From Thermomicrobiales bacterium (GTDB lineage Bacteria; Chloroflexota; Chloroflexia; Thermomicrobiales; UBA6265): 64,000 nt of DNA. The notes beneath the pieces were generated by a model. That model was given only the letters and a program-made list of their open reading frames with translations. It searched no databases and was not told the origin of the DNA. The position numbers were made by a program, and so were the translations under genes. Position 1 is the first letter of the stretch, and the number at the start of each line of letters is the position of its first letter. The DNA lies in NCBI GenBank assembly GCA_023957015.1, contig JAMLHR010000005.1:1-64000 (forward strand). Reading direction: 5' to 3'. This document shows positions 1-64,000 of the stretch, piece after piece.

Positions 1-747
1 ATCTGGCTGGCTATCGGTATCTCCGCGGTATCAGCAACCGTGCCATTGGCCTGGAGACATCGGGAACGATCACTCCTCATAGCAGCTGGCGTGGGTTTAC
101 TCACACTGCTCATTCCGTTCGTCCTCGTCGCGGGAGGACTCCGCACCAAGACGAATCAGTTGACCAACATTGAGTATGCGATCCAGGCCGACTTCAAGAT
201 TGTATGCTCAGTCGGCACGGCAAACGTGGAGGTCTGTCTGCATCCAGCGTGGGAGTCCGAGCTGGATCGGGCCACCATCATGGCCAACGACTTCATCACA
301 CCAGTTCAGGGGCTTTCTGGTGTACCGACGCTCATCGTCCAGTCGCCTGCCAGGCAAAGTCCAGAGAGAGGTGAGACAGGCGGCAGTTCGGAAACACGTA
401 TCTATCTGGACAGGTATTCTCATCTGGAGTTCGTCATTCCCAGTGCCATCCTGGATTCGACCTATCCGGAGGGGCAAAGCTGGACTGATGCCCATAACTT
501 CCTGTCACAATGGTTGGCGGAGCGTTCCGGTACCCAAGGCCCAATGCACTTCAGCCTGGGTGTGGTGGGACCTGAGACCGCACCCTCTGCAAGCGATGTG
601 AGGGGACTGCATGTAACCTATGAAGCCAGGATTCAAAACCTCGTTGATCGATTCAACACCCTTACACCGCAACACCAACGCGCCTGGCTGGAAGCGCATT
701 GGGACCAACTACGCGATGGCAGTATCGACCTGGATCAACTGCCATGA
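1..747 (+). CDS. Membrane-anchored protein of unknown function, 5' end missing
   Basis: The reading frame is open from base 1, so the true start lies before the window; an internal GTG at 40 is possible but would cut a hydrophobic run. What remains has hydrophobic segments at the N-terminus, then about 190 residues of soluble, probably extracytoplasmic sequence with two cysteines (VCSVG, VEVCLHPAW). I do not recognise the family. It overlaps the next gene by 4 bp (ATGA), so the two are likely translated together and act together. Confidence is high that it is a gene, low on its role. Confidence 0.75.
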   Translation: MWLAIGISAVSATVPLAWRHRERSLLIAAGVGLLTLLIPFVLVAGGLRTKTNQLTNIEYAIQADFKIVCSVGTANVEVCLHPAWESELDRATIMANDFITPVQGLSGVPTLIVQSPARQSPERGETGGSSETRIYLDRYSHLEFVIPSAILDSTYPEGQSWTDAHNFLSQWLAERSGTQGPMHFSLGVVGPETAPSASDVRGLHVTYEARIQNLVDRFNTLTPQHQRAWLEAHWDQLRDGSIDLDQLP

Positions 748-1415
748 TTACCGGTTCCACCACATTCCTCCGACTGTCGAGGCTCTACCTGCGTAGTCGC
801 AACTTCTGGCAAACGCTCGCCGCCATCCTGCTGACCATCATGCTTATGCGTTGGATCGATATCGTTGCACTCGACGGCCGTGAGATTGAACAAGCGATTT
901 CACTGCGCAATCAGACGCTGGCACTCCACGGACTCACCGCACTGTTGGCGAGCGTCATCCTGGTGTCGGTTTGGAGTCCATTCGGAGAACCGGAACGCAC
1001 ATCACCAGGGATGTACCAGCAGATGCGCGCTTTCCATCTGGGTTCCATAACCCTGATCGCCTTCAGCGCCGGAGTAGCCTCCATCAACTCGCTATCAGGC
1101 ATTACCGAACCCATCGTCGATCTGCCATGGGTACTCATCCGCAATACGTTTGCCTACGTCGGCGTGGCGTTAGTCGCGGCCCGCTGGATCGATTGCCGTC
1201 TCGCGGCGCTCATCGCGCTGGTGCTTGTCGCCCCATCCCTGGCTATTGCTATCGCCCAGCCACATGCGCCCTTGCCGGGATGGAACACCCCATGGTGGAA
1301 TATCCTCGCGCAGGATCAGCACGATATCTGGGCGAATCTCATCTGCATACTTCTGGGCACCATTGGCATTGGCGGTTATATCCACCGCGGTGTGCAGGAT
1401 ACTCCCGATCAGTAG
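744..1415 (+). CDS. Polytopic membrane protein of unknown function
   Basis: The ATG at 744 overlaps the upstream TGA. The 223-residue product has about five hydrophobic stretches (near residues 18-35, 58-75, 98-115, 128-150 and 155-172, plus one close to the C-terminus) and no recognised motif. The 4-bp coupling to a membrane-anchored partner suggests a two-protein membrane complex. An ABC-2-type permease partner is one possibility, but no ATPase gene is visible in the window. Confidence 0.7.
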   Translation: MITGSTTFLRLSRLYLRSRNFWQTLAAILLTIMLMRWIDIVALDGREIEQAISLRNQTLALHGLTALLASVILVSVWSPFGEPERTSPGMYQQMRAFHLGSITLIAFSAGVASINSLSGITEPIVDLPWVLIRNTFAYVGVALVAARWIDCRLAALIALVLVAPSLAIAIAQPHAPLPGWNTPWWNILAQDQHDIWANLICILLGTIGIGGYIHRGVQDTPDQ

Positions 1416-1425
1416 TCACGCTATC

Positions 1426-2406
1426 ATGGCTGACATGACAGGTCCTTTTACCAATGCCAGAGCGCAGGCGATCGCTACTGCCTGGATACGCACCAACGAT
1501 CACCTTCACGCTGCCGCCTTCATCGGTGGATCGGCGGCAACGGTATCGCCAGATACCCTCTACGATCCCACCTCCGATATCGACTGCTATCTCGTCATTG
1601 ATGGTCCACCGCCACCTGGGAAGATCGGCAAAGTAATTGTTGACGATGTGCTGCTGGATGTGAGTTGGTTGCCGTGGTCGCACGTCGAAACCGCCCGGAC
1701 CAATGCCGTCATCGCCAGTCTGCTCAACTTCGGACGGGTCATCCACGATCCTACCGGTCGGTTGGAGGCGATCCAACTTGAGATTCAGGGCAGCTTCGCC
1801 ACACCGGCGGCGATATGGCTCCGGCTGGAAGATATGCGGCAACGAATCCGCGCTGGGTTGACGGCGGATACATTCGACCTCCCCCAACCGGAACAGATGA
1901 TGAACTGGCTCTTTCCAGCAACGCTCGCCACCCACCTACCGCTGATCGCGGCGTGCGTGCCGCTAACGGTGCGTAAACGCTTCCTGGCAACGAAGCAGGT
2001 GACGACGTCGGAAGTCTATGAGGAACTGCTTTCCCTCTACGGTTTCGCCGATGTCACACGCGAGCAAACGCAACAGTGGCTCGATCTGACAGATCGCATC
2101 TTCAGCGAGAACGCAGCCCTGGTCGAGACCTCCTCCCGATTCTGGGCTGGAGACATCCGCGAGGACGCGCGTGCGATCGCGATTGGAGGCTCGCAGCAAC
2201 TCATTGAAGCGGGACTGCATCGGGAAGCACTCTACTGGATCATCGCTACCTGTAGCCGTTGCCTGGTCGTGCGCGCTGATGCCGGAGAAGTCCCATCGGC
2301 ATTTCTCTCGAATTACCATGCAATGCTGGCAGAGCTGGCATTGCTGACTCCTGACCATCGCGACATCAAGAGCACAGCCATACTCGACTGGATCGATACC
2401 GCGTAA
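1426..2406 (+). CDS. Nucleotidyltransferase-fold protein
   Basis: The start is set at ATG 1426, just past the upstream stop; the open frame runs further up but overlaps the membrane gene. Residues 30-60 carry a Pol-beta-type signature, FIGGSAATVS followed by DPTSDIDCYLVID, giving the Gly-Ser and the paired acidic metal ligands. A third acid may be in DDVLLDVSW. The rest (326 residues in all) looks alpha-helical, as in KNTase-like enzymes. The substrate cannot be told; aminoglycoside nucleotidyltransferase relatives and tRNA or small-molecule enzymes are all possible. Confidence 0.7.
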   Translation: MADMTGPFTNARAQAIATAWIRTNDHLHAAAFIGGSAATVSPDTLYDPTSDIDCYLVIDGPPPPGKIGKVIVDDVLLDVSWLPWSHVETARTNAVIASLLNFGRVIHDPTGRLEAIQLEIQGSFATPAAIWLRLEDMRQRIRAGLTADTFDLPQPEQMMNWLFPATLATHLPLIAACVPLTVRKRFLATKQVTTSEVYEELLSLYGFADVTREQTQQWLDLTDRIFSENAALVETSSRFWAGDIREDARAIAIGGSQQLIEAGLHREALYWIIATCSRCLVVRADAGEVPSAFLSNYHAMLAELALLTPDHRDIKSTAILDWIDTA

Positions 2407-2411
2407 TTAAA

Positions 2412-2472
2412 TTGATACTCGGTATCACTATCATGTACACTCCACCCGGATAGTGAGACTCCGTCTCACTAT
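2412..2472 (+). promoter_or_regulatory. Two related dyads before the zinc operon (candidate Zur-type operators)
   Basis: Site 1 (2413-2427) is TGATAC-TCG-GTATCA. Site 2 (2450-2472) has perfect 10-bp arms, ATAGTGAGAC and GTCTCACTAT, around TCC. Read on the minus strand, site 1 starts GATAGTGATACCGAGTATCA and lines up with site 2, so both fit TGANAC-N3-GTNTCA with an ATAG extension. Their centres are 41 bp apart, about four helical turns. A regulator binding both in response to zinc is inferred from the genes that follow; the motif is not one I know. Confidence 0.55.
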
Positions 2473-2500
2473 AGGTTTCTATTCACCGGGGAGGAGTCCC

Positions 2501-3850
2501 ATGTTTTCCACCATCAATCGCCGCCGTCTTGTGGCCACGTCCGCTGTATCCGCATCCGCCCTCGCCATCAGTCCGCTTGTCTTCGCCGAGGAAGCGACGC
2601 CAACCGACGACCATGATCATGACCACGATGACCACGACCATGAGGGTGACCATGATCACGATCACGCCGAAGGCACAGATGTCTATCTGTTAGTGGCGGA
2701 TGCCGAAGCACAGACGCTCTCCGCATATGCCACTGAAGACAATAGCCTGGTCGGTACGCTCGATGGTATCGCCATGAACGCCCACGCTGGCATCATTAAT
2801 CTGCCGAACGGCACGGCGCTCATCGTCGACGATGCGGCTGGCCGCTTGCTCAACATCGGCGTGCACGAGGGTGAGTTCGAGATCCTCGGTGAAGCGCCAG
2901 TGCCGGGTACCGTCGCCCACTTCGCCATCGAGAGCGACCACGCCCATCACTGCGCCGTCGGCACCAGCGGTGAGGACGAGTATCAACTCCACCTGGTCGA
3001 TCTGGAAGATTGGTCTGTGGTCAGTCTGCACCTTCCGGATGCGGGCGAAGTTGGGTTGATGATGACCCACGACGTTCTTTTCCACCGCAACAGCAATCTG
3101 AATCAGGTAGAGGCTTACAGCCTGGCGACATTGGCGGAGGGGACGGTTGAGCCGCTCTCGACACTACCGATCGGCACCTTCGGTCACGGTGAGGCCATCA
3201 ATCCGGAGACAGAGGAACTCTTCATGCTCACCGACGATGGCGTCGATGTCGCGTACTGGGAGGACCCTGAGCTGGTTTACGGCAAGACCTTCGCCTGGCC
3301 ATCCAGCCGCGGCTACTTCACCAGACTGATCCAGGACGGCAAATACCTGCTCACCTACACCTCGGATCGCTCAGCACCGGAAACCGAGTGGCATACCTGG
3401 CAAAACAACGTCGTGATATACGACGTCGCCACCGGCGAACCAATCGTCACACCACTGCCAGACGGTTACGTCTTCCGCTACAGCCTGGCCGAGAACCTGG
3501 CGGTCTTCGCCTCGATCAACGCCGACGGCGATACCTTGATCGCCATCGATCTCGATCCAGAGAGCGATGCATTCGGCGGTATTACCGCCACCACACCTCT
3601 GGAGACGATGTCCACCGGTGCTGCCGCCGGTGAGCCGTTCTTCGAGATCGGTCAATACCGCACCACGGCGTTACTACCGGACGCCTCGGTGGCTTTCGTC
3701 AGCCGCGGTGGCGATGGTATCGTGGATATCTGCCACCCTGACCACGGTGAGGTTGTGGGCAGCATTGACACCGAAACCGCACTGAACGGCGGTGGCACAC
3801 TGGCTGTATTTGGCCCAGGTGTTCCGCTGACCGATATGATCGGACGCTAA
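2501..3850 (+). CDS. aztD: AztD-like periplasmic zinc metallochaperone
   Basis: ATG 2501 follows GAGGAG at 2491. The 449-residue product has a leader with NRRRLVATSAV and cleavage after VFA, so export is expected, perhaps by Tat. Right after the leader (about residues 33-58) comes a His/Asp-rich stretch of repeated DHDHD units, then a long beta-rich region like a propeller. This layout, directly before a zinc-receptor gene, matches AztD of the AztABCD system, which hands zinc to the receptor AztC. The stop lies 2 bp before the receptor start. A general metal-binding propeller is the alternative. Confidence 0.8.
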   Translation: MFSTINRRRLVATSAVSASALAISPLVFAEEATPTDDHDHDHDDHDHEGDHDHDHAEGTDVYLLVADAEAQTLSAYATEDNSLVGTLDGIAMNAHAGIINLPNGTALIVDDAAGRLLNIGVHEGEFEILGEAPVPGTVAHFAIESDHAHHCAVGTSGEDEYQLHLVDLEDWSVVSLHLPDAGEVGLMMTHDVLFHRNSNLNQVEAYSLATLAEGTVEPLSTLPIGTFGHGEAINPETEELFMLTDDGVDVAYWEDPELVYGKTFAWPSSRGYFTRLIQDGKYLLTYTSDRSAPETEWHTWQNNVVIYDVATGEPIVTPLPDGYVFRYSLAENLAVFASINADGDTLIAIDLDPESDAFGGITATTPLETMSTGAAAGEPFFEIGQYRTTALLPDASVAFVSRGGDGIVDICHPDHGEVVGSIDTETALNGGGTLAVFGPGVPLTDMIGR

Positions 3851-3852
3851 TC

Positions 3853-4776
3853 ATGGCATTCACACTCAATCGTCGGGCATTTATGGGAGTTGCAGGGACA
3901 CTTGTCCTCGCAACCAGGCCGCTGGCGGCACAGGAGCGACTCTCGATCGCCACCAGCATGCCGATCCTGGAGGATATCGTCAGCAACATCGTCGGCGAAA
4001 GCGCCGATGTCTTCTCGATCATGCCAGCCAACGCCGATCCTCACACCTGGGAAGCGACGCCAGAAGACATGGTGCGTGTCACCGAGGCCAGCGCCTTCAT
4101 CTATATCGGTGCGCTGCTGGAACCGTTCGTAGAGACCGGCGGGTGGCGACGAACGGTGCGCGACAACGACATCCCGGAACTGGTGGTAACTGACCATGTC
4201 GAGCTGATCGTGGTCGATATGGTTATCGATCATGGGGATCACGTCCACGATCTCCGCGGCGGCGATCCCCATATCTGGCTCGATCCGTTGACGATGGTTC
4301 AGGCAGTACCAGCTATCGCAGACTTCCTCGCGGAGCTCGATCCGGATAACGCCGAGGCATACAAGGCAAACGCGGAAACATACGCGGTTTCACTTGAGGA
4401 ACTCCACGCGAATCTGGAGGAAGCCTTCGCCTCAATTCCGGAAGAGCGACGCAAGCTGCTGGTGTTCCATGACGCCTTCCGCTATTTTGCAGCCCGCTAC
4501 GACTTCGAGATTATCGGTATCGTGCTGGAGAATCCGGATAGCGAGGCTTCCGCCCGCGATATCGCCGATCTCCTGAATGTGATCGACGAGAGCGGTATCG
4601 ATGTGGTCTTCGCCGAACCACAATTCAACACCAGCGTGCTCGATGTCCTCTCGGCGGAGGGCGATGTCACGATCGCCACGCTGCTCACGGACAGCTTTGC
4701 CGACGAGGTCGATACCTATATCGGTCTCATGGAGTTCAATCGAGATCAGATCGTGGAGTATCTCGGCGAGGGATAG
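3853..4776 (+). CDS. aztC: Zinc ABC-transporter substrate-binding protein (AztC/ZnuA family)
   Basis: A 307-residue cluster A-I (TroA/ZnuA) receptor. The leader contains NRRAFMGVAGTLVLATRPLA. The family ligands are visible: His in ADPHTWEATP, His in GGDPHIWLDP, His in VFHDAFRYFAARY, and an acidic residue in VVFAEPQFN. A short His/Asp loop (DHGDHVHD) before the second ligand resembles the zinc-capture loop of ZnuA and AztC. It is co-transcribed with the chaperone. The ATPase and permease genes are absent here, so the transporter core must be encoded elsewhere. Manganese receptors are related, but the His-rich loop favours zinc. Confidence 0.85.
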   Translation: MAFTLNRRAFMGVAGTLVLATRPLAAQERLSIATSMPILEDIVSNIVGESADVFSIMPANADPHTWEATPEDMVRVTEASAFIYIGALLEPFVETGGWRRTVRDNDIPELVVTDHVELIVVDMVIDHGDHVHDLRGGDPHIWLDPLTMVQAVPAIADFLAELDPDNAEAYKANAETYAVSLEELHANLEEAFASIPEERRKLLVFHDAFRYFAARYDFEIIGIVLENPDSEASARDIADLLNVIDESGIDVVFAEPQFNTSVLDVLSAEGDVTIATLLTDSFADEVDTYIGLMEFNRDQIVEYLGEG

Positions 4777-4785
4777 TCTGCTGTC

Positions 4786-5856
4786 TTAGTTTCCTGCAAG
4801 TTTCCAGATCAGGAGTGATCCGTTAGCGACGGGAACAGCCAGGACACCGTCATGCTGAGCCGGCGGCGCACTCGGTGTCGCCGGTAGGACGGCCCTCATC
4901 TGGGTCCTCCCTGTCACGGGATCAATGGCGGTCAAACTGCCATCGCTGACGCTGGCGTTGCATAGCTCGGTGCAAACCTGTTCAGCGAACCTGACCCGGC
5001 CCGGGAACACGGCATTCCCGATATTCTGACCATTCTCCGGATCGAGAAATGCCGTCGTCCCCCCACCGAGTGAGACCAGCAACACACCCTGGCCCAGGGC
5101 GATATCCTCAACGGCATAGGCGCTCATGATCTGCTGCCACAGCAACGTTCCGTCGGCATCCAGTCCGGAAACCAATCCCTGGCCATCGCCGACGATGAGG
5201 GCCTCATCTCCTAGCGGATAGAGTACCGTCACGTCTGACGGCAAGACGTAGGTCCACCGAACCGACAAGTCAGGAATGCTCACAGCGATGAGCGTGTTGC
5301 CACCGACGGGAAGAATGAGGCTCTCTCCAACCTGGGCGCGCCGATTCGTGAGGTTCGAACCCACCACCATCGCGTTGACCTGCTCCAGCGTGACGGAGTC
5401 GAGCACATGGAGCGTACCATCGACGGCAGGAACGGCGATGACCGTCTCCATAATCACCGGGGTCTGCAACGCCTCACTTCCCAGGACAACCCCACCCTCC
5501 AAAGAGCCAGTCGAGGCATCGAGGCGATAGAGCGTGCCATCGCCACCCGGAATCAGCAGGGATGTCCCCACCATCATCAACTCATCGCTGGCCGCTGTCT
5601 GCAGCGGTGTTGTCCAAAGAGTTGCACCAGTATCGGAATCTATAGCCAGAATGTCACGCGACTCCGTCGCGATATAGATCACACCATCTGCGATCAGCGG
5701 TCGCACGATCGCAGATGAAGAGAGCACCACGGTTGTATCCGGCTGTATCGCTGGCAGGACCGGTGTCGCCACGGGCGTGGCGACGAGACCAAGAACGAGG
5801 AGGATCGTGAGTAACACTGGCACCTGACTTCCGGAATCATCGACGCAATCGCTCAA
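4786..5856 (-). CDS. PQQ/BamB-type beta-propeller protein, exported
   Basis: The 356-residue product has an N-terminal hydrophobic leader (VPVLLTILLVLGLVATP) and repeated blades of the type GVIYIATESRDILAIDSDTG, DGTLYRLDASTG and DGTLHVLDS. This gives six or so PQQ-like repeats. The final part carries two close cysteines (CTELC) that may form a disulfide. No dehydrogenase motif is seen, so it is more likely a scaffold or binding propeller than an enzyme. It converges on the zinc operon with a 10-bp gap. Confidence 0.75.
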   Translation of the reverse strand: MSDCVDDSGSQVPVLLTILLVLGLVATPVATPVLPAIQPDTTVVLSSSAIVRPLIADGVIYIATESRDILAIDSDTGATLWTTPLQTAASDELMMVGTSLLIPGGDGTLYRLDASTGSLEGGVVLGSEALQTPVIMETVIAVPAVDGTLHVLDSVTLEQVNAMVVGSNLTNRRAQVGESLILPVGGNTLIAVSIPDLSVRWTYVLPSDVTVLYPLGDEALIVGDGQGLVSGLDADGTLLWQQIMSAYAVEDIALGQGVLLVSLGGGTTAFLDPENGQNIGNAVFPGRVRFAEQVCTELCNASVSDGSLTAIDPVTGRTQMRAVLPATPSAPPAQHDGVLAVPVANGSLLIWKLAGN

Positions 5857-5924
5857 AGTATACGGGTGTCGTGACCTAGAATGTCATCATCATCCGCTTC
5901 ATGCCCGGTGCTCAGGAGTTTCCA

Positions 5925-7523
5925 ATGATGCAGATCAGCCGACGTTCATTCCTCGCCCATAGTCTGATCCTGGTGAACGGAGTGCCGCTCTCGGCGCTCG
6001 CCCAGGCGACACCAGTGACGAACACGTTAGACGATGGACTCTGGTGGCGCGGTGCCCTCTTCTACGAGGTCTTCGTGCGCGCATTCCAGGATAGCGATGG
6101 CGATGGCATCGGCGATTTCGCTGGTCTCATCGCACGTCTGGATCACCTGAACTCCGATACCGGGAATGACGCCAGCCTTGGTGTGCAGGCACTCTGGTTG
6201 ATGCCGATCATGGCCTCGCCGAGCTACCACGGCTATGACGTTACCGATTACGAAACCGTCAATCCCGACTTCGGTACAAACGATGATTTCAAAGCGCTGG
6301 TAGATACGCTGCACAGCCGCGATATGCGCGTGATCATCGACTATCCCATCAATCACACCTCGGTAGAGCATCCGTGGTTCATCGAGGCAGCCAGCGATCC
6401 GGCATCGCCGAAGCGAGACTGGTACATCTTCGCGGAAGAGAATCCGGGATATCTCGGACCCTGGGGCCAGCAGGTCTGGCACTCAAATCCACATGGCAGC
6501 GGCTACTACTACGGCATCTTCGATAGCGGCATGCCCGATCTCAACTTCCGCAATGCGGAGGTCAATGACGAGGTCCGCCGGATCACCGAGTTCTGGCTAA
6601 CGGAAATGGGTGTCGACGGATTCCGCATGGACGCCATCAAGCATGTGATCGAATCTGGACAGATACAGGAGGGGACACCGGAGACGATCGAGTGGATCCG
6701 GACATTCGCCAATTGGGTGCGAGAGATCAAGCCGGATGCGTTCACGGTCGGTGAGGTAATGGGTTCGGGGACAGATGGATTACAGCCCTACTATCCGGAT
6801 ACGCTGGATGCCTACTTCCACTTCCAGTTGGCGCAGGAGATCGTGAATGGTGCCAACTTCGGCAACGCCGTCAAGATCACCAACTTCGTCAAGGGTGCCG
6901 TGGAGCGATTGCCTGATCAGCGCTGGGGCACGTTCCTCACCAACCATGATCAGGAGAGAATCGCCAGCACACTCAAGGGCGATATGGGCAAACTCGGCGT
7001 AGCCGCCATGATCATGCTGAGTCTGCCTGGCATTCCGTTCATGTACTACGGTGAAGAGATCGGGATGCAGGGCACGAAACCCGATCCGAATATCCGCACA
7101 CCGATGCAATGGAGCACGGAGGCTCATGGAGGTTTCACCACCGGTATACCCTTCACGCCACCGCAAAGCGATTGGGAAACGGTGAATGTAGAGCTACAGA
7201 GTAATGACCCGAGCAGCCTGCTCAACCTTTATCAAACCTGGGGTACCGCGCGCGCCAATCACGAGGCGATCCGCATTGGCGACTATCAAGCGCTGGATAC
7301 GGACCAGCGTAGCGTGATGGCGTTCACGCGCTCAACCGCCGATGAATCGGTTCTTGTCGTCATCAACATGGGCAAAACGGAATCGGAACCAGTGCACTTG
7401 TCGCCAGGAGAAGGCATTTCCATGGCGACAAGTGCACTGGATGGCACCGTGATCGAGGTGAACGGTGAGGTCGACCTCGGTATCATGCCTGCGCAGAGCG
7501 GAGGTATCTGGGTACTGAGTTAA
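5925..7523 (+). CDS. Secreted GH13 alpha-amylase-family enzyme
   Basis: The start at ATG 5925 follows CAGGAG at 5912 and gives a twin-arginine leader (SRRSFLAHSLIL) with cleavage after LAQA. The catalytic barrel shows all family blocks: a calcium loop DSDGDGIGD, region I DYPINH, region II GFRMDAIKH (nucleophile Asp), region III GEV (acid/base Glu) and region IV TNHDQ (Asp). A short beta C-terminal domain follows. At 532 residues it fits an oligo-glucosidase, amylase or trehalose-forming enzyme; the sequence alone does not settle which. It stands alone between convergent genes. Confidence 0.88.
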   Translation: MMQISRRSFLAHSLILVNGVPLSALAQATPVTNTLDDGLWWRGALFYEVFVRAFQDSDGDGIGDFAGLIARLDHLNSDTGNDASLGVQALWLMPIMASPSYHGYDVTDYETVNPDFGTNDDFKALVDTLHSRDMRVIIDYPINHTSVEHPWFIEAASDPASPKRDWYIFAEENPGYLGPWGQQVWHSNPHGSGYYYGIFDSGMPDLNFRNAEVNDEVRRITEFWLTEMGVDGFRMDAIKHVIESGQIQEGTPETIEWIRTFANWVREIKPDAFTVGEVMGSGTDGLQPYYPDTLDAYFHFQLAQEIVNGANFGNAVKITNFVKGAVERLPDQRWGTFLTNHDQERIASTLKGDMGKLGVAAMIMLSLPGIPFMYYGEEIGMQGTKPDPNIRTPMQWSTEAHGGFTTGIPFTPPQSDWETVNVELQSNDPSSLLNLYQTWGTARANHEAIRIGDYQALDTDQRSVMAFTRSTADESVLVVINMGKTESEPVHLSPGEGISMATSALDGTVIEVNGEVDLGIMPAQSGGIWVLS

Positions 7524-7528
7524 CCCCC

Positions 7529-7729
7529 CTACCTGCTCTTTGGCACCTGAATCTGAATGATCTGAGGGTGGTCAGCCTCAACGCGACTGCTGCACGATGA
7601 CATTGAGCAACCGCTACAACCGCCACCGCATCCGAGAGACTGACCGGATCGCGCCTTCATCACCATGTTGCGGACGATCATACCGACGACGACCACCAGC
7701 ATGACTGAAATGACAACCGTGGCGATCAT
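7529..7729 (-). CDS. FeoB-associated Cys-rich small membrane protein
   Basis: A 66-residue protein whose ATG overlaps the feoB TGA by 4 bp. It has one N-terminal membrane helix (TVVISVMLVVVVGMIVR), a short basic stretch, then CGGGCSGCSMSSCSS, the cysteine cluster typical of FeoB-associated (FeoC-like) small proteins. It probably helps iron pass through, or stabilises, FeoB; the exact role in the family is not settled. The longer open frame upstream lies inside feoB and was not used. Confidence 0.85.
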   Translation of the reverse strand: MIATVVISVMLVVVVGMIVRNMVMKARSGQSLGCGGGCSGCSMSSCSSRVEADHPQIIQIQVPKSR

Positions 7730-9858
7730 GCCGCTACCTCCGATCCAACGCTGGCAACAATCGTTGCCCGGCGTGGTCGGGCAGGTTTTTTCACCAGCAA
7801 CCAAACGATGCCCGCTAACGCCACCACCGCCAGCGTGGTCCAACCATCAACAGCGCGATCGCGGATCGCTATCCCAAGCTGATAGAAGATGAATGCGATC
7901 GTCCAGGCAAAGACTGTCTGATAGGCAACAGCAAACGCCGTCCACCGACCATTGCCCATCTCGCGTCGGATCGCACCGATGGCCGCGAAACAGGGAGCAC
8001 AGAGGAGATTGAAGAGCAGGAAGCTATAGGCCGCCAACACCGTGAAACTGGCCGCCAACCGCCCCCAGACCTCGGCTCCATCTTCCGAAACCTCGGCGAC
8101 ACCGTAAAGCACACCAAAGGTGCCAACCACACTTTCCTTGGCCACCAATCCGGAGAGGGTCGCCGCTGTGGACTGCCAGGTGCCCCAACCAAGCGGTGCG
8201 AATATCCAGGCGATACTACCACTCACCGCCGCCAGGAAGCTGTTATCCAAATCGTCAACGAAGCGTGGACCATGTTGCCAACCTGCATTGGCCAGGAACC
8301 AAATCGTCATTGTGGCCAGCAGGATGATGGTGCCCGCGCGACGAATGAACGCCCACGATCGATCCCACATGGAGCGCAACACCACACTCGGTCGAGGCGC
8401 GTGATAAGGTGGCAACTCCATCACGAATGGTGCGGGATCACCACTGAACAGCACCGACTTCTTCAGAATGATGCCGCTCAGAACCACGGCTGCCATCCCC
8501 ACGAAGTAAGCGCTGGGTGCCACCCACCACGCACCCTGGAAGATAGCCCCGGAGATCAGGGCAATCACCGCCAGCTTGGCTCCGCAGGGGATGAAACTGG
8601 TGGTCATGGCGGTGAGCTTGTGATCGCGTTCGTTCTCGATCGTGCGGCTGGCCATAATACCGGGAACACTGCATCCGGTACCAATAAGCATCGGAATAAA
8701 GCTCTTGCCGCTGAGACCAAAGTGACGGAAGGCGCGATCCATAATGAAAGCCACCCGCGCCATATAACCGCTGTCTTCCAGGATCGCGAGGAAGACGAAG
8801 AGCAACATCAACTGCGGTACGAATCCGAGCACCGCACCGACACCACCGATGATGCCGTCCACAATCAGGCGGCTGAGCCATTCAGCCGTACCGATATCGC
8901 TTAACCAGACAGCAACGTGATTCGGGACGAAATCGCCGAAGATGACATCGTTGGTGTAGTCGGTCACAAAGGTGCCAACGGTGGTCACCGAGATGTAGTA
9001 GACGACAAACATCACCGCGGCGAAGATTGGCAGTGCCAGCCAACGATTGGTGACGATCTGATCAATGCGATCGCTCAACGTCAGGGATCGGGCAGCTGCA
9101 GGTTTGACCTGTCCCGGCAACGCATTGGTCACCTGGAGGTAGCGTTCGGCAGCCATGATAGAGATGGCGTCATCATCGAGTGCGTTTTCATGCGTCGTGA
9201 TGATCGTCTCGAGTTGATCCTGCACGTGAACGAGTTGAGGCAGACGCGGATTCACGAACTGGTCACGTTCGAAGAGTTGAGTGGCAATCCAACGATTGGA
9301 GGTCCCCACCACCTCCATGATCTCCGCCAGTACGGTCTCCTGCTCCGGTGTGTATGGGAGCAATGCTGGTACAAAGTGCTCGGCGAGCACCGCACTCGTC
9401 AGCTGGTCGATACCGGTGCCGTGCGAGGCGCTGATCTCGACTACCGGCACACCCAGATTGCGGGAGAGCAGGTTGGTATCGATCGTCAGCCCCTGGTGGC
9501 GCACCAGATCCATCATATTGATGGCGATGACCACCGGTATACCAAGTTCCAGTAGCTGCGTGGTCAAGAACAGATTACGTTCGAGATTGGTGCCGTCAAC
9601 GATATTGATGATGCAATCGGGTTTGGCATCGAGCAGGTAATCGCGTGCGACCCGCTCCTCCAGCGTATAGGCGGAGAGCGAGTAGACACCCGGGAGATCG
9701 ACGATCTCAACGTCAGGGTGTTGGCGGAGTCGACCAACCTTGCGCTCCAGCGTCACGCCTGGCCAGTTGCCGACGGATTGCTTCGAACCGGTGAGTCGAT
9801 TGAAGAGGGTGGATTTACCGGAGTTGGGATTCCCGGCCAACGCGATCGTGCGAGTCAT
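7726..9858 (-). CDS. feoB: Ferrous iron transporter FeoB
   Basis: The 710-residue polytopic transporter imports Fe(II). The N-terminal G domain shows G1 GNPNSGKS, the G2 threonine in GVTLE, G3 DLPG and G4 NMMD. A helical GDI-like linker follows, then the membrane part with two Gate regions (GTGCSVPGIMASRTI and LLCAPCFAAIGAIRREMG), whose cysteines are conserved in FeoB. Start and stop both overlap neighbours by 4 bp. Length and motifs look complete. Confidence 0.97.
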   Translation of the reverse strand: MTRTIALAGNPNSGKSTLFNRLTGSKQSVGNWPGVTLERKVGRLRQHPDVEIVDLPGVYSLSAYTLEERVARDYLLDAKPDCIINIVDGTNLERNLFLTTQLLELGIPVVIAINMMDLVRHQGLTIDTNLLSRNLGVPVVEISASHGTGIDQLTSAVLAEHFVPALLPYTPEQETVLAEIMEVVGTSNRWIATQLFERDQFVNPRLPQLVHVQDQLETIITTHENALDDDAISIMAAERYLQVTNALPGQVKPAAARSLTLSDRIDQIVTNRWLALPIFAAVMFVVYYISVTTVGTFVTDYTNDVIFGDFVPNHVAVWLSDIGTAEWLSRLIVDGIIGGVGAVLGFVPQLMLLFVFLAILEDSGYMARVAFIMDRAFRHFGLSGKSFIPMLIGTGCSVPGIMASRTIENERDHKLTAMTTSFIPCGAKLAVIALISGAIFQGAWWVAPSAYFVGMAAVVLSGIILKKSVLFSGDPAPFVMELPPYHAPRPSVVLRSMWDRSWAFIRRAGTIILLATMTIWFLANAGWQHGPRFVDDLDNSFLAAVSGSIAWIFAPLGWGTWQSTAATLSGLVAKESVVGTFGVLYGVAEVSEDGAEVWGRLAASFTVLAAYSFLLFNLLCAPCFAAIGAIRREMGNGRWTAFAVAYQTVFAWTIAFIFYQLGIAIRDRAVDGWTTLAVVALAGIVWLLVKKPARPRRATIVASVGSEVAA

Positions 9859-10079
9859 AGCGTGACCTCGATCCTGGCAGCATCGTCTTTGCGGACGCTG
9901 AGCTGATAGCCACGAACCTGAAGCTCAAGGGGATCGCCGAGCGGTGCCACATTGGTCACGCGCACCGTTGTTCCACGCGTCAGCCCCATGGCGACAATGC
10001 GGCGTTTGATCTCCCCGTCACCAATCACCCGTTGAATCTTGCATACCTCACCGATCGACAGATCTCTCAGCGTTGTCAT
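9855..10079 (-). CDS. feoA: FeoA domain protein (second of two)
   Basis: A 74-residue SH3-like FeoA with the usual IKRRIVAMGLTRGTTVRV core and a PLGDPLELQVRGYQLSVR tail. Its ATG at 10079 overlaps the stop of the upstream FeoA gene, and its own stop overlaps feoB. FeoA proteins bind FeoB and modulate its activity in the cytoplasm. An in-frame ATG at 10088 is possible, but overlap coupling favours 10079. Confidence 0.9.
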   Translation of the reverse strand: MTTLRDLSIGEVCKIQRVIGDGEIKRRIVAMGLTRGTTVRVTNVAPLGDPLELQVRGYQLSVRKDDAARIEVTL

Positions 10080-10321
10080 AGCTGACATATCTCCTGCAAT
10101 GCGCAGGGGCAGCCAAGGACCTTGCAGGCGATGCCGCGACCCAGCGCGATTCGTGAACCTCGAATGTTGACAATGAGATCGCAAGCGGTGTGGGCGATAA
10201 CCGTGACAACACAACCTACCACGAAGCCAAGAGATTCCAGATGCCTTCGGAATTCGGCGTTACCGCCAATCCGCGTTATCTGAAAACACTCCCCAACGGT
10301 GATGGCTGTCATAGGGATCAT
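10076..10321 (-). CDS. feoA: FeoA domain protein (first of two), Cys-containing tail
   Basis: ATG 10321 follows GAGGGA six bases upstream on the minus strand. The 81-residue product has the FeoA fold (FRRHLESLGFVVGCVVTVIA and NIRGSRIALGRGIA), but ends in VLGCPCALQEICQL. These three cysteines are absent from its neighbour and could bind iron or serve as a redox site. It is the promoter-proximal gene of the four-gene operon. Confidence 0.85.
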   Translation of the reverse strand: MIPMTAITVGECFQITRIGGNAEFRRHLESLGFVVGCVVTVIAHTACDLIVNIRGSRIALGRGIACKVLGCPCALQEICQL

Positions 10322-10394
10322 CGTCGTTCCCTCGCATGTTATCTCGACCGGAGTTTGCGTGATACCCGACCCGGTCCATCGGATTGTTACCGCC

Positions 10395-10423
10395 ACAGTA
10401 CGTCCGGAAACCCGCTATTTCAA
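10395..10423 (-). promoter_or_regulatory. Candidate promoter of the feo operon
   Basis: On the minus strand TTGAAA (10423-10418), 17 bp, then TACTGT (10400-10395) lies about 75 bp before the first feoA start. The -35 is good and the -10 weak. I see no clear Fur-type palindrome beside it. Confidence 0.3.
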
Positions 10424-10834
10424 GCGAGTTTTGCGCTCATGGAAAAGTCGCAGAACCACCCCGACAATGTGAATCCAACAACTCGGATTTCCCCGACACC
10501 AGGGTTCGGAATCACTCGCACATCCGGGATGGTGAGGCGGCATTCGGCCACGCACACACTGACCAAAATCAACCACCTCGCGACTGTGCAATGGGCACGA
10601 ATGAGCGCCGACCGGGGCAGGAGCAATCCAGAATCTTGCAATCCGTATCCGAAAAGGTCACAATGCGCGCAGTAGCCACAACTAGCAGGAGCGTGCGCTC
10701 CCACCGAGTCGACGGAGCTTCGGGGGTATCGCTGGCAGGAATCGCCAGCATGTACACCGTGGACTCACAGTTTTCCGGGCTATGTGCATCAGGGCCATGA
10801 CGGCATGGTCTTGCGTTTTTTCCAGGAGGACGAA
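10424..10834 (+). other. Gene-free stretch before the binding-protein gene
   Basis: No credible gene: open frames here lack ribosome sites and family resemblance. The one feature seen is a short hairpin, GCTGGC (10731-10736) with GCCAGC (10744-10749), about 85 bp before the next start. It is too short and U-poor to call a terminator. The promoter of the downstream gene should lie here, but I cannot place it. Confidence 0.4.
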
Positions 10835-12715
10835 ATGTCTGAGAAGGGCAATTTGCGATCACTGTACGAGCAGCTCAAGACGGGCAGCATTGATCGCCGC
10901 GGATTTATGCAGGGTGCAACGGCACTGGGTGTTGCCGGTGGCGTCTCCATGTTCCTGGCAAATGCCGCGGCAGCTGGTCCATCCCGCAACGGATGGGCTT
11001 TCTACAGTCAGGCCACAGAAGTCGACGCCAATGGCGCACCAGCAGTTGGTATGGAAGGCAAAACGCGTGGTCAGGATGGGACCATCAAGCTCCTGCAGTG
11101 GCAGGCACCAACCCACCTGATGGCACACCGTTCCACCGGCACCAAGGACTACATGGCCGCCGATATCATCAACGAACCGCTGCTGCGCTATGCCGAAGAC
11201 GGATCGCTGCTGCCGAACCTGGTGACAGAGGTCCCATCGGTTGAGAACGGACTTCTCTCCGAGGATCTCACCACGGCAACATTCAAGTTGATCGAGGGTG
11301 TGGTTTGGAGTGACGGCGAGCCGCTCACGGCGAACGACGTGGTATTCACCTGGAAGTTCATCACCGAACCGTCCAATAACAGCGTGACATCCGATGTCTG
11401 GGGACCAATTGCTGATATCGTGGCCGAGGACGATCTGACCGCAGTCGTGACCTTCGCCTCGCCATCGGCAGCCTGGTTCGATCCATTTACCGGCGGTAAC
11501 AACGGTCACATCTATCCGGCGCACGTCTGGGGTGGTGATCACCTGAACGAGGAGGCCTCCACCGCCTTCCAGATGAGCCCGATTGGAACCGGTCCGTTTG
11601 TGCTTGAATCCTTCGAGCCGAGCGATCACGCCAACTACGTGGCCAACGAGCTCTACCGCGATCCCAATCGACCGGCATTCGCCCGCGTCGAACTCAAGGG
11701 TGGTGGCGATGCCCCGGCCGCGGCCCGCAGTGTGCTGCAGACCGGCGACTACGACTACGCCTGGAACCTGCAGGTTGAACCAGATGTCATCGAGAGCCTC
11801 ATTTCCGATGACGGCCCGGGTCAGTTTGTGGTCAAGGCAGGCACCAGCCTCGAACGCATCCACATCAACTTCAGCGATCCGAACACCGAGGTCAATGGTC
11901 AGCGTTCCGAGAAGAACACACCACACCCGGTCCTCACCGATCCCGCCGTGCGCGAGGCCATGAATATGGCCATCGACCGCGAGCTGATCGCCAGCACGCT
12001 TTATGGTCCGGGTCAGCCGGCTACCGCCAATATCCTCAACGGTCTCGAGGCATTCGCCAGCCCGAACACCAGTTGGACCTATGATATCGATGCCGCCAAC
12101 CAGATCCTGGACGATGCTGGCTGGGTGCTGGATGGCGATGTCCGCACCAAGGATGGTCTGAAGCTTCAGTTCGTCTATCAGACCTCGGTCAATGCTGTAC
12201 GCCAGAAGACGCAATCCATCGTGAAGCAGAGCTTCGCCCTGGCCGGTATCGTTGTTGATCTCGAGCAGGTCGATGCCAGCATCTTCTTCGACAGTAGCGC
12301 TGGTAACGACCAGAACATCGGTCACATGTACGTGGACATCAACATGTACACGAACAACTCCACCAGCGCGATCCCGATCGCATACATGAACGACTGGTAC
12401 GCTGGTCCAGATGGCGTCAACATCGCTCAGAAAGAAAACGCCTGGACCGGTGGCAATCGTCAGCGCTGGGTCAGTGCCGAGTATGACGCCGCCTATGAAG
12501 CTCTGCTGGTTGCGACCACACTTGAGGAAGCAGCCGAACTGCTGATCACCCAGAACGACGCCGTCATCAACGATCGCGCCGTCATCCCTCTGGTCAACCG
12601 CGCCGCTGATGCCTACGGTATCTCCAGGACGCTGTACGATGAGAACGTCGCCCTCGGCGCCGGCCTGGAGTACAACTACTGGAACATCGCCAACTGGAAT
12701 CGCAAGGCTGAGTAA
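10835..12715 (+). CDS. Family-5 ABC-transporter substrate-binding protein
   Basis: ATG 10835 follows AGGAGG (10824). The 626-residue product starts with a Tat leader (IDRRGFMQGATALGV) after a charged N-terminus (LRSLYEQLKTGS), a layout common in this lineage. The body is the SBP_bac_5 fold: NEPLLRYAEDG, VWSDGEPLTANDVVFTWKF, GTGPFVLESF and RLMAIDRELI-like VREAMNMAIDREL. It should bind peptides, oligosaccharides or similar solutes outside the membrane. No permease or ATPase gene is nearby. It is a paralogue of the protein at 31754. Confidence 0.9.
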   Translation: MSEKGNLRSLYEQLKTGSIDRRGFMQGATALGVAGGVSMFLANAAAAGPSRNGWAFYSQATEVDANGAPAVGMEGKTRGQDGTIKLLQWQAPTHLMAHRSTGTKDYMAADIINEPLLRYAEDGSLLPNLVTEVPSVENGLLSEDLTTATFKLIEGVVWSDGEPLTANDVVFTWKFITEPSNNSVTSDVWGPIADIVAEDDLTAVVTFASPSAAWFDPFTGGNNGHIYPAHVWGGDHLNEEASTAFQMSPIGTGPFVLESFEPSDHANYVANELYRDPNRPAFARVELKGGGDAPAAARSVLQTGDYDYAWNLQVEPDVIESLISDDGPGQFVVKAGTSLERIHINFSDPNTEVNGQRSEKNTPHPVLTDPAVREAMNMAIDRELIASTLYGPGQPATANILNGLEAFASPNTSWTYDIDAANQILDDAGWVLDGDVRTKDGLKLQFVYQTSVNAVRQKTQSIVKQSFALAGIVVDLEQVDASIFFDSSAGNDQNIGHMYVDINMYTNNSTSAIPIAYMNDWYAGPDGVNIAQKENAWTGGNRQRWVSAEYDAAYEALLVATTLEEAAELLITQNDAVINDRAVIPLVNRAADAYGISRTLYDENVALGAGLEYNYWNIANWNRKAE

Positions 12716-12738
12716 TTCAGCTGTTCCGGATTGAGCAA

Positions 12739-12777
12739 GGTAACGACCCCACTGGTTGCACCGGTGGGGTCGTTACC
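12739..12777 (+). terminator. Hairpin terminator after the binding-protein gene
   Basis: Perfect 14-bp arms, GGTAACGACCCCAC (12739-12752) and GTGGGGTCGTTACC (12764-12777), with further pairing possible in the loop. There is no U-run after it, so it is a strong stem without the classic tail. Confidence 0.7.
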
Positions 12778-12824
12778 GTCTATGATCAGTCGACGATGCG
12801 TTGTTCTCGACGAAGGATCATCAG

Positions 12825-14171
12825 GTGCCCGAACTCCCGACCTATGTTGATACCCTCCGGACGATCTGGAACCGATCCGGTTACGACAAGGGATTCATCA
12901 GCAATCCGTTTGCTGGCGATGATGCCGCCCGCCTCGGACTCGTTCGCACCCAGGCACTCCTGATCCATCTCGGATATGATCCCCTCCCCTACGCCATCGT
13001 TCACGTTGCTGGCAGCAAGGGGAAGGGTTCGACCTGCGTGATGATCGATAGCATCCTGCAGTCAGCTGGTGTGCGCACTGGCCGCTATATGTCGCCACAA
13101 CTCCATTCGTTTCGAGAGCGGTTCGTCATCAACGGTGCGATGATCACCGAGGATGATTTCATCGATCTCACCCAGCGGTTCCTCGCTGCGGCGGACGATA
13201 TCGAACACGCGCAACCGGAGATCGGACCCATCACCGCGTTTGAACTCTCCACTGCCATGGCGCTTGGCTGGTTCGCCGAACAGGAATGCGATATCGCGGT
13301 TGTCGAGGTCGGTCTCGGCGGGACGTTGGACGCCACCAACATCGTCACCCCTACCCTCTCCGTTATCACCACCCTCGATTACGAGCATACCGCGATCCTG
13401 GGAGAGACGCTAACGGAGATCGCTGGCAACAAGGCCGGCATTATCAAACCGGGTCGACCAGTGTTGACAGCGGCTCAGCAGGATGAGGCCCTCGACGTTA
13501 TTCGGCATCGCGCGATCGAGACGCACTCGCCACTCAAGATCGCTGGCATCGACTGGACCGTGCACGGGACCGATCGCGAGTTCACCTACGATGATGGCCA
13601 GCATCGTCTCGACCATCTCCAGCTCGCACTCGTGGGCGATCATCAGGTAGCCAATGCGGGTCTGGCCGTCGCAACGGTGTTGGAGTTGCGGCAAGCCATC
13701 CAGATCAACGATGCCGCAATCCGTGAAGGTTTGAGCAAGGCGGTACTCCCAGCCCGTTTCGAGCAAACGCGGTTAGCAGGTGGCACCCGGGTCGTGATCG
13801 ATGGGGCTCACACACCCGCATCCTCGCAGGCATTAGCCACGGCCCTACATGCACATTTCCCCGACCACATGTTCACATTGATCATCGGTATGTTGGCCGA
13901 CAAGAGCCCCGAGGCGATGCTCACACCGTTACTGCGGCACGCCGATCGCGTTATCGCCGTCCAGCCGCAGAATCCGCGCGCGATGCCAGCAAGCGATCTC
14001 GCTCAGGCGATCCAGCGACTAGGTGGCCAGGTCGTCATAGCACCGTCCGTTGAGGCAGCACTGACCGAAGCCGGGTCGGAGATCGTCGTGGTCACGGGTT
14101 CGTTCACCACGGCTGCGGAGGCACGTGTCGCACTGGGTCTGGCGGAATTCGTCGATCCACCGATTTCCTGA
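12825..14171 (+). CDS. folC: Folylpolyglutamate synthase / dihydrofolate synthase
   Basis: GTG 12825 follows GAAGG with 8-bp spacing and starts VPELPTYVDTL; the upstream TTG at 12801 has no site. The 448-residue Mur-ligase-family enzyme has the P-loop HVAGSKGKGSTC, the omega-type FELSTAMALGWFAE region, VVEVGLGGTLDATN, the NKAGIIKPG lysine region and the C-terminal VIDGAHTPAS block with DKSPEAML. It adds glutamate to folates in the cytoplasm. It stands alone and converges on the vanZ-like gene with no gap. Confidence 0.95.
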   Translation: MPELPTYVDTLRTIWNRSGYDKGFISNPFAGDDAARLGLVRTQALLIHLGYDPLPYAIVHVAGSKGKGSTCVMIDSILQSAGVRTGRYMSPQLHSFRERFVINGAMITEDDFIDLTQRFLAAADDIEHAQPEIGPITAFELSTAMALGWFAEQECDIAVVEVGLGGTLDATNIVTPTLSVITTLDYEHTAILGETLTEIAGNKAGIIKPGRPVLTAAQQDEALDVIRHRAIETHSPLKIAGIDWTVHGTDREFTYDDGQHRLDHLQLALVGDHQVANAGLAVATVLELRQAIQINDAAIREGLSKAVLPARFEQTRLAGGTRVVIDGAHTPASSQALATALHAHFPDHMFTLIIGMLADKSPEAMLTPLLRHADRVIAVQPQNPRAMPASDLAQAIQRLGGQVVIAPSVEAALTEAGSEIVVVTGSFTTAAEARVALGLAEFVDPPIS

Positions 14172-14564
14172 TCAGCGTGTCAATCGATCGTAGATACGGG
14201 GAACTACCAGCACAAAGGTGGTTGCACCCAACACATCGACGATGACATCAAGGACATCCGGATAGCGACCGGGTGTGAAGTGCTGATGGATCTCATCCAG
14301 AACACCGTAAAGTCCCGTGATGACAATGGCGTAGATCACACGCTCCCGATCGAGCAGCCGGCTGTTCATTCCCAGCGCGAACCAAACCGAGAGACCGAGC
14401 AGGCCGAACATACCGAAATGCCCGACGACACTCCAAAACTCGACACCACCCGGCGGATAGTGCAGACGGGAACGATCGCTCAGCCACCAGATCGTGGCCA
14501 TGCACCAGGCAGCCGGGAGCAAGCGCACCAGCGGGACATCGTACCAGGGTCGCTGTCCATACAT
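14172..14564 (-). CDS. VanZ-family small membrane protein
   Basis: A 130-residue protein with about four membrane helices and the VanZ signature YGVLDEIHQHFTPGRYPDVLD near the end, followed by DVLGATTF. The start ATG 14564 lies directly after the TGA of the upstream copD-like gene (TGATATG), so reinitiation is likely. VanZ-like proteins are linked to glycopeptide tolerance in some Firmicutes, but in most bacteria the role is unknown. Confidence 0.85.
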   Translation of the reverse strand: MYGQRPWYDVPLVRLLPAAWCMATIWWLSDRSRLHYPPGGVEFWSVVGHFGMFGLLGLSVWFALGMNSRLLDRERVIYAIVITGLYGVLDEIHQHFTPGRYPDVLDVIVDVLGATTFVLVVPRIYDRLTR

Positions 14565-14565
14565 A

Positions 14566-15645
14566 TCAGGACACCGCCGGACTGGAGAGGACGAGCACAC
14601 CCGTCACGATCAGGATGGCAATGATGGCGATCAGCTCGCCGAGCACCGTTTTTCGCAGAATGGTCCAGGCTTCTGGCGATTGGGGATCGGCCTTGAGTTG
14701 TGGCATCAGACGGAAGCGATTGTATGACGCCAATGCGATCGGGATAATCACGATCAAGAGCTTCACAGAGAGCGCCTTCGCGAACGGTGATTCAGTGGGA
14801 CTGAAGGCGTCATCCTTCACCATCACGGCGATCGTGATGCCCGAGAACGCCAGCATGATCACGCTGTACAGCGCCCAGGTACTAAACTGCGCCAGCACGC
14901 GACCGGCCTCAACCGCATCGTCTCGCGTTACAAACGCCCGTCGGAGGTAGAGCACCAACGCGATAAGTCCACCAAACCACAGCGCGGCACCGACACCGTG
15001 GAGGAAATCCATACCGTGCGAGAGCCAGGTGGGATCCTGATAGGCGGTGTGACCGATAACGGTCAATGATCCCAGGCCGATCAAACCGCCGGTGACAACG
15101 AACCACCGATTGCGTTCCACGTTCGGGTCCTTACGAGCGAACCAGTGCTGAAGCGGCAAGCCGATCAGCAGACAGGTGAGCGCCCGCACCGAACTCGATT
15201 GCGAATCTATCTCCCAGGTACTCGAACTGAAGAGGGTGGCACCCGTATCGCCTGCCGCCCATAGATTCCAGAGGCTGAGATACCCGATGATCAGCACATG
15301 CGCCGCGACCGTAATCAGAGAAAACGCCAACGCGATTCGATGTGACTGGCGATCGATGTCACGCACGAGGAACGCGCGAAACCACATGATCCCGACCGAG
15401 CCGAGCATGCTGACATAGGCAACGGTGAATGTCGCACTCATACCCGACGGTCGATCGGTATCGAGCGGGAATGAATCCAGTCCCCAGAGGAGATGGTTGT
15501 CCTGGAACACCGATGCAATCGAGAGCGCCGCGAAGACGACGATGATCGCTCCCCAGAACCATTTGACGGAGTATTTGAGCGCTACCCAAAGCACGCCAAG
15601 CAGCACTGCCACGATTCCAATAAAGAGCCACACTGAGAAAGTCAT
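14566..15645 (-). CDS. CopD-family copper-resistance membrane protein
   Basis: ATG 15645 follows GGGTGA on the minus strand. The 359-residue product has about eight membrane helices and the CopD block DFLHGVGAALWFGGLIAL, plus ALSVKLLIVIIPIALASYNRF. Family members move copper across the inner membrane, usually with CopC; no CopC domain is seen here. An unusual N-terminal region of about 150 residues precedes the CopD core. It is coupled to the vanZ-like gene. Confidence 0.8.
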   Translation of the reverse strand: MTFSVWLFIGIVAVLLGVLWVALKYSVKWFWGAIIVVFAALSIASVFQDNHLLWGLDSFPLDTDRPSGMSATFTVAYVSMLGSVGIMWFRAFLVRDIDRQSHRIALAFSLITVAAHVLIIGYLSLWNLWAAGDTGATLFSSSTWEIDSQSSSVRALTCLLIGLPLQHWFARKDPNVERNRWFVVTGGLIGLGSLTVIGHTAYQDPTWLSHGMDFLHGVGAALWFGGLIALVLYLRRAFVTRDDAVEAGRVLAQFSTWALYSVIMLAFSGITIAVMVKDDAFSPTESPFAKALSVKLLIVIIPIALASYNRFRLMPQLKADPQSPEAWTILRKTVLGELIAIIAILIVTGVLVLSSPAVS

Positions 15646-15773
15646 CGGTTCACCCGTTCTTGGGAAGATTTCGGCAAGCACCAACCCGCCAGCAGGCAGG
15701 GTACCAGATTTCGCGCGATGCCGGGAGGCAAAATCTGCGATACTGGTGATTGGTGCCTGTCTCCCGTTACACA

Positions 15774-15782
15774 TGCGATAAT
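15774..15782 (+). promoter_or_regulatory. Candidate extended -10 element
   Basis: TGCGATAAT fits an extended -10 (TGnGATAAT). No -35 is correctly spaced. It would start transcription near 15789 for the three-gene group that follows. Confidence 0.3.
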
Positions 15783-15841
15783 GTACGGACAGGCGTTACA
15801 TGAGTCCTGCACACCTGTTTTATGGAAAGGATCAGCTCCAC

Positions 15842-16819
15842 ATGGAGCCACGACCGCAAAAACCACGTCCACAAACACCACCGACCGGAGCCACCCAACC
15901 AGTTTCTCAGCCAGGTACTCCTGCCGCACCACAGCCAACCCAACAGATCCCCTATCAACCGGGACATGATCCTGCTGCCTTCGTTGCACCGTCCCGGATG
16001 GAGTATGACTACAGTCCGCTGGATCTCCAGCCACCTGGACAACGGCGCAAGCGACAGATTATCGCCGGGATCATCGGTGCGCTGGTGGTGGTTGCTATCT
16101 CCGCGCTCATCGTCGCTGGCTGGATGGCCTTGCGTGACGATGATAAGGGCGGGAACAACACCAACGACGACAACCGCGTTGCCGAACTGACGGCATCGCC
16201 AACCGCACCCCCAACCGACGAATCACAGGTCAGTACACCCGGTGCCGAATCAACCACGCCTCCAGAAACGGAGGTCACACCAACGGTGCCACCGACGGCT
16301 GTGCCGACCTTCCCCGTCTTTGACGCCACCACGATTCGTAGCGCTTTACCGGTGGTTGAAAGCATGCCGGGTCCGTTTGTGGAAGCGGGAGATACACCAA
16401 GTACATTCGCCGATGTCGTCGACGCTCTTGGCGGCGATCCATCCATCGAAACAACGCTGACGGATTTGGGTTGGCAGGCCTCGATGCAGCGCAGTTACAC
16501 ATCCAGCGAGCCAGAAACCACCGGAACCACGATCATCACCGTCAGCGTGCACGCATTCAAGGATGAGGTATCCGCTCAATCCGCCCTGGATCTCTATGCC
16601 ACGATCCTCGGTAGCATCGGCTGGACACCCGTTGACTGGGATCAATACGGTGGCGGGTCTCGCCTGCTTACGTGGACGGATCCGACATCCGGAGAGGAGT
16701 CAGTCTCGATCTACGTTGTCGATGGCAATCTCCTCTATCGCGTCAGGGCAACTGGACCCGCGGGCTTCGATTCGACCGAAAACGCCATCTGGGTGGTCAA
16801 CCAGATCGTGCAGAACTAG
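15842..16819 (+). CDS. Pro-rich single-pass protein with extracytoplasmic domain
   Basis: The 325-residue product has a Pro/Gln-rich cytoplasmic tail (about 1-75), a basic patch QRRKRQ, one membrane helix (about 80-98: IIAGIIGALVVVAISALIVA), a Thr/Pro linker (about 115-160) and a folded outer domain of about 160 residues. That domain carries no motif I know. The start could instead be ATG 15800. It leads a group of three anchored proteins and may act with them at the cell surface. Confidence 0.7.
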   Translation: MEPRPQKPRPQTPPTGATQPVSQPGTPAAPQPTQQIPYQPGHDPAAFVAPSRMEYDYSPLDLQPPGQRRKRQIIAGIIGALVVVAISALIVAGWMALRDDDKGGNNTNDDNRVAELTASPTAPPTDESQVSTPGAESTTPPETEVTPTVPPTAVPTFPVFDATTIRSALPVVESMPGPFVEAGDTPSTFADVVDALGGDPSIETTLTDLGWQASMQRSYTSSEPETTGTTIITVSVHAFKDEVSAQSALDLYATILGSIGWTPVDWDQYGGGSRLLTWTDPTSGEESVSIYVVDGNLLYRVRATGPAGFDSTENAIWVVNQIVQN

Positions 16820-16822
16820 GCG

Positions 16823-17023
16823 ATGTTTCGATCCGAGAACATCATCGGCATCCTGCTCCTGGTCTTCTGCGCGGTGGTAGCGGTCATTCTGGTTATGGCG
16901 ATCGTTACCGGTGAACGACCAACGGTACCACCTGTGGCCCGTATCCCTGTCGCTATCATCGGCGGTGGTGCGATGGCCTATCTGATTTGGCAGCAGATCT
17001 CGCGATGGCTCAAACGGCGATAA
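16823..17023 (+). CDS. Small two-helix membrane protein
   Basis: A 66-residue protein starting 3 bp after the upstream stop. Two helices (about 8-28 and 40-58) are joined by ERPTVPPVARIP, and the C-terminus is basic (RWLKRR). No family recognised. Its position suggests it works with the two flanking anchored proteins. Confidence 0.6.
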   Translation: MFRSENIIGILLLVFCAVVAVILVMAIVTGERPTVPPVARIPVAIIGGGAMAYLIWQQISRWLKRR

Positions 17024-17037
17024 ACGGAAGGTAACTC

Positions 17038-17664
17038 GTGACGAGCGACGAATCCACAACCCAGGAACCAACCGAGACTAACCATCGCCGCTTTCGTCGC
17101 GGTGGCGAAGAGGAAGGGCGACCACGTTCGGTTTACGTCATCCTTTTCGGGGGTGTGGCTCTGCTCGTGGTGCTATTGATCATCGTCTATCTCTCCTCCG
17201 ACCGCAGCATTCCGGATCAACCGATCTGCTCCTCGGTGACGATTGAGCAAGCGCAGACCGCCGTGCTGGAAGGCCGCATCCGCGGTATCACGGTGGCCTA
17301 CGACGATACGGTGGAACCACCCTCCGCCTGGAACTGGGGACCGGTGTTGATGCGCGTGAGCTATACCGATGGTCAGTGCGCCATTCTGCCGCAGGGGATC
17401 GAACATCGGAACGGTCTCTATCAAGTCATCGGCGCGATCACGGTCTACAACGATATCACCGAGAATCAGAAGATAGAGATCAAGTACGATCATTCAACCG
17501 CGCTTGATCCGATGTTGTTCGCGACGCCAACCGCGATACCGACCAATACACCGGTACCTTCACCAACACCGACTCCGACCGAGCCACCGAAAGCCTCACC
17601 GACTCCCAGCGCCCCGATCATCGGACCAGTGCCGATACCGGCGACTCCTGATCCAACACCGTAG
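17038..17664 (+). CDS. Single-pass protein with Thr/Pro-rich C-terminus
   Basis: GTG 17038 follows GGAAGG. The 208-residue product has an acidic then basic N-terminus (HRRFRRGGEEEGR), one helix (about 33-53), a small domain with two cysteines (QPICSSV and DGQCAILP, possibly a disulfide) and about 45 residues of Pro/Thr repeats such as TPTAIPTNTPVPSPTPTPT. The tail looks like a wall-spanning or glycosylated stalk. Function unknown. Confidence 0.7.
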   Translation: MTSDESTTQEPTETNHRRFRRGGEEEGRPRSVYVILFGGVALLVVLLIIVYLSSDRSIPDQPICSSVTIEQAQTAVLEGRIRGITVAYDDTVEPPSAWNWGPVLMRVSYTDGQCAILPQGIEHRNGLYQVIGAITVYNDITENQKIEIKYDHSTALDPMLFATPTAIPTNTPVPSPTPTPTEPPKASPTPSAPIIGPVPIPATPDPTP

Positions 17665-17680
17665 CTCGCCGATCACAGCG

Positions 17681-17700
17681 CGGCGTGGCTTTCCACGCCG
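17681..17700 (+). terminator. Hairpin, left copy flanking the insertion sequence
   Basis: CGGCGTGGCTTTCCACGCCG: 8-bp arms around CTTT, 17 bp after the upstream stop. An identical copy in the same orientation lies at 19297-19316, on the far side of the insertion sequence. Confidence 0.7.
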
Positions 17701-19296
17701 CCTTAAGTTTGGCACTCTGAGGAGGCGAGGGTTCTGGTGAGAGCCGTCGTCAGTGGGACATGTCTGGATTGTGCGAGTCTGAGGCGTATCGTTGGCGTTA
17801 GATGGCATCCGCGACCGCCAACAGCACCTTCAAGGCGGTATTTTCCGTGAGGTTGGTCCGGAACCACGCACAATGGGGTGTTACCTGCCGGGGTGGTGCG
17901 GTCATCAGCTCTTCCCGGAGTTGCATCGTCAGGTCACGCGGGTCCAGCGACGCTGGCGGCACCAGCGCCGGGAATGCCGAATGGACGGCGGACACCTGAC
18001 TCCCGTCAGGATGAGGACCGCGTACACCCAGACCACCCACTGCGTCACGGTCACTGCACCTCGGGCCGACCACTGTTGCTGGTCACCCAGTCCCCAGCCA
18101 CTCTTCAGTTCCCGATGCATTACCTCCACTTCCCACCGTTGCCACACCCAGAGAGCGCCAGTTGTTCCACCGGATAGGGCAGCTCCCATCCGTGTGGAAG
18201 TTTGGCGGGCATTGACCAGGAAGTGCATCATGTCACGCGATCGTCGTGACGATCCACGCCCACGTCCAATCCCGGCAATCGTGATGAGCATCAGGATGGT
18301 CGGCTGCCTTCTTGATCACCCAGGGACCGGTCACCTGATCCGTAGATGACGGTTCGGCTTGCCCCGCACCCGAATGACACATGTCTGCCACCCGGAATGC
18401 TCCCGTCCCTGCGCTTGCGGTGTGAGACCGCGGTCTCCATAGAGCCGCTTCCGTCCACGTCGGGGTGGTTCGTTCGGATCCGGGAGATGGTACAGCGCCC
18501 GATTCTTCGCACAGCGCGCAATCCCGGTCGTGGCCGGTGGCAAGGCATTCCAGGTTCCCGCACCACTATAGGCACCATCCCCCGTCACCACGAGGGGACG
18601 ATCCTGTTCACCCAGCGCGTCCATCGCCTCCCGGATGATCCAGACACCCTCCAGCGCGGCCTGCCATTCCGTCTGAGGAGGATGATCTGCCCATGGCCGC
18701 GAGGTCGGTGATGGAGCTGGTGCAAACACCAGCGGGATGGCACGACTGTCTCCTTCCGCGGTGGGTGGTGTCAACCCGCTCGTCCCTTCCCAGCGCTGGG
18801 CATGATGGATGCCAGGCTTCCAGGGTGGTGTCCGCGGGGATCGTCCCCACCCCGATCCCGGCATCTTCCGCCCGGTCCGTGGGAGCTGAGTGCCATCGAC
18901 CACCACCACCACCGGATCATGACGTGCATACAGCCGCAGCCAGTGGGCGATAACCTGACGCTGCAACGCGCTGATCGCAACCCGTGGGGCGGAGAACACC
19001 CGGTAGGTCGCGGTCCAGTCACGCGATGCCATGCCCATGACGAGGAGCATGCGTGAGACCATGCTCCGGCCGGTCACCAGAACCAGACCAACGGTCAGCA
19101 CCAGGAGGCGCAGCGCAGTCCTGCGTTGGTGGGTAGCGTGACGGAGCATGGTGGCACAGGTAGTAACAAACTGGGTCGAGAACGTGGTAGGATCGGGCAT
19201 CACAGACTCCTTGGCCATGGATCATGAAGAGGCCCTTAGCCTACGGAGTCTGTGACTTCTTGACAATCCCCTGTACGAAAACTGCCAAAGTTAAGG
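17701..19296. mobile_element. Decayed insertion sequence, 1,596 bp
   Basis: Ends are set by a 14-bp inverted repeat with one mismatch: CCTTAAGTTTGGCA (17701-17714) and, on the minus strand, CCTTAACTTTGGCA (19296-19283). The only content is a broken transposase on the minus strand. The element sits between two identical 20-bp hairpins, which are either a target duplication or part of the ends. The family is a DDE type close to IS4/IS701-like groups; I cannot name it firmly. Confidence 0.8.
17798..19200 (-). pseudogene. DDE transposase, broken by several frameshifts
   Basis: ATG 19200 follows AAGGAG. The first frame (to 18331) holds the first two catalytic acids in VVVVDGTQLPRTGRKMPG and VVTGDGAYSG. 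It stops at HLRIR, but the next frame continues with DQVTGPWVIKKAADHP. A third frame (18291-17929) holds the Glu block QRWEVEVMHRELKSG. A short piece reading WELPYPVEQLAL lies in another frame between them, and the last part (DLTMQLREELM to VADAI, ending 17798) in yet another. At least four shifts are needed, so the enzyme is dead unless the sequence is faulty. Confidence 0.8.
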
Positions 19297-19316
19297 CGGC
19301 GTGGCTTTCCACGCCG
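19297..19316 (-). terminator. Hairpin, right copy flanking the insertion sequence
   Basis: Identical to the copy at 17681-17700 and in direct orientation, including the CTTT loop. It lies directly after the stop of the kinase gene and could terminate that operon. Confidence 0.65.
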
Positions 19317-20858
19317 CTACCCATCTCCTAGTCGCGCCAGCTCGTGGAGATCATCTTTCGCATGCTCATAGAGGCTGCGGTAGACGCCATACATGGCGTC
19401 ATACACGTCCCGCGTCTCTTCCCTCGGTTCAATGATGGTCTTGGTCTTCACCCACGACTCGAACAACACATTCGGATCGCGAATGATGCCGCTCCCCAGT
19501 CCAGCCAGGAAAGCGTCGCCATAGGACGCACCAATTGTCTGCTCCGGTACCACCTGCGGTACGCGGGCGATATCCGAGACGATCTGCAGCCAGGTTAGGT
19601 TCTGGGCACCGCCACCAACCGCAACGATGCGATGCGGTGCCGATCCCATATCCGTCATCGTCTCGACATTGTGCCGCACACCGTACCCCGTACTCTCCAG
19701 CACTGAGCGGTACATGTGACCGCGAGTGTGGCGGAGTGTGAGGCCCGCGAAGACACCACGCGCATCGGGGTCGTTAATCGGTGTGCGCTCTCCCGCAAAG
19801 AACGGTAAGCAAACCAATCCATCGGAACCCGGTGGGATATCAACGGCCATTTGTGCCAGGGCGGCGTATGCGTTGGGACCGTCAGTCTCCTGGGCGGCCA
19901 TCTCCGCACCACCGAGTTGATCGCGAAACCAACGCGTCAATGCACCGGTCGTGCTCAAACCACCGGCAATACAGCGCGTATCCGGATAGACAAAGCCCAG
20001 ACTCCAGACTCGAGGATCGGGAACCGCCCTATCGGGAACCAATGTGAAGAAGACCGTGGTGCCATACATCACCATCAGATCGCCGGTGTTGACCGCACCG
20101 ACGCTGACCGCCTCCGCAGCGGCATCGACGGTCCCCGCCGTCACCGGCGTGCCCTCGACCAAACCGGTGATCTTCGCGGCTTCCGCCGTGACATGACCTG
20201 CGATCTCGGTGCTCCACATCAACCGCGGCAGCTTATCCAAATCGATGATCGGCTCCGAAAAGCGGCCATCGTACTCGATACTCGCCATATCCACCAGCGG
20301 GATACTATGCGATCCAGTGTGTTTGTCGATGACGTACTCGCCGGTCAGCTTGAATACCAGATAACCCGTGGCTGTGAGGATCTTGTGGGTTTGAGCGTAA
20401 AGTTCAGGCTCGTTTCGTTTGAACCAGAGGATTTTGGGTCCAACTGCCTGACTGGTGAGTGCCATGCCAGCCAGATCGTACATCGCCTGTTCGCCGAACT
20501 CGGCGTTCAGCCACTCGATCTCATCCTGTGCGCGCGTATCGATTCCATACAGCACACCCGGCCGGAGTGGACGCCCAGCCGCGTCCACCGGCAACATGCA
20601 GGGGCCTATCGCGCTCACCGCCAGCGCACCAATCCGGCTCGTATCAAAGCCAGCCTGAACGACGGAGTTGCAGATCGCCACCACATCGGACCACCAGACG
20701 CCATCGGCGTCCTGCTCCACCCACCCGGGTCGAGGCAGATCGATACCGTGTTCAACGATGTGCTGATGCAGCACCTCGCCGGTCGGTGTCGTCAACACGC
20801 CCTTGGAACTGTAGGTACCGACATCGATACCGAGCAGGTAGGTGGAGGTGGCATCCAT
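19317..20858 (-). CDS. FGGY-family carbohydrate kinase
   Basis: ATG 20858 follows GGAGA. The 513-residue kinase has the N-terminal phosphate loop GIDVGTYSSKG, the catalytic-base block VTAGTVDAAAEA and a C-terminal adenosine motif IVAVGGGAQNLTWLQI. It would phosphorylate a ketose or polyol in the cytoplasm. It lies 13 bp downstream of an L-fucose/D-arabinose-type isomerase, so D-ribulose or a similar ketose is the likely substrate. It looks most like xylulokinase-type members; the exact sugar is inferred from context only. Confidence 0.9.
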   Translation of the reverse strand: MDATSTYLLGIDVGTYSSKGVLTTPTGEVLHQHIVEHGIDLPRPGWVEQDADGVWWSDVVAICNSVVQAGFDTSRIGALAVSAIGPCMLPVDAAGRPLRPGVLYGIDTRAQDEIEWLNAEFGEQAMYDLAGMALTSQAVGPKILWFKRNEPELYAQTHKILTATGYLVFKLTGEYVIDKHTGSHSIPLVDMASIEYDGRFSEPIIDLDKLPRLMWSTEIAGHVTAEAAKITGLVEGTPVTAGTVDAAAEAVSVGAVNTGDLMVMYGTTVFFTLVPDRAVPDPRVWSLGFVYPDTRCIAGGLSTTGALTRWFRDQLGGAEMAAQETDGPNAYAALAQMAVDIPPGSDGLVCLPFFAGERTPINDPDARGVFAGLTLRHTRGHMYRSVLESTGYGVRHNVETMTDMGSAPHRIVAVGGGAQNLTWLQIVSDIARVPQVVPEQTIGASYGDAFLAGLGSGIIRDPNVLFESWVKTKTIIEPREETRDVYDAMYGVYRSLYEHAKDDLHELARLGDG

Positions 20859-20871
20859 ACATTGTTCTCCG

Positions 20872-22494
20872 TCAGATGAGACCGTTGTCCGTTCCACAAA
20901 GATGCACGTTGATACCGATCTCCTGGGCCATGGCGATCTTGGCGGCCAGCGCCTGGTTGGCTGATTCTCCGTCAGGTGCATAGGCGACCTGAAGGTGATT
21001 GGCGCGATGTCGCGCCATCATGTGATCGCGATCGACACCGTAGAGGATAGCGTTCATCTGCGGCCAGGTCGGATCGGTCGTTTCCCACCGCATCTCGACC
21101 TGATCCTGCGGCAACGCGACCGCTGCTCCGCGACCGATATCCATATGGAGCGCATCGTCTTCGACGAAGACGCGACTCCAGACGATCTCACCGGGCTTGC
21201 TCTCGCCCTTGAGCGTGCCGCCGCCGAAGCGGAAGAACATCGGTGGTTGGCGTTCAACCCGGGCGCTCTTGTAGCCATCTGCGAAATGGTTAACCGGAAC
21301 GGCACCGGAGATCATGAACAGCCAGACGAAATCGTCCAGCTCACGACCGGTACGATCCACACCGGTGACGTGCTCACCCCAACGAACATCGTGGAGTGTG
21401 GTCTCGGGCTCGAAACCAAGTGCCGTCCAGATGCGATTCGTCATCAGGGCATCGATGGCGGCGCACTCATCCACCTCATTGAAGTGAGGTATCGCTGCGC
21501 CGGGATAGAGTTCCTCGCCCGTTTCCACGTGGTAGACCGGTGGTCGGGAGACGTTATTCAGCAAGCCCTCAACCAGATCCGAGGCTGGAGTGAGATCCTT
21601 CAGTCCCTGCTGGTACTGGATACCGACCGCGTCGCAACCGTAATCGTTCCCGATCCGGACCGCGGCGATATACATGCGGCATTGATCGAGCACCTGGTCA
21701 TCGGTGAGATCGTTGACGGGGTCGGTGCCGATGACAAACGTCAACCCGGCATCGTCCAACCAGGTACGAACAGCCTGAGCTTCCTCTGTGGTCACGGTCT
21801 GCATGGCAGCGTAGAGCGCGCTCTGGCTGAGCCGCTCCTTGAAGATACCGGTGGGATGCAACAGATGATCGGGCACGATCGCATTGAACATGCCCATGCA
21901 GCCCTCATCGAAGACGCCAATGATCGCCTTGTCCTGCTTCAACTCCTCACCGAGCTTGCGACCAAGTGCCGCCGGTTCGGCGGGCAACTCCGCCACATCG
22001 TGGACATGACTGAGATCGTGGTCGATCTTGCCGGTCTCGAGCCAGGACCTGAGTCCGTTCAGAAAGAAGTCATCGGTGAAATCCAGGCTCCAGATCGTGC
22101 TGAATGCCTTGCCCGCCTTAACCAACGATCCATTCAAATTGAGCAGTCCAACCAGACCCGGGAACTTACCATCCCAGTTGCCAACGGTCAGAATCGGCCC
22201 TCGATGACTGAGCAATCCCGCCATAACGTGATGGGTGTACTGCCAACCGGCGATCGCAACCACCAGGGGGACATCCGGATCGATCGTGCGGAAGATGTCC
22301 ATTCCCATTTTCTGGCTGGTGATCAACCCATGCCCGAGCTTCTCATCGACCGGAAAGGCGCGGGTCACCTCGGCGCCGAGTCCAGCGGCGGCCCGGGTGA
22401 AGTCGCGCTCCAATGCCGCCTGCATCGGCCAGGTGGAGGAGTTGGCGGCTGGCCGAAGATCACCGCTACTGACGAGTGTTACGGGAATGGCCAT
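20872..22494 (-). CDS. L-fucose/D-arabinose isomerase-family protein
   Basis: ATG 22494 follows AAAGGG. The 540-residue product shares the FucI/AraA layout: an N-terminal Rossmann-like domain (LVVAIAGWQYTHHVMAGLL, GPILTVGNWDG), a central domain with the acidic FDEGCMGMFN block, where metal ligands are expected, and a C-terminal barrel. FucI enzymes also isomerise D-arabinose to D-ribulose. It sits between GH172 and the kinase with 13-bp gaps on each side, so one mRNA is likely. Metal ligands in the C-terminus cannot be assigned with confidence. Confidence 0.75.
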   Translation of the reverse strand: MAIPVTLVSSGDLRPAANSSTWPMQAALERDFTRAAAGLGAEVTRAFPVDEKLGHGLITSQKMGMDIFRTIDPDVPLVVAIAGWQYTHHVMAGLLSHRGPILTVGNWDGKFPGLVGLLNLNGSLVKAGKAFSTIWSLDFTDDFFLNGLRSWLETGKIDHDLSHVHDVAELPAEPAALGRKLGEELKQDKAIIGVFDEGCMGMFNAIVPDHLLHPTGIFKERLSQSALYAAMQTVTTEEAQAVRTWLDDAGLTFVIGTDPVNDLTDDQVLDQCRMYIAAVRIGNDYGCDAVGIQYQQGLKDLTPASDLVEGLLNNVSRPPVYHVETGEELYPGAAIPHFNEVDECAAIDALMTNRIWTALGFEPETTLHDVRWGEHVTGVDRTGRELDDFVWLFMISGAVPVNHFADGYKSARVERQPPMFFRFGGGTLKGESKPGEIVWSRVFVEDDALHMDIGRGAAVALPQDQVEMRWETTDPTWPQMNAILYGVDRDHMMARHRANHLQVAYAPDGESANQALAAKIAMAQEIGINVHLCGTDNGLI

Positions 22495-22507
22495 CAACGC
22501 ACCCTTT

Positions 22508-23605
22508 CTAGTTGACTTCCAGAGCGTTGGCATCGCCCAAGGTCGGGAACGGTGCATGTGGCTCTGACTGATACCAGAACGACGTGCTGGCGATGTCATC
22601 CTGCAACGGCAGGTAGCGCATCTTGTTCTCGAACATCGAGCGCCAGCCGAGTGCCTGAATCGTCACGCGGAGATCGTCCTTGAACCGAATCGGATCCTGA
22701 ATGTGCCAGCGATACATACCGAATCGCTGTTGGCTCCGGTAGAGACCATCCGGAATGATGACCTGCGGCAAACCGAGATACGGTGTGCTGTAGGTTCCGT
22801 ACTGACCCTGCGGATGCTCGAAGTTCCAGGCACCACCGAAGTAGTCTTCGGTGCCGGTACCGGCGATAGTGGGGAAATCCGTATCGCCATCCATATAGAA
22901 CTTGATCTCGCCCTCGCCCCACCAGCCGCGGGAGTTCACACCCCAGGCGATATAGGTACCGACGTACTGACCCTGCCCCTTCACGCCGTCCAGCAACGTG
23001 TGCACATCCATGTACGCGAGTGGATGGGAGCGTCGCCACTGGGCATGGAAATAGGCGGCATCCTCCGGCACCTCGGTCAGGGTGTAGTCAACCGAGTAGT
23101 AGAAGCCAAAGCAGGTGTCCGGTGTCAGATTCTCAATCGTGATTTTGGCGCTCTGGCGGAAGGGCATCTCCCAATAGCTATTGAAGCCACCGGCCGGATT
23201 CACAGCGATCGGGAGTGACTGAATATTGCAGCGCTCGCACCAGCCGTTGGCGAAGAAATCACCCAACGGTGTCTCGACCGATGGTGTCTCCTCTCCATCC
23301 CAATAGATGCGGAGGACCAGACGCCGCCACCAGTCGGGATGGACCGTCAACCAAATGTGTTGAATCGCACCCGGCCCCTCGATCTCGGCCATGGTAACGA
23401 GTTCATGCGGAGCGATATTGATACTGGGGCTGACCTTCCAGCCCTGCCCAAGTTCGCGGGCGGGAATCGCACCGGTTCCCTCGGTGGCCATACCACCCTT
23501 GCCTTTTTCGCCGGTAAAGTTCTCCGGACTAATGGAACGGGATTCGGCGTTCGAAAGCCGCCACAGATTACCGAGATTCATACCCAAACCATTGAACGGT
23601 GCCAC
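22508..23605 (-). CDS. GH172 (DUF2961) glycoside hydrolase
   Basis: GTG 23605 follows AAAGGA. The 365-residue product shows the DUF2961 pattern: GAIQHIWLTVHPDWWRRLVL, the W-D-G-E-E-T-P-S-V-E-P-type block YWDGEETPSVETPLGDFF, FNSYWEMPFR, and IAGTGTEDYFGGAW with YRWHIQDPIRF. The Glu residues of FNSYWEMP and GTGTEDYF are the likely catalytic acids. Known GH172 enzymes act on D-fructofuranose or D-arabinofuranose linkages. There is no signal peptide, so it should work on imported oligosaccharides. Confidence 0.88.
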   Translation of the reverse strand: MAPFNGLGMNLGNLWRLSNAESRSISPENFTGEKGKGGMATEGTGAIPARELGQGWKVSPSINIAPHELVTMAEIEGPGAIQHIWLTVHPDWWRRLVLRIYWDGEETPSVETPLGDFFANGWCERCNIQSLPIAVNPAGGFNSYWEMPFRQSAKITIENLTPDTCFGFYYSVDYTLTEVPEDAAYFHAQWRRSHPLAYMDVHTLLDGVKGQGQYVGTYIAWGVNSRGWWGEGEIKFYMDGDTDFPTIAGTGTEDYFGGAWNFEHPQGQYGTYSTPYLGLPQVIIPDGLYRSQQRFGMYRWHIQDPIRFKDDLRVTIQALGWRSMFENKMRYLPLQDDIASTSFWYQSEPHAPFPTLGDANALEVN

Positions 23606-23697
23606 GAGCGATCCTTTCCTGTAGATCGAACGCCTACCAGCGAGGAGTTCATGGAAAGATTACACGTCGCCAAAGACACCGGGGGATGTTGGCGGCG

Positions 23698-23740
23698 ATG
23701 TAATCGTTTTCATATTGAGCGACGAGAGATGCCATGTCAA
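23698..23740 (-). promoter_or_regulatory. Promoter and LacI-type operator of the GH172 operon
   Basis: On the minus strand a perfect -35 TTGACA (23740-23735), 17 bp and CAATAT (23717-23712) are followed at once by ATGTAATCGTTTTCAT on the plus strand (23698-23713). That sequence matches the palindrome at 25061-25078 at 11 of 14 central bases. Its place over the -10 and start region fits repression. From here to 23971 I see no gene. Confidence 0.55.
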
Positions 23741-23971
23741 GCGATCCCGTAGAATTGTATACTCATATCGTACACATTTCGGCGGGGTTCCTGAATTGAC
23801 AGAGAACGGCGGTTGAATCTCTCGATTCGATGCGAATCGGTAGTACTCGTGTGTTGGGCACCGATTACGATGCGTCGTGTCGAAGAGGGGTTAATTTGTA
23901 AACGATTTCACAAGCAGGGCCTGCCCTCTGGTGCGAAATGCGGCGGTACCAACATCTCGTACACCACATCG

Positions 23972-24958
23972 CTACCCGCCACAGGACTCACGTACCTTGA
24001 GCTCAAACTGGAAAACCATCTCGCGAGGGACGACTCGTTCCTTACGAATACGGCTGATCAGCATCTCAAAGGCAGCGTGCGCCATGGCGTGGGTTGGTTG
24101 AGCGAAGGCCGTCATCGCCGGGCTGACCAGAGCCGCCCACGGGGGATCATCAATGCCCACAAGGGCGATATCTTCCGGCACCCGTCGTCCGGATTCCTTC
24201 AGCGCCTGTAGAGCACCGATCGACATCAGGTTGTTACCGATAACAACGCCATCGAGATCCGGATTGTCCCTCAGGAGCTCCGCGGTAGCCCGTTGGGCGA
24301 TATCCATACGGAAACCACCCGTGGCAATAATCGGCTCCTGGCCGACCTCCTCCATCGCCAACTGGTAGCCATACAACCGATCGCGACCGGTGCGAATCTC
24401 GGAGCGACCAGCGATGAACCCGATACACGTGCGACCGCGGTTGATGAGATGTCGCGTGGCCTCGCGCGCCGCAGTAACGTTATCCGTCAGCACCGCGTCG
24501 GCGCGTTCATCATCCACAGTGCGATCAAGGGCCACAATCGGTACACCGAGATCGAGAACCTGGCTGATCGTCAGGTCATCGGATGTCGCAGGCACCAGAA
24601 TGATACCGATCACCTGTTCGGCCGCCAGTACCTCAAGATACGACTTCTGCTTCTCGGGACTCTCATCCGTATTGCAGAGCACCACGCGGTATCCCTGTTC
24701 GTAGGCAGCGCTTTCGATCGTACGTACGGCACGGGTGAAATGAGGATTCTCGATATCGGAGACGATCAATCCGATGGTTTCGCTGGTTTGCTTGCGGAGG
24801 CTGCGCGCGATCCGATTGGGTCGATAACCCAGCTCGGCGATTGATGCCCGCACCCGAGCGCGCACCTCGGGCGAAACGCGCGGATCGTTATTCAGCACGC
24901 GAGAAACAGTAGCCGAAGAAACATTGGCGTGAGCAGCAACACTCTTGATGTTCGGCAC
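23972..24958 (-). CDS. LacI-family transcriptional regulator
   Basis: GTG 24958 follows AGGAG with 7-bp spacing. The N-terminal helix-turn-helix reads IKSVAAHANVSSATVSRVLN, followed by the hinge RPNRIARSLR. The effector domain has the periplasmic-binding-protein fold (IGLIVSDIENPHF, GFIAGRSEIRTGRDRLYG, ALVGIDDPPWAAL). At 328 residues it is complete. It sits between two divergent arms of a carbohydrate locus, and matching operators lie before both, so it very likely controls them and itself. Confidence 0.95.
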   Translation of the reverse strand: MPNIKSVAAHANVSSATVSRVLNNDPRVSPEVRARVRASIAELGYRPNRIARSLRKQTSETIGLIVSDIENPHFTRAVRTIESAAYEQGYRVVLCNTDESPEKQKSYLEVLAAEQVIGIILVPATSDDLTISQVLDLGVPIVALDRTVDDERADAVLTDNVTAAREATRHLINRGRTCIGFIAGRSEIRTGRDRLYGYQLAMEEVGQEPIIATGGFRMDIAQRATAELLRDNPDLDGVVIGNNLMSIGALQALKESGRRVPEDIALVGIDDPPWAALVSPAMTAFAQPTHAMAHAAFEMLISRIRKERVVPREMVFQFELKVRESCGG

Positions 24959-25060
24959 TGTGAAACTCCTCTGTATACATTTCCATGTTTGCACGTCCGT
25001 TTAAGTTTGACAAGTCCGGTATCACAGGGACATTTGACGAAAAGGTACGTGCTCGATACT

Positions 25061-25078
25061 GTTGTAATCGATTACAAC
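25061..25078. promoter_or_regulatory. Perfect 18-bp LacI-type operator
   Basis: GTTGTAATCGATTACAAC is a full palindrome with the central CG usual for LacI-family sites. It lies between the regulator start (24958) and the divergent DUF4185 gene (25113), 34 bp before the latter. Confidence 0.75.
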
Positions 25079-25112
25079 CTAGCGTGCCATTGATACACAC
25101 AAAGGGGCAGCC

Positions 25113-26174
25113 ATGATTTCGAATCGATTTCGCCCGCTCTCACTTGGTCTGATTCCATATATCCTCTCCGAACGGGATCGACTGGATCAGGTCGCCGCGT
25201 CTGAATCGACACCGGACGATCTGCCCACCGAGCTGGTAGCGCAACTGACTGGACCGGAGCCGGGGATCAATGACACCCTCGCGCGCTGGCAGGTAGCCGG
25301 TACCGATCTCGGAAGCTCGTTTCTTTTCCGCGATGAGATCGTGTTGGTCTTTGGCGATACCTTTGCCGAGAACGAGACTGACTGGCGTTCCAATGTGCTT
25401 GGATTCAGCACCGATGACGATCCCAGCGATGGTGTCACCATTGATCGCATGATCACCTACCGAGACGGCCATGCCATGGAAATCTTGCCGTCATTGAAAC
25501 GTGATCACGTCGAAATGACGGTCATTCCAACCTATGGTGTGGCGGTTGACGATCGGATGTTCCTGCACTGTATGTCGGTGAAGCACTGGGGTGACCCCGG
25601 AAAGTGGGACCTGGGGTACTCCGGCTTCGCCTACTCGGATGATGGCGGTCAGACATGGTCCTGGGCCAACAGCGCCCGTTGGGAAGGCAACTCCAACTTC
25701 GGCCAGGTCGCAATGGAGAAGCACAACGGATTCATCTATGTCTGGGGCATCCCGGGTGGACGCTACGGTGGCGTGCGGTTAGCGCGCGTGCTGGAGGAGT
25801 CGCTACTCGACTTCACTGCCTGGGAATATTGGACGACCGATGCCTGGGTAGCCGATATCGAGGCCGCCGAGGAGGTGATTCCACCGAATGTCGGCGAACT
25901 CAGTGTGCGCTGGAACAGCCACTATCAGCGCTGGATCATGATGTATCTCAATGACCCCAAGGGTCTGATCGAACTCCGCACGGCACCGGAGATCACCGGT
26001 CCGTGGAGCGAGCCACTGATCGCTGCCCGCGCCTGGGACTACCCGGCGCTCTACGCACCCTATATGTACCCGGTCTGGAATGATGGTCCGGATATCTACT
26101 TCAACATGAGTATGTTTGGTCCGTATCAGGTGTTTCTGCTCAAGACTCGATTACCAGAGGACATAGATCAATGA
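25113..26174 (+). CDS. DUF4185 protein, GH183-type (endo-D-arabinanase family)
   Basis: The 353-residue product shows the family blocks in order: WQVAGTDLGSSFLF, VLVFGDTF, DWRSNVLGFSTDDDPSDG, GYSGFAYSDDGGQTW, FGQVAMEKHNGFIYVWGIP, GELSVRWNSHYQRWIMMYL, APEITGPWSEP and a C-terminal YFNMSMFGPYQVFLLK. These are the blades of a propeller. DUF4185 includes proven endo-D-arabinanases (GH183). There is no signal peptide. It overlaps the GH116 gene by 4 bp, so they are co-translated. Catalytic residues are not assigned here; another furanosidase specificity is possible. Confidence 0.8.
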   Translation: MISNRFRPLSLGLIPYILSERDRLDQVAASESTPDDLPTELVAQLTGPEPGINDTLARWQVAGTDLGSSFLFRDEIVLVFGDTFAENETDWRSNVLGFSTDDDPSDGVTIDRMITYRDGHAMEILPSLKRDHVEMTVIPTYGVAVDDRMFLHCMSVKHWGDPGKWDLGYSGFAYSDDGGQTWSWANSARWEGNSNFGQVAMEKHNGFIYVWGIPGGRYGGVRLARVLEESLLDFTAWEYWTTDAWVADIEAAEEVIPPNVGELSVRWNSHYQRWIMMYLNDPKGLIELRTAPEITGPWSEPLIAARAWDYPALYAPYMYPVWNDGPDIYFNMSMFGPYQVFLLKTRLPEDIDQ

Positions 26175-28754
26175 AGACCTATTCCGGAGAAGCCCTCCGC
26201 GCCGTCGCGATGCCAATCGGCGGTATCGGCACCGGCAACATCGCCGTTGCCGGCGACGGATCGCTACGCCAATGGCAGATCCATCACCAGATCAACCACC
26301 AGGCGACCGTGCCCCACAGCTTCTTCGCCATTTCAATCGATGGACCGCAGGGCAGAGTTGCCCGGGTATTACAGAGCAACGCCCTCTACAACTCACCAGG
26401 CGAAACACCACCACCAACCTCCAGTGATGCGGTGGTGCCACCCGCACACCGGGAGTTGCTGGCGACACTCCCCGGTGTGACCGGAACCGAGTTCTGCGGC
26501 CCCTACCCGTTCGCCAACGTGGCCTATCAGGACGAAGCGCTCCCGTTGGATATCCGCATGCAGGCGTGGAATCCGATGATTCCGTTCAACGCCAACGACT
26601 CCGGTATCCCTGCGATTACCTTCACCTTCACCGTGCATAATCCCGGTACCAGTACTTACACCGGTACGCTCGCGGCGACGCAGCAGAACACGATCGGTTG
26701 GGATGGCATCGCCGAAATCAGTGGCACCAGGTGCAAGCTCTTCGGCGGCAATCGCAACGAGGATGCGTCTGGGAATGGTCGCACCGCGGTGCGGATGATC
26801 AACGACTTCCTGCCAGCGATTGCTGCCGGTAACGGCCAAACGATGCTGAGCACGAACGCGTACGGAGCTACCACTTGCACCGACTGGCGCGATCTCGAAG
26901 AATTCTGGCCGCCATTCGCCAACTATGGACATCTACCCGATTCCCGCAACACCGGCCCAACGGCGAAGGGCGAGACCTGCAACGCTGCTATTGGTGTGCC
27001 GTTCACGATCGAACCGCACGGTACCCGCACGATCAGCTTCCAGATCGCCTGGTACTTCCCGAATCGCTATATCAACTGGTATCAGTGGGACACATTCGGC
27101 GTCGACGATCCGAAATCGCAGCTCTGGGTCGGCACTCATTACGCGACGGTCTTCGCATCCGTGGACGATGTCTCCAGCTATCTATGGAAGAACCATGACG
27201 AATTGCTAACCCAAACACGTTCCTTCAGCGATGCCCTGACGGGCGGGAATCTGCCTGAGGTGCTGATCGATACCGTCACCGCGCAGATGAGCATCATGCG
27301 CTCCCCCACCTGTTTCTGGGCAGATGACGGCAACTTCTACGGCTTTGAGGGATGTAACGGATTCTCAACACTCCATCACGCCCCCGGTGTAACGGGATCA
27401 TGTCCGTTGAACTGCACCCACGTCTGGAACTACGAGCAAAGTCTGGCGCACCTCTATCCCGAGCTCGACCGCACCATGCGCGATACCGAGTGGTTCCTGC
27501 AGCAACACCCCAGCGGCTATCTGCCGCATCGTGTGCCACTACCTCGGTACGTATCGCGTATCTGGGGACGCCACATTGGCGGACCCGATAATCCAGCTCT
27601 GGATGGACTGCTCGGTGCGATCCTGAAGACGTGGCGCGAGTTCCGATCCACCGGCGATCTCGCCTGGCTGGAGCGTTGCTGGCCACATGTCGAGCAGAAC
27701 TTTGGTGTTCATCCACGAGAACGACCCCGATCAACAGGGCACGATTGAGGGCGAACAGCCCAATACCTATGACATCTCGATCTTCGGTCTGAACACGTTC
27801 CTCGGCACGCTCTATTCCGCTGCACTCTATGCGGCTGGTCACATGGCCGAACGACTTGGCCATGCAGAACGCGCGGAGCAGTTACGAAGCATGGCTGCAA
27901 ACGGCTCCGCCATTATGGAGGAACGCCTCTGGCAGGGCGAATGGTACATCCAGGAAGTCGATCTGGAGCAGTACTCCGAGCAGAACTGGGCAACCGGTCT
28001 ACATTCCGATCATCTACTGGGGCAGTGGTGGGCGGATGTGTTGCAACTGCCATCGACGCTTGATCCCGAGCATATTCGCAAAGCGGTCGAGAGCATCTTC
28101 ACGTATAACTTCCGCGAGAATCTGGAAGGCATCCCCACACCCGAGCGCTGGTTTGGTGTACCAAGTGATGCCGGTCTGATCAACTGCACCTGGCCGCATG
28201 AGGGTCGACCTGAGGTGCCGACCCGCTACTCCGACGAGGTCTGGACCGGCCTGGAGTATGAAGTCGCAGCGCTGCTGATCAGCACGGGACAGATGGACAA
28301 GGCGATGACGCTGCTGCAGGCCGTACGCGATCGCTACGACGGTCACCGCATGAATCCGTGGAACGATATCGAGTGCGGCGATCACTACGTCCGCGCGATG
28401 AGCTCGTGGAGTCTGCTGCTGGCCGCCACCGATTTCGGCTGGGACGCGCAACTCGGCGAACTCACACTCGGCAATCGCACCGGCCAGGAGCGGTTGGTGG
28501 CACCGTTCTTCGCCGCACCAGCGTGGGGGACGTATGAGATTGATGCAGATGGTGACATCACCATCCGCGTCATCGGCGGCGAGATCGAGGTGAAGTCAGT
28601 GGTGGTGAAGGATGTTGCGGCCGGTGATGCGGCCGTATCGCTTGATCGCGCAATTATCGAGGCCACCGCGGTATCTAGTGAGCAAGTGTTGGTAGTCAAC
28701 CTCTCTGCCAGCAATCACCTGGCAAAAGGGAGTAAACTGCAAATCACTTTCTGA
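26171..28754 (+). pseudogene. GH116 glycoside hydrolase, split by one frameshift
   Basis: The first frame runs to 27748 and holds the N-terminal beta domain and start of the helical barrel (MPIGGIGTGNIAVAGDG, CTHVWNYEQSLAHLYPELDR). Its family resemblance ends at PHVEQNF. The second frame resumes with VFIHENDPDQQGTIEGEQPN and carries the family block GEQPNTYDISIFGLNTFLG plus RYSDEVWTGLEYEVAALL and CGDHYVRAMSSW. Dropping one G at 27704-27705 restores a single protein of about 860 residues, the family's usual size. Known GH116 activities include beta-glucosidase and exo-beta-D-arabinofuranosidase. No signal peptide is seen. Confidence 0.85.
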
Positions 28755-28903
28755 TGTATTTTCGCTAGTAAGCACTGGAGTCGCCATCATGGGTTTAGGC
28801 CCCGGTTCTCTCCATTCGATGAAGGCCTCTTCGCTTAGGATAATCTGAGGATTGGCGAATACTCCACGACACATGTCCGACGCTGAAGCAGGAGGAATGA
28901 GAA

Positions 28904-29473
28904 ATGCGTATCGCTACAATGGTCCTCTCCTTAGCACTGGCCGTAATGGTGTTTTTGTGGGCCAACGATCTGTCAAAGCTAGCGGCACTCTTCGACAGAG
29001 ATGCAGTCTCAACGGTGGCGAGCGGTGGTATATGGGGCGCCATCCTGTGGGTTGTGGGTGCGGCATTCGTGTATGCATATCCAAGAGTTGCCATCGGAGC
29101 CTATCTTCTATCATTCATAGTGATGGCCAGCATCGGCTTCTCTGCAAACTTCGATAACGATCTCATGGTGTACTGCTGGGCTGGACTCGTGTTCATGGTC
29201 ATGTCCTATCTCACCTGGCGTGATATGAAAAAACAAGCAAAACGATCTGTGCGAGAGGAGGATGAGGCACGCAGGCAACAAGAATATCGCGACTATCAGT
29301 TGGCCAAACTACTGCACCAGCAGTCATCATCTCAATCCGGCCAACCTCAGCCCTTGGTCAACGCGGCTCCAAAACCTGTTGCAACACAGCCATCTCCGCC
29401 AGGGTATACCGAATGGATGGCACTTCACGGTGATGGCAAAAAGACTAAGAAAAGCTTATTCAGGCGAAGATGA
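28904..29473 (+). CDS. Small membrane protein of unknown function
   Basis: ATG 28904 follows AGGAGG with 8-bp spacing. The 189-residue product has four hydrophobic stretches in the first 105 residues, then a charged helical segment (EEDEARRQQEYRDYQLAKLL) and a Gln/Pro-rich tail ending KSLFRRR. Base use looks less G+C-rich than the flanking sugar genes. It and the next gene separate the GH116 gene from a GH116 remnant, which suggests they arrived together. Confidence 0.7.
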   Translation: MRIATMVLSLALAVMVFLWANDLSKLAALFDRDAVSTVASGGIWGAILWVVGAAFVYAYPRVAIGAYLLSFIVMASIGFSANFDNDLMVYCWAGLVFMVMSYLTWRDMKKQAKRSVREEDEARRQQEYRDYQLAKLLHQQSSSQSGQPQPLVNAAPKPVATQPSPPGYTEWMALHGDGKKTKKSLFRRR

Positions 29474-29531
29474 TCCAGTGGATCGACGGAGACACCAAGT
29501 AGTGAGTTCTGCGACGAAGAAAGAGTATACA

Positions 29532-30212
29532 ATGCGCCTAGCCATACTCACCATTGCTTTTGGTCTTTTGTTGTCGGGAAGTCAAACAGTATCAGCCCAG
29601 ACACCGGAATCGGTCGTTACAGGCCAGCACTCCATAGCAGGAGACGGCCTCCAGAATCTCCACCCTGGAACCAATAAGTCAATCGAGGTAGTGGCTATTG
29701 GGTCTGATTCAAGTTTCAATCGTATCCAGTTTGCTGTGTTTAACGGAACAGATGGCACTGTCAATAGCCTTCAAGCCAAGGTAGAACTCCGAGACTCCTC
29801 AGGTGCGTTGATCGGCGCAGATGCGACTGATGACATCCGTCCACTAACAATCTCCCCCGGTGAGTTCGCCATCGGAGTGTCCTATATAAGTGGTAAGTTC
29901 CCCCCTGATACTATCATCTCAATCAAGATTATCGATTTCTTGGATGGTCCTCACTCACGGGCAAGCAATCTGCACTTTGGAGACGTGACACTACGAGATG
30001 ATGTGATCGTGGGTGAGTTCATCAATCCTTCCGACAAGGATCGGAGGCAGGCCAAGCTTGTGGGTGTCTGCTTTGACAACACCGGATCTCTCGTTGCTGG
30101 CGACACGGAGTGGATTGACGAACCTATGCCCGTCAATGAGCCGGTGAGCTTCCAATTCAGTATCTCACCATGGGTCGACGCTCCCTGCGAAGCATTCATT
30201 GTCTCGGGATAA
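29532..30212 (+). CDS. Secreted protein of unknown function
   Basis: ATG 29532 gives a signal peptide (LAILTIAFGLLLSGSQTVSAQ) on a 226-residue product. The mature part is beta-rich, with NSLQAKVELRDSSGALIG and TISPGEFAIGVSYISG, resembling FxLYD-type small domains, but this is a loose match. Two cysteines (GVCFDN and APCEAF) near the end may pair. Codon choice differs from the neighbouring sugar genes, as for the gene before it. Confidence 0.65.
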   Translation: MRLAILTIAFGLLLSGSQTVSAQTPESVVTGQHSIAGDGLQNLHPGTNKSIEVVAIGSDSSFNRIQFAVFNGTDGTVNSLQAKVELRDSSGALIGADATDDIRPLTISPGEFAIGVSYISGKFPPDTIISIKIIDFLDGPHSRASNLHFGDVTLRDDVIVGEFINPSDKDRRQAKLVGVCFDNTGSLVAGDTEWIDEPMPVNEPVSFQFSISPWVDAPCEAFIVSG

Positions 30213-30335
30213 ACGAGTATTGCTGGTTGTCACGAATGCATGTAAGAAAAAAGTTCAGATCAGCTAGGTCCCCTACAAGGGATAGCTTGCCAGCCAGACC
30301 CCTCAACTCTCGCTTAGGAGAGATAAACCGAACCA

Positions 30336-30695
30336 TTGAAGTGCATCGAGTGCGGCGATCACTACGTCCGCGCGATGAGCTCGTGGAGCCTGCTCCTGGC
30401 CGCCACCGATTTCGGTTGGGACACTCATCACGGCGAGCTGACGCTCGGTAATCACAGTGGCCAGAATCGGCTGGTGGCACCGTTCTTCGCCGCCCCCGCC
30501 TGGGGTACGTATGAGATCGATGCGAAGGGTGACGTCACCATCCGGGTGATCGGCGGCGAGATCGAGGTGAAGTCGATTGTGCTGAAGGGTGTTGCCACCG
30601 GTGATGCAACGGTGAGGCTGGATGACATCATCGTCGATATGTCCGACGGCATCTATCTGCAACCGGGATCGGTGCTTACCCTCACTCACCCTTGA
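30336..30695 (+). pseudogene. GH116 remnant (C-terminal 110 residues of a second copy)
   Basis: Starting at IECGDHYVRAMSSWSLLLAA this frame matches the end of the GH116 gene (28369-28754 part) very closely, including FFAAPAWGTYEID and VIGGEIEVKS. Similarity at DNA level begins at ATCGAGTGCGG (about 30345) and nothing before it matches. The last 15 residues differ. No proper start exists. It is the tail of a paralogue whose first 750 codons are gone. Confidence 0.8.
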
Positions 30696-30754
30696 TTAGC
30701 CGCGTCTAAACGAACTACATTGCCGCTCTACCTTCTGACCAAGGCAGGGCGGCG

Positions 30755-31669
30755 ATGAGTACGGCGACACAGCACCACAATCCACGCAACTTCGCCTGGC
30801 TCTCGATAGCAGCAGCTCTGGCGACGATCATCCTCAAAGTGGGTGCCTGGCAGCTGACGGGCTCGGTCGGTTTGCTCTCGGATGCGCTCGAATCCGGCGT
30901 GAATCTGGTCGCCGCCATCGTCGCGCTGATCGCGCTGACAATCGCCGCCCGCGAGCCCGATGAGGAGCACGCCTACGGTCATGGCAAGGCCGAGTACTTC
31001 TCCTCCGGTGTCGAGGGTGGGCTGATCATCCTCGCCGCGGTCGGGATCTTCATCTCCGCCATCCCACGACTCCTCCAACCGCAGGAGATCGAGCGAGTTG
31101 GTATCGGTCTGGCGATCGCGGTCATTGCCGCCATCATCAACGGTCTCGTCGGCTGGCGACTCATGATCGCGGCTCGGCAGACGCGCAGCATCGTGCTCCG
31201 CGCCGATGCTCATCACCTCTTCACCGATGTCTGGACCAGCGTCGGCGTTGTTGCCGGTGTGGCACTAGTGGCGTTTACCGGCTGGCTCCGACTCGATGCC
31301 ATCATCGCCATCGCCATCGGTATCAACATCATCTTCACCGGCTACAAGCTGGTGAACGCATCGATCCACGGTTTGCTGGATACCGCTATTCCGATGGAGG
31401 ATCTGGACAAGGTGGAACGCGTCCTCCGTCGCTATCAGATGGAGCACGATATCGTCACCCATGCGTTGCGCACGCGCGAGTCCGGAACGCGGCGATTCGT
31501 ATCCATGCACGTGTTGGTACCTGGCGATTGGACCGTAAGGCAGGGACATGATCTGGTCGGGGCTATTGAACGCGATATCCGCGATGTCCTACCGGAAACA
31601 ACCGTCTTCACGCATTTGGAGCCAATCGACGAGCCAGAAAGCTGGGATGATGCGGGTCTGGATGGCTAA
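30755..31669 (+). CDS. Cation diffusion facilitator (zinc/iron/manganese efflux)
   Basis: The 304-residue CDF transporter exports divalent metal by proton exchange. It has about six membrane helices and a cytoplasmic C-terminal domain. Metal-site residues are visible in LLSDALESGVN on helix II and LRADAHHLFTDVWTS on helix V, with the His-rich HAYGHGKAEYFSS loop between helices II and III. The C-terminal domain has HALRTRESGTRRFVSMHVLV. The metal is not determined; zinc or iron is likely. Confidence 0.92.
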   Translation: MSTATQHHNPRNFAWLSIAAALATIILKVGAWQLTGSVGLLSDALESGVNLVAAIVALIALTIAAREPDEEHAYGHGKAEYFSSGVEGGLIILAAVGIFISAIPRLLQPQEIERVGIGLAIAVIAAIINGLVGWRLMIAARQTRSIVLRADAHHLFTDVWTSVGVVAGVALVAFTGWLRLDAIIAIAIGINIIFTGYKLVNASIHGLLDTAIPMEDLDKVERVLRRYQMEHDIVTHALRTRESGTRRFVSMHVLVPGDWTVRQGHDLVGAIERDIRDVLPETTVFTHLEPIDEPESWDDAGLDG

Positions 31670-31753
31670 TTTCCTCGCACTCTGAAACTAAATCCTGTAG
31701 TATCCGGCTACTGATCACATTGTTCAGGCTGATTCATAATGCAGGAGAAATCG

Positions 31754-33571
31754 ATGTCTCACACATCCCTTGGCTCGTTGTATGCGGCGTTCACCGCCGG
31801 CGAGCTTTCCCGCCGATCATTCCTTCAGCGCGGTGCTGCGCTGGGTATCAGCACCGGATTGCTGACCTCTTTGGTGGCCAACTCTGCCGTAGCTCAGGAT
31901 GAAGCTGTCGCGTTCCCCGATGCCGGAACGGAAGGCCAGGAGCGCGGTGCGGGCGGCGAGATCAGGGTGCTCGCCGTTCAGGCAGCAAGCGGTCTCAGCG
32001 TCCACAACGCCACCGGCGGCAAGGATATCTCCGCTGGTATGGTCATCTCGGAACCGCTGATGCAATACGACGGTGTTGGCGATCTCGTGCCAGTGCTGCT
32101 CACTCAGGTCCCCTCGATTGCCAACGGTCGGCTGGCGGAGGATCTCTCCTCCGTTACCCTGACGCTTCTCCCGGATGTTGTCTGGAGCGATGGCGAACCG
32201 TTTACCGCCAATGACGTCAAGTTCACCTGGGAGTGGAATATCGATCCCGCAAATCAGAGCATCGATCGCGTCAGCTGGGAGATCGTCAGCGACATTGAGG
32301 TCGTCGATGATCTCACCGCCAAGGTGACCTTCGATCCGCCGACCTACGGTTGGTTCCAGGCGTTCAGCGGCAATATCGGTGCGATCTATCCGGCTCACTT
32401 CTGGGCGAATGCGGCCAGCCATGAGGAGGCCAATGCTGCCTTCCTGATGGGCCCGATCGGCACCGGTCCGTTTGTGCTTGAGAGCTTTATGCCGAATGAG
32501 GAAGTAGTCTACGCTGCGAATGAAAATTATCGCGAGGCGAACAAGCCCTACTTCCAGACCTTCCGTCTCCGTGGCGGTGGCGATGCCGTCACCAGCGCCC
32601 AGGCGGTCACGGTCAACGGCGAATGGGATCTGGCGTTCTCACTCATGATCGATCCGGAGACATTGGCATCGATCGTGGGTGAAGTCGGCAGTATCGAGGG
32701 TGCCCTTGGCACCGGTGTCGAGAAGATCCAGCTCAACTTCAGCGATCCGAATACCGAGGTTGATGGTCAGAAGAGCGAGGTCAATACCCCACATCCGTTC
32801 CTGACCGACGATGCCGTGCGCAAAGCCATCCTCATGGCGATCAATCGCGAGCAAATCGCGGAGAACCTGTATGGATCGCCAGCAACGCCGAATATGTTGG
32901 TGGGACTGGGTGCGTTTGAATCGCCGAATACATCCCTCAACTTCGATCCCGATGCGGCAACTGCGCTGCTGGAGGAAGCGGGCTGGGAGCTGGATGGCAC
33001 CGTACGCGCCAAGGATGGCGTGAAGCTGAGCGTGGTACTGACCTCCACGGTCAATCTGCGTCGCCAGAAGACCCAGGCGGTGGTGAAAGCCAACCTGGAA
33101 ACGATTGGTGTCGCTGTCACGCTGAATCAGGTTGATGGCTCAATCTTCTTCGATGGCGATCCCGCCAATGATCAGAACTTCACCCACTTCCAGAGCGATA
33201 TGCAGCTTTACACCGATGGTGCTACCAGCGCCTATCCGGTGAACTACATGAAGTACTGGTATGCGGGTCCGAACAACGAGAACGTAGCGCAGGCCGCCAA
33301 TCAGTGGACCGGTACCAACAAGACTCGCTGGGTCAACGCCGAGTACGATGCGGCCTTCGATCAGTTGGTTGCGCTCACCGATCCCGCCGAAGTCGCCGCT
33401 CAGTTCATCACTCTGAACGACATGGTCGTTGAAAATGTGGTGGAGATTCCGCTGGTGCAGACGTATGCGGATATGTATGCGATCAGCAATCGCATCCGCT
33501 CCGAGAACGTGGTTGTCAACCCGTTCGGGGATCTGTATTGGAACCTGGCCAACTGGAACACCGCGGAGTAA
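31754..33571 (+). CDS. Family-5 ABC-transporter substrate-binding protein
   Basis: ATG 31754 follows AGGAG. The 605-residue product begins with LGSLYAAFTAGELSRRSFLQ, a Tat leader after the same short charged N-terminus as the protein at 10835. The SBP_bac_5 core follows (VVWSDGEPFTANDVKFTWEW, GTGPFVLESF, AVRKAILMAINREQI). The two proteins align along their length. No permease or ATPase genes are adjacent. It lies 3 kb downstream of the GH116 gene, so it could serve that sugar system, but it is not in the same operon. Confidence 0.9.
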   Translation: MSHTSLGSLYAAFTAGELSRRSFLQRGAALGISTGLLTSLVANSAVAQDEAVAFPDAGTEGQERGAGGEIRVLAVQAASGLSVHNATGGKDISAGMVISEPLMQYDGVGDLVPVLLTQVPSIANGRLAEDLSSVTLTLLPDVVWSDGEPFTANDVKFTWEWNIDPANQSIDRVSWEIVSDIEVVDDLTAKVTFDPPTYGWFQAFSGNIGAIYPAHFWANAASHEEANAAFLMGPIGTGPFVLESFMPNEEVVYAANENYREANKPYFQTFRLRGGGDAVTSAQAVTVNGEWDLAFSLMIDPETLASIVGEVGSIEGALGTGVEKIQLNFSDPNTEVDGQKSEVNTPHPFLTDDAVRKAILMAINREQIAENLYGSPATPNMLVGLGAFESPNTSLNFDPDAATALLEEAGWELDGTVRAKDGVKLSVVLTSTVNLRRQKTQAVVKANLETIGVAVTLNQVDGSIFFDGDPANDQNFTHFQSDMQLYTDGATSAYPVNYMKYWYAGPNNENVAQAANQWTGTNKTRWVNAEYDAAFDQLVALTDPAEVAAQFITLNDMVVENVVEIPLVQTYADMYAISNRIRSENVVVNPFGDLYWNLANWNTAE

Positions 33572-33591
33572 TCCGCAGCCCAATAGGGCAC

Positions 33592-33631
33592 GAAACGACT
33601 CCCGCGCCAGGTTCGGCGCGGGAGTCGTTTC
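33592..33631 (+). terminator. Strong hairpin terminator
   Basis: Perfect 17-bp arms, GAAACGACTCCCGCGCC and GGCGCGGGAGTCGTTTC, around AGGTTC, 20 bp after the binding-protein stop. A short T-rich run (CATTTTGG) follows. Confidence 0.85.
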
Positions 33632-33722
33632 CATTTTGGTCAATAGTCCGCAACAGGCGGCACCTGCGTGGCATTATGCAATAAATGAAACTGGTCGGCC
33701 TGAACCAAAGCAATGGATCAGA

Positions 33723-33754
33723 CCGACATATTATGCGCTATGGCGTATAATATG
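33723..33754 (+). promoter_or_regulatory. Promoter and operator of the hicAB genes
   Basis: CCGACA (33723-33728), 17 bp, then a perfect TATAAT (33746-33751). An inverted repeat with 12-bp arms and one mismatch, CATATTATGCGC and GCGTATAATATG around TATG (33727-33754), covers the whole spacer and the -10. This is what an autorepressing antitoxin would need. Confidence 0.7.
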
Positions 33755-33780
33755 TGTCATGAGATCCAGAGGTGTCGGGA

Positions 33781-33999
33781 GTGCGCAAGAAGCTACGTGA
33801 GATAGAACGGGAACTCACTCAGGCCGGATTCAGAAAGATCACAGGTCGGGGCAAAGGAAGCCACCAGTGGTGGGAGTTCATTACTGAGGATGGTGAATCC
33901 ATTAGGTGCAATGTTCCGTTGCCGAAAGGTGACATGGTTCTGGACTATACGGTAAAGGACGTTGAGATCGCGATCCGAAGATCGAAAGGCGAGGTGTAG
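33781..33999 (+). CDS. hicA: HicA-family toxin (mRNA interferase)
   Basis: GTG 33781 follows AGAGG with 8-bp spacing; GTG 33772 is an alternative. The 72-residue product has the double-stranded-RNA-binding-like HicA fold: LTQAGFRKITGRGKGSHQWW with the conserved GKGSH catalytic His, then CNVPLPKGDMVLDYTVKDVEIAI. It should cut mRNA when free of the antitoxin. The antitoxin gene begins 58 bp downstream. Confidence 0.85.
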   Translation: MRKKLREIERELTQAGFRKITGRGKGSHQWWEFITEDGESIRCNVPLPKGDMVLDYTVKDVEIAIRRSKGEV

Positions 34000-34057
34000 G
34001 CCTCGAAGAGGAATCATCGTTCAAGATCACCGGAACGCATATCGAAAGAGCTGCCAC

Positions 34058-34501
34058 ATGACTACAGAATTTTTCTTAGAAACACCAGAGATACCGTGGA
34101 CAGAAACCGAGTGGGAGCGAGCAAGTCGTTATACCTATACGGTATGGTGGAGCGCCGAAGACGAGCACTATCTGGCTCGATGCGAAGAAATACCCGAGGC
34201 AATCAGTCACGGAACAGTTCCCTCTGAAGCTATCGAGAATGCAACAGACGCCGTTGCATCATATCTGGACGTGTTCGATGATGCCCCGCCACCGACAGGA
34301 GAGGAACCTGTGGCGGGAGCCCACTGGACAACAGCAGATGTCGCCGAACAGCTTGGTGTCACCGTTCGCAGGGTTCAATCTCTGGCTCGCAGCCGGGGTG
34401 TTGGTATCCGACGCGGCAAGACACTCCTCTTTACCAACGCAGATATCGCTGCTATGAAAGAACGCAAAGTCGGACGTCCACGCAAATCGGTAGCTATTTA
34501 G
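34058..34501 (+). CDS. hicB: HicB-family antitoxin with C-terminal excisionase-type helix-turn-helix
   Basis: ATG 34058 follows AAAGAG. Residues about 25-72 form the partial RNase-H-like HicB domain (YTVWWSAEDEHYLARCEEIP, then SEAIENATDAVASYL). Residues about 88-140 are a MerR/excisionase-type DNA-binding domain (WTTADVAEQLGVTVRRVQSL, then GKTLLFTNADIAAM). Most HicB proteins carry ribbon-helix-helix or Xre-type domains instead. It should bind HicA and repress from the dyad at 33727-33754. Confidence 0.82.
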   Translation: MTTEFFLETPEIPWTETEWERASRYTYTVWWSAEDEHYLARCEEIPEAISHGTVPSEAIENATDAVASYLDVFDDAPPPTGEEPVAGAHWTTADVAEQLGVTVRRVQSLARSRGVGIRRGKTLLFTNADIAAMKERKVGRPRKSVAI

Positions 34502-34512
34502 AACCATTGAGG

Positions 34513-34553
34513 AGTATAGAGGGGCACCGGATTTCCCGGTGCCCCTCTATACT
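34513..34553 (+). terminator. Strong hairpin terminator after hicB
   Basis: Perfect 18-bp arms, AGTATAGAGGGGCACCGG and CCGGTGCCCCTCTATACT, around ATTTC, 11 bp after the hicB stop. No U-run follows. Confidence 0.8.
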
Positions 34554-34596
34554 GATCCGAGTGCATCCTGACTACCCCAGCGGAGTTCTGCACCCC

Positions 34597-35357
34597 ATGG
34601 TCGCGACAATCGGATTTCAACTCTCAGCATCACACCATATCTCTCCACGCCGGAGGGTATTCACACCTCGTTCCGGAGGATCGCGGAGATTGGCTATCGA
34701 TATGTGCAATTGCAGGGCGTGCCCTCCGCGATTCCGGATGATGTCATCGTCTCCGCACTACAGGAGACCGGTCTGACCTGCGTGGCCACGCAGGAGGATT
34801 ACCCGCTCGGATTCGGTACTGATCCGGATCGGGCAATCCTCCGCGCAGTTGCAGTTGGGGCAAGCTATCTCACCTGCGCGCTCATCCCGCAAGAAGTCAA
34901 TTCGGTTGCGGCGCTGGAGGAGTTCGCGAGGACACTTTCAGATATTGCCGACAAGGTCCGCGATGCGGGGTTGATCTTCGCGTTCCACCCGATCTCACCA
35001 GACTATCGGTTGATGAATGGCACGATGGTATTCGAGCATTTAATGAACGCCCTGCCCGATCATGCACAACTCACGTTCTGCGTCTATGCAGCCCACAGCG
35101 CGGGGGTCGACCCGGCGCTCATCTTCGAGAAGTACGGCGACAGAATCGACCTCGTTCACTTCAAGGACGACGCGCTACAACCGGACGGCACTCGCCACCT
35201 CACGCCGCTCGGACAGGGTTCACACGATTGGTCCGGGATTCTCCAGCAATGCGATGCGCACAATGTCAAATACGTGTTCGCGGAGCAGGAACGCTGGCTG
35301 AAGGATGCATTCGAGTGCGCATCCGATAGCTATAGCTACCTCACTTCGTTGCGCTAA
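34597..35357 (+). pseudogene. Sugar phosphate isomerase/epimerase (TIM barrel), frameshifted near the start
   Basis: ATG 34597 opens with MVATIGFQLSAS, the usual first strand of this family. The frame then drifts, while the next frame reads TPEGIHTSFRRIAEIGYRYV and continues to 35357 with LIFAFHPISPDYRL, HSAGVDPALIFEKYGDRIDL, VHFKDDAL and VFAEQE. The shift is between about 34630 and 34655. The metal-ligand His and Glu positions of the barrel are present downstream. The downstream frame has no good start, so the gene is broken or the sequence has an error. Confidence 0.75.
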
Positions 35358-35361
35358 CGAT

Positions 35362-35395
35362 AAGGCCGAACCCAAATATGATTGGGTTCGGCCTT
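35362..35395. terminator. Bidirectional terminator
   Basis: Perfect 14-bp arms, AAGGCCGAACCCAA and TTGGGTTCGGCCTT, around ATATGA, between two convergent genes. It can serve both strands. Confidence 0.85.
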
Positions 35396-35424
35396 CACTA
35401 TGTCGCCAAAAGCTGGCTTTTCTT

Positions 35425-36339
35425 CTACATCTGCCTCACCGGCAGCATCTCGATATAGCCGCGCCAACCGGCCGGGGCAAGCTGCATTCTCGGAGCCAGT
35501 TCCGGCGCGTATGCGTATCCATAAACTTCGGGATTGAATGAGCCAATCCGCTCCATACACAACCCGACGGCGGTTTGGTAATCCGCATCGTCATATGGCT
35601 CACCCTGAAAGACAATCAGCTTGCAGGGTTCCAGATCGATGACATCGAATCCCTCAGGGACAGCACCGTTGAAGTCAGCCGGCACCTCCACACCATGAGC
35701 GTAGACGCCCGTGCCCTCTGGTCGCATATTGCTCGGCAACCAGAGCCCGACTGGCTCATAGAGCGCTTCCCTAATACCAACCAGCACATCCCAGGGTGCC
35801 GAGTTGTTCTCATCGCCGCAACCGAACTCTTCGACGTAGGAGAAGTAGTCACTGGCAGTTTTGCTGCGCTTGAGGATGAGCTTTCTGGTTGGTCGTTCCA
35901 CAATCTGGGTGAAGATCACCGCTGTCTGATTCACTGTCTGCCCCTTTTGCTTTAGCCTGGTGCGATCAAGATACTGGAATGGAATCAACCATCCATCGGG
36001 AGAAGGTCTGGTGGCGAACTGTTTCGGAGAGATACCGAAACCGTTTGAAAATGCGCGCGTGAAACCTTCGTGACTATCGAAGACGAAATCCAGCGCCACA
36101 TCCAATACACGGGTATCCGTCGTCCGCAGAACGCGAGCTGCTGCAGTCAGTCGCTCCTGACGGATGTACTCGAACGGCGAACTTCCCGTCTCTGCCCGGA
36201 ACACCCGGGCCGCGTGGTACTGCGAATAGCCTGCAGCCATTGCCACATCGCGGGCCGTAATTGATTCCCGCAGATGGGAAGCGATGAAGGACTTCATCCT
36301 CATCACAGCCGCAATGTGCTCGTCAACTGTCTCACCCAC
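35425..36339 (-). CDS. AraC-family regulator with GyrI-like effector domain
   Basis: GTG 36339 lies after AGGAGG on the minus strand. Residues about 15-110 hold two AraC helix-turn-helix motifs (ITARDVAMAAGYSQYHAARVFRAE with SSPFEYIRQERL, and VLDVALDFVFDSHEGFTRAF). Residues about 150-300 resemble the GyrI-like ligand-binding fold. This order, HTH first, is that of Rob/MarA-like effector-binding regulators. Ligand unknown; no divergent target gene is evident. Confidence 0.88.
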   Translation of the reverse strand: MGETVDEHIAAVMRMKSFIASHLRESITARDVAMAAGYSQYHAARVFRAETGSSPFEYIRQERLTAAARVLRTTDTRVLDVALDFVFDSHEGFTRAFSNGFGISPKQFATRPSPDGWLIPFQYLDRTRLKQKGQTVNQTAVIFTQIVERPTRKLILKRSKTASDYFSYVEEFGCGDENNSAPWDVLVGIREALYEPVGLWLPSNMRPEGTGVYAHGVEVPADFNGAVPEGFDVIDLEPCKLIVFQGEPYDDADYQTAVGLCMERIGSFNPEVYGYAYAPELAPRMQLAPAGWRGYIEMLPVRQM

Positions 36340-36422
36340 CGATCCTCGCCTCCTCTCCTGCCATCATAGGAGGAGATCAGAACGAATTCTTGACCTGGCG
36401 TGCGCGTTCCTGGCAGACACAA

Positions 36423-36457
36423 CAAGGTCCCGACTCCCGATGGGAGCCAGGACCTTG
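36423..36457 (-). terminator. Terminator of the small Cys-rich gene
   Basis: CAAGGTCC and GGACCTTG arms enclose a second nested stem CTCCC-GAT-GGGAG. It lies 12 bp after the minus-strand stop at 36469. Confidence 0.7.
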
Positions 36458-36468
36458 AAAGCGAACCG

Positions 36469-36738
36469 TCAGGCGATATCGCGGACGCCGCAGACCAGGG
36501 CGTCACCATGTACCTGCGTCCAGCGCTCAAGCTGGACGATATCATCGTCATCCAATATGTACTTACTGCCACAACTCGGGCAGGTCACCTCATGGACGCA
36601 ATCGCCCCGAGTCTCGCACCAACTCAACACATTGCCATAGGCATGGCAATCACCCTCACACAGATGGGCAATCACTTCGGCTGCGCCATCGCTCAGGTGC
36701 ACAACGGTCTCTTCATCAACGCGCTTGAAATCGGCCAT
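36469..36738 (-). CDS. Small Cys-rich protein with zinc-ribbon-like motif
   Basis: ATG 36738 has an excellent site, AAAGGAGGG, 8 bp before it, so the protein is likely made in quantity. The 89-residue product has HLCEGDCHAYG, SWCETRGDC and TCPSCGSKYILD. The last CPSCG with an earlier Cys pair would make a zinc ribbon or a redox site. The family is not known to me. A CRP-like palindrome lies 125 bp upstream. Confidence 0.7.
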   Translation of the reverse strand: MADFKRVDEETVVHLSDGAAEVIAHLCEGDCHAYGNVLSWCETRGDCVHEVTCPSCGSKYILDDDDIVQLERWTQVHGDALVCGVRDIA

Positions 36739-36862
36739 GACCACTACCCTCCTTTCGAAGGCACAACGAAATCTCAGCGTCATCGCCGTCGGGTTGCTTC
36801 GTTGCAGGTTCCCGCATAGTAGAGAACGGATACAGAAAATGCAAGAGGCGTTCCGTGGTTGC

Positions 36863-36884
36863 ATTTGTGATGCTCATCACAAAT
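36863..36884. promoter_or_regulatory. Perfect CRP/FNR-like palindrome
   Basis: ATTTGTGATG-CT-CATCACAAAT: perfect 10-bp arms containing TGTGA-N6-TCACA, the core bound by CRP-type regulators. It lies between the Cys-rich gene (minus strand, start 36738) and the gene at 37064 (plus). No CRP gene is in the window. Confidence 0.65.
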
Positions 36885-37063
36885 TGGATAGCACGCACAA
36901 TTAACTGACAGGTAGAAGACTGATCTTTGTGAGATTACGGTGCGGGTCTCTGCCGTTTGGGAGATGGTGAGATCGCCGATCCATCAGGGACAACTCATCG
37001 CCAAGAGGCATGGATTCGGTATGCTAGCAGCCATGAGAGTATTCGCTTCCAGAAAGGACATCC

Positions 37064-38836
37064 ATGCAATCACGAACTGAAGACCTGCGGCAGGAAGTGC
37101 GACGACCGTTTCACACCGAGACCAACAGCATTGGTCGACGCGAGGTGGAATTGTACGTCCGCACCTATATGACGCTGCTGGAGAGCTCCAGCCCGATCGC
37201 ACTGCGCTCACTGGAACCGGCACACTTGACTGCCGGGGCCTCGCTCCACGCTGGCGCGGAGGAACCAGAACCAGATCTCAACGCCTTCCTCTATAGCGCC
37301 AATCGACTCCCCGCCGGAATCGTCCACATCAGTCACGTCATCCTTGGGCAATCGCACCGCAACTTCGCCGATGCCGGCTACGATCACGTGCAAGACTGGG
37401 AATCGGTGAGTTCACCGGGTCGACGTCGACGCTGGTACTGGGATGGTGGCGAGATGTTGGCGGCCTATATCGCCTCATCCTCCGATCTCGATGATCTCAT
37501 CCCCTGCCTGGTCGCCTACCAGATCGAATGGAACAAGATGAGCCGCCTGTTGCGCGATTCACGCGAGGTTCACGCCGCCTTCAAGGCCACATCTGGAGAC
37601 GTGGCCGATCCGGAACTCGAACGATCCATTCGCCGCACGATGTTGCTGGGCAAGAAAGACTGGCAGCGTCTGAAGGATGTCTGGGGACCGATCTTCTGGA
37701 GCAATCTCCGCCTGGTGGCAAGTGATCGCAAGCGCATCGATGTGCAGATGTTCGGCGGCACCTATCTCGGCTATGCCCGCTCGACGCGCGCCTGGTGGCG
37801 ACCAGTAGTGGATGCTGTCGGTTTGGAGGCGGTGCGGGAACGACCGATCTATTTCATTAGCTCCAACACGCACAGCTTCGTCAATGTGCTCAGTGGTGTT
37901 GCCCTGCGGCGCAAGGACGCACTGATGCAGTTCATCGATGACACCCGCCATCCCGAGTTGTTCGAGGAACTCAACTGGTGGCGGGAGGGGCGCAGTCGAT
38001 CATCGCTAGAGAACCTGCTCTACTTCGCCGCTCGCCCGTACTTCCACGGGCCGGATCGCGAGACCGAGCGGCTGGCGCGTCAACAGGAGGAGGAAGCGAT
38101 CGGTATCCGTCACGTCGATGCACAGGGTGCAGTCGATGTCGGCATTCAGGTCATCGATCTCGCCAAACTCGATCCCAGCCAGTTCGATCAGCGGCTTCAG
38201 CCCGCCGATATCACCGGCACCGATGCACTCATCGTCAACATCAACTACCCGCTCGGGAAGGCTGCATATCACATCCTCAACCAGGTTGGGATTTCGGTGG
38301 ACTACCTGCAGGGTGTCTATATCCTCGGCAAGGCGGCGACGCTGAATGGCCGCATCGGCGACATCATGATGAGCAATGTCGTTTACGACGAGCACAGCGG
38401 TAACACCTATTGGCTCGATAACTGCTTTGGCTCAGACGATGTCGCGCCTTACCTTCGCTTCGGTGCGGCGCTGGATAACCAGAAGGCGGTGACCGTGAAG
38501 GGCACCTACCTCCAGAACCAGGGGTATCTGGACTTCTTCTACCGCGAGAACTACACCGTGGTCGAAATGGAGGCAGGACCATACCTGAGCGCACTCTATG
38601 AGGACACGATGCTGGAGCGTCACCCACAGGACTCCGCCATCAACCTGGGACAAATGCAGACGCACTTCGATCTCGGCATCATCCACTACGCATCGGATAC
38701 GCCGTACACGCGGGCGCACACGCTTGGTGCCCGCGGTCTCAGCTTCTACGGTATGGATAGCACCTACGCCAGTACGATCGCGATCTTGCAACGCGTCTTC
38801 GCAATGGAATCGAAGCGACTGGGACATACATCATGA
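37064..38836 (+). CDS. DUF6909-like protein with nucleoside-phosphorylase-like C-terminus
   Basis: ATG 37064 follows AAAGGA. The 590-residue cytoplasmic product has a helical N-terminal half with no motif I know (ANRLPAGIVHISHVILGQSH, GGTYLGYARSTRAWWRPVVD). The C-terminal 240 residues resemble the PNP/MTAN fold: GKAATLNGRIGDIMMSNVVY, then KGTYLQNQG and, near the end, the VVEMEAGPYL block that mirrors the MEs/MEa substrate motif of phosphorylases. The function is unknown. It overlaps the thioesterase gene by 4 bp. Confidence 0.8.
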   Translation: MQSRTEDLRQEVRRPFHTETNSIGRREVELYVRTYMTLLESSSPIALRSLEPAHLTAGASLHAGAEEPEPDLNAFLYSANRLPAGIVHISHVILGQSHRNFADAGYDHVQDWESVSSPGRRRRWYWDGGEMLAAYIASSSDLDDLIPCLVAYQIEWNKMSRLLRDSREVHAAFKATSGDVADPELERSIRRTMLLGKKDWQRLKDVWGPIFWSNLRLVASDRKRIDVQMFGGTYLGYARSTRAWWRPVVDAVGLEAVRERPIYFISSNTHSFVNVLSGVALRRKDALMQFIDDTRHPELFEELNWWREGRSRSSLENLLYFAARPYFHGPDRETERLARQQEEEAIGIRHVDAQGAVDVGIQVIDLAKLDPSQFDQRLQPADITGTDALIVNINYPLGKAAYHILNQVGISVDYLQGVYILGKAATLNGRIGDIMMSNVVYDEHSGNTYWLDNCFGSDDVAPYLRFGAALDNQKAVTVKGTYLQNQGYLDFFYRENYTVVEMEAGPYLSALYEDTMLERHPQDSAINLGQMQTHFDLGIIHYASDTPYTRAHTLGARGLSFYGMDSTYASTIAILQRVFAMESKRLGHTS

Positions 38837-39312
38837 CGCAAATCCTGACGGGATATGTCGCAATGGTCCGCGTGCGCTTCAGCGAATGCGATCCGCTGGG
38901 GCACGTCAACAACGCCGTCTATCTGAACTACCTGGAGCAGGCGGCGATCGATCACGCGGCAGCGCTGGGGTGGTCCAGCGCTGCGCTGACCGAGATGGCG
39001 GGTGCGGTCTTCGTCGCGCGGAAGCATGAGATCACCTATCGCCAACCCGCCTTCGAGAACGATCACTTGCTCATCCGCACCTGGCCGACGGAGATGCGCG
39101 GTGCCCGCGGCCTGCGCAGCTATACGATCAGTCGGTTTACGGACGATATCGCGGGGTGGGTTGATCGGGTGGTGCCGTTCGAGGAGTTGCCGGAGGTTGA
39201 TCCGAAGGACTTGATCGTCACCGCCGATACCGAGTGGGCGTTCATGAACGTGACGACCGGTCGGCCGAGTCGGATTCCGGAGGTTGTCGCGCGGGATTTC
39301 GTGGAGGGATAA
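38833..39312 (+). CDS. 4HBT-type acyl-CoA thioesterase
   Basis: A 159-residue hotdog-fold protein overlapping the previous stop (ATGA). It has the family's N-terminal VRFSECDPLGHVNNAVYLNYLE region with the Asp typical of the 4-hydroxybenzoyl-CoA thioesterase and YbgC groups. The natural acyl-CoA cannot be told. Coupling to a phosphorylase-like protein is unusual. Confidence 0.88.
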   Translation: MTQILTGYVAMVRVRFSECDPLGHVNNAVYLNYLEQAAIDHAAALGWSSAALTEMAGAVFVARKHEITYRQPAFENDHLLIRTWPTEMRGARGLRSYTISRFTDDIAGWVDRVVPFEELPEVDPKDLIVTADTEWAFMNVTTGRPSRIPEVVARDFVEG

Positions 39313-39323
39313 CCCCGTTATCA

Positions 39324-40097
39324 TCAATCCTCATTCGACCCCTCATCTGAGGAAATTCGGGATTGCCAATAAGCGGCCACCTGAGCAATTGCCTGTCTGA
39401 TCTGACCAGTGTGGTCTCTTCTTGCAGGCCATGTCGCTTCCTGCCAGCTTCTGGGTGGATAGAGTTCAGCACCATCGAGTGCGACGCGAGGAGTATCCAT
39501 TCGACACTCCCGCAACAGGCTCACATCCAGACACCAAGAGTAGTCGGCCACTTTGCGAAGTTGCTTTGAAAGCTCTGGCAGAGGACTAACCACATCCACA
39601 CGCACGTGTTTCTTCGCCAAACGAATAGCATCCATCAGATCTGTGTCGTTGGAGATGACAATGGCCCGATCCATATCTCCAGACCATGCATCATTGAGGA
39701 GATGAACCGCCAAATTGACGTCTGATCCCTTCTCCTCGGATGTGCCAATGACTATGGGGACCTCAGAAGGCCAGCCCAGTTGACGCGGCGTTGGGCTTCT
39801 CAACCGCCCTTTTCGTGTTACAGGTGTGTGCTTGCCGTAGTGAATCTGCAGGCCTGGTGTCGCTTCAATCGCTTTCAGATATCGCTCTTGTCGAAGGTTC
39901 TGTTCAGGATCACGAAGATCCCTGCGAATGTATGCGGTGAAGTAGTGAATGCGATGCAAGGTGGAATCAGCACCAACTAATATCTCTCCAAGTGCCCGCC
40001 AGTCAAGCCATTTGTCCTGTGGAGTGCATAGTGCTTGCTGATGCTTGTAGCAGCCGTAATAGAAGTTGAATCCATCGACATAGATTGATGTCTTCAT
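39324..40097 (-). CDS. NYN-domain (PIN-like) ribonuclease
   Basis: The 257-residue product has the metal-binding acids of the LabA/NYN family: IYVDGFNFYYG at the start, EEKGSDVNLAVHLLNDAW, and VISNDTDLMDAIRLAKK. The C-terminal 60 residues are basic and may bind RNA. NYN proteins process or degrade RNA. The 5' leader is highly structured (next entry), which could be its own target. Confidence 0.87.
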   Translation of the reverse strand: MKTSIYVDGFNFYYGCYKHQQALCTPQDKWLDWRALGEILVGADSTLHRIHYFTAYIRRDLRDPEQNLRQERYLKAIEATPGLQIHYGKHTPVTRKGRLRSPTPRQLGWPSEVPIVIGTSEEKGSDVNLAVHLLNDAWSGDMDRAIVISNDTDLMDAIRLAKKHVRVDVVSPLPELSKQLRKVADYSWCLDVSLLRECRMDTPRVALDGAELYPPRSWQEATWPARRDHTGQIRQAIAQVAAYWQSRISSDEGSNED

Positions 40098-40136
40098 ATG
40101 TGTGCTTTCGTGGCCACAACTGTCTTATATGTAAAT

Positions 40137-40204
40137 GGGCGACCCCCGCAGGGGTCGCCCACCGGGCGGTTTCCCACCCTCCCTGGCAGACGATGCGACC
40201 AGGG
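40137..40204 (-). other. Structured leader of the NYN gene
   Basis: A perfect 10-bp hairpin, GGGCGACCCC with GGGGTCGCCC around CGCA (40137-40160), and a second stem, CCCTGG (40181-40186) with CCAGGG (40199-40204). Both lie 40-107 bp upstream of the NYN start, on the minus strand. Role unknown. Confidence 0.5.
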
Positions 40205-40287
40205 GGTTCAACTAAAGTATAGCAGGCGCCAGTCTTCCGGATCGGCATGGTTTAGTCACATCTGAGCCCGATCCCATGATATCTGTC

Positions 40288-40334
40288 CCGGGATTCTTCA
40301 GGGTTCGCTGACGCTCACCCATTCAGAATGACGG
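40288..40334. repeat. Imperfect palindrome of a dispersed-repeat type
   Basis: GGATTCTTCAGGGTTCGC and, in inverted form, ATTCTGAATGGGTGAGC pair imperfectly. The sequence resembles the attcttc...cagaatgac hairpins scattered in many bacterial genomes. Only one copy is seen here, so calling it a repeat rests on that resemblance. Confidence 0.35.
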
Positions 40335-40374
40335 TCGTCAGTCGGCATTCATCCCGTATGAAGTCACAGGTCCG

Positions 40375-41508
40375 TTAGTTCCGTTCAAACGACGTGGTGA
40401 GATCCTGCGCAACGCCGGTTTCGGCGGCGCGGTATGAGCTTTCGATGATGTCGATGACGTGGCGAGCGTGCTGGGCGGTGACCGGACTGGCGATATCATC
40501 GCGGACCCAATCGATCAGCTGGGCGACGTCCTCAAACACGTGCGCCTCTTCCATGCCAACGTGCGAGCCGACAACGTGCGGCAATGTCGCCTGTGCGCCC
40601 GCGACGCCGCCACCGTTGGCGTCGGAGATCGCGCGCTCGGGATACTCCAGCTCCTCGCCGTTCAGGTTGAAGCCCTCGATCTTGCCATCGGTACCGAAAT
40701 AGGTCCCCGTAAACCACCAGTTGGTGGAACCGGCCGCAGAACCAAACCCAACCGCGAAGAGGCCGTTACCGAAGTCCATGAGGATACCGGTATTGTCATC
40801 GGCCTCGGTCTTAACCGTCTTGTCGCCGAACGAGCGCTCCGGCACCACGATACCACTAACGGCGCTGACGCGCTTAACCGGTCCGAGCACCGTCGTCATA
40901 CCGTGGAAGGCGTAGACACTCATGTCGTACATCGGTCCGCCGCCCGGCTTGCGGAAGTACCAGCTGGGATCGATGGCCGGGACACTTCCCTTGCCCTGTC
41001 GCTCCGGCTCGTCCAGGTGATAGGTACCGAATCCGGCACCAGCAATCGCCCAGACCGGAATACCGATCTTGCCCTCGGCGATAGCGCGACGCACGGCCTG
41101 CACCTGCGGTCGCAGAACCTCGCCCGGACTGGCAACGATCTTCAGCCCCTTCTTCTCGGCCAGTTCAATCAACTCGTTCGCTTCGGCCACGGTCGTGGTC
41201 ATCGTCTTGTTGAAGTGAATATGCTTGCCAGCCTCCAGCGCCATCATGCCCTGTTCGTAATGCAGACCGATCGGCGAGCAGATGGAGACTGCATCCACAT
41301 CGCCCTTCTCCAACAGCTCCTCATAGCTCTCGGAACTAAAGGCCATGCCGTATTCCTCGGCAGCAGCAGCAGCGCGACCCGGCACCGGATCACAGACCGC
41401 ATGCAGCTTGACCTTGTCCGTCATATCGTCCTGCGAGAGGTGCGGCATGATGCCGCGCTGGGCGATTGTGCCCGCCCCAACAATACCCATGCGTACGATG
41501 TTGCTCAT
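40375..41508 (-). CDS. Gfo/Idh/MocA-family dehydrogenase
   Basis: ATG 41508 follows AGGAGAAG. The 377-residue product has the NAD(P)-binding GIVGAGTIAQRGIMPHL loop, the DAVSICSPIGLHYE strand and the region where the EKP lysine is usual. Here it reads HIHFNKTMTTTVAEA: Lys is kept, but Glu-Lys-Pro is replaced by Asn-Lys-Thr. It should oxidise a sugar or cyclitol. It stands alone. Confidence 0.88.
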   Translation of the reverse strand: MSNIVRMGIVGAGTIAQRGIMPHLSQDDMTDKVKLHAVCDPVPGRAAAAAEEYGMAFSSESYEELLEKGDVDAVSICSPIGLHYEQGMMALEAGKHIHFNKTMTTTVAEANELIELAEKKGLKIVASPGEVLRPQVQAVRRAIAEGKIGIPVWAIAGAGFGTYHLDEPERQGKGSVPAIDPSWYFRKPGGGPMYDMSVYAFHGMTTVLGPVKRVSAVSGIVVPERSFGDKTVKTEADDNTGILMDFGNGLFAVGFGSAAGSTNWWFTGTYFGTDGKIEGFNLNGEELEYPERAISDANGGGVAGAQATLPHVVGSHVGMEEAHVFEDVAQLIDWVRDDIASPVTAQHARHVIDIIESSYRAAETGVAQDLTTSFERN

Positions 41509-41656
41509 GTCTTCTCCTGTAAATACACCAGTGAATCAGCCTGCGTTGATTGTAGACGGATATGCCCATTCTTGAGTCCAAATCCCGGAACGAATACGCA
41601 AGCAACGGCGTTCAAAATGATAGTAGGAAAACTGTATACATATTGGAGAAGTGACC

Positions 41657-42175
41657 ATGAACATGTCCCGCAGAATGCTCCTCACCGCCACTGTTCTCGC
41701 GGCTGGTACGCGCATCACACCCTCCTTCGCCAGGAACGCCCAGGATGCGGTTACCTCCGGTGGGCTCGGATTGAGCCTCGCCGATATCCAGTCCATGTAC
41801 GAGGAAGGACCGGTCGGCCAGTCGTTCCGCAGTTTCCTGGAACCGCAGAGCGGGACCACCCTCTATATCGACTTCGGTGCCGATGATCTGGCCCAGACGA
41901 TCTATGTCAGCGGTGATATCGATGAGTCCGAGGTCGACGCGCTGGTTGGCTGGTTGGTGCTGGACGATGTCCAGGATCACCGCGCGTATATCGCGCTCAC
42001 CTCAGCGGGATCAATCGCCGAGTTTCGTGCGCTGACAATGGTCAGTCCAACGCTGGCCGAGTACACCAACAATCGCACCGGTATCATGGCGACCTGGCAG
42101 TTTGAACCGGACGGTGCCGGAGGCAGCAATGTCGCCAACCTGATGATTACGCTCCAGCAAGAGGGCGTTGGTTAG
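41657..42175 (+). CDS. Exported protein of unknown function
   Basis: ATG 41657 follows GGAGAAG. The leader has SRRMLLTATVLAAG with cleavage near SFA. The mature 145 residues start with a DIQSMYEEGPVGQSF helix and have no known motif. Its stop overlaps the stop of the SulP gene on the other strand by 4 bp. Confidence 0.7.
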   Translation: MNMSRRMLLTATVLAAGTRITPSFARNAQDAVTSGGLGLSLADIQSMYEEGPVGQSFRSFLEPQSGTTLYIDFGADDLAQTIYVSGDIDESEVDALVGWLVLDDVQDHRAYIALTSAGSIAEFRALTMVSPTLAEYTNNRTGIMATWQFEPDGAGGSNVANLMITLQQEGVG

Positions 42176-43791
42176 CCTTCGATCAGCTCCTTCGCCTGAA
42201 CCAACGCATCGTCCAGCGAATCCACCAGCCAGACGCCGCGCCGATCCGTGACCTCGGCGCGGCGAAGCTTGGTGGCGACGCGCGGGTTTGCTTCACAGAA
42301 GATCACCGTCACCTCCTTACTACGTAGGCGAGTGATCAACGCTTCCAGCGCCTGAATACCGGTGATGTCCATAAAGGGCACACGACCAAGCCGCACGATC
42401 ATTACTTTCGGCTCAGTATGCGAATGCGCCAGTGCCTGCTCGAAGTTATCGACTACGGCGAAGAAGAAGGGACCATCAATCGCAAAGATAGCGACATCCT
42501 CGATCTCCAGATCGGGTTCATCCGACGGCGTGATCCTAACCTCTACGGACGATGACATCCGCCGCAGGAACTGCAATGTCGCCAGCAGCACACCGACATT
42601 GACCGCGATCACCAGATCGGTCGCGATCGTGAGTACGAAGGTCACCAACAGAATGGCAACATCGGCCACGGGTGCTCGCCGCGTCATCCGAATGAAGTGG
42701 CGAACATCGCTCATGTTCCAGGAAACAACGAACAGGATCGCCGCCAGTGCCGCCAGCGGCACCGCGCCGGCCAACGGTGCCAGCACCACCACGATCAGCA
42801 CCAACGTGATCGCGCTGGTGATACCCGCGATCGGTGTACGACCGCCGTTCCGGATATTGGTCGCCGTCCGGGCGATGGCCCCTGTCGCAGCGATTCCACC
42901 CAGAAAGGGAACGACGACATTCGCCACACCCTGTCCGATCAACTCCTGATTGCTATCGTGGCGTGTGCCCGCCATACCGTCGGCCACCATTGCGCTAAGC
43001 AAGCTCTCGATGGCGCAGAGCATCGCGATCGTGAATGCCGGTCCGAGCAGATCGATGGCCGTACCGAAGGAAAACGCCGGGGCCGCTATCTCCGGCATCT
43101 TCGCCGAGATACCACCGAACTTGCTCTCGATCGTAGCGACGCCCTCGAACGAGAAGACAGCCTGCACAACAGTCACCACGACCATTGCGATCAACGGTGA
43201 CGGCACACGCGTTAAGTAGGGAACTCGCGGCGAGAAGATGACGATGAGCAGACCCAGCACGGCCAGCGCCGTCGTGGCGACATGCAGATGCGCCAGCGAG
43301 CGGATCATCTCCGGCACCTTCTCGTAGAGATGCTCGCCCTCCGCATCGGGAATACCGAAGAATGCTGGCCACTGTCCCACCCAGATAACCACACCGATAC
43401 CGGCGGTGAATCCGGCAATGACGGGTGCCGGGATGAATCGGATTACCGCTCCCATCCGGAAGACACCCATCAGGATGAGGATACCGCCCGCCATAATCGT
43501 CGCTAACTGCAGCCCGGCGAAACCGTGCTGATGCAGGATCCCCAGCAGGATGACGACGAATGCACCGGTCGGTCCGGCAATCTGAACGCGACTACCACCG
43601 AGGATCGTCACCAACAGTCCGGCCACAATCGCGGTGATCAATCCCTGATCCGGGGAGACGCCAGAGGCGATGGCGAAGGCCATCGAGAGCGGCAGGCTGA
43701 CCACGCCAACGATAACGCCAGCGACTAGATTGTGGGGCAAGCTGGCACGTGTCAGCACTCCGGCGCGATGCGCCTCCAGGAGAGCAATCAT
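42172..43791 (-). CDS. SulP-family anion transporter with STAS domain
   Basis: The 539-residue product has about 11-12 membrane helices with the SulP block LVAGVIVGVVSLPLSMAFAI and FLGGIAATGAIARTATNIRNG. A C-terminal STAS domain (about 430-535) has VIVRLGRVPFMDITGIQALE. It could carry sulfate, bicarbonate or dicarboxylate; a SulP member of the DauA/SLC26 type cannot be distinguished here. Confidence 0.92.
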   Translation of the reverse strand: MIALLEAHRAGVLTRASLPHNLVAGVIVGVVSLPLSMAFAIASGVSPDQGLITAIVAGLLVTILGGSRVQIAGPTGAFVVILLGILHQHGFAGLQLATIMAGGILILMGVFRMGAVIRFIPAPVIAGFTAGIGVVIWVGQWPAFFGIPDAEGEHLYEKVPEMIRSLAHLHVATTALAVLGLLIVIFSPRVPYLTRVPSPLIAMVVVTVVQAVFSFEGVATIESKFGGISAKMPEIAAPAFSFGTAIDLLGPAFTIAMLCAIESLLSAMVADGMAGTRHDSNQELIGQGVANVVVPFLGGIAATGAIARTATNIRNGGRTPIAGITSAITLVLIVVVLAPLAGAVPLAALAAILFVVSWNMSDVRHFIRMTRRAPVADVAILLVTFVLTIATDLVIAVNVGVLLATLQFLRRMSSSVEVRITPSDEPDLEIEDVAIFAIDGPFFFAVVDNFEQALAHSHTEPKVMIVRLGRVPFMDITGIQALEALITRLRSKEVTVIFCEANPRVATKLRRAEVTDRRGVWLVDSLDDALVQAKELIEG

Positions 43792-44089
43792 TTGGGTTCA
43801 GGGTCCTTCCATCGTGGAACGTGTGGCTAGCCCGAGAGTTACAGACACAATCGTGCCAGTTCATGGCTGATTGTATGGCCTTTCCGTCGGCACACAAGGT
43901 GTCTACGGGCTGTTTTCAGGATTTTCACGGCAAAACGTACGTTTTGCAAGGAGACGAACACACGAGTCCGCCACGGCGAATGCCGCTCTCGTGCGTCAAC
44001 TAGCAGTCGACTCCCGTTTCGATCAACGGAAAGCGCATGTATCATCACTCGAGATGGAATCCGGATAAGGAAGAAAGACACAACACCCA
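43792..44089. promoter_or_regulatory. Intergenic stretch with a perfect palindrome at 43930-43947
   Basis: GCAAAACGTACGTTTTGC is a full 18-bp palindrome, 139 bp upstream of the SulP start and 143 bp before the phosphatase start. It has the form of an operator. No gene is seen in the rest of the stretch. Confidence 0.5.
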
Positions 44090-44818
44090 ATGCAGAGAAT
44101 CATCGAACTGGAAGGCGCGTTCAACGTCCGCGATCTCGGCGGATTACCCACGACCGATGGCTACGAGGTTCGGTACGGCAAGCTCTTCCGGTCAGATGCG
44201 CTCGGACGACTCACGGATCAGGACATGGCGCTGATGGAACGCTATGGCATCAGCACCGTGCTGGATCTACGCACGGATGACGAGATCGCGGAGCACGGCG
44301 TCGCCCGACTCATCGATAACGGTGCCCGCCATGTTCACATTCGATTGATGGAGCAGGATCCGGGTGAGCCCCTGCCATCGCATCCCTCGCGAACGCTGGG
44401 CGAGCTCTACTCGTACATGGCACGCAAAGGTCCGGACAAGTTCGTGGAGACGATCACGTTCCTCGGTGAAACCGGCAACATGCCTGCGGTTTTCCACTGC
44501 GCTGCAGGCAAGGATCGCACTGGCATCACAGCGGCACTCGTCTATTCAGTGCTGGGTGTGGATCGGGAAGATATCATCCGCGATTACGTCATCACCGAAG
44601 AGGCGATGCAGCGCGTGATCGCTCGACTCAGCCTCTCCGAGCAGGCCCGGGAAGGCACGAGACAGGTGCACAGCAGCTATCTCCATGCCGAGGATGAGAC
44701 CCTACGAACCTTCCTGACCTGGCTGGATGAGGCATATGGCTCACCGGTACAGTGGCTGCTGGATTCCGGTATGCAGACGAATGTGATCGATAACCTCAAA
44801 CGAGAGATGTTGGGGTAG
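44090..44818 (+). CDS. Tyrosine-type protein phosphatase
   Basis: A 242-residue Y_phosphatase3 family member. The N-terminal part has NVRDLGGLPTTDGYEVRYGKLFRSD, the catalytic loop is HCAAGKDRTG (CX5R), and the general acid probably lies in LMEQDPGEP. It may dephosphorylate proteins, phosphoinositides or small phosphates. It stands alone. Confidence 0.92.
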   Translation: MQRIIELEGAFNVRDLGGLPTTDGYEVRYGKLFRSDALGRLTDQDMALMERYGISTVLDLRTDDEIAEHGVARLIDNGARHVHIRLMEQDPGEPLPSHPSRTLGELYSYMARKGPDKFVETITFLGETGNMPAVFHCAAGKDRTGITAALVYSVLGVDREDIIRDYVITEEAMQRVIARLSLSEQAREGTRQVHSSYLHAEDETLRTFLTWLDEAYGSPVQWLLDSGMQTNVIDNLKREMLG

Positions 44819-44954
44819 AGACGAATCCTCCTACCATCGCGTAGGGGTCGATCCAGTTCAGAATACGACAGCACCCGACGCGGATCACGGGTATCGACCC
44901 TGGTTGGTTCGCCACCCAATCCGGGCGGATACCGATTGCGATCGGATCCGCGCC

Positions 44955-45329
44955 CTACCTGATGGGCGTGGGGTTGCGATCCGCGTCCAGGGCGACCATG
45001 GTGATGCGACCCTCGGTGACGGCGACCTCCTCACCACCATGCACGCGCTCGGCGTGTGCCTGCACGTGAATCGTGATACTGGTGCGACCGATTCGCTCTA
45101 CGGTGGTGTAACAGAGCAAGCAATCGCCAACGTAGACCGGCTTGTGGAAGACCACCCCATCCATCGCCACAGTCACAAGGCGCTTGCTGGTGAGCTTGCG
45201 AGCCGCCACCCAGGCCGCCAGATCCATCTGACTCAGTAACCAACCACCGAAAATATCTCCGGAGCTGTTGGTATCGGCCGGCATGGCGACAACGCGAATC
45301 GCCAGGTCACTCCCGTCTGGTGTGGTCAT
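44955..45329 (-). CDS. YciA-type acyl-CoA thioesterase
   Basis: ATG 45329 follows GGGAG; an ATG at 45344, overlapping the upstream stop, is also possible. The 124-residue hotdog protein has MPADTNSSGDIFGGWLLSQMD, the conserved NxxGxxFGG block, and MDGVVFHKPV. It hydrolyses acyl-CoA. It is the second gene of a pair with the nucleotidyltransferase. Confidence 0.9.
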   Translation of the reverse strand: MTTPDGSDLAIRVVAMPADTNSSGDIFGGWLLSQMDLAAWVAARKLTSKRLVTVAMDGVVFHKPVYVGDCLLCYTTVERIGRTSITIHVQAHAERVHGGEEVAVTEGRITMVALDADRNPTPIR

Positions 45330-45340
45330 GGGTATCTCCC

Positions 45341-46126
45341 TCACATCTCTCGCAACTGATGAATGTATCGCTCCAGCGATCCATCGACCATAACTCGCGC
45401 GATATCTTCTCCAACGATCTCAGCATCAGGTGGGATTAGGGCCAATGCTCCCAGTAACATGCGTTGGGCGGCGGCGCAGGTGGTCTCCAGGTCGCGACAA
45501 TCGACATAGCCCATACAGATGAGCCAGTCCTCACGAAATCCCGCAGGCACGTTTGTCATCGCCAACACGGCATCGATTGCCTGACGAGGACTCTCCACCG
45601 GCGGCACATCGTTGATCGGTACCAGCAACGTTGGTATCAACGTCGCCAACTTGTAGGCATTGCTGTAAAGACCGGGTGCATCACCCTTCCCCAACGCACT
45701 GACCATTTTGCCGAATGCCTCCACCGAATCCTCCACCTCAGCTGACGCGGCCGGGTGCATCTTCGCCGGGTGATCTAGCCGCTGCCACAACTCGTCGGTC
45801 GCGGCCCAGAGCAGCCGGGTTGTCTCCGCAGTCGGCAATCCGAGACTCCAGGACGATGGCTCATCGGCGTCTGCCAGCCAACCATCGATACCCTCAACGG
45901 CGGCGGAAATATGGACCAACCGGGCATCAACTTCCACCAGCCAGGTGCGATAGATCTCCGTCTCGGGTGCGCTAACCAGCACATCGAAATCCATATCGCT
46001 CCAGGGTGTCGCCTCGCCCCGAGCGTGACTTCCCTTCAGCAGCACGGCGACAGCATCCGGATGCTCTACGCGGAATCGCTGCACCATCTGCTCAATCAAA
46101 GCGGACGCTCCTTGTCTCTCACTCAT
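45341..46126 (-). CDS. Nucleotidyltransferase-fold protein
   Basis: ATG 46126 starts MSERQGAS; an upstream start would overlap the divergent gene. The 261-residue product has LLKGSHARGEATPWSDMDFD, the Pol-beta-type motif with paired acids. The rest is helical. The target is unknown; aminoglycoside- or toxin-type enzymes share this motif. Confidence 0.78.
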   Translation of the reverse strand: MSERQGASALIEQMVQRFRVEHPDAVAVLLKGSHARGEATPWSDMDFDVLVSAPETEIYRTWLVEVDARLVHISAAVEGIDGWLADADEPSSWSLGLPTAETTRLLWAATDELWQRLDHPAKMHPAASAEVEDSVEAFGKMVSALGKGDAPGLYSNAYKLATLIPTLLVPINDVPPVESPRQAIDAVLAMTNVPAGFREDWLICMGYVDCRDLETTCAAAQRMLLGALALIPPDAEIVGEDIARVMVDGSLERYIHQLREM

Positions 46127-46155
46127 GCGATGATTCTCACCGGAAGGGAGATTCG

Positions 46156-47280
46156 ATGCCACCTCGAACACTGACATTACGGGAGCTCAACCGCACGCAT
46201 CTGCATCGCCAGCACCTCCTGGAGCGATCACAGATGAGCGTTGGGGATATGTTGTCTACGCTTGTCGGACTCCAGGCGCAGGAGGTAAAGGATCCGTACC
46301 TCGGCTTGTGGAGTCGATTGGAGTCGTTTGCACACGAGGATCTGGCCAATATGCTGCTGGATCACACTGCCGTACGAGGCACCCTCATGCGTGGCACGAT
46401 CCATCTGGTCACTGCGGAGGACTATCCATTCCTCTTCCAAAGCACCTACTCCCTGCATGTGCGCGGGGTAAACTCCGCGGCCAGTGCCCACTGGATGCCA
46501 CGCGAGCATCACGCCGCGATCGCCGCTAAATCGCATGAATTGCTGTCGGATCAGTCCCTCACCTCGCTCCAGATCGGCGAGGCACTGCACGCGGATTGGC
46601 CGGATTTCGCACCGTCGTCGCTCGCGAGAGTCGTGCGCTTCCTGCTACCGCTGATCCAAACGCCACCCCGGGGTGTCTGGGGCACGAAGATCAGTAGTCG
46701 ACCATCCTGGACATTGCCGGATCAATGGTTAGGTATTGATGTACCCAGAGAACAAGCCACCGCATATGAGATGATCCGGCGCTATCTCCGGGCATTCGGA
46801 CCCGCCAGTCAGGCGGATATGATCGCCTGGAGCGGTGTCACGAACCCCAAGACGTCGCTGGCTGAAATGACCGATGAGTTGACCACCTATCTGAAAGAGG
46901 ATGGAGACATTCTCTACGATACGGTAGGGCTGGAGATTCTCTCGGAGGATACAGCGGCACCCATCCGCTTCATGCCGGGCTTCGATAACGCACTGCTCGG
47001 ATTCAAGGATCGACGTCGCATCATCTCAGACGAGGCCCGGGCGCTGATCGGTACACCGAACGGTATGTTCGCGAGCACGTTTACCGTCGATGGATTCGTG
47101 GCCGGTATCTGGCGTATTCATGATGAGGCGCTGGAACTCGCGGCCTTCAGCAAACTCTCCAAACGCCAACAACAAGAGGTCGAGCGCGAGGCTAAGCGTC
47201 TGGCACCATTCTGGACCGGCGAACAGCTGCCCGTACGCTGGACAGAGGTGTGGAAGCTACCCGGTAAACACCCGCGGTAG
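46156..47280 (+). CDS. AlkZ-like winged-helix DNA glycosylase (HTH_42)
   Basis: ATG 46156 follows AAGGGAG. The 374-residue product has LVGLQAQEVKDPYLGLWSRL, where the Gln-x-Gln motif is the catalytic element of AlkZ, and a following RGTLMRGTIHLVTAEDY region. The C-terminal part has FDNALLGFKDRRRII. AlkZ family enzymes unhook DNA crosslinks or remove bulky adducts. Its last 24 bp overlap the SMP-30 gene on the other strand. Confidence 0.85.
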   Translation: MPPRTLTLRELNRTHLHRQHLLERSQMSVGDMLSTLVGLQAQEVKDPYLGLWSRLESFAHEDLANMLLDHTAVRGTLMRGTIHLVTAEDYPFLFQSTYSLHVRGVNSAASAHWMPREHHAAIAAKSHELLSDQSLTSLQIGEALHADWPDFAPSSLARVVRFLLPLIQTPPRGVWGTKISSRPSWTLPDQWLGIDVPREQATAYEMIRRYLRAFGPASQADMIAWSGVTNPKTSLAEMTDELTTYLKEDGDILYDTVGLEILSEDTAAPIRFMPGFDNALLGFKDRRRIISDEARALIGTPNGMFASTFTVDGFVAGIWRIHDEALELAAFSKLSKRQQQEVEREAKRLAPFWTGEQLPVRWTEVWKLPGKHPR

Positions 47281-48108
47281 GTGACCCCGCACACCCACAT
47301 CGGCAACGAACAACGATCCCGCCGCAGGTTGCTCGTCATCGGGCAATCCCTCGCGACTGGTGGTGATGAACAGTTGATCGAGATTCTCGCCACCAAAGGT
47401 ACAGGCCGTTACCTTTGTAACGGGTAGCTCGACGATAGCGCTGAGCTTGCCAGCCGCATCATATCGACGCACGGCGGCGCCGTTGCTGAGTCCGATCCAG
47501 ACGCCACCATCGGCATCGATGGTGAGACCATCCGGCCGCACACCATCCTCGCGGAGATCCACGAGTACGCGTCGATTGTGCAACGCATCTTCCGGGTTCC
47601 AGTCGAAGACGCTTATCGCATACGTCTCGGTATCGTTGTAGTACGCGGTGGAACCATCCTCGCTCCAGCAGAGACCATTACTGATCGTCAGGCCGCTCAG
47701 CATTCGCTCGGTTCGTCCATCGGGGGAAAGTCGCCACAGACTGGCAGCGCCTGGCGTGCGATCATAGGCCATACTGCCGCACCAGAAACTGCCATCGGGA
47801 TCGCAGGCACCCTCGTTCATCCGAACGAGACCTGCCTGCCAGAGCGGTGGGAGATGGTTGGTATAACCATCGGCCTCGACCAGGGCGAAGCCCGTCTCAA
47901 CACCAATCACCATGCCACCCTGCTGCCGCGGTCGGATCGCGGCCACCACCGGACTGCCACTGCTCCAGCGTGTCACCTCGCCGGAAGGTTGGAGCGAGAG
48001 GACATCGCCCGCCAGCATATCCACCCACTTCAGTCCGCCCCATTCCGGCCACCAGACCGGTCCCTCGCCGTGATTGGCAACTGCATCGGTAATACGTTCT
48101 GCGCGCAT
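47257..48108 (-). CDS. SMP-30/gluconolactonase-family lactonase
   Basis: ATG 48108 follows AGGAGG. The 283-residue six-bladed propeller shows the metal ligands of the family: Glu in NHGEGPVWWPEW, Asn in LTISNGLCWSEDG and Asp in VRPDGLTIDADGG. It should hydrolyse sugar lactones in the cytoplasm. The alternative longer start has no ribosome site. Confidence 0.9.
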   Translation of the reverse strand: MRAERITDAVANHGEGPVWWPEWGGLKWVDMLAGDVLSLQPSGEVTRWSSGSPVVAAIRPRQQGGMVIGVETGFALVEADGYTNHLPPLWQAGLVRMNEGACDPDGSFWCGSMAYDRTPGAASLWRLSPDGRTERMLSGLTISNGLCWSEDGSTAYYNDTETYAISVFDWNPEDALHNRRVLVDLREDGVRPDGLTIDADGGVWIGLSNGAAVRRYDAAGKLSAIVELPVTKVTACTFGGENLDQLFITTSREGLPDDEQPAAGSLFVADVGVRGHLPRVFTG

Positions 48109-48205
48109 GATTCCTCCTGAACCGAATGGTCTCATCATAACCGCGACCTTTTCGGCACTGTATCGTTCTGTGTATCCATAGACGATATCCGCAAGCGAGG
48201 AGCCG

Positions 48206-48793
48206 GTGCACGAACCGTTGGAGAACTCACCACCCCAAGACACATCACGCGTCATGGACCTGCTGGAAGAGGTCTTTCGTAACCATCGCCAGGATCTGTT
48301 CTCGTTCTGCTATCGACGGCTGGGATCAGCGGACGCGGCCAATGACGCCTGCGGTCGAATCGTGCTCAAGGCGGTCAACAGCATCGATTCGTTCACACCC
48401 CACCCGGATCGGCCAGGCGAGACCATGCGCGCCTGGCTCTTCCGTATCGCCCGCAACGATCTCATCGACCATCGCCGCACACTCCGACCCGTCGCCTCGC
48501 TTGATCGCCTAAGTCAGGACGGGACATTGCTTCACAACCCGATCGATTCCCGTCGCGGACCAGAGGAGACGGCGTTGGCCAGGGAGTCCGAGCACGAGCT
48601 CCAACATCTCCTGCAACAGCTTCCGGATTCGCAGCGATCGATTGTCGAACTGCGGCTGGCGGGATTGCGTGGTGACGAGATCGCCGAAGCCCTTGGTCTC
48701 CCGCTTAGCGCCGTGAAATCGGCTCAATACCGCGCCTATCAGCGACTTCGCGATCTGCTCTCGCCCGACCACAGCACTGCGAGGAAACCATGA
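48206..48793 (+). CDS. ECF RNA polymerase sigma factor
   Basis: GTG 48206 follows GAGGAG. The 195-residue product has region 2 (LLEEVFRNHRQDLFSFCYRR to WLFRIARNDLIDHRR) and region 4 (LLQQLPDSQRSIVELRLAGL to SAVKSAQYRAYQRLRDLL). The adjoining anti-sigma gene overlaps by 4 bp. It should direct a stress or envelope response released by that partner. Confidence 0.93.
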   Translation: MHEPLENSPPQDTSRVMDLLEEVFRNHRQDLFSFCYRRLGSADAANDACGRIVLKAVNSIDSFTPHPDRPGETMRAWLFRIARNDLIDHRRTLRPVASLDRLSQDGTLLHNPIDSRRGPEETALARESEHELQHLLQQLPDSQRSIVELRLAGLRGDEIAEALGLPLSAVKSAQYRAYQRLRDLLSPDHSTARKP

Positions 48794-51700
48794 CCCAGCT
48801 CCCCTTCCCCACCAACCACGATGCCGATGACCTCAACGACTGGCTGGATGCACTGGTAACCGGTGACCAGGCGCCGCCGAGCAACGAGGTCCAGGCCGCT
48901 GCTGTGCGCGTGCATGCGCTGGCGGCAACATCCCCGACGGTTTCAACGCAACAGGAAGGACCACCTATGACTGCCACCGCTCTCTCACTGCCGCACGGGC
49001 GGCAAGCATACCGCAGACCGGAAAGAAACTGGTCAACCTGGATCAGTGCGGTGTTGGTCGCGGCCATCCTGGTCTCACTGGTCAACTGGTTCCGCTTGCC
49101 ACCAGCGAATCAGGATCGACCCAACATCGCCCATGCACCTGCCGGGCTGATCTCCGCCAATCTCAATCCCCTGAATTCCAACACCGCACCCTGGATCGCG
49201 GACTTCGATTCGGCGGATTGCACCGAGACATCCGATATCTCTGAGGTCCTCGTCGACTATAGTGCGATACCGATAGAAGACCCTCAGAGCTACGAGATTA
49301 TCGGTGACGCTGAGCATGACGATGCCGAAGCCGCCGCCGAGCAATATCGGGCGATGCGTGGTTGTGCCTACATGAAATCTGCCTGGGCGTATTGGACGGA
49401 AGCACGTATCAATCAACATCCACGTGTGTTGGACGAGACCAGCAGCATTGAGCTTGCCGAACTCCAGTCGTATTTTGCGGACCGCTATCCAGAGCAGTTC
49501 ATGGCCGTCGGAGACGATCTCCACGTCAGTCTCAAGATATGGTCGGAATGGACAACTCGGGCAGACCACAACTTCATCGGCCAGCCGATTCCATTAGCCG
49601 CCAAACTCAATCCTGACTGGGCGGTAACCCTGGCGGATGGGCGTATCGCCTTCCCGGCCACGGTGATGTACTCATCCGCCGATCCGGCCATCTACCTTGG
49701 CGGACTTCCGGTTGATGACCCGGTGAGTACCGTGGTGATCGTGTTCGCCAACGTCGATGGCACCTGGAAATACGACGATAGTCTGGCACTGTGTCTGGCT
49801 AACTGCGCCGGTGGTGTGGGGAATCCAATAGATCCCGAGATCGAAACGTGGGTACAACCCAGTGACCAACAGGAGTGCACAGCGCAACCGCTCATTGCCG
49901 ATCTGAATTACGACCTCAGCGATGGATTCCCGGACTATAGCGACCGAGAGTATCAGGTGGCCGATACGTCACCGTCATCGACGGCCCAGGTCGTCGCACA
50001 GACAGCCAACAATTGGTACGGTTGCTCATTCAGTAACGCAGGTTCACCCGAGTCAGTAAGTTATCTCACTCCCCTGGGTAGGACAAATGTCGTGCTGATC
50101 GAACAGGGCGGTTACGGCGATCCGTTCGAGATTGCACCTTACCTACGCCAACGGGAAATGGAGACCTCAAAACTCCTCAGTGTCACCCCCAACTGGACCC
50201 AGATCGCTGTGGTTGATATGCCACTTGCGTATGCGCAGTTCGGGATGATCTGGACACCTGGGTTCTCTGGCACTGCCGAGAATTCTGCCCGGGTCACTAC
50301 CCAGGAAGGTGCGTTCAATCCGGGTGCGACGGTGACACTCAGCGATGGTCGCGTAGCTATCGGTCACACTTCACTGATCTCCATCAATGATCGCGGAGCT
50401 ATCACCTACGAGGGAAATGCTATGGCCAATCCCCAGTTCGGGCTGATTCTGCAGCAGCATGGCGATCTGTGGTTGGTGGACGAGATTCTCGTGTCCCAGA
50501 ATGGCGCGCTTGCGTTCACCCAATCCGACGGATGGTGGTGGCAGGACACATTCGATCCGCCAAGTGCGAGTGAGCAGATCGCGTTGGCTCCAGACGAGGT
50601 TGCCTCAACAACCCCATCGCCACTCGATCCATCGTCAGCTCCCTGGATCGCGGACTTCTCACCTCAGGATTGCACGGCCGAGCACCAATCTCAGATTGAG
50701 ATCTCAAGCCGCGTCAACAACGCGGAATTCGGAGAGCAATCCTATGGCATTGTTGGGCCAGCGACCCCGGCCGACGCGACTCTGGTCGGCGATGCTTACC
50801 GCGCCATGCGTGGTTGCGACGACGGCAACACCGCCGCCAGCTACTGGAGCGATGCTCGGGTTGGTGGAGTGCCTCGCAACCTGACAGAGACAAATCTGGC
50901 TGAACTGGCGGACCTTCAGGCTTACTTCGAGAGCGTCTATCCCGATCAGTTCATGACCACGGCGGTTGATGTGGTGGTATCGAACGAGATTCAGGCTGAG
51001 TGGGATGCCCGCGCCAAGTTCAACGAGCTGGGTGCGCCGATTCCACTGAGCGTAAAGATCAATCCGTAGTGGGGAGTGGAGCTTGGCGATGGTCGTATCG
51101 CCTTCCCGGCCACGGTGATCTACGCCGCCAACGATCCGGCGATAGTGGCGAACGGTCTGCCAGTCGATTCGCCGGCAAGCACCGTCGCGATGGTGTTCAC
51201 CTACGAGCGCGATGGCTGGAAGTACGACGACAGTTTGCCACTCTGCCTGGCCAACTGCGAGAACGGCATCGGCAATCCGCTCGATCCCACGGTGGAGACC
51301 TGGTCGGTACCACCGACGATTGCGGAATGCACGACCAACGCAATGGACACAGAGACGCTCCGGGAGCGCATGAATACCGGTAGTGACTGGACCGCGAACT
51401 CTATCACGATACAGGGACCGGCCACCGAGTCCGATGCGGAAGCGGCGCTCGCCACCTATCGCATTGCCGATGCCTGCCAACGGTACGGCCTTACCTCTGA
51501 GAGTCTGGAACTCTACTCCGATCAGAGTCTCCAATATGTAAGTCCCATCACCCGTGGCCCGAGTCCGGAGTTGGAAAAGGACGAGGAGAACCTGGCACTG
51601 GCAAAGCAACAGCATGACCTGCTACGCATGGAAATCGCAGCCGCTGAGCCACGGATCTCCACTATGGCGGTTTCGCAATCGTTCGTCGGTAGATACGACA

Positions 51701-52050
51701 TCCCGGGAACGCAGTCAGTCTCCAGCACACTTGGCAACAATGACGACAGTACTGCCTCTCTCTATGACGGTATGGCGACCAGTCAGGGAGCCTGGATGTT
51801 GGAAGACGGACGGATCGTTCTGCCCATGGTGAAGGTGTTCGATATGAACGACCGCAATGCGATTCGCTACGGGGGTTCGCTCCATGACCGTGGCTCAGCA
51901 GCTATCCTCCGCAATGTCGATGGGGAGTGGAAGATCGATTACCACACGAACGCGCTTACGTCGTTCGGGTTCTCGATCACGCCATCGACCGATGCCTGGT
52001 GGTGGGCGGAGGAATGGGTCATACCACCATTCGCGACACCGAAACCGTAA
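48790..52050 (+). pseudogene. Anti-sigma factor with long repeat-bearing outer domain, interrupted by one TAG
   Basis: The ATG overlaps the sigma stop. A cytoplasmic segment (1-80) and one membrane helix (about 83-100) precede about 980 outer residues. These form two copies of an A-B pair: A starts near APWIADF and ends near CLANC...GNP (about 133-355 and 615-840); B ends with a WWW motif (about 355-600 and 840-1085). Codon 760 (51067-51069) is TAG, and the frame goes straight on to TGA at 52050 with the same repeats. The two A copies read KLNPDWAV and KINP-stop-WGV, so the stop replaces an acidic residue. The repeats resemble NTF2-like domains, but this is unproven. Confidence 0.8.
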
Positions 52051-52059
52051 CACCACACG

Positions 52060-52091
52060 ACGAAGCCCCCGGGTTTGACCTGGGGCTTCGT
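52060..52091. terminator. Bidirectional terminator
   Basis: ACGAAGCCCC and GGGGCTTCGT arms with a 12-base loop, between the sensor gene and the convergent citrate synthase gene. Confidence 0.8.
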
Positions 52092-52117
52092 TCGGACACT
52101 CGTTCCGGAACTAAACT

Positions 52118-53263
52118 CTATCGCTCGTCAATCGCCACGAACTTCTTGTCCGGCACCGGACCAACGTAGTGACTGGCCGGGCGGATGAGCCGGTTGATCT
52201 GCACCTGCTCCAACACGTGCGCGCTCCAGCCGACGCTACGGCTGACGGCAAATGCCACCGGGAAGAAATCACCCGGAAGACCAACGGCACCAAGCACCGC
52301 GGCGCTGTAGAACTCCACGTTGGTGTAGAGCTTACGACCCGGCTTGTGCTCGTTAAGCAAGCGCAATGCCTTCTCCTCGGTCTCCTTGCTCAGCATGAAG
52401 AACTCGGGTGTGCTCGCCTGCTGCGCCATACCACGCAGCACCTCCGCCCGCGGATCCTCCGCCTTGTAAACGCGATGACCAAAGCCCATCAGACGCTCAC
52501 CACGACTCAGCGCACCTTCCAGCCATGGTTCGACATTCTCCAGCGAGCCGATCTCGTTGAGCATGTCCATTACCTTGGCCGGGGCACCACCGTGGGCAGG
52601 TCCCTTCAGGGCGCCAATGGCACCCACGAGACAACTGCAAATATCGGAGTTGGTGCTGGCGATCACCCGAGCGGTGAAGGTGGAGGCATTGAGACCGTGA
52701 TCGGCCAACAACACCAGGTAACCATCCAGACCCTTCCACTCACCTTCCGATGGCTCCTCACCATGCATCATGTAGAGGAAGTTCTGGGCAGTATTGAGAT
52801 CGGCACGACCCTGCACCGGCTCCAGCCCCTGTCGCAGCCGATAGAACGCCGCTGCGATCGCCGGGAAGCGCGCGGCAAGCTCAACCGCTTCCTCGAAAGT
52901 GGGCGTCCCCTCGAAGTGCGTACCGCTCTGGGCACCCAGCAACGAGACACCGGTACGGAGCGCGTCCATCGGATTCGCGTCTTTACTGACCTGACGCAAA
53001 CCTTCAATCACTGCCTGCGGCAGCTCACGGTTCGCACCCAGCAGCGCATTCAGTTCGTCGAGTTCCTGCCGATTCGGGAGCTTGCCCTTCCACAGCAGGT
53101 AGGCAACTTCCTCAAACGAGGCGTGCCCCGCCAACTCGTAGATGTCATAACCGCAATACACCAGTTTGCCATCGGAACCAAAGACATGGCTCAACTCGGT
53201 ATTGGCCGCAATAACGCTATCTAGCCCATTAACCATGATGCCAGTACTCGAAAAATCGGACAT
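52118..53263 (-). CDS. gltA: Citrate synthase family enzyme
   Basis: ATG 53263 follows GGAGGAG. The 381-residue product is of type I/short-form size. The catalytic His residues are in LADHGLNASTF and MGFGHRVYKAEDPR, and substrate loops in GPAHGGAP. Where most members have Asp in NVDFYS, this has NVEFYSAAVL. It condenses oxaloacetate and acetyl-CoA; 2-methylcitrate synthase is a close alternative. Confidence 0.93.
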   Translation of the reverse strand: MSDFSSTGIMVNGLDSVIAANTELSHVFGSDGKLVYCGYDIYELAGHASFEEVAYLLWKGKLPNRQELDELNALLGANRELPQAVIEGLRQVSKDANPMDALRTGVSLLGAQSGTHFEGTPTFEEAVELAARFPAIAAAFYRLRQGLEPVQGRADLNTAQNFLYMMHGEEPSEGEWKGLDGYLVLLADHGLNASTFTARVIASTNSDICSCLVGAIGALKGPAHGGAPAKVMDMLNEIGSLENVEPWLEGALSRGERLMGFGHRVYKAEDPRAEVLRGMAQQASTPEFFMLSKETEEKALRLLNEHKPGRKLYTNVEFYSAAVLGAVGLPGDFFPVAFAVSRSVGWSAHVLEQVQINRLIRPASHYVGPVPDKKFVAIDER

Positions 53264-53453
53264 CCGCGAGTCTCCTCCGGTTCTGCCAACCGTATGTTGT
53301 GGGATACCCGGTGTTCACCCGTCTATGGGGTCACCATCGTCCAGAATGATCGTTCACAAGTTCATGCTATCACTAAAATGGGAGGTCAGTCCCGGTAAAT
53401 ACCGACAGCGTTGCGCAATTGACACGTCGTATGCATTCGACATTACGCAGAGA

Positions 53454-54107
53454 TCACGGCTGCAGTTGCCAGGAGCGGATATGCTCCCAGGTCAGGTCAT
53501 GCCACCACTCGGCATTCCAGTCGGCGCTGTGAAATCGGAACAACGTCACCCACTCCGCCATGAACTCGGTGGCATATGGCATGGGGATGGCGCGGAGGAA
53601 CTGATCGACCTCGGCCCTGAGATCCTTGCGTCTCCGCAGATCGTGGGAGGCCAGGGAGAAATGGGCGTGAAATGTCTCGGGATCAAGTGGCTTGGTCCAG
53701 TCATCTGGCTGGTAATCCGTGATCGGTGCGATCGCTTCGGCGATATCAACTGCCAATTTCTGCAGCGGTAGATTCTTCTCGCCATCGGCCAGACGATCGA
53801 TGTCATAGACGATCGTCGACCCAACGAAGTCGATGCCAGCGTTGTAAACCGGAAACTGCCGCGCCACAGTCAGCAACGGATCAAGCACGCAAACGAAATC
53901 GTCCGCAGTTGCGTTGCTCGGCACCGCCCCGACCAATGTCGCATGCGGTGCGAACGCGGCCGCCGAGACGATACCGAACTGTCGCTTGCAGAGCTCGGTC
54001 AGATCGGCAATCGCCTTGCAGGTGACAGGATCGGGTCGAAGATAGACACCCCAGGTATATTCGGTCACAGGTATATCCTCTGGTAACTCACGATTCTCTG
54101 GGTGCAT
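53454..54107 (-). CDS. 2H phosphoesterase / 2'-5' RNA ligase-like protein
   Basis: The 217-residue product has the two H-x-T/S motifs: FAPHATLVGAV and FHAHFSLAS. These define 2H phosphoesterases that act on 2',3'-cyclic or 2'-phosphate bonds in RNA or nucleotides. The start at ATG 54107 is the best fit to the family, but its ribosome site is poor. No partner gene is obvious. Confidence 0.83.
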   Translation of the reverse strand: MHPENRELPEDIPVTEYTWGVYLRPDPVTCKAIADLTELCKRQFGIVSAAAFAPHATLVGAVPSNATADDFVCVLDPLLTVARQFPVYNAGIDFVGSTIVYDIDRLADGEKNLPLQKLAVDIAEAIAPITDYQPDDWTKPLDPETFHAHFSLASHDLRRRKDLRAEVDQFLRAIPMPYATEFMAEWVTLFRFHSADWNAEWWHDLTWEHIRSWQLQP

Positions 54108-54211
54108 CCTCAACCGAATCGAGGCTGCTGGCAAGGGCGGATTGTGAGGTCGGGCAGAGCCGGGTACCATCGCACTATGTATTGATGGACCCCGCTGATC
54201 AAGGCCGAACC

Positions 54212-55444
54212 ATGAACGAGGGACAGCAGCGCGCGCTGCAGGATTTTCATGACAATCAATGCCTGTGGCTGGCGCGACTGGCGACGGGTGAACCCCAACC
54301 GCAACTACCTCATCCACATCTCTTCGCCGAGCACGATACCCTGGCCATTCGCACTGGCGAGAGCGGCATCATCATGCTGCCCTACACCGCATCACCGGAT
54401 CACGCATCGCTCGATGCGTCGTTAAGCTGGGTACGTCAACATGCGGTCAATGATCTCCTGATCTGGAATATGCAACCCGATCACGCGCTCGATCTCGAAC
54501 TGCTCGCACGCGGTTTCCGGGTCGGATTCGAACCGTGGTGGATGACCCGCGATCTCGATGCACCCATTCCGGCACTTACCCACGATGTCACCCTGGTAAC
54601 AGACTCTGATATCGAGCAACTGCGCGCCAGCCAGATCCCGTACATCGTGCCCACCCAACTGGATTCCACTCGCGAGCTCGTGCGCCAGGCATCTAGCGGC
54701 GAGGTTGTCTGGTTGGTGGCCAGAGACGGCGATACCGTCAACGGCCAAGCAATCGTCAATCTCGATGGCGATCACGCTGGTCTGTTCAATGTCGGCGTGG
54801 ATGGTCGTCATCGACACCGCGGCGTTGGCAGTTCCCTAACCGCTGCCGCGATGCAGATGGCGCGTGATCGCGGTGCCCGCACCATGAACCTGAACAGCAC
54901 ACCGATGGGCGAGCATCTCTATCTCCGCGCTGGTTTCATCCGCATCGGCAATGGTATGACCTGGTCCGCTTCGGGTATGCGGGCGCGGTCAGCGGTCAAC
55001 CACCATGTCCATGATCTCGCCATCGCGATCGGTGATGGCGACGTCGCATCGGTGACACGGCGAAATGTGCGTCATCATCTCCCGAACGGGATGACGGCGC
55101 AGGAGCTCGCGGCACGGTTTGGGCAGAGGGATATGTTGTTGCATCTCGTCTCCCTGGGACAAGTACCGGAGATCATTAGCTTGTGGGAGGTCGGACTCCG
55201 CGACGAAGCAGTGGCAGCGACCAGTGATCCGCGAGCGCGGGAGTTGACCAGCGGTCCCAGACAAGCCAGACCACTGCATCTCGCGGTCGAGCGCGGTGCG
55301 GGGACGCTTGTCCTGGCGCTGATCCACGCCGGTGCCGATGTCAACGCCCGCGATAGCGAGTTCCGCGCCACACCACTGGATTGGGCACACGCCTGCGATA
55401 AACCCACCATCGCCCGCATCATCCGCCAGGCGGGTGGCGAATAG
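54212..55444 (+). CDS. GNAT acetyltransferase fused to ankyrin-type repeats
   Basis: ATG 54212 follows AAGG. The 410-residue product has an N-terminal unknown part, a GNAT fold around residues 125-265 with the acetyl-CoA loop VDGRHRHRGVGSSLTAAAM and YLRAGFIRIG, and then ankyrin-like repeats at the end (GPRQARPLHLAVERGAGTLV, GADVNARDSEFRATPLDWAH). Repeats may hold a protein substrate. It is unlike a typical small GNAT. Confidence 0.83.
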   Translation: MNEGQQRALQDFHDNQCLWLARLATGEPQPQLPHPHLFAEHDTLAIRTGESGIIMLPYTASPDHASLDASLSWVRQHAVNDLLIWNMQPDHALDLELLARGFRVGFEPWWMTRDLDAPIPALTHDVTLVTDSDIEQLRASQIPYIVPTQLDSTRELVRQASSGEVVWLVARDGDTVNGQAIVNLDGDHAGLFNVGVDGRHRHRGVGSSLTAAAMQMARDRGARTMNLNSTPMGEHLYLRAGFIRIGNGMTWSASGMRARSAVNHHVHDLAIAIGDGDVASVTRRNVRHHLPNGMTAQELAARFGQRDMLLHLVSLGQVPEIISLWEVGLRDEAVAATSDPRARELTSGPRQARPLHLAVERGAGTLVLALIHAGADVNARDSEFRATPLDWAHACDKPTIARIIRQAGGE

Positions 55445-55513
55445 CATCCTCGCCAGGCGGTACAATCGTAGCCAGATATTCACCGGCCATCGGGCCCTCG
55501 TACAGGTTTCAGT

Positions 55514-56404
55514 ATGGACACGTTTGTTGTCATCCTCGTTCTCATTGTTTTGCTGGTATTGCTGGGCGGAACGGCATGGTTCTTCACTCGTGAAGCCGGA
55601 CCGGGTTCCGGTATGGCCTGGCTCACCGGCAATCGGCAGTTCCGTAGCGTCTTCCCCTCGGCCAATGCATCAATGCCGTTCTCGTCACGCACAAGCGCCA
55701 TCATGGTCGACGAATCGCATCTGCATCAGTTGGCAAGCGATCTGCGAGAGGAAATCGAGCGGGCCACCCAGCTCAATCTCGCTATGGAGGCACGCCTCTC
55801 GGCACTGGAGACCGATTTCGGGAGCACGAAACAGCTCCCCGCATTTGTCGATGCCCGCGTGCAATCGGCCGAGCAGGAGACACGGGATCGCATCGCGAAG
55901 ATTCGTCGCGATCTGAATGCCAGCCGCGTCTCCGATTCGCCCTATAGCGTGCGCCGCAACGATGCCGTCAGCGATCTCTATCAGAAACTGGCGCAGCTTG
56001 ATGTCGCCATCGGTGCGGTGGTCAATCCGATGCTGCTACCCGGCGAGCAGGTCTCCGTGCCGGAATCGCTCTACGATGACACATTGATCTGGGACAACTG
56101 GGGCGATGTCGCCGACCGCGCCTACGCCTTCGGCGAGTCGTTCAGCCAAAGCCGTTATCTGCTTGATCCGGAGTTGGCGCTACGGGTGGAGACATTCATC
56201 GCCACCTTCCGCACCAATCTCACCACCACCGTGTATCCGGTGGTGCAGGATGAACATCGGTCGTCACAACAACGGCAGCAGATGCGCATCGGTATCGTGA
56301 CGGTGGTCGATGAGATTCGACCGTTGCGTCGCGAGTTCGAGCAGACCTGGCTGAACGGTACCCACCTGGACGGCTTTACGGACGATGATGAGTCGGATGC
56401 CTAG
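55514..56404 (+). CDS. Membrane-anchored coiled-coil protein
   Basis: The 296-residue product has a single N-terminal helix (FVVILVLIVLLVLLGGTAWF), a Gly/Ser linker and a long charged helical region (about 68-140) likely to form a coiled coil (LASDLREEIERATQLNLAMEA). The rest is helical with no motif known. It overlaps the NamZ-type gene, so a link to the cell wall is plausible. Confidence 0.7.
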   Translation: MDTFVVILVLIVLLVLLGGTAWFFTREAGPGSGMAWLTGNRQFRSVFPSANASMPFSSRTSAIMVDESHLHQLASDLREEIERATQLNLAMEARLSALETDFGSTKQLPAFVDARVQSAEQETRDRIAKIRRDLNASRVSDSPYSVRRNDAVSDLYQKLAQLDVAIGAVVNPMLLPGEQVSVPESLYDDTLIWDNWGDVADRAYAFGESFSQSRYLLDPELALRVETFIATFRTNLTTTVYPVVQDEHRSSQQRQQMRIGIVTVVDEIRPLRREFEQTWLNGTHLDGFTDDDESDA

Positions 56405-57572
56405 CACCGTGCTGACAGGTCTGGATGTGCTGCTACGAGATAGACATCCACTCGCGCAGGATGGAGCCATCGGGCTCGTCACCAATCCCACCGCCGTCAC
56501 ACGCGATCTCGTCAGCGCCGTCGATGCGTTGCATCAGGATGATCGCTTCCATCTCGTTCGCCTCTTCGGACCCGAACACGGTGTTCGTGGTGACGCCCAG
56601 GCTGGCGATCACATCGGGAACGCGATCGATGTCACTACCGGACTGGAAGTGATCAGCATGTATGGCGATCACCTCACTCCCACGTTGGAGGATCTCGATG
56701 GAATCGAGGTGATGGTCTACGACCTTCAGGATGTCGGTGCGCGGCATTACACCTATCTGAGCACATTGGTGCACGTCATGCAGGCCTGTGCGGAGGCAGC
56801 GATCCCACTACTAGTGCTGGATCGACCGAATCCGATCACCTGTCTCCACACCGAAGGCAAGGTGCTGGATTCAGCCTACGAGTCCTTCGTCGGCATCCAC
56901 TCGATCCCCACCCGGCATGGACTGACCATCGGCGAGTTGGCACTGCTGATCGCCGCAGACCGTGATCTTCCAACTCCTACGGTTGTCCGCTGCCAGGGTT
57001 GGACGCGCGACCAATGGTGGGACGAAACGGACTTGCCCTTCGTCCTTCCCTCTCCAAATCTACCGACGCTCGATTCGGTGCTGGTCTATACGGCAACCTG
57101 CCTCCTGGAGGCAACGAATCTCTCGGAGGGTCGCGGCACGACCAAACCGTTCGAGATGATCGGCGCACCGTGGCTGAATGGCGCATCGCTGGCAACCGAA
57201 CTCAACGCACGACAGCTACGAGGTGTGACATTCCGGGGACTCACGTTCACACCATGGTTCTCCAAGCATCAGGGGGTACCCTGCGGTGGCGTGCAACTGC
57301 ATGTGACCGATCGCGAGGCGTTTCGACCGGTCTCGACCGGCATCCACCTGCTTCATGCGCTCTGCCACCTGCCGGATTCGCAGTTCCAGTGGCTGGAGGG
57401 TCCGGTATTCGGTATGAGCCATGCCCGCCTCTACGGGAGCACGGAACTCCAGATGATGCTGACCGACGGTGCGACCGTCGAGGAGATCATCGCCAGTTGG
57501 CAACCGGAGCTGGATCAGTTCGTCTCCCGCGCAAGCACATTCCATCTCTATCCCACCGGAGGCCAAAGGTGA
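56385..57572 (+). CDS. NamZ-type (DUF1343, GH171) exo-muramidase
   Basis: The start is either ATG 56385 or 56397; both overlap the previous gene. The 395-residue product has GLVTNPTAVTRD, RLFGPEHGVRGD, MVYDLQDVGARHYTYLST and LSEGRGTTKPFEMIGAPW, the full DUF1343 set. NamZ removes terminal MurNAc from peptidoglycan fragments for recycling. No clear signal peptide is seen, so the enzyme may act in the cytoplasm on imported muropeptides. Confidence 0.92.
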   Translation: MMSRMPSTVLTGLDVLLRDRHPLAQDGAIGLVTNPTAVTRDLVSAVDALHQDDRFHLVRLFGPEHGVRGDAQAGDHIGNAIDVTTGLEVISMYGDHLTPTLEDLDGIEVMVYDLQDVGARHYTYLSTLVHVMQACAEAAIPLLVLDRPNPITCLHTEGKVLDSAYESFVGIHSIPTRHGLTIGELALLIAADRDLPTPTVVRCQGWTRDQWWDETDLPFVLPSPNLPTLDSVLVYTATCLLEATNLSEGRGTTKPFEMIGAPWLNGASLATELNARQLRGVTFRGLTFTPWFSKHQGVPCGGVQLHVTDREAFRPVSTGIHLLHALCHLPDSQFQWLEGPVFGMSHARLYGSTELQMMLTDGATVEEIIASWQPELDQFVSRASTFHLYPTGGQR

Positions 57573-58117
57573 CGGTCAAACTCCCTCAATCCGATGAAGC
57601 CATCACGAACGCTACCGGTAAGGGCTGGGATGCCTGGAAGGCGATCCTGGACGAATGGAATGCACCGGCAAAATCCCACACCGAGATCGCACGGTATCTG
57701 TCCGATACGCACGGCGTGCCGGATTGGTGGGCACAGGGTGTTACCGTTGGTTACGAGCGGATGATCGGTCGACGCGAGGCTGGGCAGCGCAACGATGGCA
57801 GTTACTCAGCCAGCGCCAGCAAAACGATCGGGGTACCCATGTCCGCCGTTCACGCGGCGTTGGTGGACGATGCACAACGAGATCAGTGGTTGCCAGCCGG
57901 AAGCCTCTCGCTACGAACCCAGCAGGTGAAATCGGCCCGCTTCGATGAAGCGGAGACGGGTTTGATCGTGGCGTTCTTCCTCACCGCCAAGGTTGAGAAG
58001 ACGGCGGTGCAGGTACAGGTCGATGGTCTCGCCAGCGCGGATGATGCCGATGCCTGGAAGGCGGTCTGGAAGACGCGGTTGAGTGATCTGGCGACACACC
58101 TGGACAACATGTCGTGA
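57569..58117 (+). CDS. DUF4287 plus SRPBCC-like protein
   Basis: GTG 57569 overlaps the NamZ stop by 4 bp and follows GGAGG. The 182-residue product has an N-terminal DUF4287 block (GWDAWKAILDEWNAPAKSHT, then YLSDTHGVPDWWAQGVTVGY) and a C-terminal region that looks like a START/SRPBCC ligand fold (SASASKTIGVPMSAVHAALV). Role unknown. Confidence 0.8.
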   Translation: MTVKLPQSDEAITNATGKGWDAWKAILDEWNAPAKSHTEIARYLSDTHGVPDWWAQGVTVGYERMIGRREAGQRNDGSYSASASKTIGVPMSAVHAALVDDAQRDQWLPAGSLSLRTQQVKSARFDEAETGLIVAFFLTAKVEKTAVQVQVDGLASADDADAWKAVWKTRLSDLATHLDNMS

Positions 58118-58120
58118 TGC

Positions 58121-58193
58121 AATGAGGCCCTGAGCTATCTGGGAGCTTGTCCAGAACGCCACCTCCAGGCAGCTATTCGCGCAGGGCCTCATT
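58121..58193. ncRNA. Candidate structured RNA or extended terminator
   Basis: A 12-bp outer stem, AATGAGGCCCTG with CAGGGCCTCATT, encloses 49 bases. These can fold an inner hairpin TCTGG-GAGCTTGT-CCAGA and a second arm near CCTCCAGG, giving a three-way junction. It starts 4 bp after the DUF4287 stop. Neither strand matches a class I know. Confidence 0.4.
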
Positions 58194-58477
58194 GGTATTA
58201 GGAGCTAGAGCTCGGACCGATCAATGCCCGCAGGCATTCGTGAGTTATCCGGGCATATGTTGACACCACGAAACCTCGGCACCTGCCCTCTCGACTCATG
58301 ATCGCGCCAATCATTCCCGGGAGATGAAACCGCGCTCCGCCGAAACCGTGAGCCCGGACAACTCACGGTCGCGCAACTCTCCACGACGATCATCCTCTGC
58401 ATCGCGACCGCTCGGTCCAGGTTTACCTCATGCACGAGAAGACCTGATCACGGGTCTGAGGCGGTACTATCATCACA
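58194..58477. repeat. Inverted repeat pair in a gene-free stretch
   Basis: CGTGAGTTATCCGGGC (58239-58254) and, inverted, GCCCGGACAACTCACG (58352-58367) match at 15 of 16 positions, 97 bp apart. This would suit the ends of a small non-autonomous element of 129 bp or a large hairpin. No gene is seen in the stretch. Confidence 0.4.
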
Positions 58478-60247
58478 CTACGAACCAGGTGTGCTGGTGG
58501 GAGCCACAGACTGATCGACCGGTTCAATTGGCGGCAACCGCGTATCCCCGGTGCTGGCTGTATTGGCCGGTGTGGGAACCGGATTCGTCCCGATTGGCTC
58601 AAGGGGAGGGGGTTGCGTCGCACCACTTTCCTCCCAGAACGCGTCACAGTCTCCCAGGCAAACCTCCGCCTCGGTATCCAGACGCCATTGACCATCCACC
58701 TCTTGCCAGACCAGCACGCGGGTGACAACCTGCGCCGTCCGCCGCGTTTGCGGTGCATTGTCCTCAAAGGTGGTGACTTCCGATTGCAGAATGGCAACAC
58801 GACCATCGCTCAACACAACAGCATTATCCGGATCAAAGGCAGCGTAGGTGTCGATCGGAATATCCATCCCGGGAAAGAACGCCAACGGTACATTTGACCG
58901 CACGTTGTCCTTGTTGGCCCCCTGCTCCTCGAGTTCAATCGAGAGTTGTCTTGCCTGATCGAGATCGGCAACAGCGAACGTATCAGTCTTTAGCGCGAAG
59001 TCTTCACCACTTTGCTGGCAAGCATCGTACTGGCGGCTACCAATCGCGACGATCGTCGCTGGTTCCCAACCGGAGAGTACACCGTAGTTACCGACGCATT
59101 CCTCGGATGAGATCGGACGATGCCAGACCGAGACATGTGTGGTGGCTGCAAGGTACGTGAAGAAGTCATCGCACTCGCCTATGCATAGATAGAGCACATC
59201 ATCCAGCTTCCACACGCCATCCTCTTCGGCCATCACATAGAGGAGGCCTCGCCCGGTTGAGGTCGAGCGAGTCCCCGAATCGGCATCCGGATTCACGGTC
59301 GCTATCACGACCGGCACAGCAATCCGTCCGTCGGAGGTCTGCATCGCGAACTCGGCCAGCGATAGGCGGTAGTCTCCTGGTGTTACCAGTGCCGATTCCG
59401 GATTCCCCTTACCAATGACGACCACCATATCTGAAGCGGTGATATCGGACTTAGCGGCAAACTCATCCGACACCTCCATACTGACTGCAAGTGTCTGCTC
59501 GATCTGCAGCGGCAGTAACGGATTGAAACCCTGACCCTGCATCGTGGTGCTAACGGCTGCGTAAGACGACGTCATGAAATTCAAGGGATCGGCGACATCA
59601 GCGCAACTATCGACCTGCCGCGCGGCCATGGCGGCTGCCTCGGCATCACCCCTCGCCGGTGTCTCAAGTGAGTCATAGCTACGGGCAGTGATTCGCGTTT
59701 GGCTCGATGGCCGCGTTCCCGTCGATGAATCACCAACGGGTGGATATTGACATTCCTCTGCGGTTACCGGCTTGAGCAATGTGACCGCGGCCTCCGGCGA
59801 CGCTATCGGACTCGAGTCAGATGCCGGAGAGGTCACAATCTCGGATACCGGGCGAACATTGGTCTCTCGCACCCACCCCTCTTTACCGTCTATTGTCCGG
59901 ATGAACAGCCAACCCTGGTCCTCACTAAGGTCATCCCCTTCCGGATCGGACGTGAGTTCGCGTTGACAGAGGTATTGCAACATCTGACCATCCTGGAGCA
60001 CCGCCACCGGATCACCACTCGCGATACCAGGACCAGGACGAAGATTGACGGCCCTCCCTGCGATTACCTCGTAGTCCGCACTGAAATCCTCAGAAACAGT
60101 GCAGGCTTCGCCGCTGGAAGTCTGCATCTTCACATACGTGGCCCAACCAGGTTGCTGCTGCCAGAACGGAGCACACTCCTCCTCGGTCCCGATACAAACA
60201 GGCAGGTATTCATCAATCTGCCACTCGCCGTCGTTCTCGATCAGCAC
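58478..60247 (-). pseudogene. C-terminal part of a broken anti-sigma sensor (SH3 and repeat modules)
   Basis: The 589-residue frame has no ribosome site or leader and starts mid-domain, reading NDGEWQIDEYLPVCIGTEEE. It contains a bacterial SH3-like domain (about 40-130: GRAVNLRPGPGIASGDPVAV to TIDGKEGWVRETNV), then two repeat modules ending EEDGVWKLDDVLYLCIGEC and EVDGQWRLDTEAEVCLGDC. The endings match the modules in the anti-sigma at 60782 and in the distant sensor at 48790. I read it as the tail of the gene that starts at 61936. A free-standing protein is less likely. Confidence 0.7.
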
Positions 60248-60271
60248 CCCGCCAAACCACCGGCTTCGACG

Positions 60272-60806
60272 TATCCGGCGTCACCAGCGGCATCTCGCCG
60301 TCAGAAACCATCCATCGCTGTGACCAACACTATCTGACGACCATCCGCCGTCTGCATGATCCAGTCCGGATTGATCACTGGATACGTCCGGATCAAGACC
60401 CTCGACTTCAGGATCGCCAACGTTGAAATGCAAAACCATTTGGTCAGATGTGACGCCGAGCTGGTTAAGGTAGAAGTCGGACACCTGCTGTCCATGCACG
60501 ATCTGATCCACCGACAGTGCTGGGCCTCAGCCGATACCGAGAAGACACGATCAGTTTCCTCGTACCACAACCGGTCCGACAGAAGGTCTCCCACGCCAAC
60601 CGCGTTCAAGCAGGCGCGCATATCACGGGCAGCGCTCCCAAACATCCGTGCGCTCGGCCGCATTCGCTAACTGCAGCGGCGCATGACACGAGCGGGGAAG
60701 TCTCCCGATACCAAAGTGAGACTTGCCGTTGGTGTACGATCTGATTCTCGGTGAGCGTGCATTCATACGGAGAGATCGGCATCACCCACTCCGGATTCCC
60801 GGAGAT
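60272..60806 (-). pseudogene. Decayed near-copy of the sensor module
   Basis: This region is a near-duplicate of 61026-61560, with the same order of blocks. The module resumes at NPEWVMPISPYECTLTENQI in one frame, and RDMACLNAVGV and DQIVHGQQVSDFYLNQLGVT lie in others. At least four single-base indels separate the copies, such as CATAGACAC to CATGACAC (about 60686) and GTGACG to GTACG. It links the anti-sigma frame to the frame at 60247. Confidence 0.75.
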
Positions 60807-61936
60807 GCCACCGCTGTGGGTGTTGCGACTGCCGTATCCACAACCGGCAGCGCCGTCGCCCACTCCTCCCATACCTCATCGCATTCACCGGCAAACGGCC
60901 AGGTCTCATCCAGCAACCACCCCCCGTCGGCCTCTATGAAGATCAAAACACCAGCACCAAAACCGGTGTGGTTGTCGGATTCCCACCATGCCATTAATAG
61001 ACCGTGCCCTGCCCCAGGCGGACTTTCCGGCGTCACCAGTGGCATCTCACCGTCGGAGACCACCATGGCTGTAACCAACACTATCTGACGACCATCCTCC
61101 GTCTGCAAGATCCAGTCCGGATTGATCACTGGATACGTACCCGGATCGAGACCCTCAACCTCAGGATCGCCAACCTTGAAATGCAAAAGCATTTGGTCAG
61201 ATGTGACGCCGAGTTGGTTAAGGTAGAAGTCGGACACCTGCTGTCCATGCACGATCTGATCCACCGACAATTGCTGGGCCTCAGCTGATACCGAGAAGAC
61301 ACGATCAGTTTCCTCGTATCGCAACCGGTCCGACCAGAAGGTCTCCACGCCAACTGCGTTCAAGCAGGCGCGCATATCACGGGCAGCGCTCCAAACATCC
61401 GTGCGCTCGGCCGCATTCGCTAACTGCAGCGGCGCATAGACACGAGCAGGGAAGTCCCCCGATACCAAAGTGAGACTTGCCGTTGGTGTGACGACCTGAT
61501 TCTCGGTGAGCGTGCATTCATACGGAGAGATCGGCATGAGCCATTCCGCGTTCGGAGAGAACATGACAACCGGAGTCGCCTGCACCGTCGGGATGGCGGA
61601 CGGGACACCCAGGAATCGGCCCTCATCGCCGCCACGCGGCAAACTCCAGTTGAACACACCGGTCATCGCCAGGAGTGCTGCAGCGGCAATCGCCAGCCAG
61701 GCGAATTTCCCTGATCGACGCTTCTCCAAACCCGGATAGGAAATACCACGTGAGATAACGGTCGGTTTGTCGAGTTCCAATGCAGTTGCGATCTGTAGCC
61801 TGTGATGTGTAGGCATACTCACGTCTCGCTCCTTCCGATAAACACCAGCGACAAATCGAGTCAGATCGTCTTGTTGTTCTGGCTGGTGGCCAGCGACCAG
61901 TGCGTCAAGCGCCTGGTCGAATGCGGAGTCATCCAT
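60782..61936 (-). CDS. Anti-sigma factor, truncated at the second module
   Basis: ATG 61936 overlaps the sigma stop by 8 bp. The 384-residue product has a cytoplasmic segment (1-75), one membrane helix (about 78-97) and an outer module (about 120-365) that starts EWLMPISPYECTLTENQ and ends EADGGWLLDETWPFAGECDE. The frame ends at PGIRSG exactly where a neighbouring frame continues with a second copy of the module. The full-length ancestor probably ran to 58478. The short form may still work as an anti-sigma. Confidence 0.8.
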   Translation of the reverse strand: MDDSAFDQALDALVAGHQPEQQDDLTRFVAGVYRKERDVSMPTHHRLQIATALELDKPTVISRGISYPGLEKRRSGKFAWLAIAAAALLAMTGVFNWSLPRGGDEGRFLGVPSAIPTVQATPVVMFSPNAEWLMPISPYECTLTENQVVTPTASLTLVSGDFPARVYAPLQLANAAERTDVWSAARDMRACLNAVGVETFWSDRLRYEETDRVFSVSAEAQQLSVDQIVHGQQVSDFYLNQLGVTSDQMLLHFKVGDPEVEGLDPGTYPVINPDWILQTEDGRQIVLVTAMVVSDGEMPLVTPESPPGAGHGLLMAWWESDNHTGFGAGVLIFIEADGGWLLDETWPFAGECDEVWEEWATALPVVDTAVATPTAVASPGIRSG

Positions 61937-62477
61937 GGTTCACCTCGGTCCTATGCGGAGCCATGAGTTCACGCAAGCGCACGAAGGCACGAGCCTGGGT
62001 GGCCTTGACTGCACCGTGAGTCATCCCCATCGCGTTCCCGATCTCCCTGCCCGTCAACCCCGCCAGCCGCAGACTCACAACCTCGCGCTGCTGATCGGTC
62101 AGCTGCTGTAAAGCGGCATACAGTGCGGAACCCGTTTCCCGTTGCAGTGCTGAAGCCTCGGGTCCCGGTGAAGCGGTCGCCACGTGATCGGCCAGTTCGA
62201 TCACCGGCCTGGTACTGCGATAGCGATCGATCACGGCATTGCGAGCGATGGCGAAGAGCCAACTACGGAACGAATCGCCGTGAAATCTGCCGATGCTGTT
62301 AAGCGCTCGCATGAAGATGTCGGAGGTGGTATCGGCAGCAACCTCAGGATCGCCGAGTCGGCGCAAGCAATAGCCGTAAACGGCATCGACGTAGCGCTCG
62401 TAGAGCGGTGCAAACGCGGTGCGATTACGCTGCGCGGCCCTAACCTCGTCTTGTTCCGTGGCTGCAACCTCTATCAC
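61929..62477 (-). CDS. ECF RNA polymerase sigma factor
   Basis: GTG 62477 follows GAGAGG. The 182-residue product has region 2 (FAPLYERYVDAVYGYCLRRL, then FRSWLFAIARNAVIDRYR) and region 4 (QQLTDQQREVVSLRLAGLTG, then THGAVKATQARAFVRLREL). It pairs with the overlapping anti-sigma gene. It is related to, but clearly different from, the sigma factor at 48206. Confidence 0.93.
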   Translation of the reverse strand: MIEVAATEQDEVRAAQRNRTAFAPLYERYVDAVYGYCLRRLGDPEVAADTTSDIFMRALNSIGRFHGDSFRSWLFAIARNAVIDRYRSTRPVIELADHVATASPGPEASALQRETGSALYAALQQLTDQQREVVSLRLAGLTGREIGNAMGMTHGAVKATQARAFVRLRELMAPHRTEVNHG

Positions 62478-62589
62478 ATTGCCTCTCGTTCCCGCTGGTG
62501 TACCAACCTTATCTATGGAGACGACGTATTCATGAAAAGGATACGGTCGCTATGATAGGAGTAGAGCGACGGTAATCCCGAGGTGGAAT

Positions 62590-64000
62590 ATGGTACGTAA
62601 CTCTCCCACTGCTCGCGCTGGCGCGCTGGCTGGCATCGCGGCGATGCTTGGCGCCCTGGTGGCGATGCAGTTCATGGCTATGCTGCTGGAGACACGGCAG
62701 TTCATCGATGCCCTGGCCGATGGATTGCTGGTGCTGATCCCGCTGGATTGGTTCAGCTGGCTGAAATCGACGCTGGGGGAGCAGGCGAAGACCTGGCTCT
62801 ATGCCGGGCTGTTGCTGGGATTCCTCGTTGTCGGTGCGCTTGGCGGCTGGATCGTGGCCATGGCAGCCAGTCAGTGGCGGAGACGCGTGCCGCAATGCAC
62901 GGCGATCCTGCTCCTGGGTGCGATCTCCCTTCAGTACTGGTTCGATCGGCAGCAGTTCACCTATCTCTTCTGGCCGATATTGATAGTGCTAACCATTGGC
63001 GCAATCACCTGGGGAATGCTCATCTGGTTCCAGCTGGATGCGCCCAGGTTCGCGACCTATCAGGACACCTCGCGTCGCCATGCGATCGGCGCGGTGGCGA
63101 GCATCATTGGCACGCTTGTCCTGGGTGGGAATCTCCTCACACTGTATAAGCGCCAGGCGGAATCGACGATTGAGGCCGCGGAATCCGATATCACCCCCGC
63201 GATCACGCCGAATGACCAGTTCTACCGGGTCTCCAAGAACTTCAGCGATCCCGCTAACGAGCGCGGACTGGACTGGTTCATCGAGATCAGCGGCCAGGTC
63301 GACGAAGAACGCGCGTGGAGATACGGCGATCTCCAGGAGTTGGGCGTCCAGCACACTATCACCACCCAACTCTGCATCAGCAACACCGTCGGTGGCGACC
63401 TCATCGGCACCGCCGAATGGACGGGGGTCCCACTCGCGACCGTCCTCAATACGGTCGGGGCTCATGGCGACTACATCCGCTTCCATGGTGTCGATGGCTA
63501 TGACACGACCGTGCCGATGGAGCGTTGCACGCAACCGCAGGCGTGGCTTGTGTGGGGGATGAATGGGGAGCCATTACCGGAGAGCCACGGCGCGCCGGTG
63601 CGCGCGATCATTCCCGGTCTCTACGGTATGAAGAGCGTCAAATGGCTAACCGAGATCCATGTCACCGATGAGAACGCTCTCGGATACTGGGAGCGCACGG
63701 GCTGGACAAATGAGGCCGTGGTCAAGCCGATCAGTCGCATCGATTTCCCTCGCCGCACCAGCAGCCTCACCGAGGGTTCGATTCCGGTGCGCGGTATCGC
63801 GTTCGGTGGCGATCACATGCTGGATCGAGTGGAGATCAGCACCAACGGCGGCCACGATTGGCAGACGGCGACGATCACCGAGCAACCGAATCCGGAGGGC
63901 ATCGCCTGGAGCCTGTGGCACTACGATTGGCAGGCAGAACCAGGCACGCACACCCTGATGGTGCGCATGGTCGATACCGATGGCGAGGTGCAGACGGACG
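62590..64000 (+). CDS. Membrane-anchored sulfite-oxidase-family molybdoenzyme, 3' end missing
   Basis: ATG 62590 lies just after GAGGTGG. About 470 residues are visible. The first 200 hold five membrane helices. Then comes the molybdopterin fold, with the cofactor Cys in TTQLCISNTVGGDLIGTAEW and the following WTGVPL, and GAPVRAIIPGLYGMKSVKWL. A dimerisation-type domain begins near GSIPVRGIAFGGDHMLDRVE. The gene runs past base 64000. The active site faces outside if the last helix is oriented outward. The substrate is not known; sulfite or a methionine sulfoxide reductase-like role is possible. Confidence 0.9.
   Translation, partial: MVRNSPTARAGALAGIAAMLGALVAMQFMAMLLETRQFIDALADGLLVLIPLDWFSWLKSTLGEQAKTWLYAGLLLGFLVVGALGGWIVAMAASQWRRRVPQCTAILLLGAISLQYWFDRQQFTYLFWPILIVLTIGAITWGMLIWFQLDAPRFATYQDTSRRHAIGAVASIIGTLVLGGNLLTLYKRQAESTIEAAESDITPAITPNDQFYRVSKNFSDPANERGLDWFIEISGQVDEERAWRYGDLQELGVQHTITTQLCISNTVGGDLIGTAEWTGVPLATVLNTVGAHGDYIRFHGVDGYDTTVPMERCTQPQAWLVWGMNGEPLPESHGAPVRAIIPGLYGMKSVKWLTEIHVTDENALGYWERTGWTNEAVVKPISRIDFPRRTSSLTEGSIPVRGIAFGGDHMLDRVEISTNGGHDWQTATITEQPNPEGIAWSLWHYDWQAEPGTHTLMVRMVDTDGEVQTD

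Follow-up and report, generated by a model that had tools for sequence, protein, structure and literature searches.

The window, a 64,000-nucleotide stretch of a Thermomicrobiales MAG (2.84 Mb in 104 contigs, 91% complete), carries two genes for ECF sigma factors, each accompanied by a gene for a putative anti-sigma factor. Sigma factor 1 (195 aa, 48206..48793, forward strand) matches Sigma70_r2 (E 2e-11) and Sigma70_r4_2 (E 7e-12), and sigma factor 2 (182 aa, 61929..62477, reverse strand) matches Sigma70_r2 (E 3e-17). Both score above the cut-off of TIGR02937 and have Sigma70 domains for regions 2 and 4 without region 3, the arrangement that marks the ECF type. In each pair the anti-sigma gene lies directly downstream of the sigma gene and overlaps it; in relatives with both genes on the contig the two likewise overlap. 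The two anti-sigma proteins begin with a cytoplasmic part of 77–84 residues, followed by one transmembrane (TM) segment predicted from hydropathy and charge. The N-terminal side of this segment is positively charged in both proteins, which predicts that the N-terminus is inside; cysteines then number none inside and eight or three outside. The cytoplasmic part is poorly conserved, matches no anti-sigma model in Pfam or NCBIfam, and is predicted by AlphaFold to form helices, but at a pLDDT of about 40. The sigma domains, the overlapping gene order and the single predicted TM segment bear out the initial annotation, made from the sequence alone, which had proposed two ECF sigma/anti-sigma pairs.

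The outer part of anti-sigma 1 is built from two related domain types, A and B. The ORF (759 aa, 48790..51069, forward strand, as are all its modules) encodes the cytoplasmic part, the TM segment (residues 85–103), module A1 (49186..49806), module B1 (49843..50562) and part of module A2 (50638..51258). A profile of the module recovers A1 at E 2e-64 and B1 at E 5.8e-6, and these are 60% and 40% identical, respectively, to the A and B modules of a same-genus relative, Thermomicrobiales bacterium HKST-UBA75. Module A2 is 52% identical to A1 and is recovered at E 1.1e-43 with one TAG inside it. This in-frame TAG (51067..51069) ends the ORF and replaces the Asp of the NPDW or NPDY seen in A1 and HKST-UBA75, so that A2 reads NP-stop-W; a change from GAG to TAG would need one base. 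Past the TAG, the rest of A2 and all of module B2 (51295..52029, profile E 7.6e-9) run on in the same frame to 52050, and B2 is still open, with coding-like codon use. An A-B-A-B array over about 950 residues had been proposed here: the order of the two domain types is real, but the TAG leaves a 759-aa ORF that ends inside A2.

The array of pair 2, on the reverse strand throughout, is also disrupted. The anti-sigma 2 ORF (384 aa, 60782..61936) comprises the cytoplasmic part, the TM segment (residues 78–96) and one module, M1 (60881..61549, profile E 1e-70). It is followed by a decayed module, M2 (60173..60793), a frameshifted copy of the M1 segment: the stretches 60274–60793 and 61026–61548 are 93.5% identical over 526 bp, with nine gap positions, several frameshifts and four stops. 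The substitutions and gap positions are spread along the 526 bp, and the reading-frame signal is mixed. A downstream ORF (589 aa, 58478..60247) then holds the M2 tail, an SH3-like domain (59864..60052), module M3 (59171..59782, profile E 2.5e-66) and a short module M4 (58646..59125, profile E 3e-40). It has neither a TM segment nor a signal, and is probably a remnant. The SH3-like assignment rests on a weak match to SH3_3 (E 0.0015, below the Pfam cut-off), the sole Pfam domain found in the anti-sigma genes. The initial annotation had placed this domain in anti-sigma 2; it belongs instead to the separate ORF at 60247–58478, past four stops and the frameshifts, as does the motif EVDGQWRLDTEAEVCLGDC. 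The picture of two long intact receptors in this genome is therefore not supported, since both arrays are interrupted and anti-sigma 2 is a 384-aa protein with one module. In the source assembly, only A1-B1-partial A2 of pair 1 and M1 of pair 2 are still joined to a membrane anchor.

The modules share the pattern W-x-x-P-I-x-x-x-E-C ... R-x4-C ... L-x-DGRIA ... DG-x-W-x-x-D-E-x-x-x-x-C, and all the DG-W-x-D...C motifs quoted in the initial annotation are present. The repeats are not chance, because the module profile recovers every one of them at E values from 1e-70 to 6e-6; the modules of both pairs form one family. The module scores below the cut-off of every Pfam and NCBIfam model and therefore matches no anti-sigma sensor family described in either collection. 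Weak matches to DUF4440 (PF14534), an NTF2-like family, appear in three relatives (E 0.011–0.08, below the Pfam cut-off), and compared with DUF4440 the module, at about 207 residues, has an extra N-terminal segment and conserved cysteines. The connection to this family runs through compact relatives of the module (alignment A6), which either form the C-terminal end of CopC-CopD-cytochrome c fusions or occur within small ORFs. These align with the modules at an hhalign probability of 98.2 (E 6e-14) and with DUF4440 proteins of the same order at a probability of 90.5 and a score of 41, against a best score of 14.6 from 100 column shuffles with gap-rich columns removed. Direct comparison of modules and DUF4440 gives a score of 26.5 (best shuffle under the same control 15.9) and covers the C-terminal half only. 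Matches of A6 to PDB profiles are weak (E 0.2–1) and fall mostly on ketosteroid isomerases, plus SgcJ, both of which are NTF2-like. The same search with the modules returned a single kinetochore match, judged spurious. AlphaFold models of anti-sigma 2 and A1-B1 had mean pLDDT values of 39 and 33 and were unusable, having been made from alignments of only seven and four sequences. The sequence relation to DUF4440 is thus weak but consistent through the compact relatives; the compact form is likely to be NTF2-like and the modules are probably so, as the initial annotation had suspected, with profile similarity running through the intermediate and the direct similarity weak.

HKST-UBA75 was the sole match when a named genome collection was scanned with a two-row alignment of the module. 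In HKST-UBA75, a 10-kb stretch contains both pairs, intact and in unchanged order: the pair 1 anti-sigma (611 aa) has one A and one B, and the pair 2 anti-sigma (616 aa) has two modules. The sigma factors are 74% (sigma 1) and 73% (sigma 2) identical between the two genomes, compared with 42–44% for the cytoplasmic and TM parts of the anti-sigmas, 60% for A and 40% for B1, and by this measure sequence change in the sensor far outpaces that in the sigma factor. The module tree joins A1 with the HKST-UBA75 A module (inner fork 92/83) and places A2 as their sister (100/100); likewise, B2 branches beside the pair formed by B1 and the HKST-UBA75 B module (93/92). From this double pattern, A and B were most likely duplicated together in an ancestor shared with HKST-UBA75, and the second unit was later lost in HKST-UBA75. 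The three modules of G004, a genome of a second genus, cluster together (93/97), which points to a separate duplication. The M1 body of pair 2 is closer to HKST-UBA75 module 2 (46%) than to module 1 (27%), the M2 tail is 49% identical to module 2, and the M1 tail is nearly equidistant from the two (41% versus 35%). Because the M1 body and the M2 tail both resemble module 2 and the two copies are 93.5% identical, module 2 probably overwrote module 1 by non-allelic gene conversion or unequal exchange; the decay of module 2 would have come afterwards. Growth of the sensor by duplication, as first suggested, is thus upheld by the tree and by the pair 2 copies, and alongside duplication the tree supports module loss, truncation and copying from one module to another.

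How far the truncations are biological depends on the assembly. If the breaks were assembly or sequencing errors, the organism would make two long intact receptors, A-B-A-B and M1-M2-SH3-M3-M4. Such errors would fit a genome assembled from a metagenome into 104 contigs, a break of one codon in anti-sigma 1, and post-stop parts that retain coding-like codon use in one open frame. They would not readily account for the substitutions, nine gap positions and mixed frame signal along the M2 copy, and every other gene compared in the region is intact and colinear with HKST-UBA75. An in-frame TAG also interrupts the second module of another two-module anti-sigma, in G004 (C48, L047:701-2610; GTG TAG GAT TGG), at a position independent of that in the window. 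Given the intact, colinear surroundings and this second case, errors are an unlikely explanation and the breaks are probably real, with the caveat that the stops and frameshifts come from a single MAG. Reading the anti-sigma 1 TAG as a recoded codon was rejected, as TAG terminates about one third of the long ORFs in the window.

Five genomes, all from one family (G000, G002, G004, G009 and G013), have strong module matches (E < 1e-10). All eight strong anti-sigma carriers in the family adjoin an ECF sigma gene or its end, which supports the initial annotation; in one (G004:C20), only the sigma C-terminus is present on the contig. No strong match was found outside the family in 158 genomes of the class and an even draw of 300 other genomes of the phylum, searches in which distant relatives may have been missed because only 10–19 candidates per genome were scored. 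Marginal matches (E 6–7e-4) occur in two class genomes outside the family. One carrier in G009 (C653, L048:2-2998) encodes an anti-sigma, 999 aa or longer, in which two modules precede a further outer region, possibly beta-propeller-like; the contig continues beyond it. Weaker relatives of the module are found on CopC-CopD-cytochrome c fusions and small ORFs. The fusion (G000:C22:15.8-18.5 kb, L058:3801-6467; also L050, L053 and L054) combines a CopC-CopD-like membrane protein, a cytochrome c domain and, at its C-terminus, the compact NTF2-like domain; several genera of the family have orthologues. Two further places, G000:C37:749-2945 and G000:C93:943-3096 (L083, L087, L088 and L089), each have two tandem ECF sigma/anti-sigma pairs, and the outer domains there, which start with CxVEPLTxxE, look like one more divergent form of the module.

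The outer modules might serve mainly as a stalk or dimerisation spacer, in which case their number would matter little and they could be gained and lost freely. Relatives carry from one to three or more modules, the outer part diverges fast (40–60% identity versus 73–74% for the sigma factors), and the truncated forms retain the anchor and at least one module, all as expected of a spacer. Even so, modules that are only about 20% identical share the motif residues (C, R..C, DGR, W, D, C), suggesting selection on folded domains, and this type of domain is also found by itself or as part of unrelated proteins. A mainly structural role is therefore the less likely reading, and a sensory role is preferred.

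An ECF-type promoter-like site, ACCG-N3-CCTTTT-N10-TCGT, precedes sigma 1 (48140..48166, forward strand) and is kept in HKST-UBA75 with one mismatch; its counterpart precedes sigma 2 (62521..62547, reverse strand). Without mismatch, ACCG-N3-CYTTTT-N10-TCGT occurs in the 2.84 Mb only ahead of these two sigma genes, a uniqueness that is circular taken alone, as the pattern was derived from the same two sites. The pattern recurs at one or two mismatches ahead of the HKST-UBA75 orthologues, at two ahead of two other ECF genes of the source genome (C37 and C93), and at one and three ahead of the sigma genes of G004:C48 and G009, respectively. With the two defining sites discounted, a random 240-bp stretch reaches two mismatches in about 0.1% of cases. 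A genome search at two mismatches gave 29 hits versus 36 for the reversed control, and so points to no regulon.

These observations are best drawn together, with good but not full confidence, as two envelope-signal switches with a lineage-specific, fast-evolving, modular NTF2-like sensor, autoregulated through a shared site, whose arrays are copied, overwritten and truncated. The cytoplasmic part of the anti-sigma would hold the sigma factor, and the TM helix would connect it to outer modules stabilised by the conserved cysteines. An envelope signal acting on the modules would free the sigma factor, perhaps by regulated proteolysis ending with the site-2 protease encoded in the source genome (C37, E 4.5e-56); searches brought up no ligand, site-1 protease or regulon. 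The freed sigma factor would increase expression of its own operon through the shared promoter-like site, and distal modules would be lost through stops and frameshifts. With the anchor and one or more complete modules retained, both truncated anti-sigmas could remain functional. The arrays might instead be dead ends, with the pairs being lost in this lineage and the broken anti-sigmas misregulating or no longer responding. Both of the anti-sigma genes in the source genome are indeed broken, yet each pair retains an intact sigma gene, cytoplasmic part, TM helix, first module and promoter-like site, which makes such loss improbable. A bolder extension of the favoured switch is that sensor length is itself evolvable: tandem modules would be duplicated, converted by their neighbours and removed by stops with the sigma-binding anchor kept, and module number would differ among strains of one species, and with it signal range or threshold. 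It is speculative and, in our estimate, quite unlikely.

It is well established that membrane anti-sigma factors can carry outer sensors specific to their group, and Chloroflexi are described as rich in the membrane-bound class I anti-sigmas (ASDI) of ECF sigma factors (72% of ECFs; PMC7406223). The window anti-sigmas resemble ASDI proteins in a gene that follows the sigma gene and overlaps it, an N-terminal cytoplasmic part, a TM helix and variable C-terminal sensory domains; they differ in that they match none of the anti-sigma domain models, lack the Hx3Cx2C zinc motif and have an outer part composed of repeats of an unnamed module (PMC7406223). The RsgI family likewise comprises single-pass anti-sigmas with large outer sensor domains, and RsgI9 of Clostridium thermocellum carries one NTF2-like domain (PMC12203970). 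There, the partner is SigI rather than an ECF sigma factor, the periplasmic domain is self-cleaving, and no repeat array of the NTF2-like domain is described (PMC12203970); the window anti-sigmas have an ECF partner and no Pfam domain beyond the weak SH3_3. In ECF41 and ECF56, an NTF2-like domain is also involved in ECF control, but this SnoaL/NTF2-like domain is fused to the sigma factor instead of sitting on the outer part of the anti-sigma (PMC3426412, PMC7730460). The initial annotation regarded a modular surface sensor as new; the module matches no anti-sigma sensor family described in Pfam or NCBIfam, but anti-sigmas with modular outer sensors are known (PMC12203970). Within the open-licence literature, the present system stands out by arranging its sensor as a repeat array, by a lineage-specific module that bears cysteines, and by the way in which this module is duplicated, overwritten and truncated.

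The source genome has about 20 ECF sigma genes, several of them followed by single-TM proteins with other outer domains. Examples are a PQQ-type propeller (E 1.4e-13) after ECF sigma genes at G000:C66:3434 onward (L099), and an unidentified large outer domain after those at G000:C16:45547 onward (L084). The combination of an ECF sigma factor with a single-TM outer sensor is a general design in this organism, which uses the module as one of several outer domains. As the present case warns, internal stops should be looked for whenever a long tandem receptor is deduced from raw sequence. Most ECF anti-sigma sensors in Chloroflexota and Thermomicrobia are without a known signal; one module is now defined and searchable, common to neighbouring switches in one family and to CopC-CopD-cytochrome proteins, and the locus offers a rare snapshot of a receptor array in the course of copying, overwriting and truncation.
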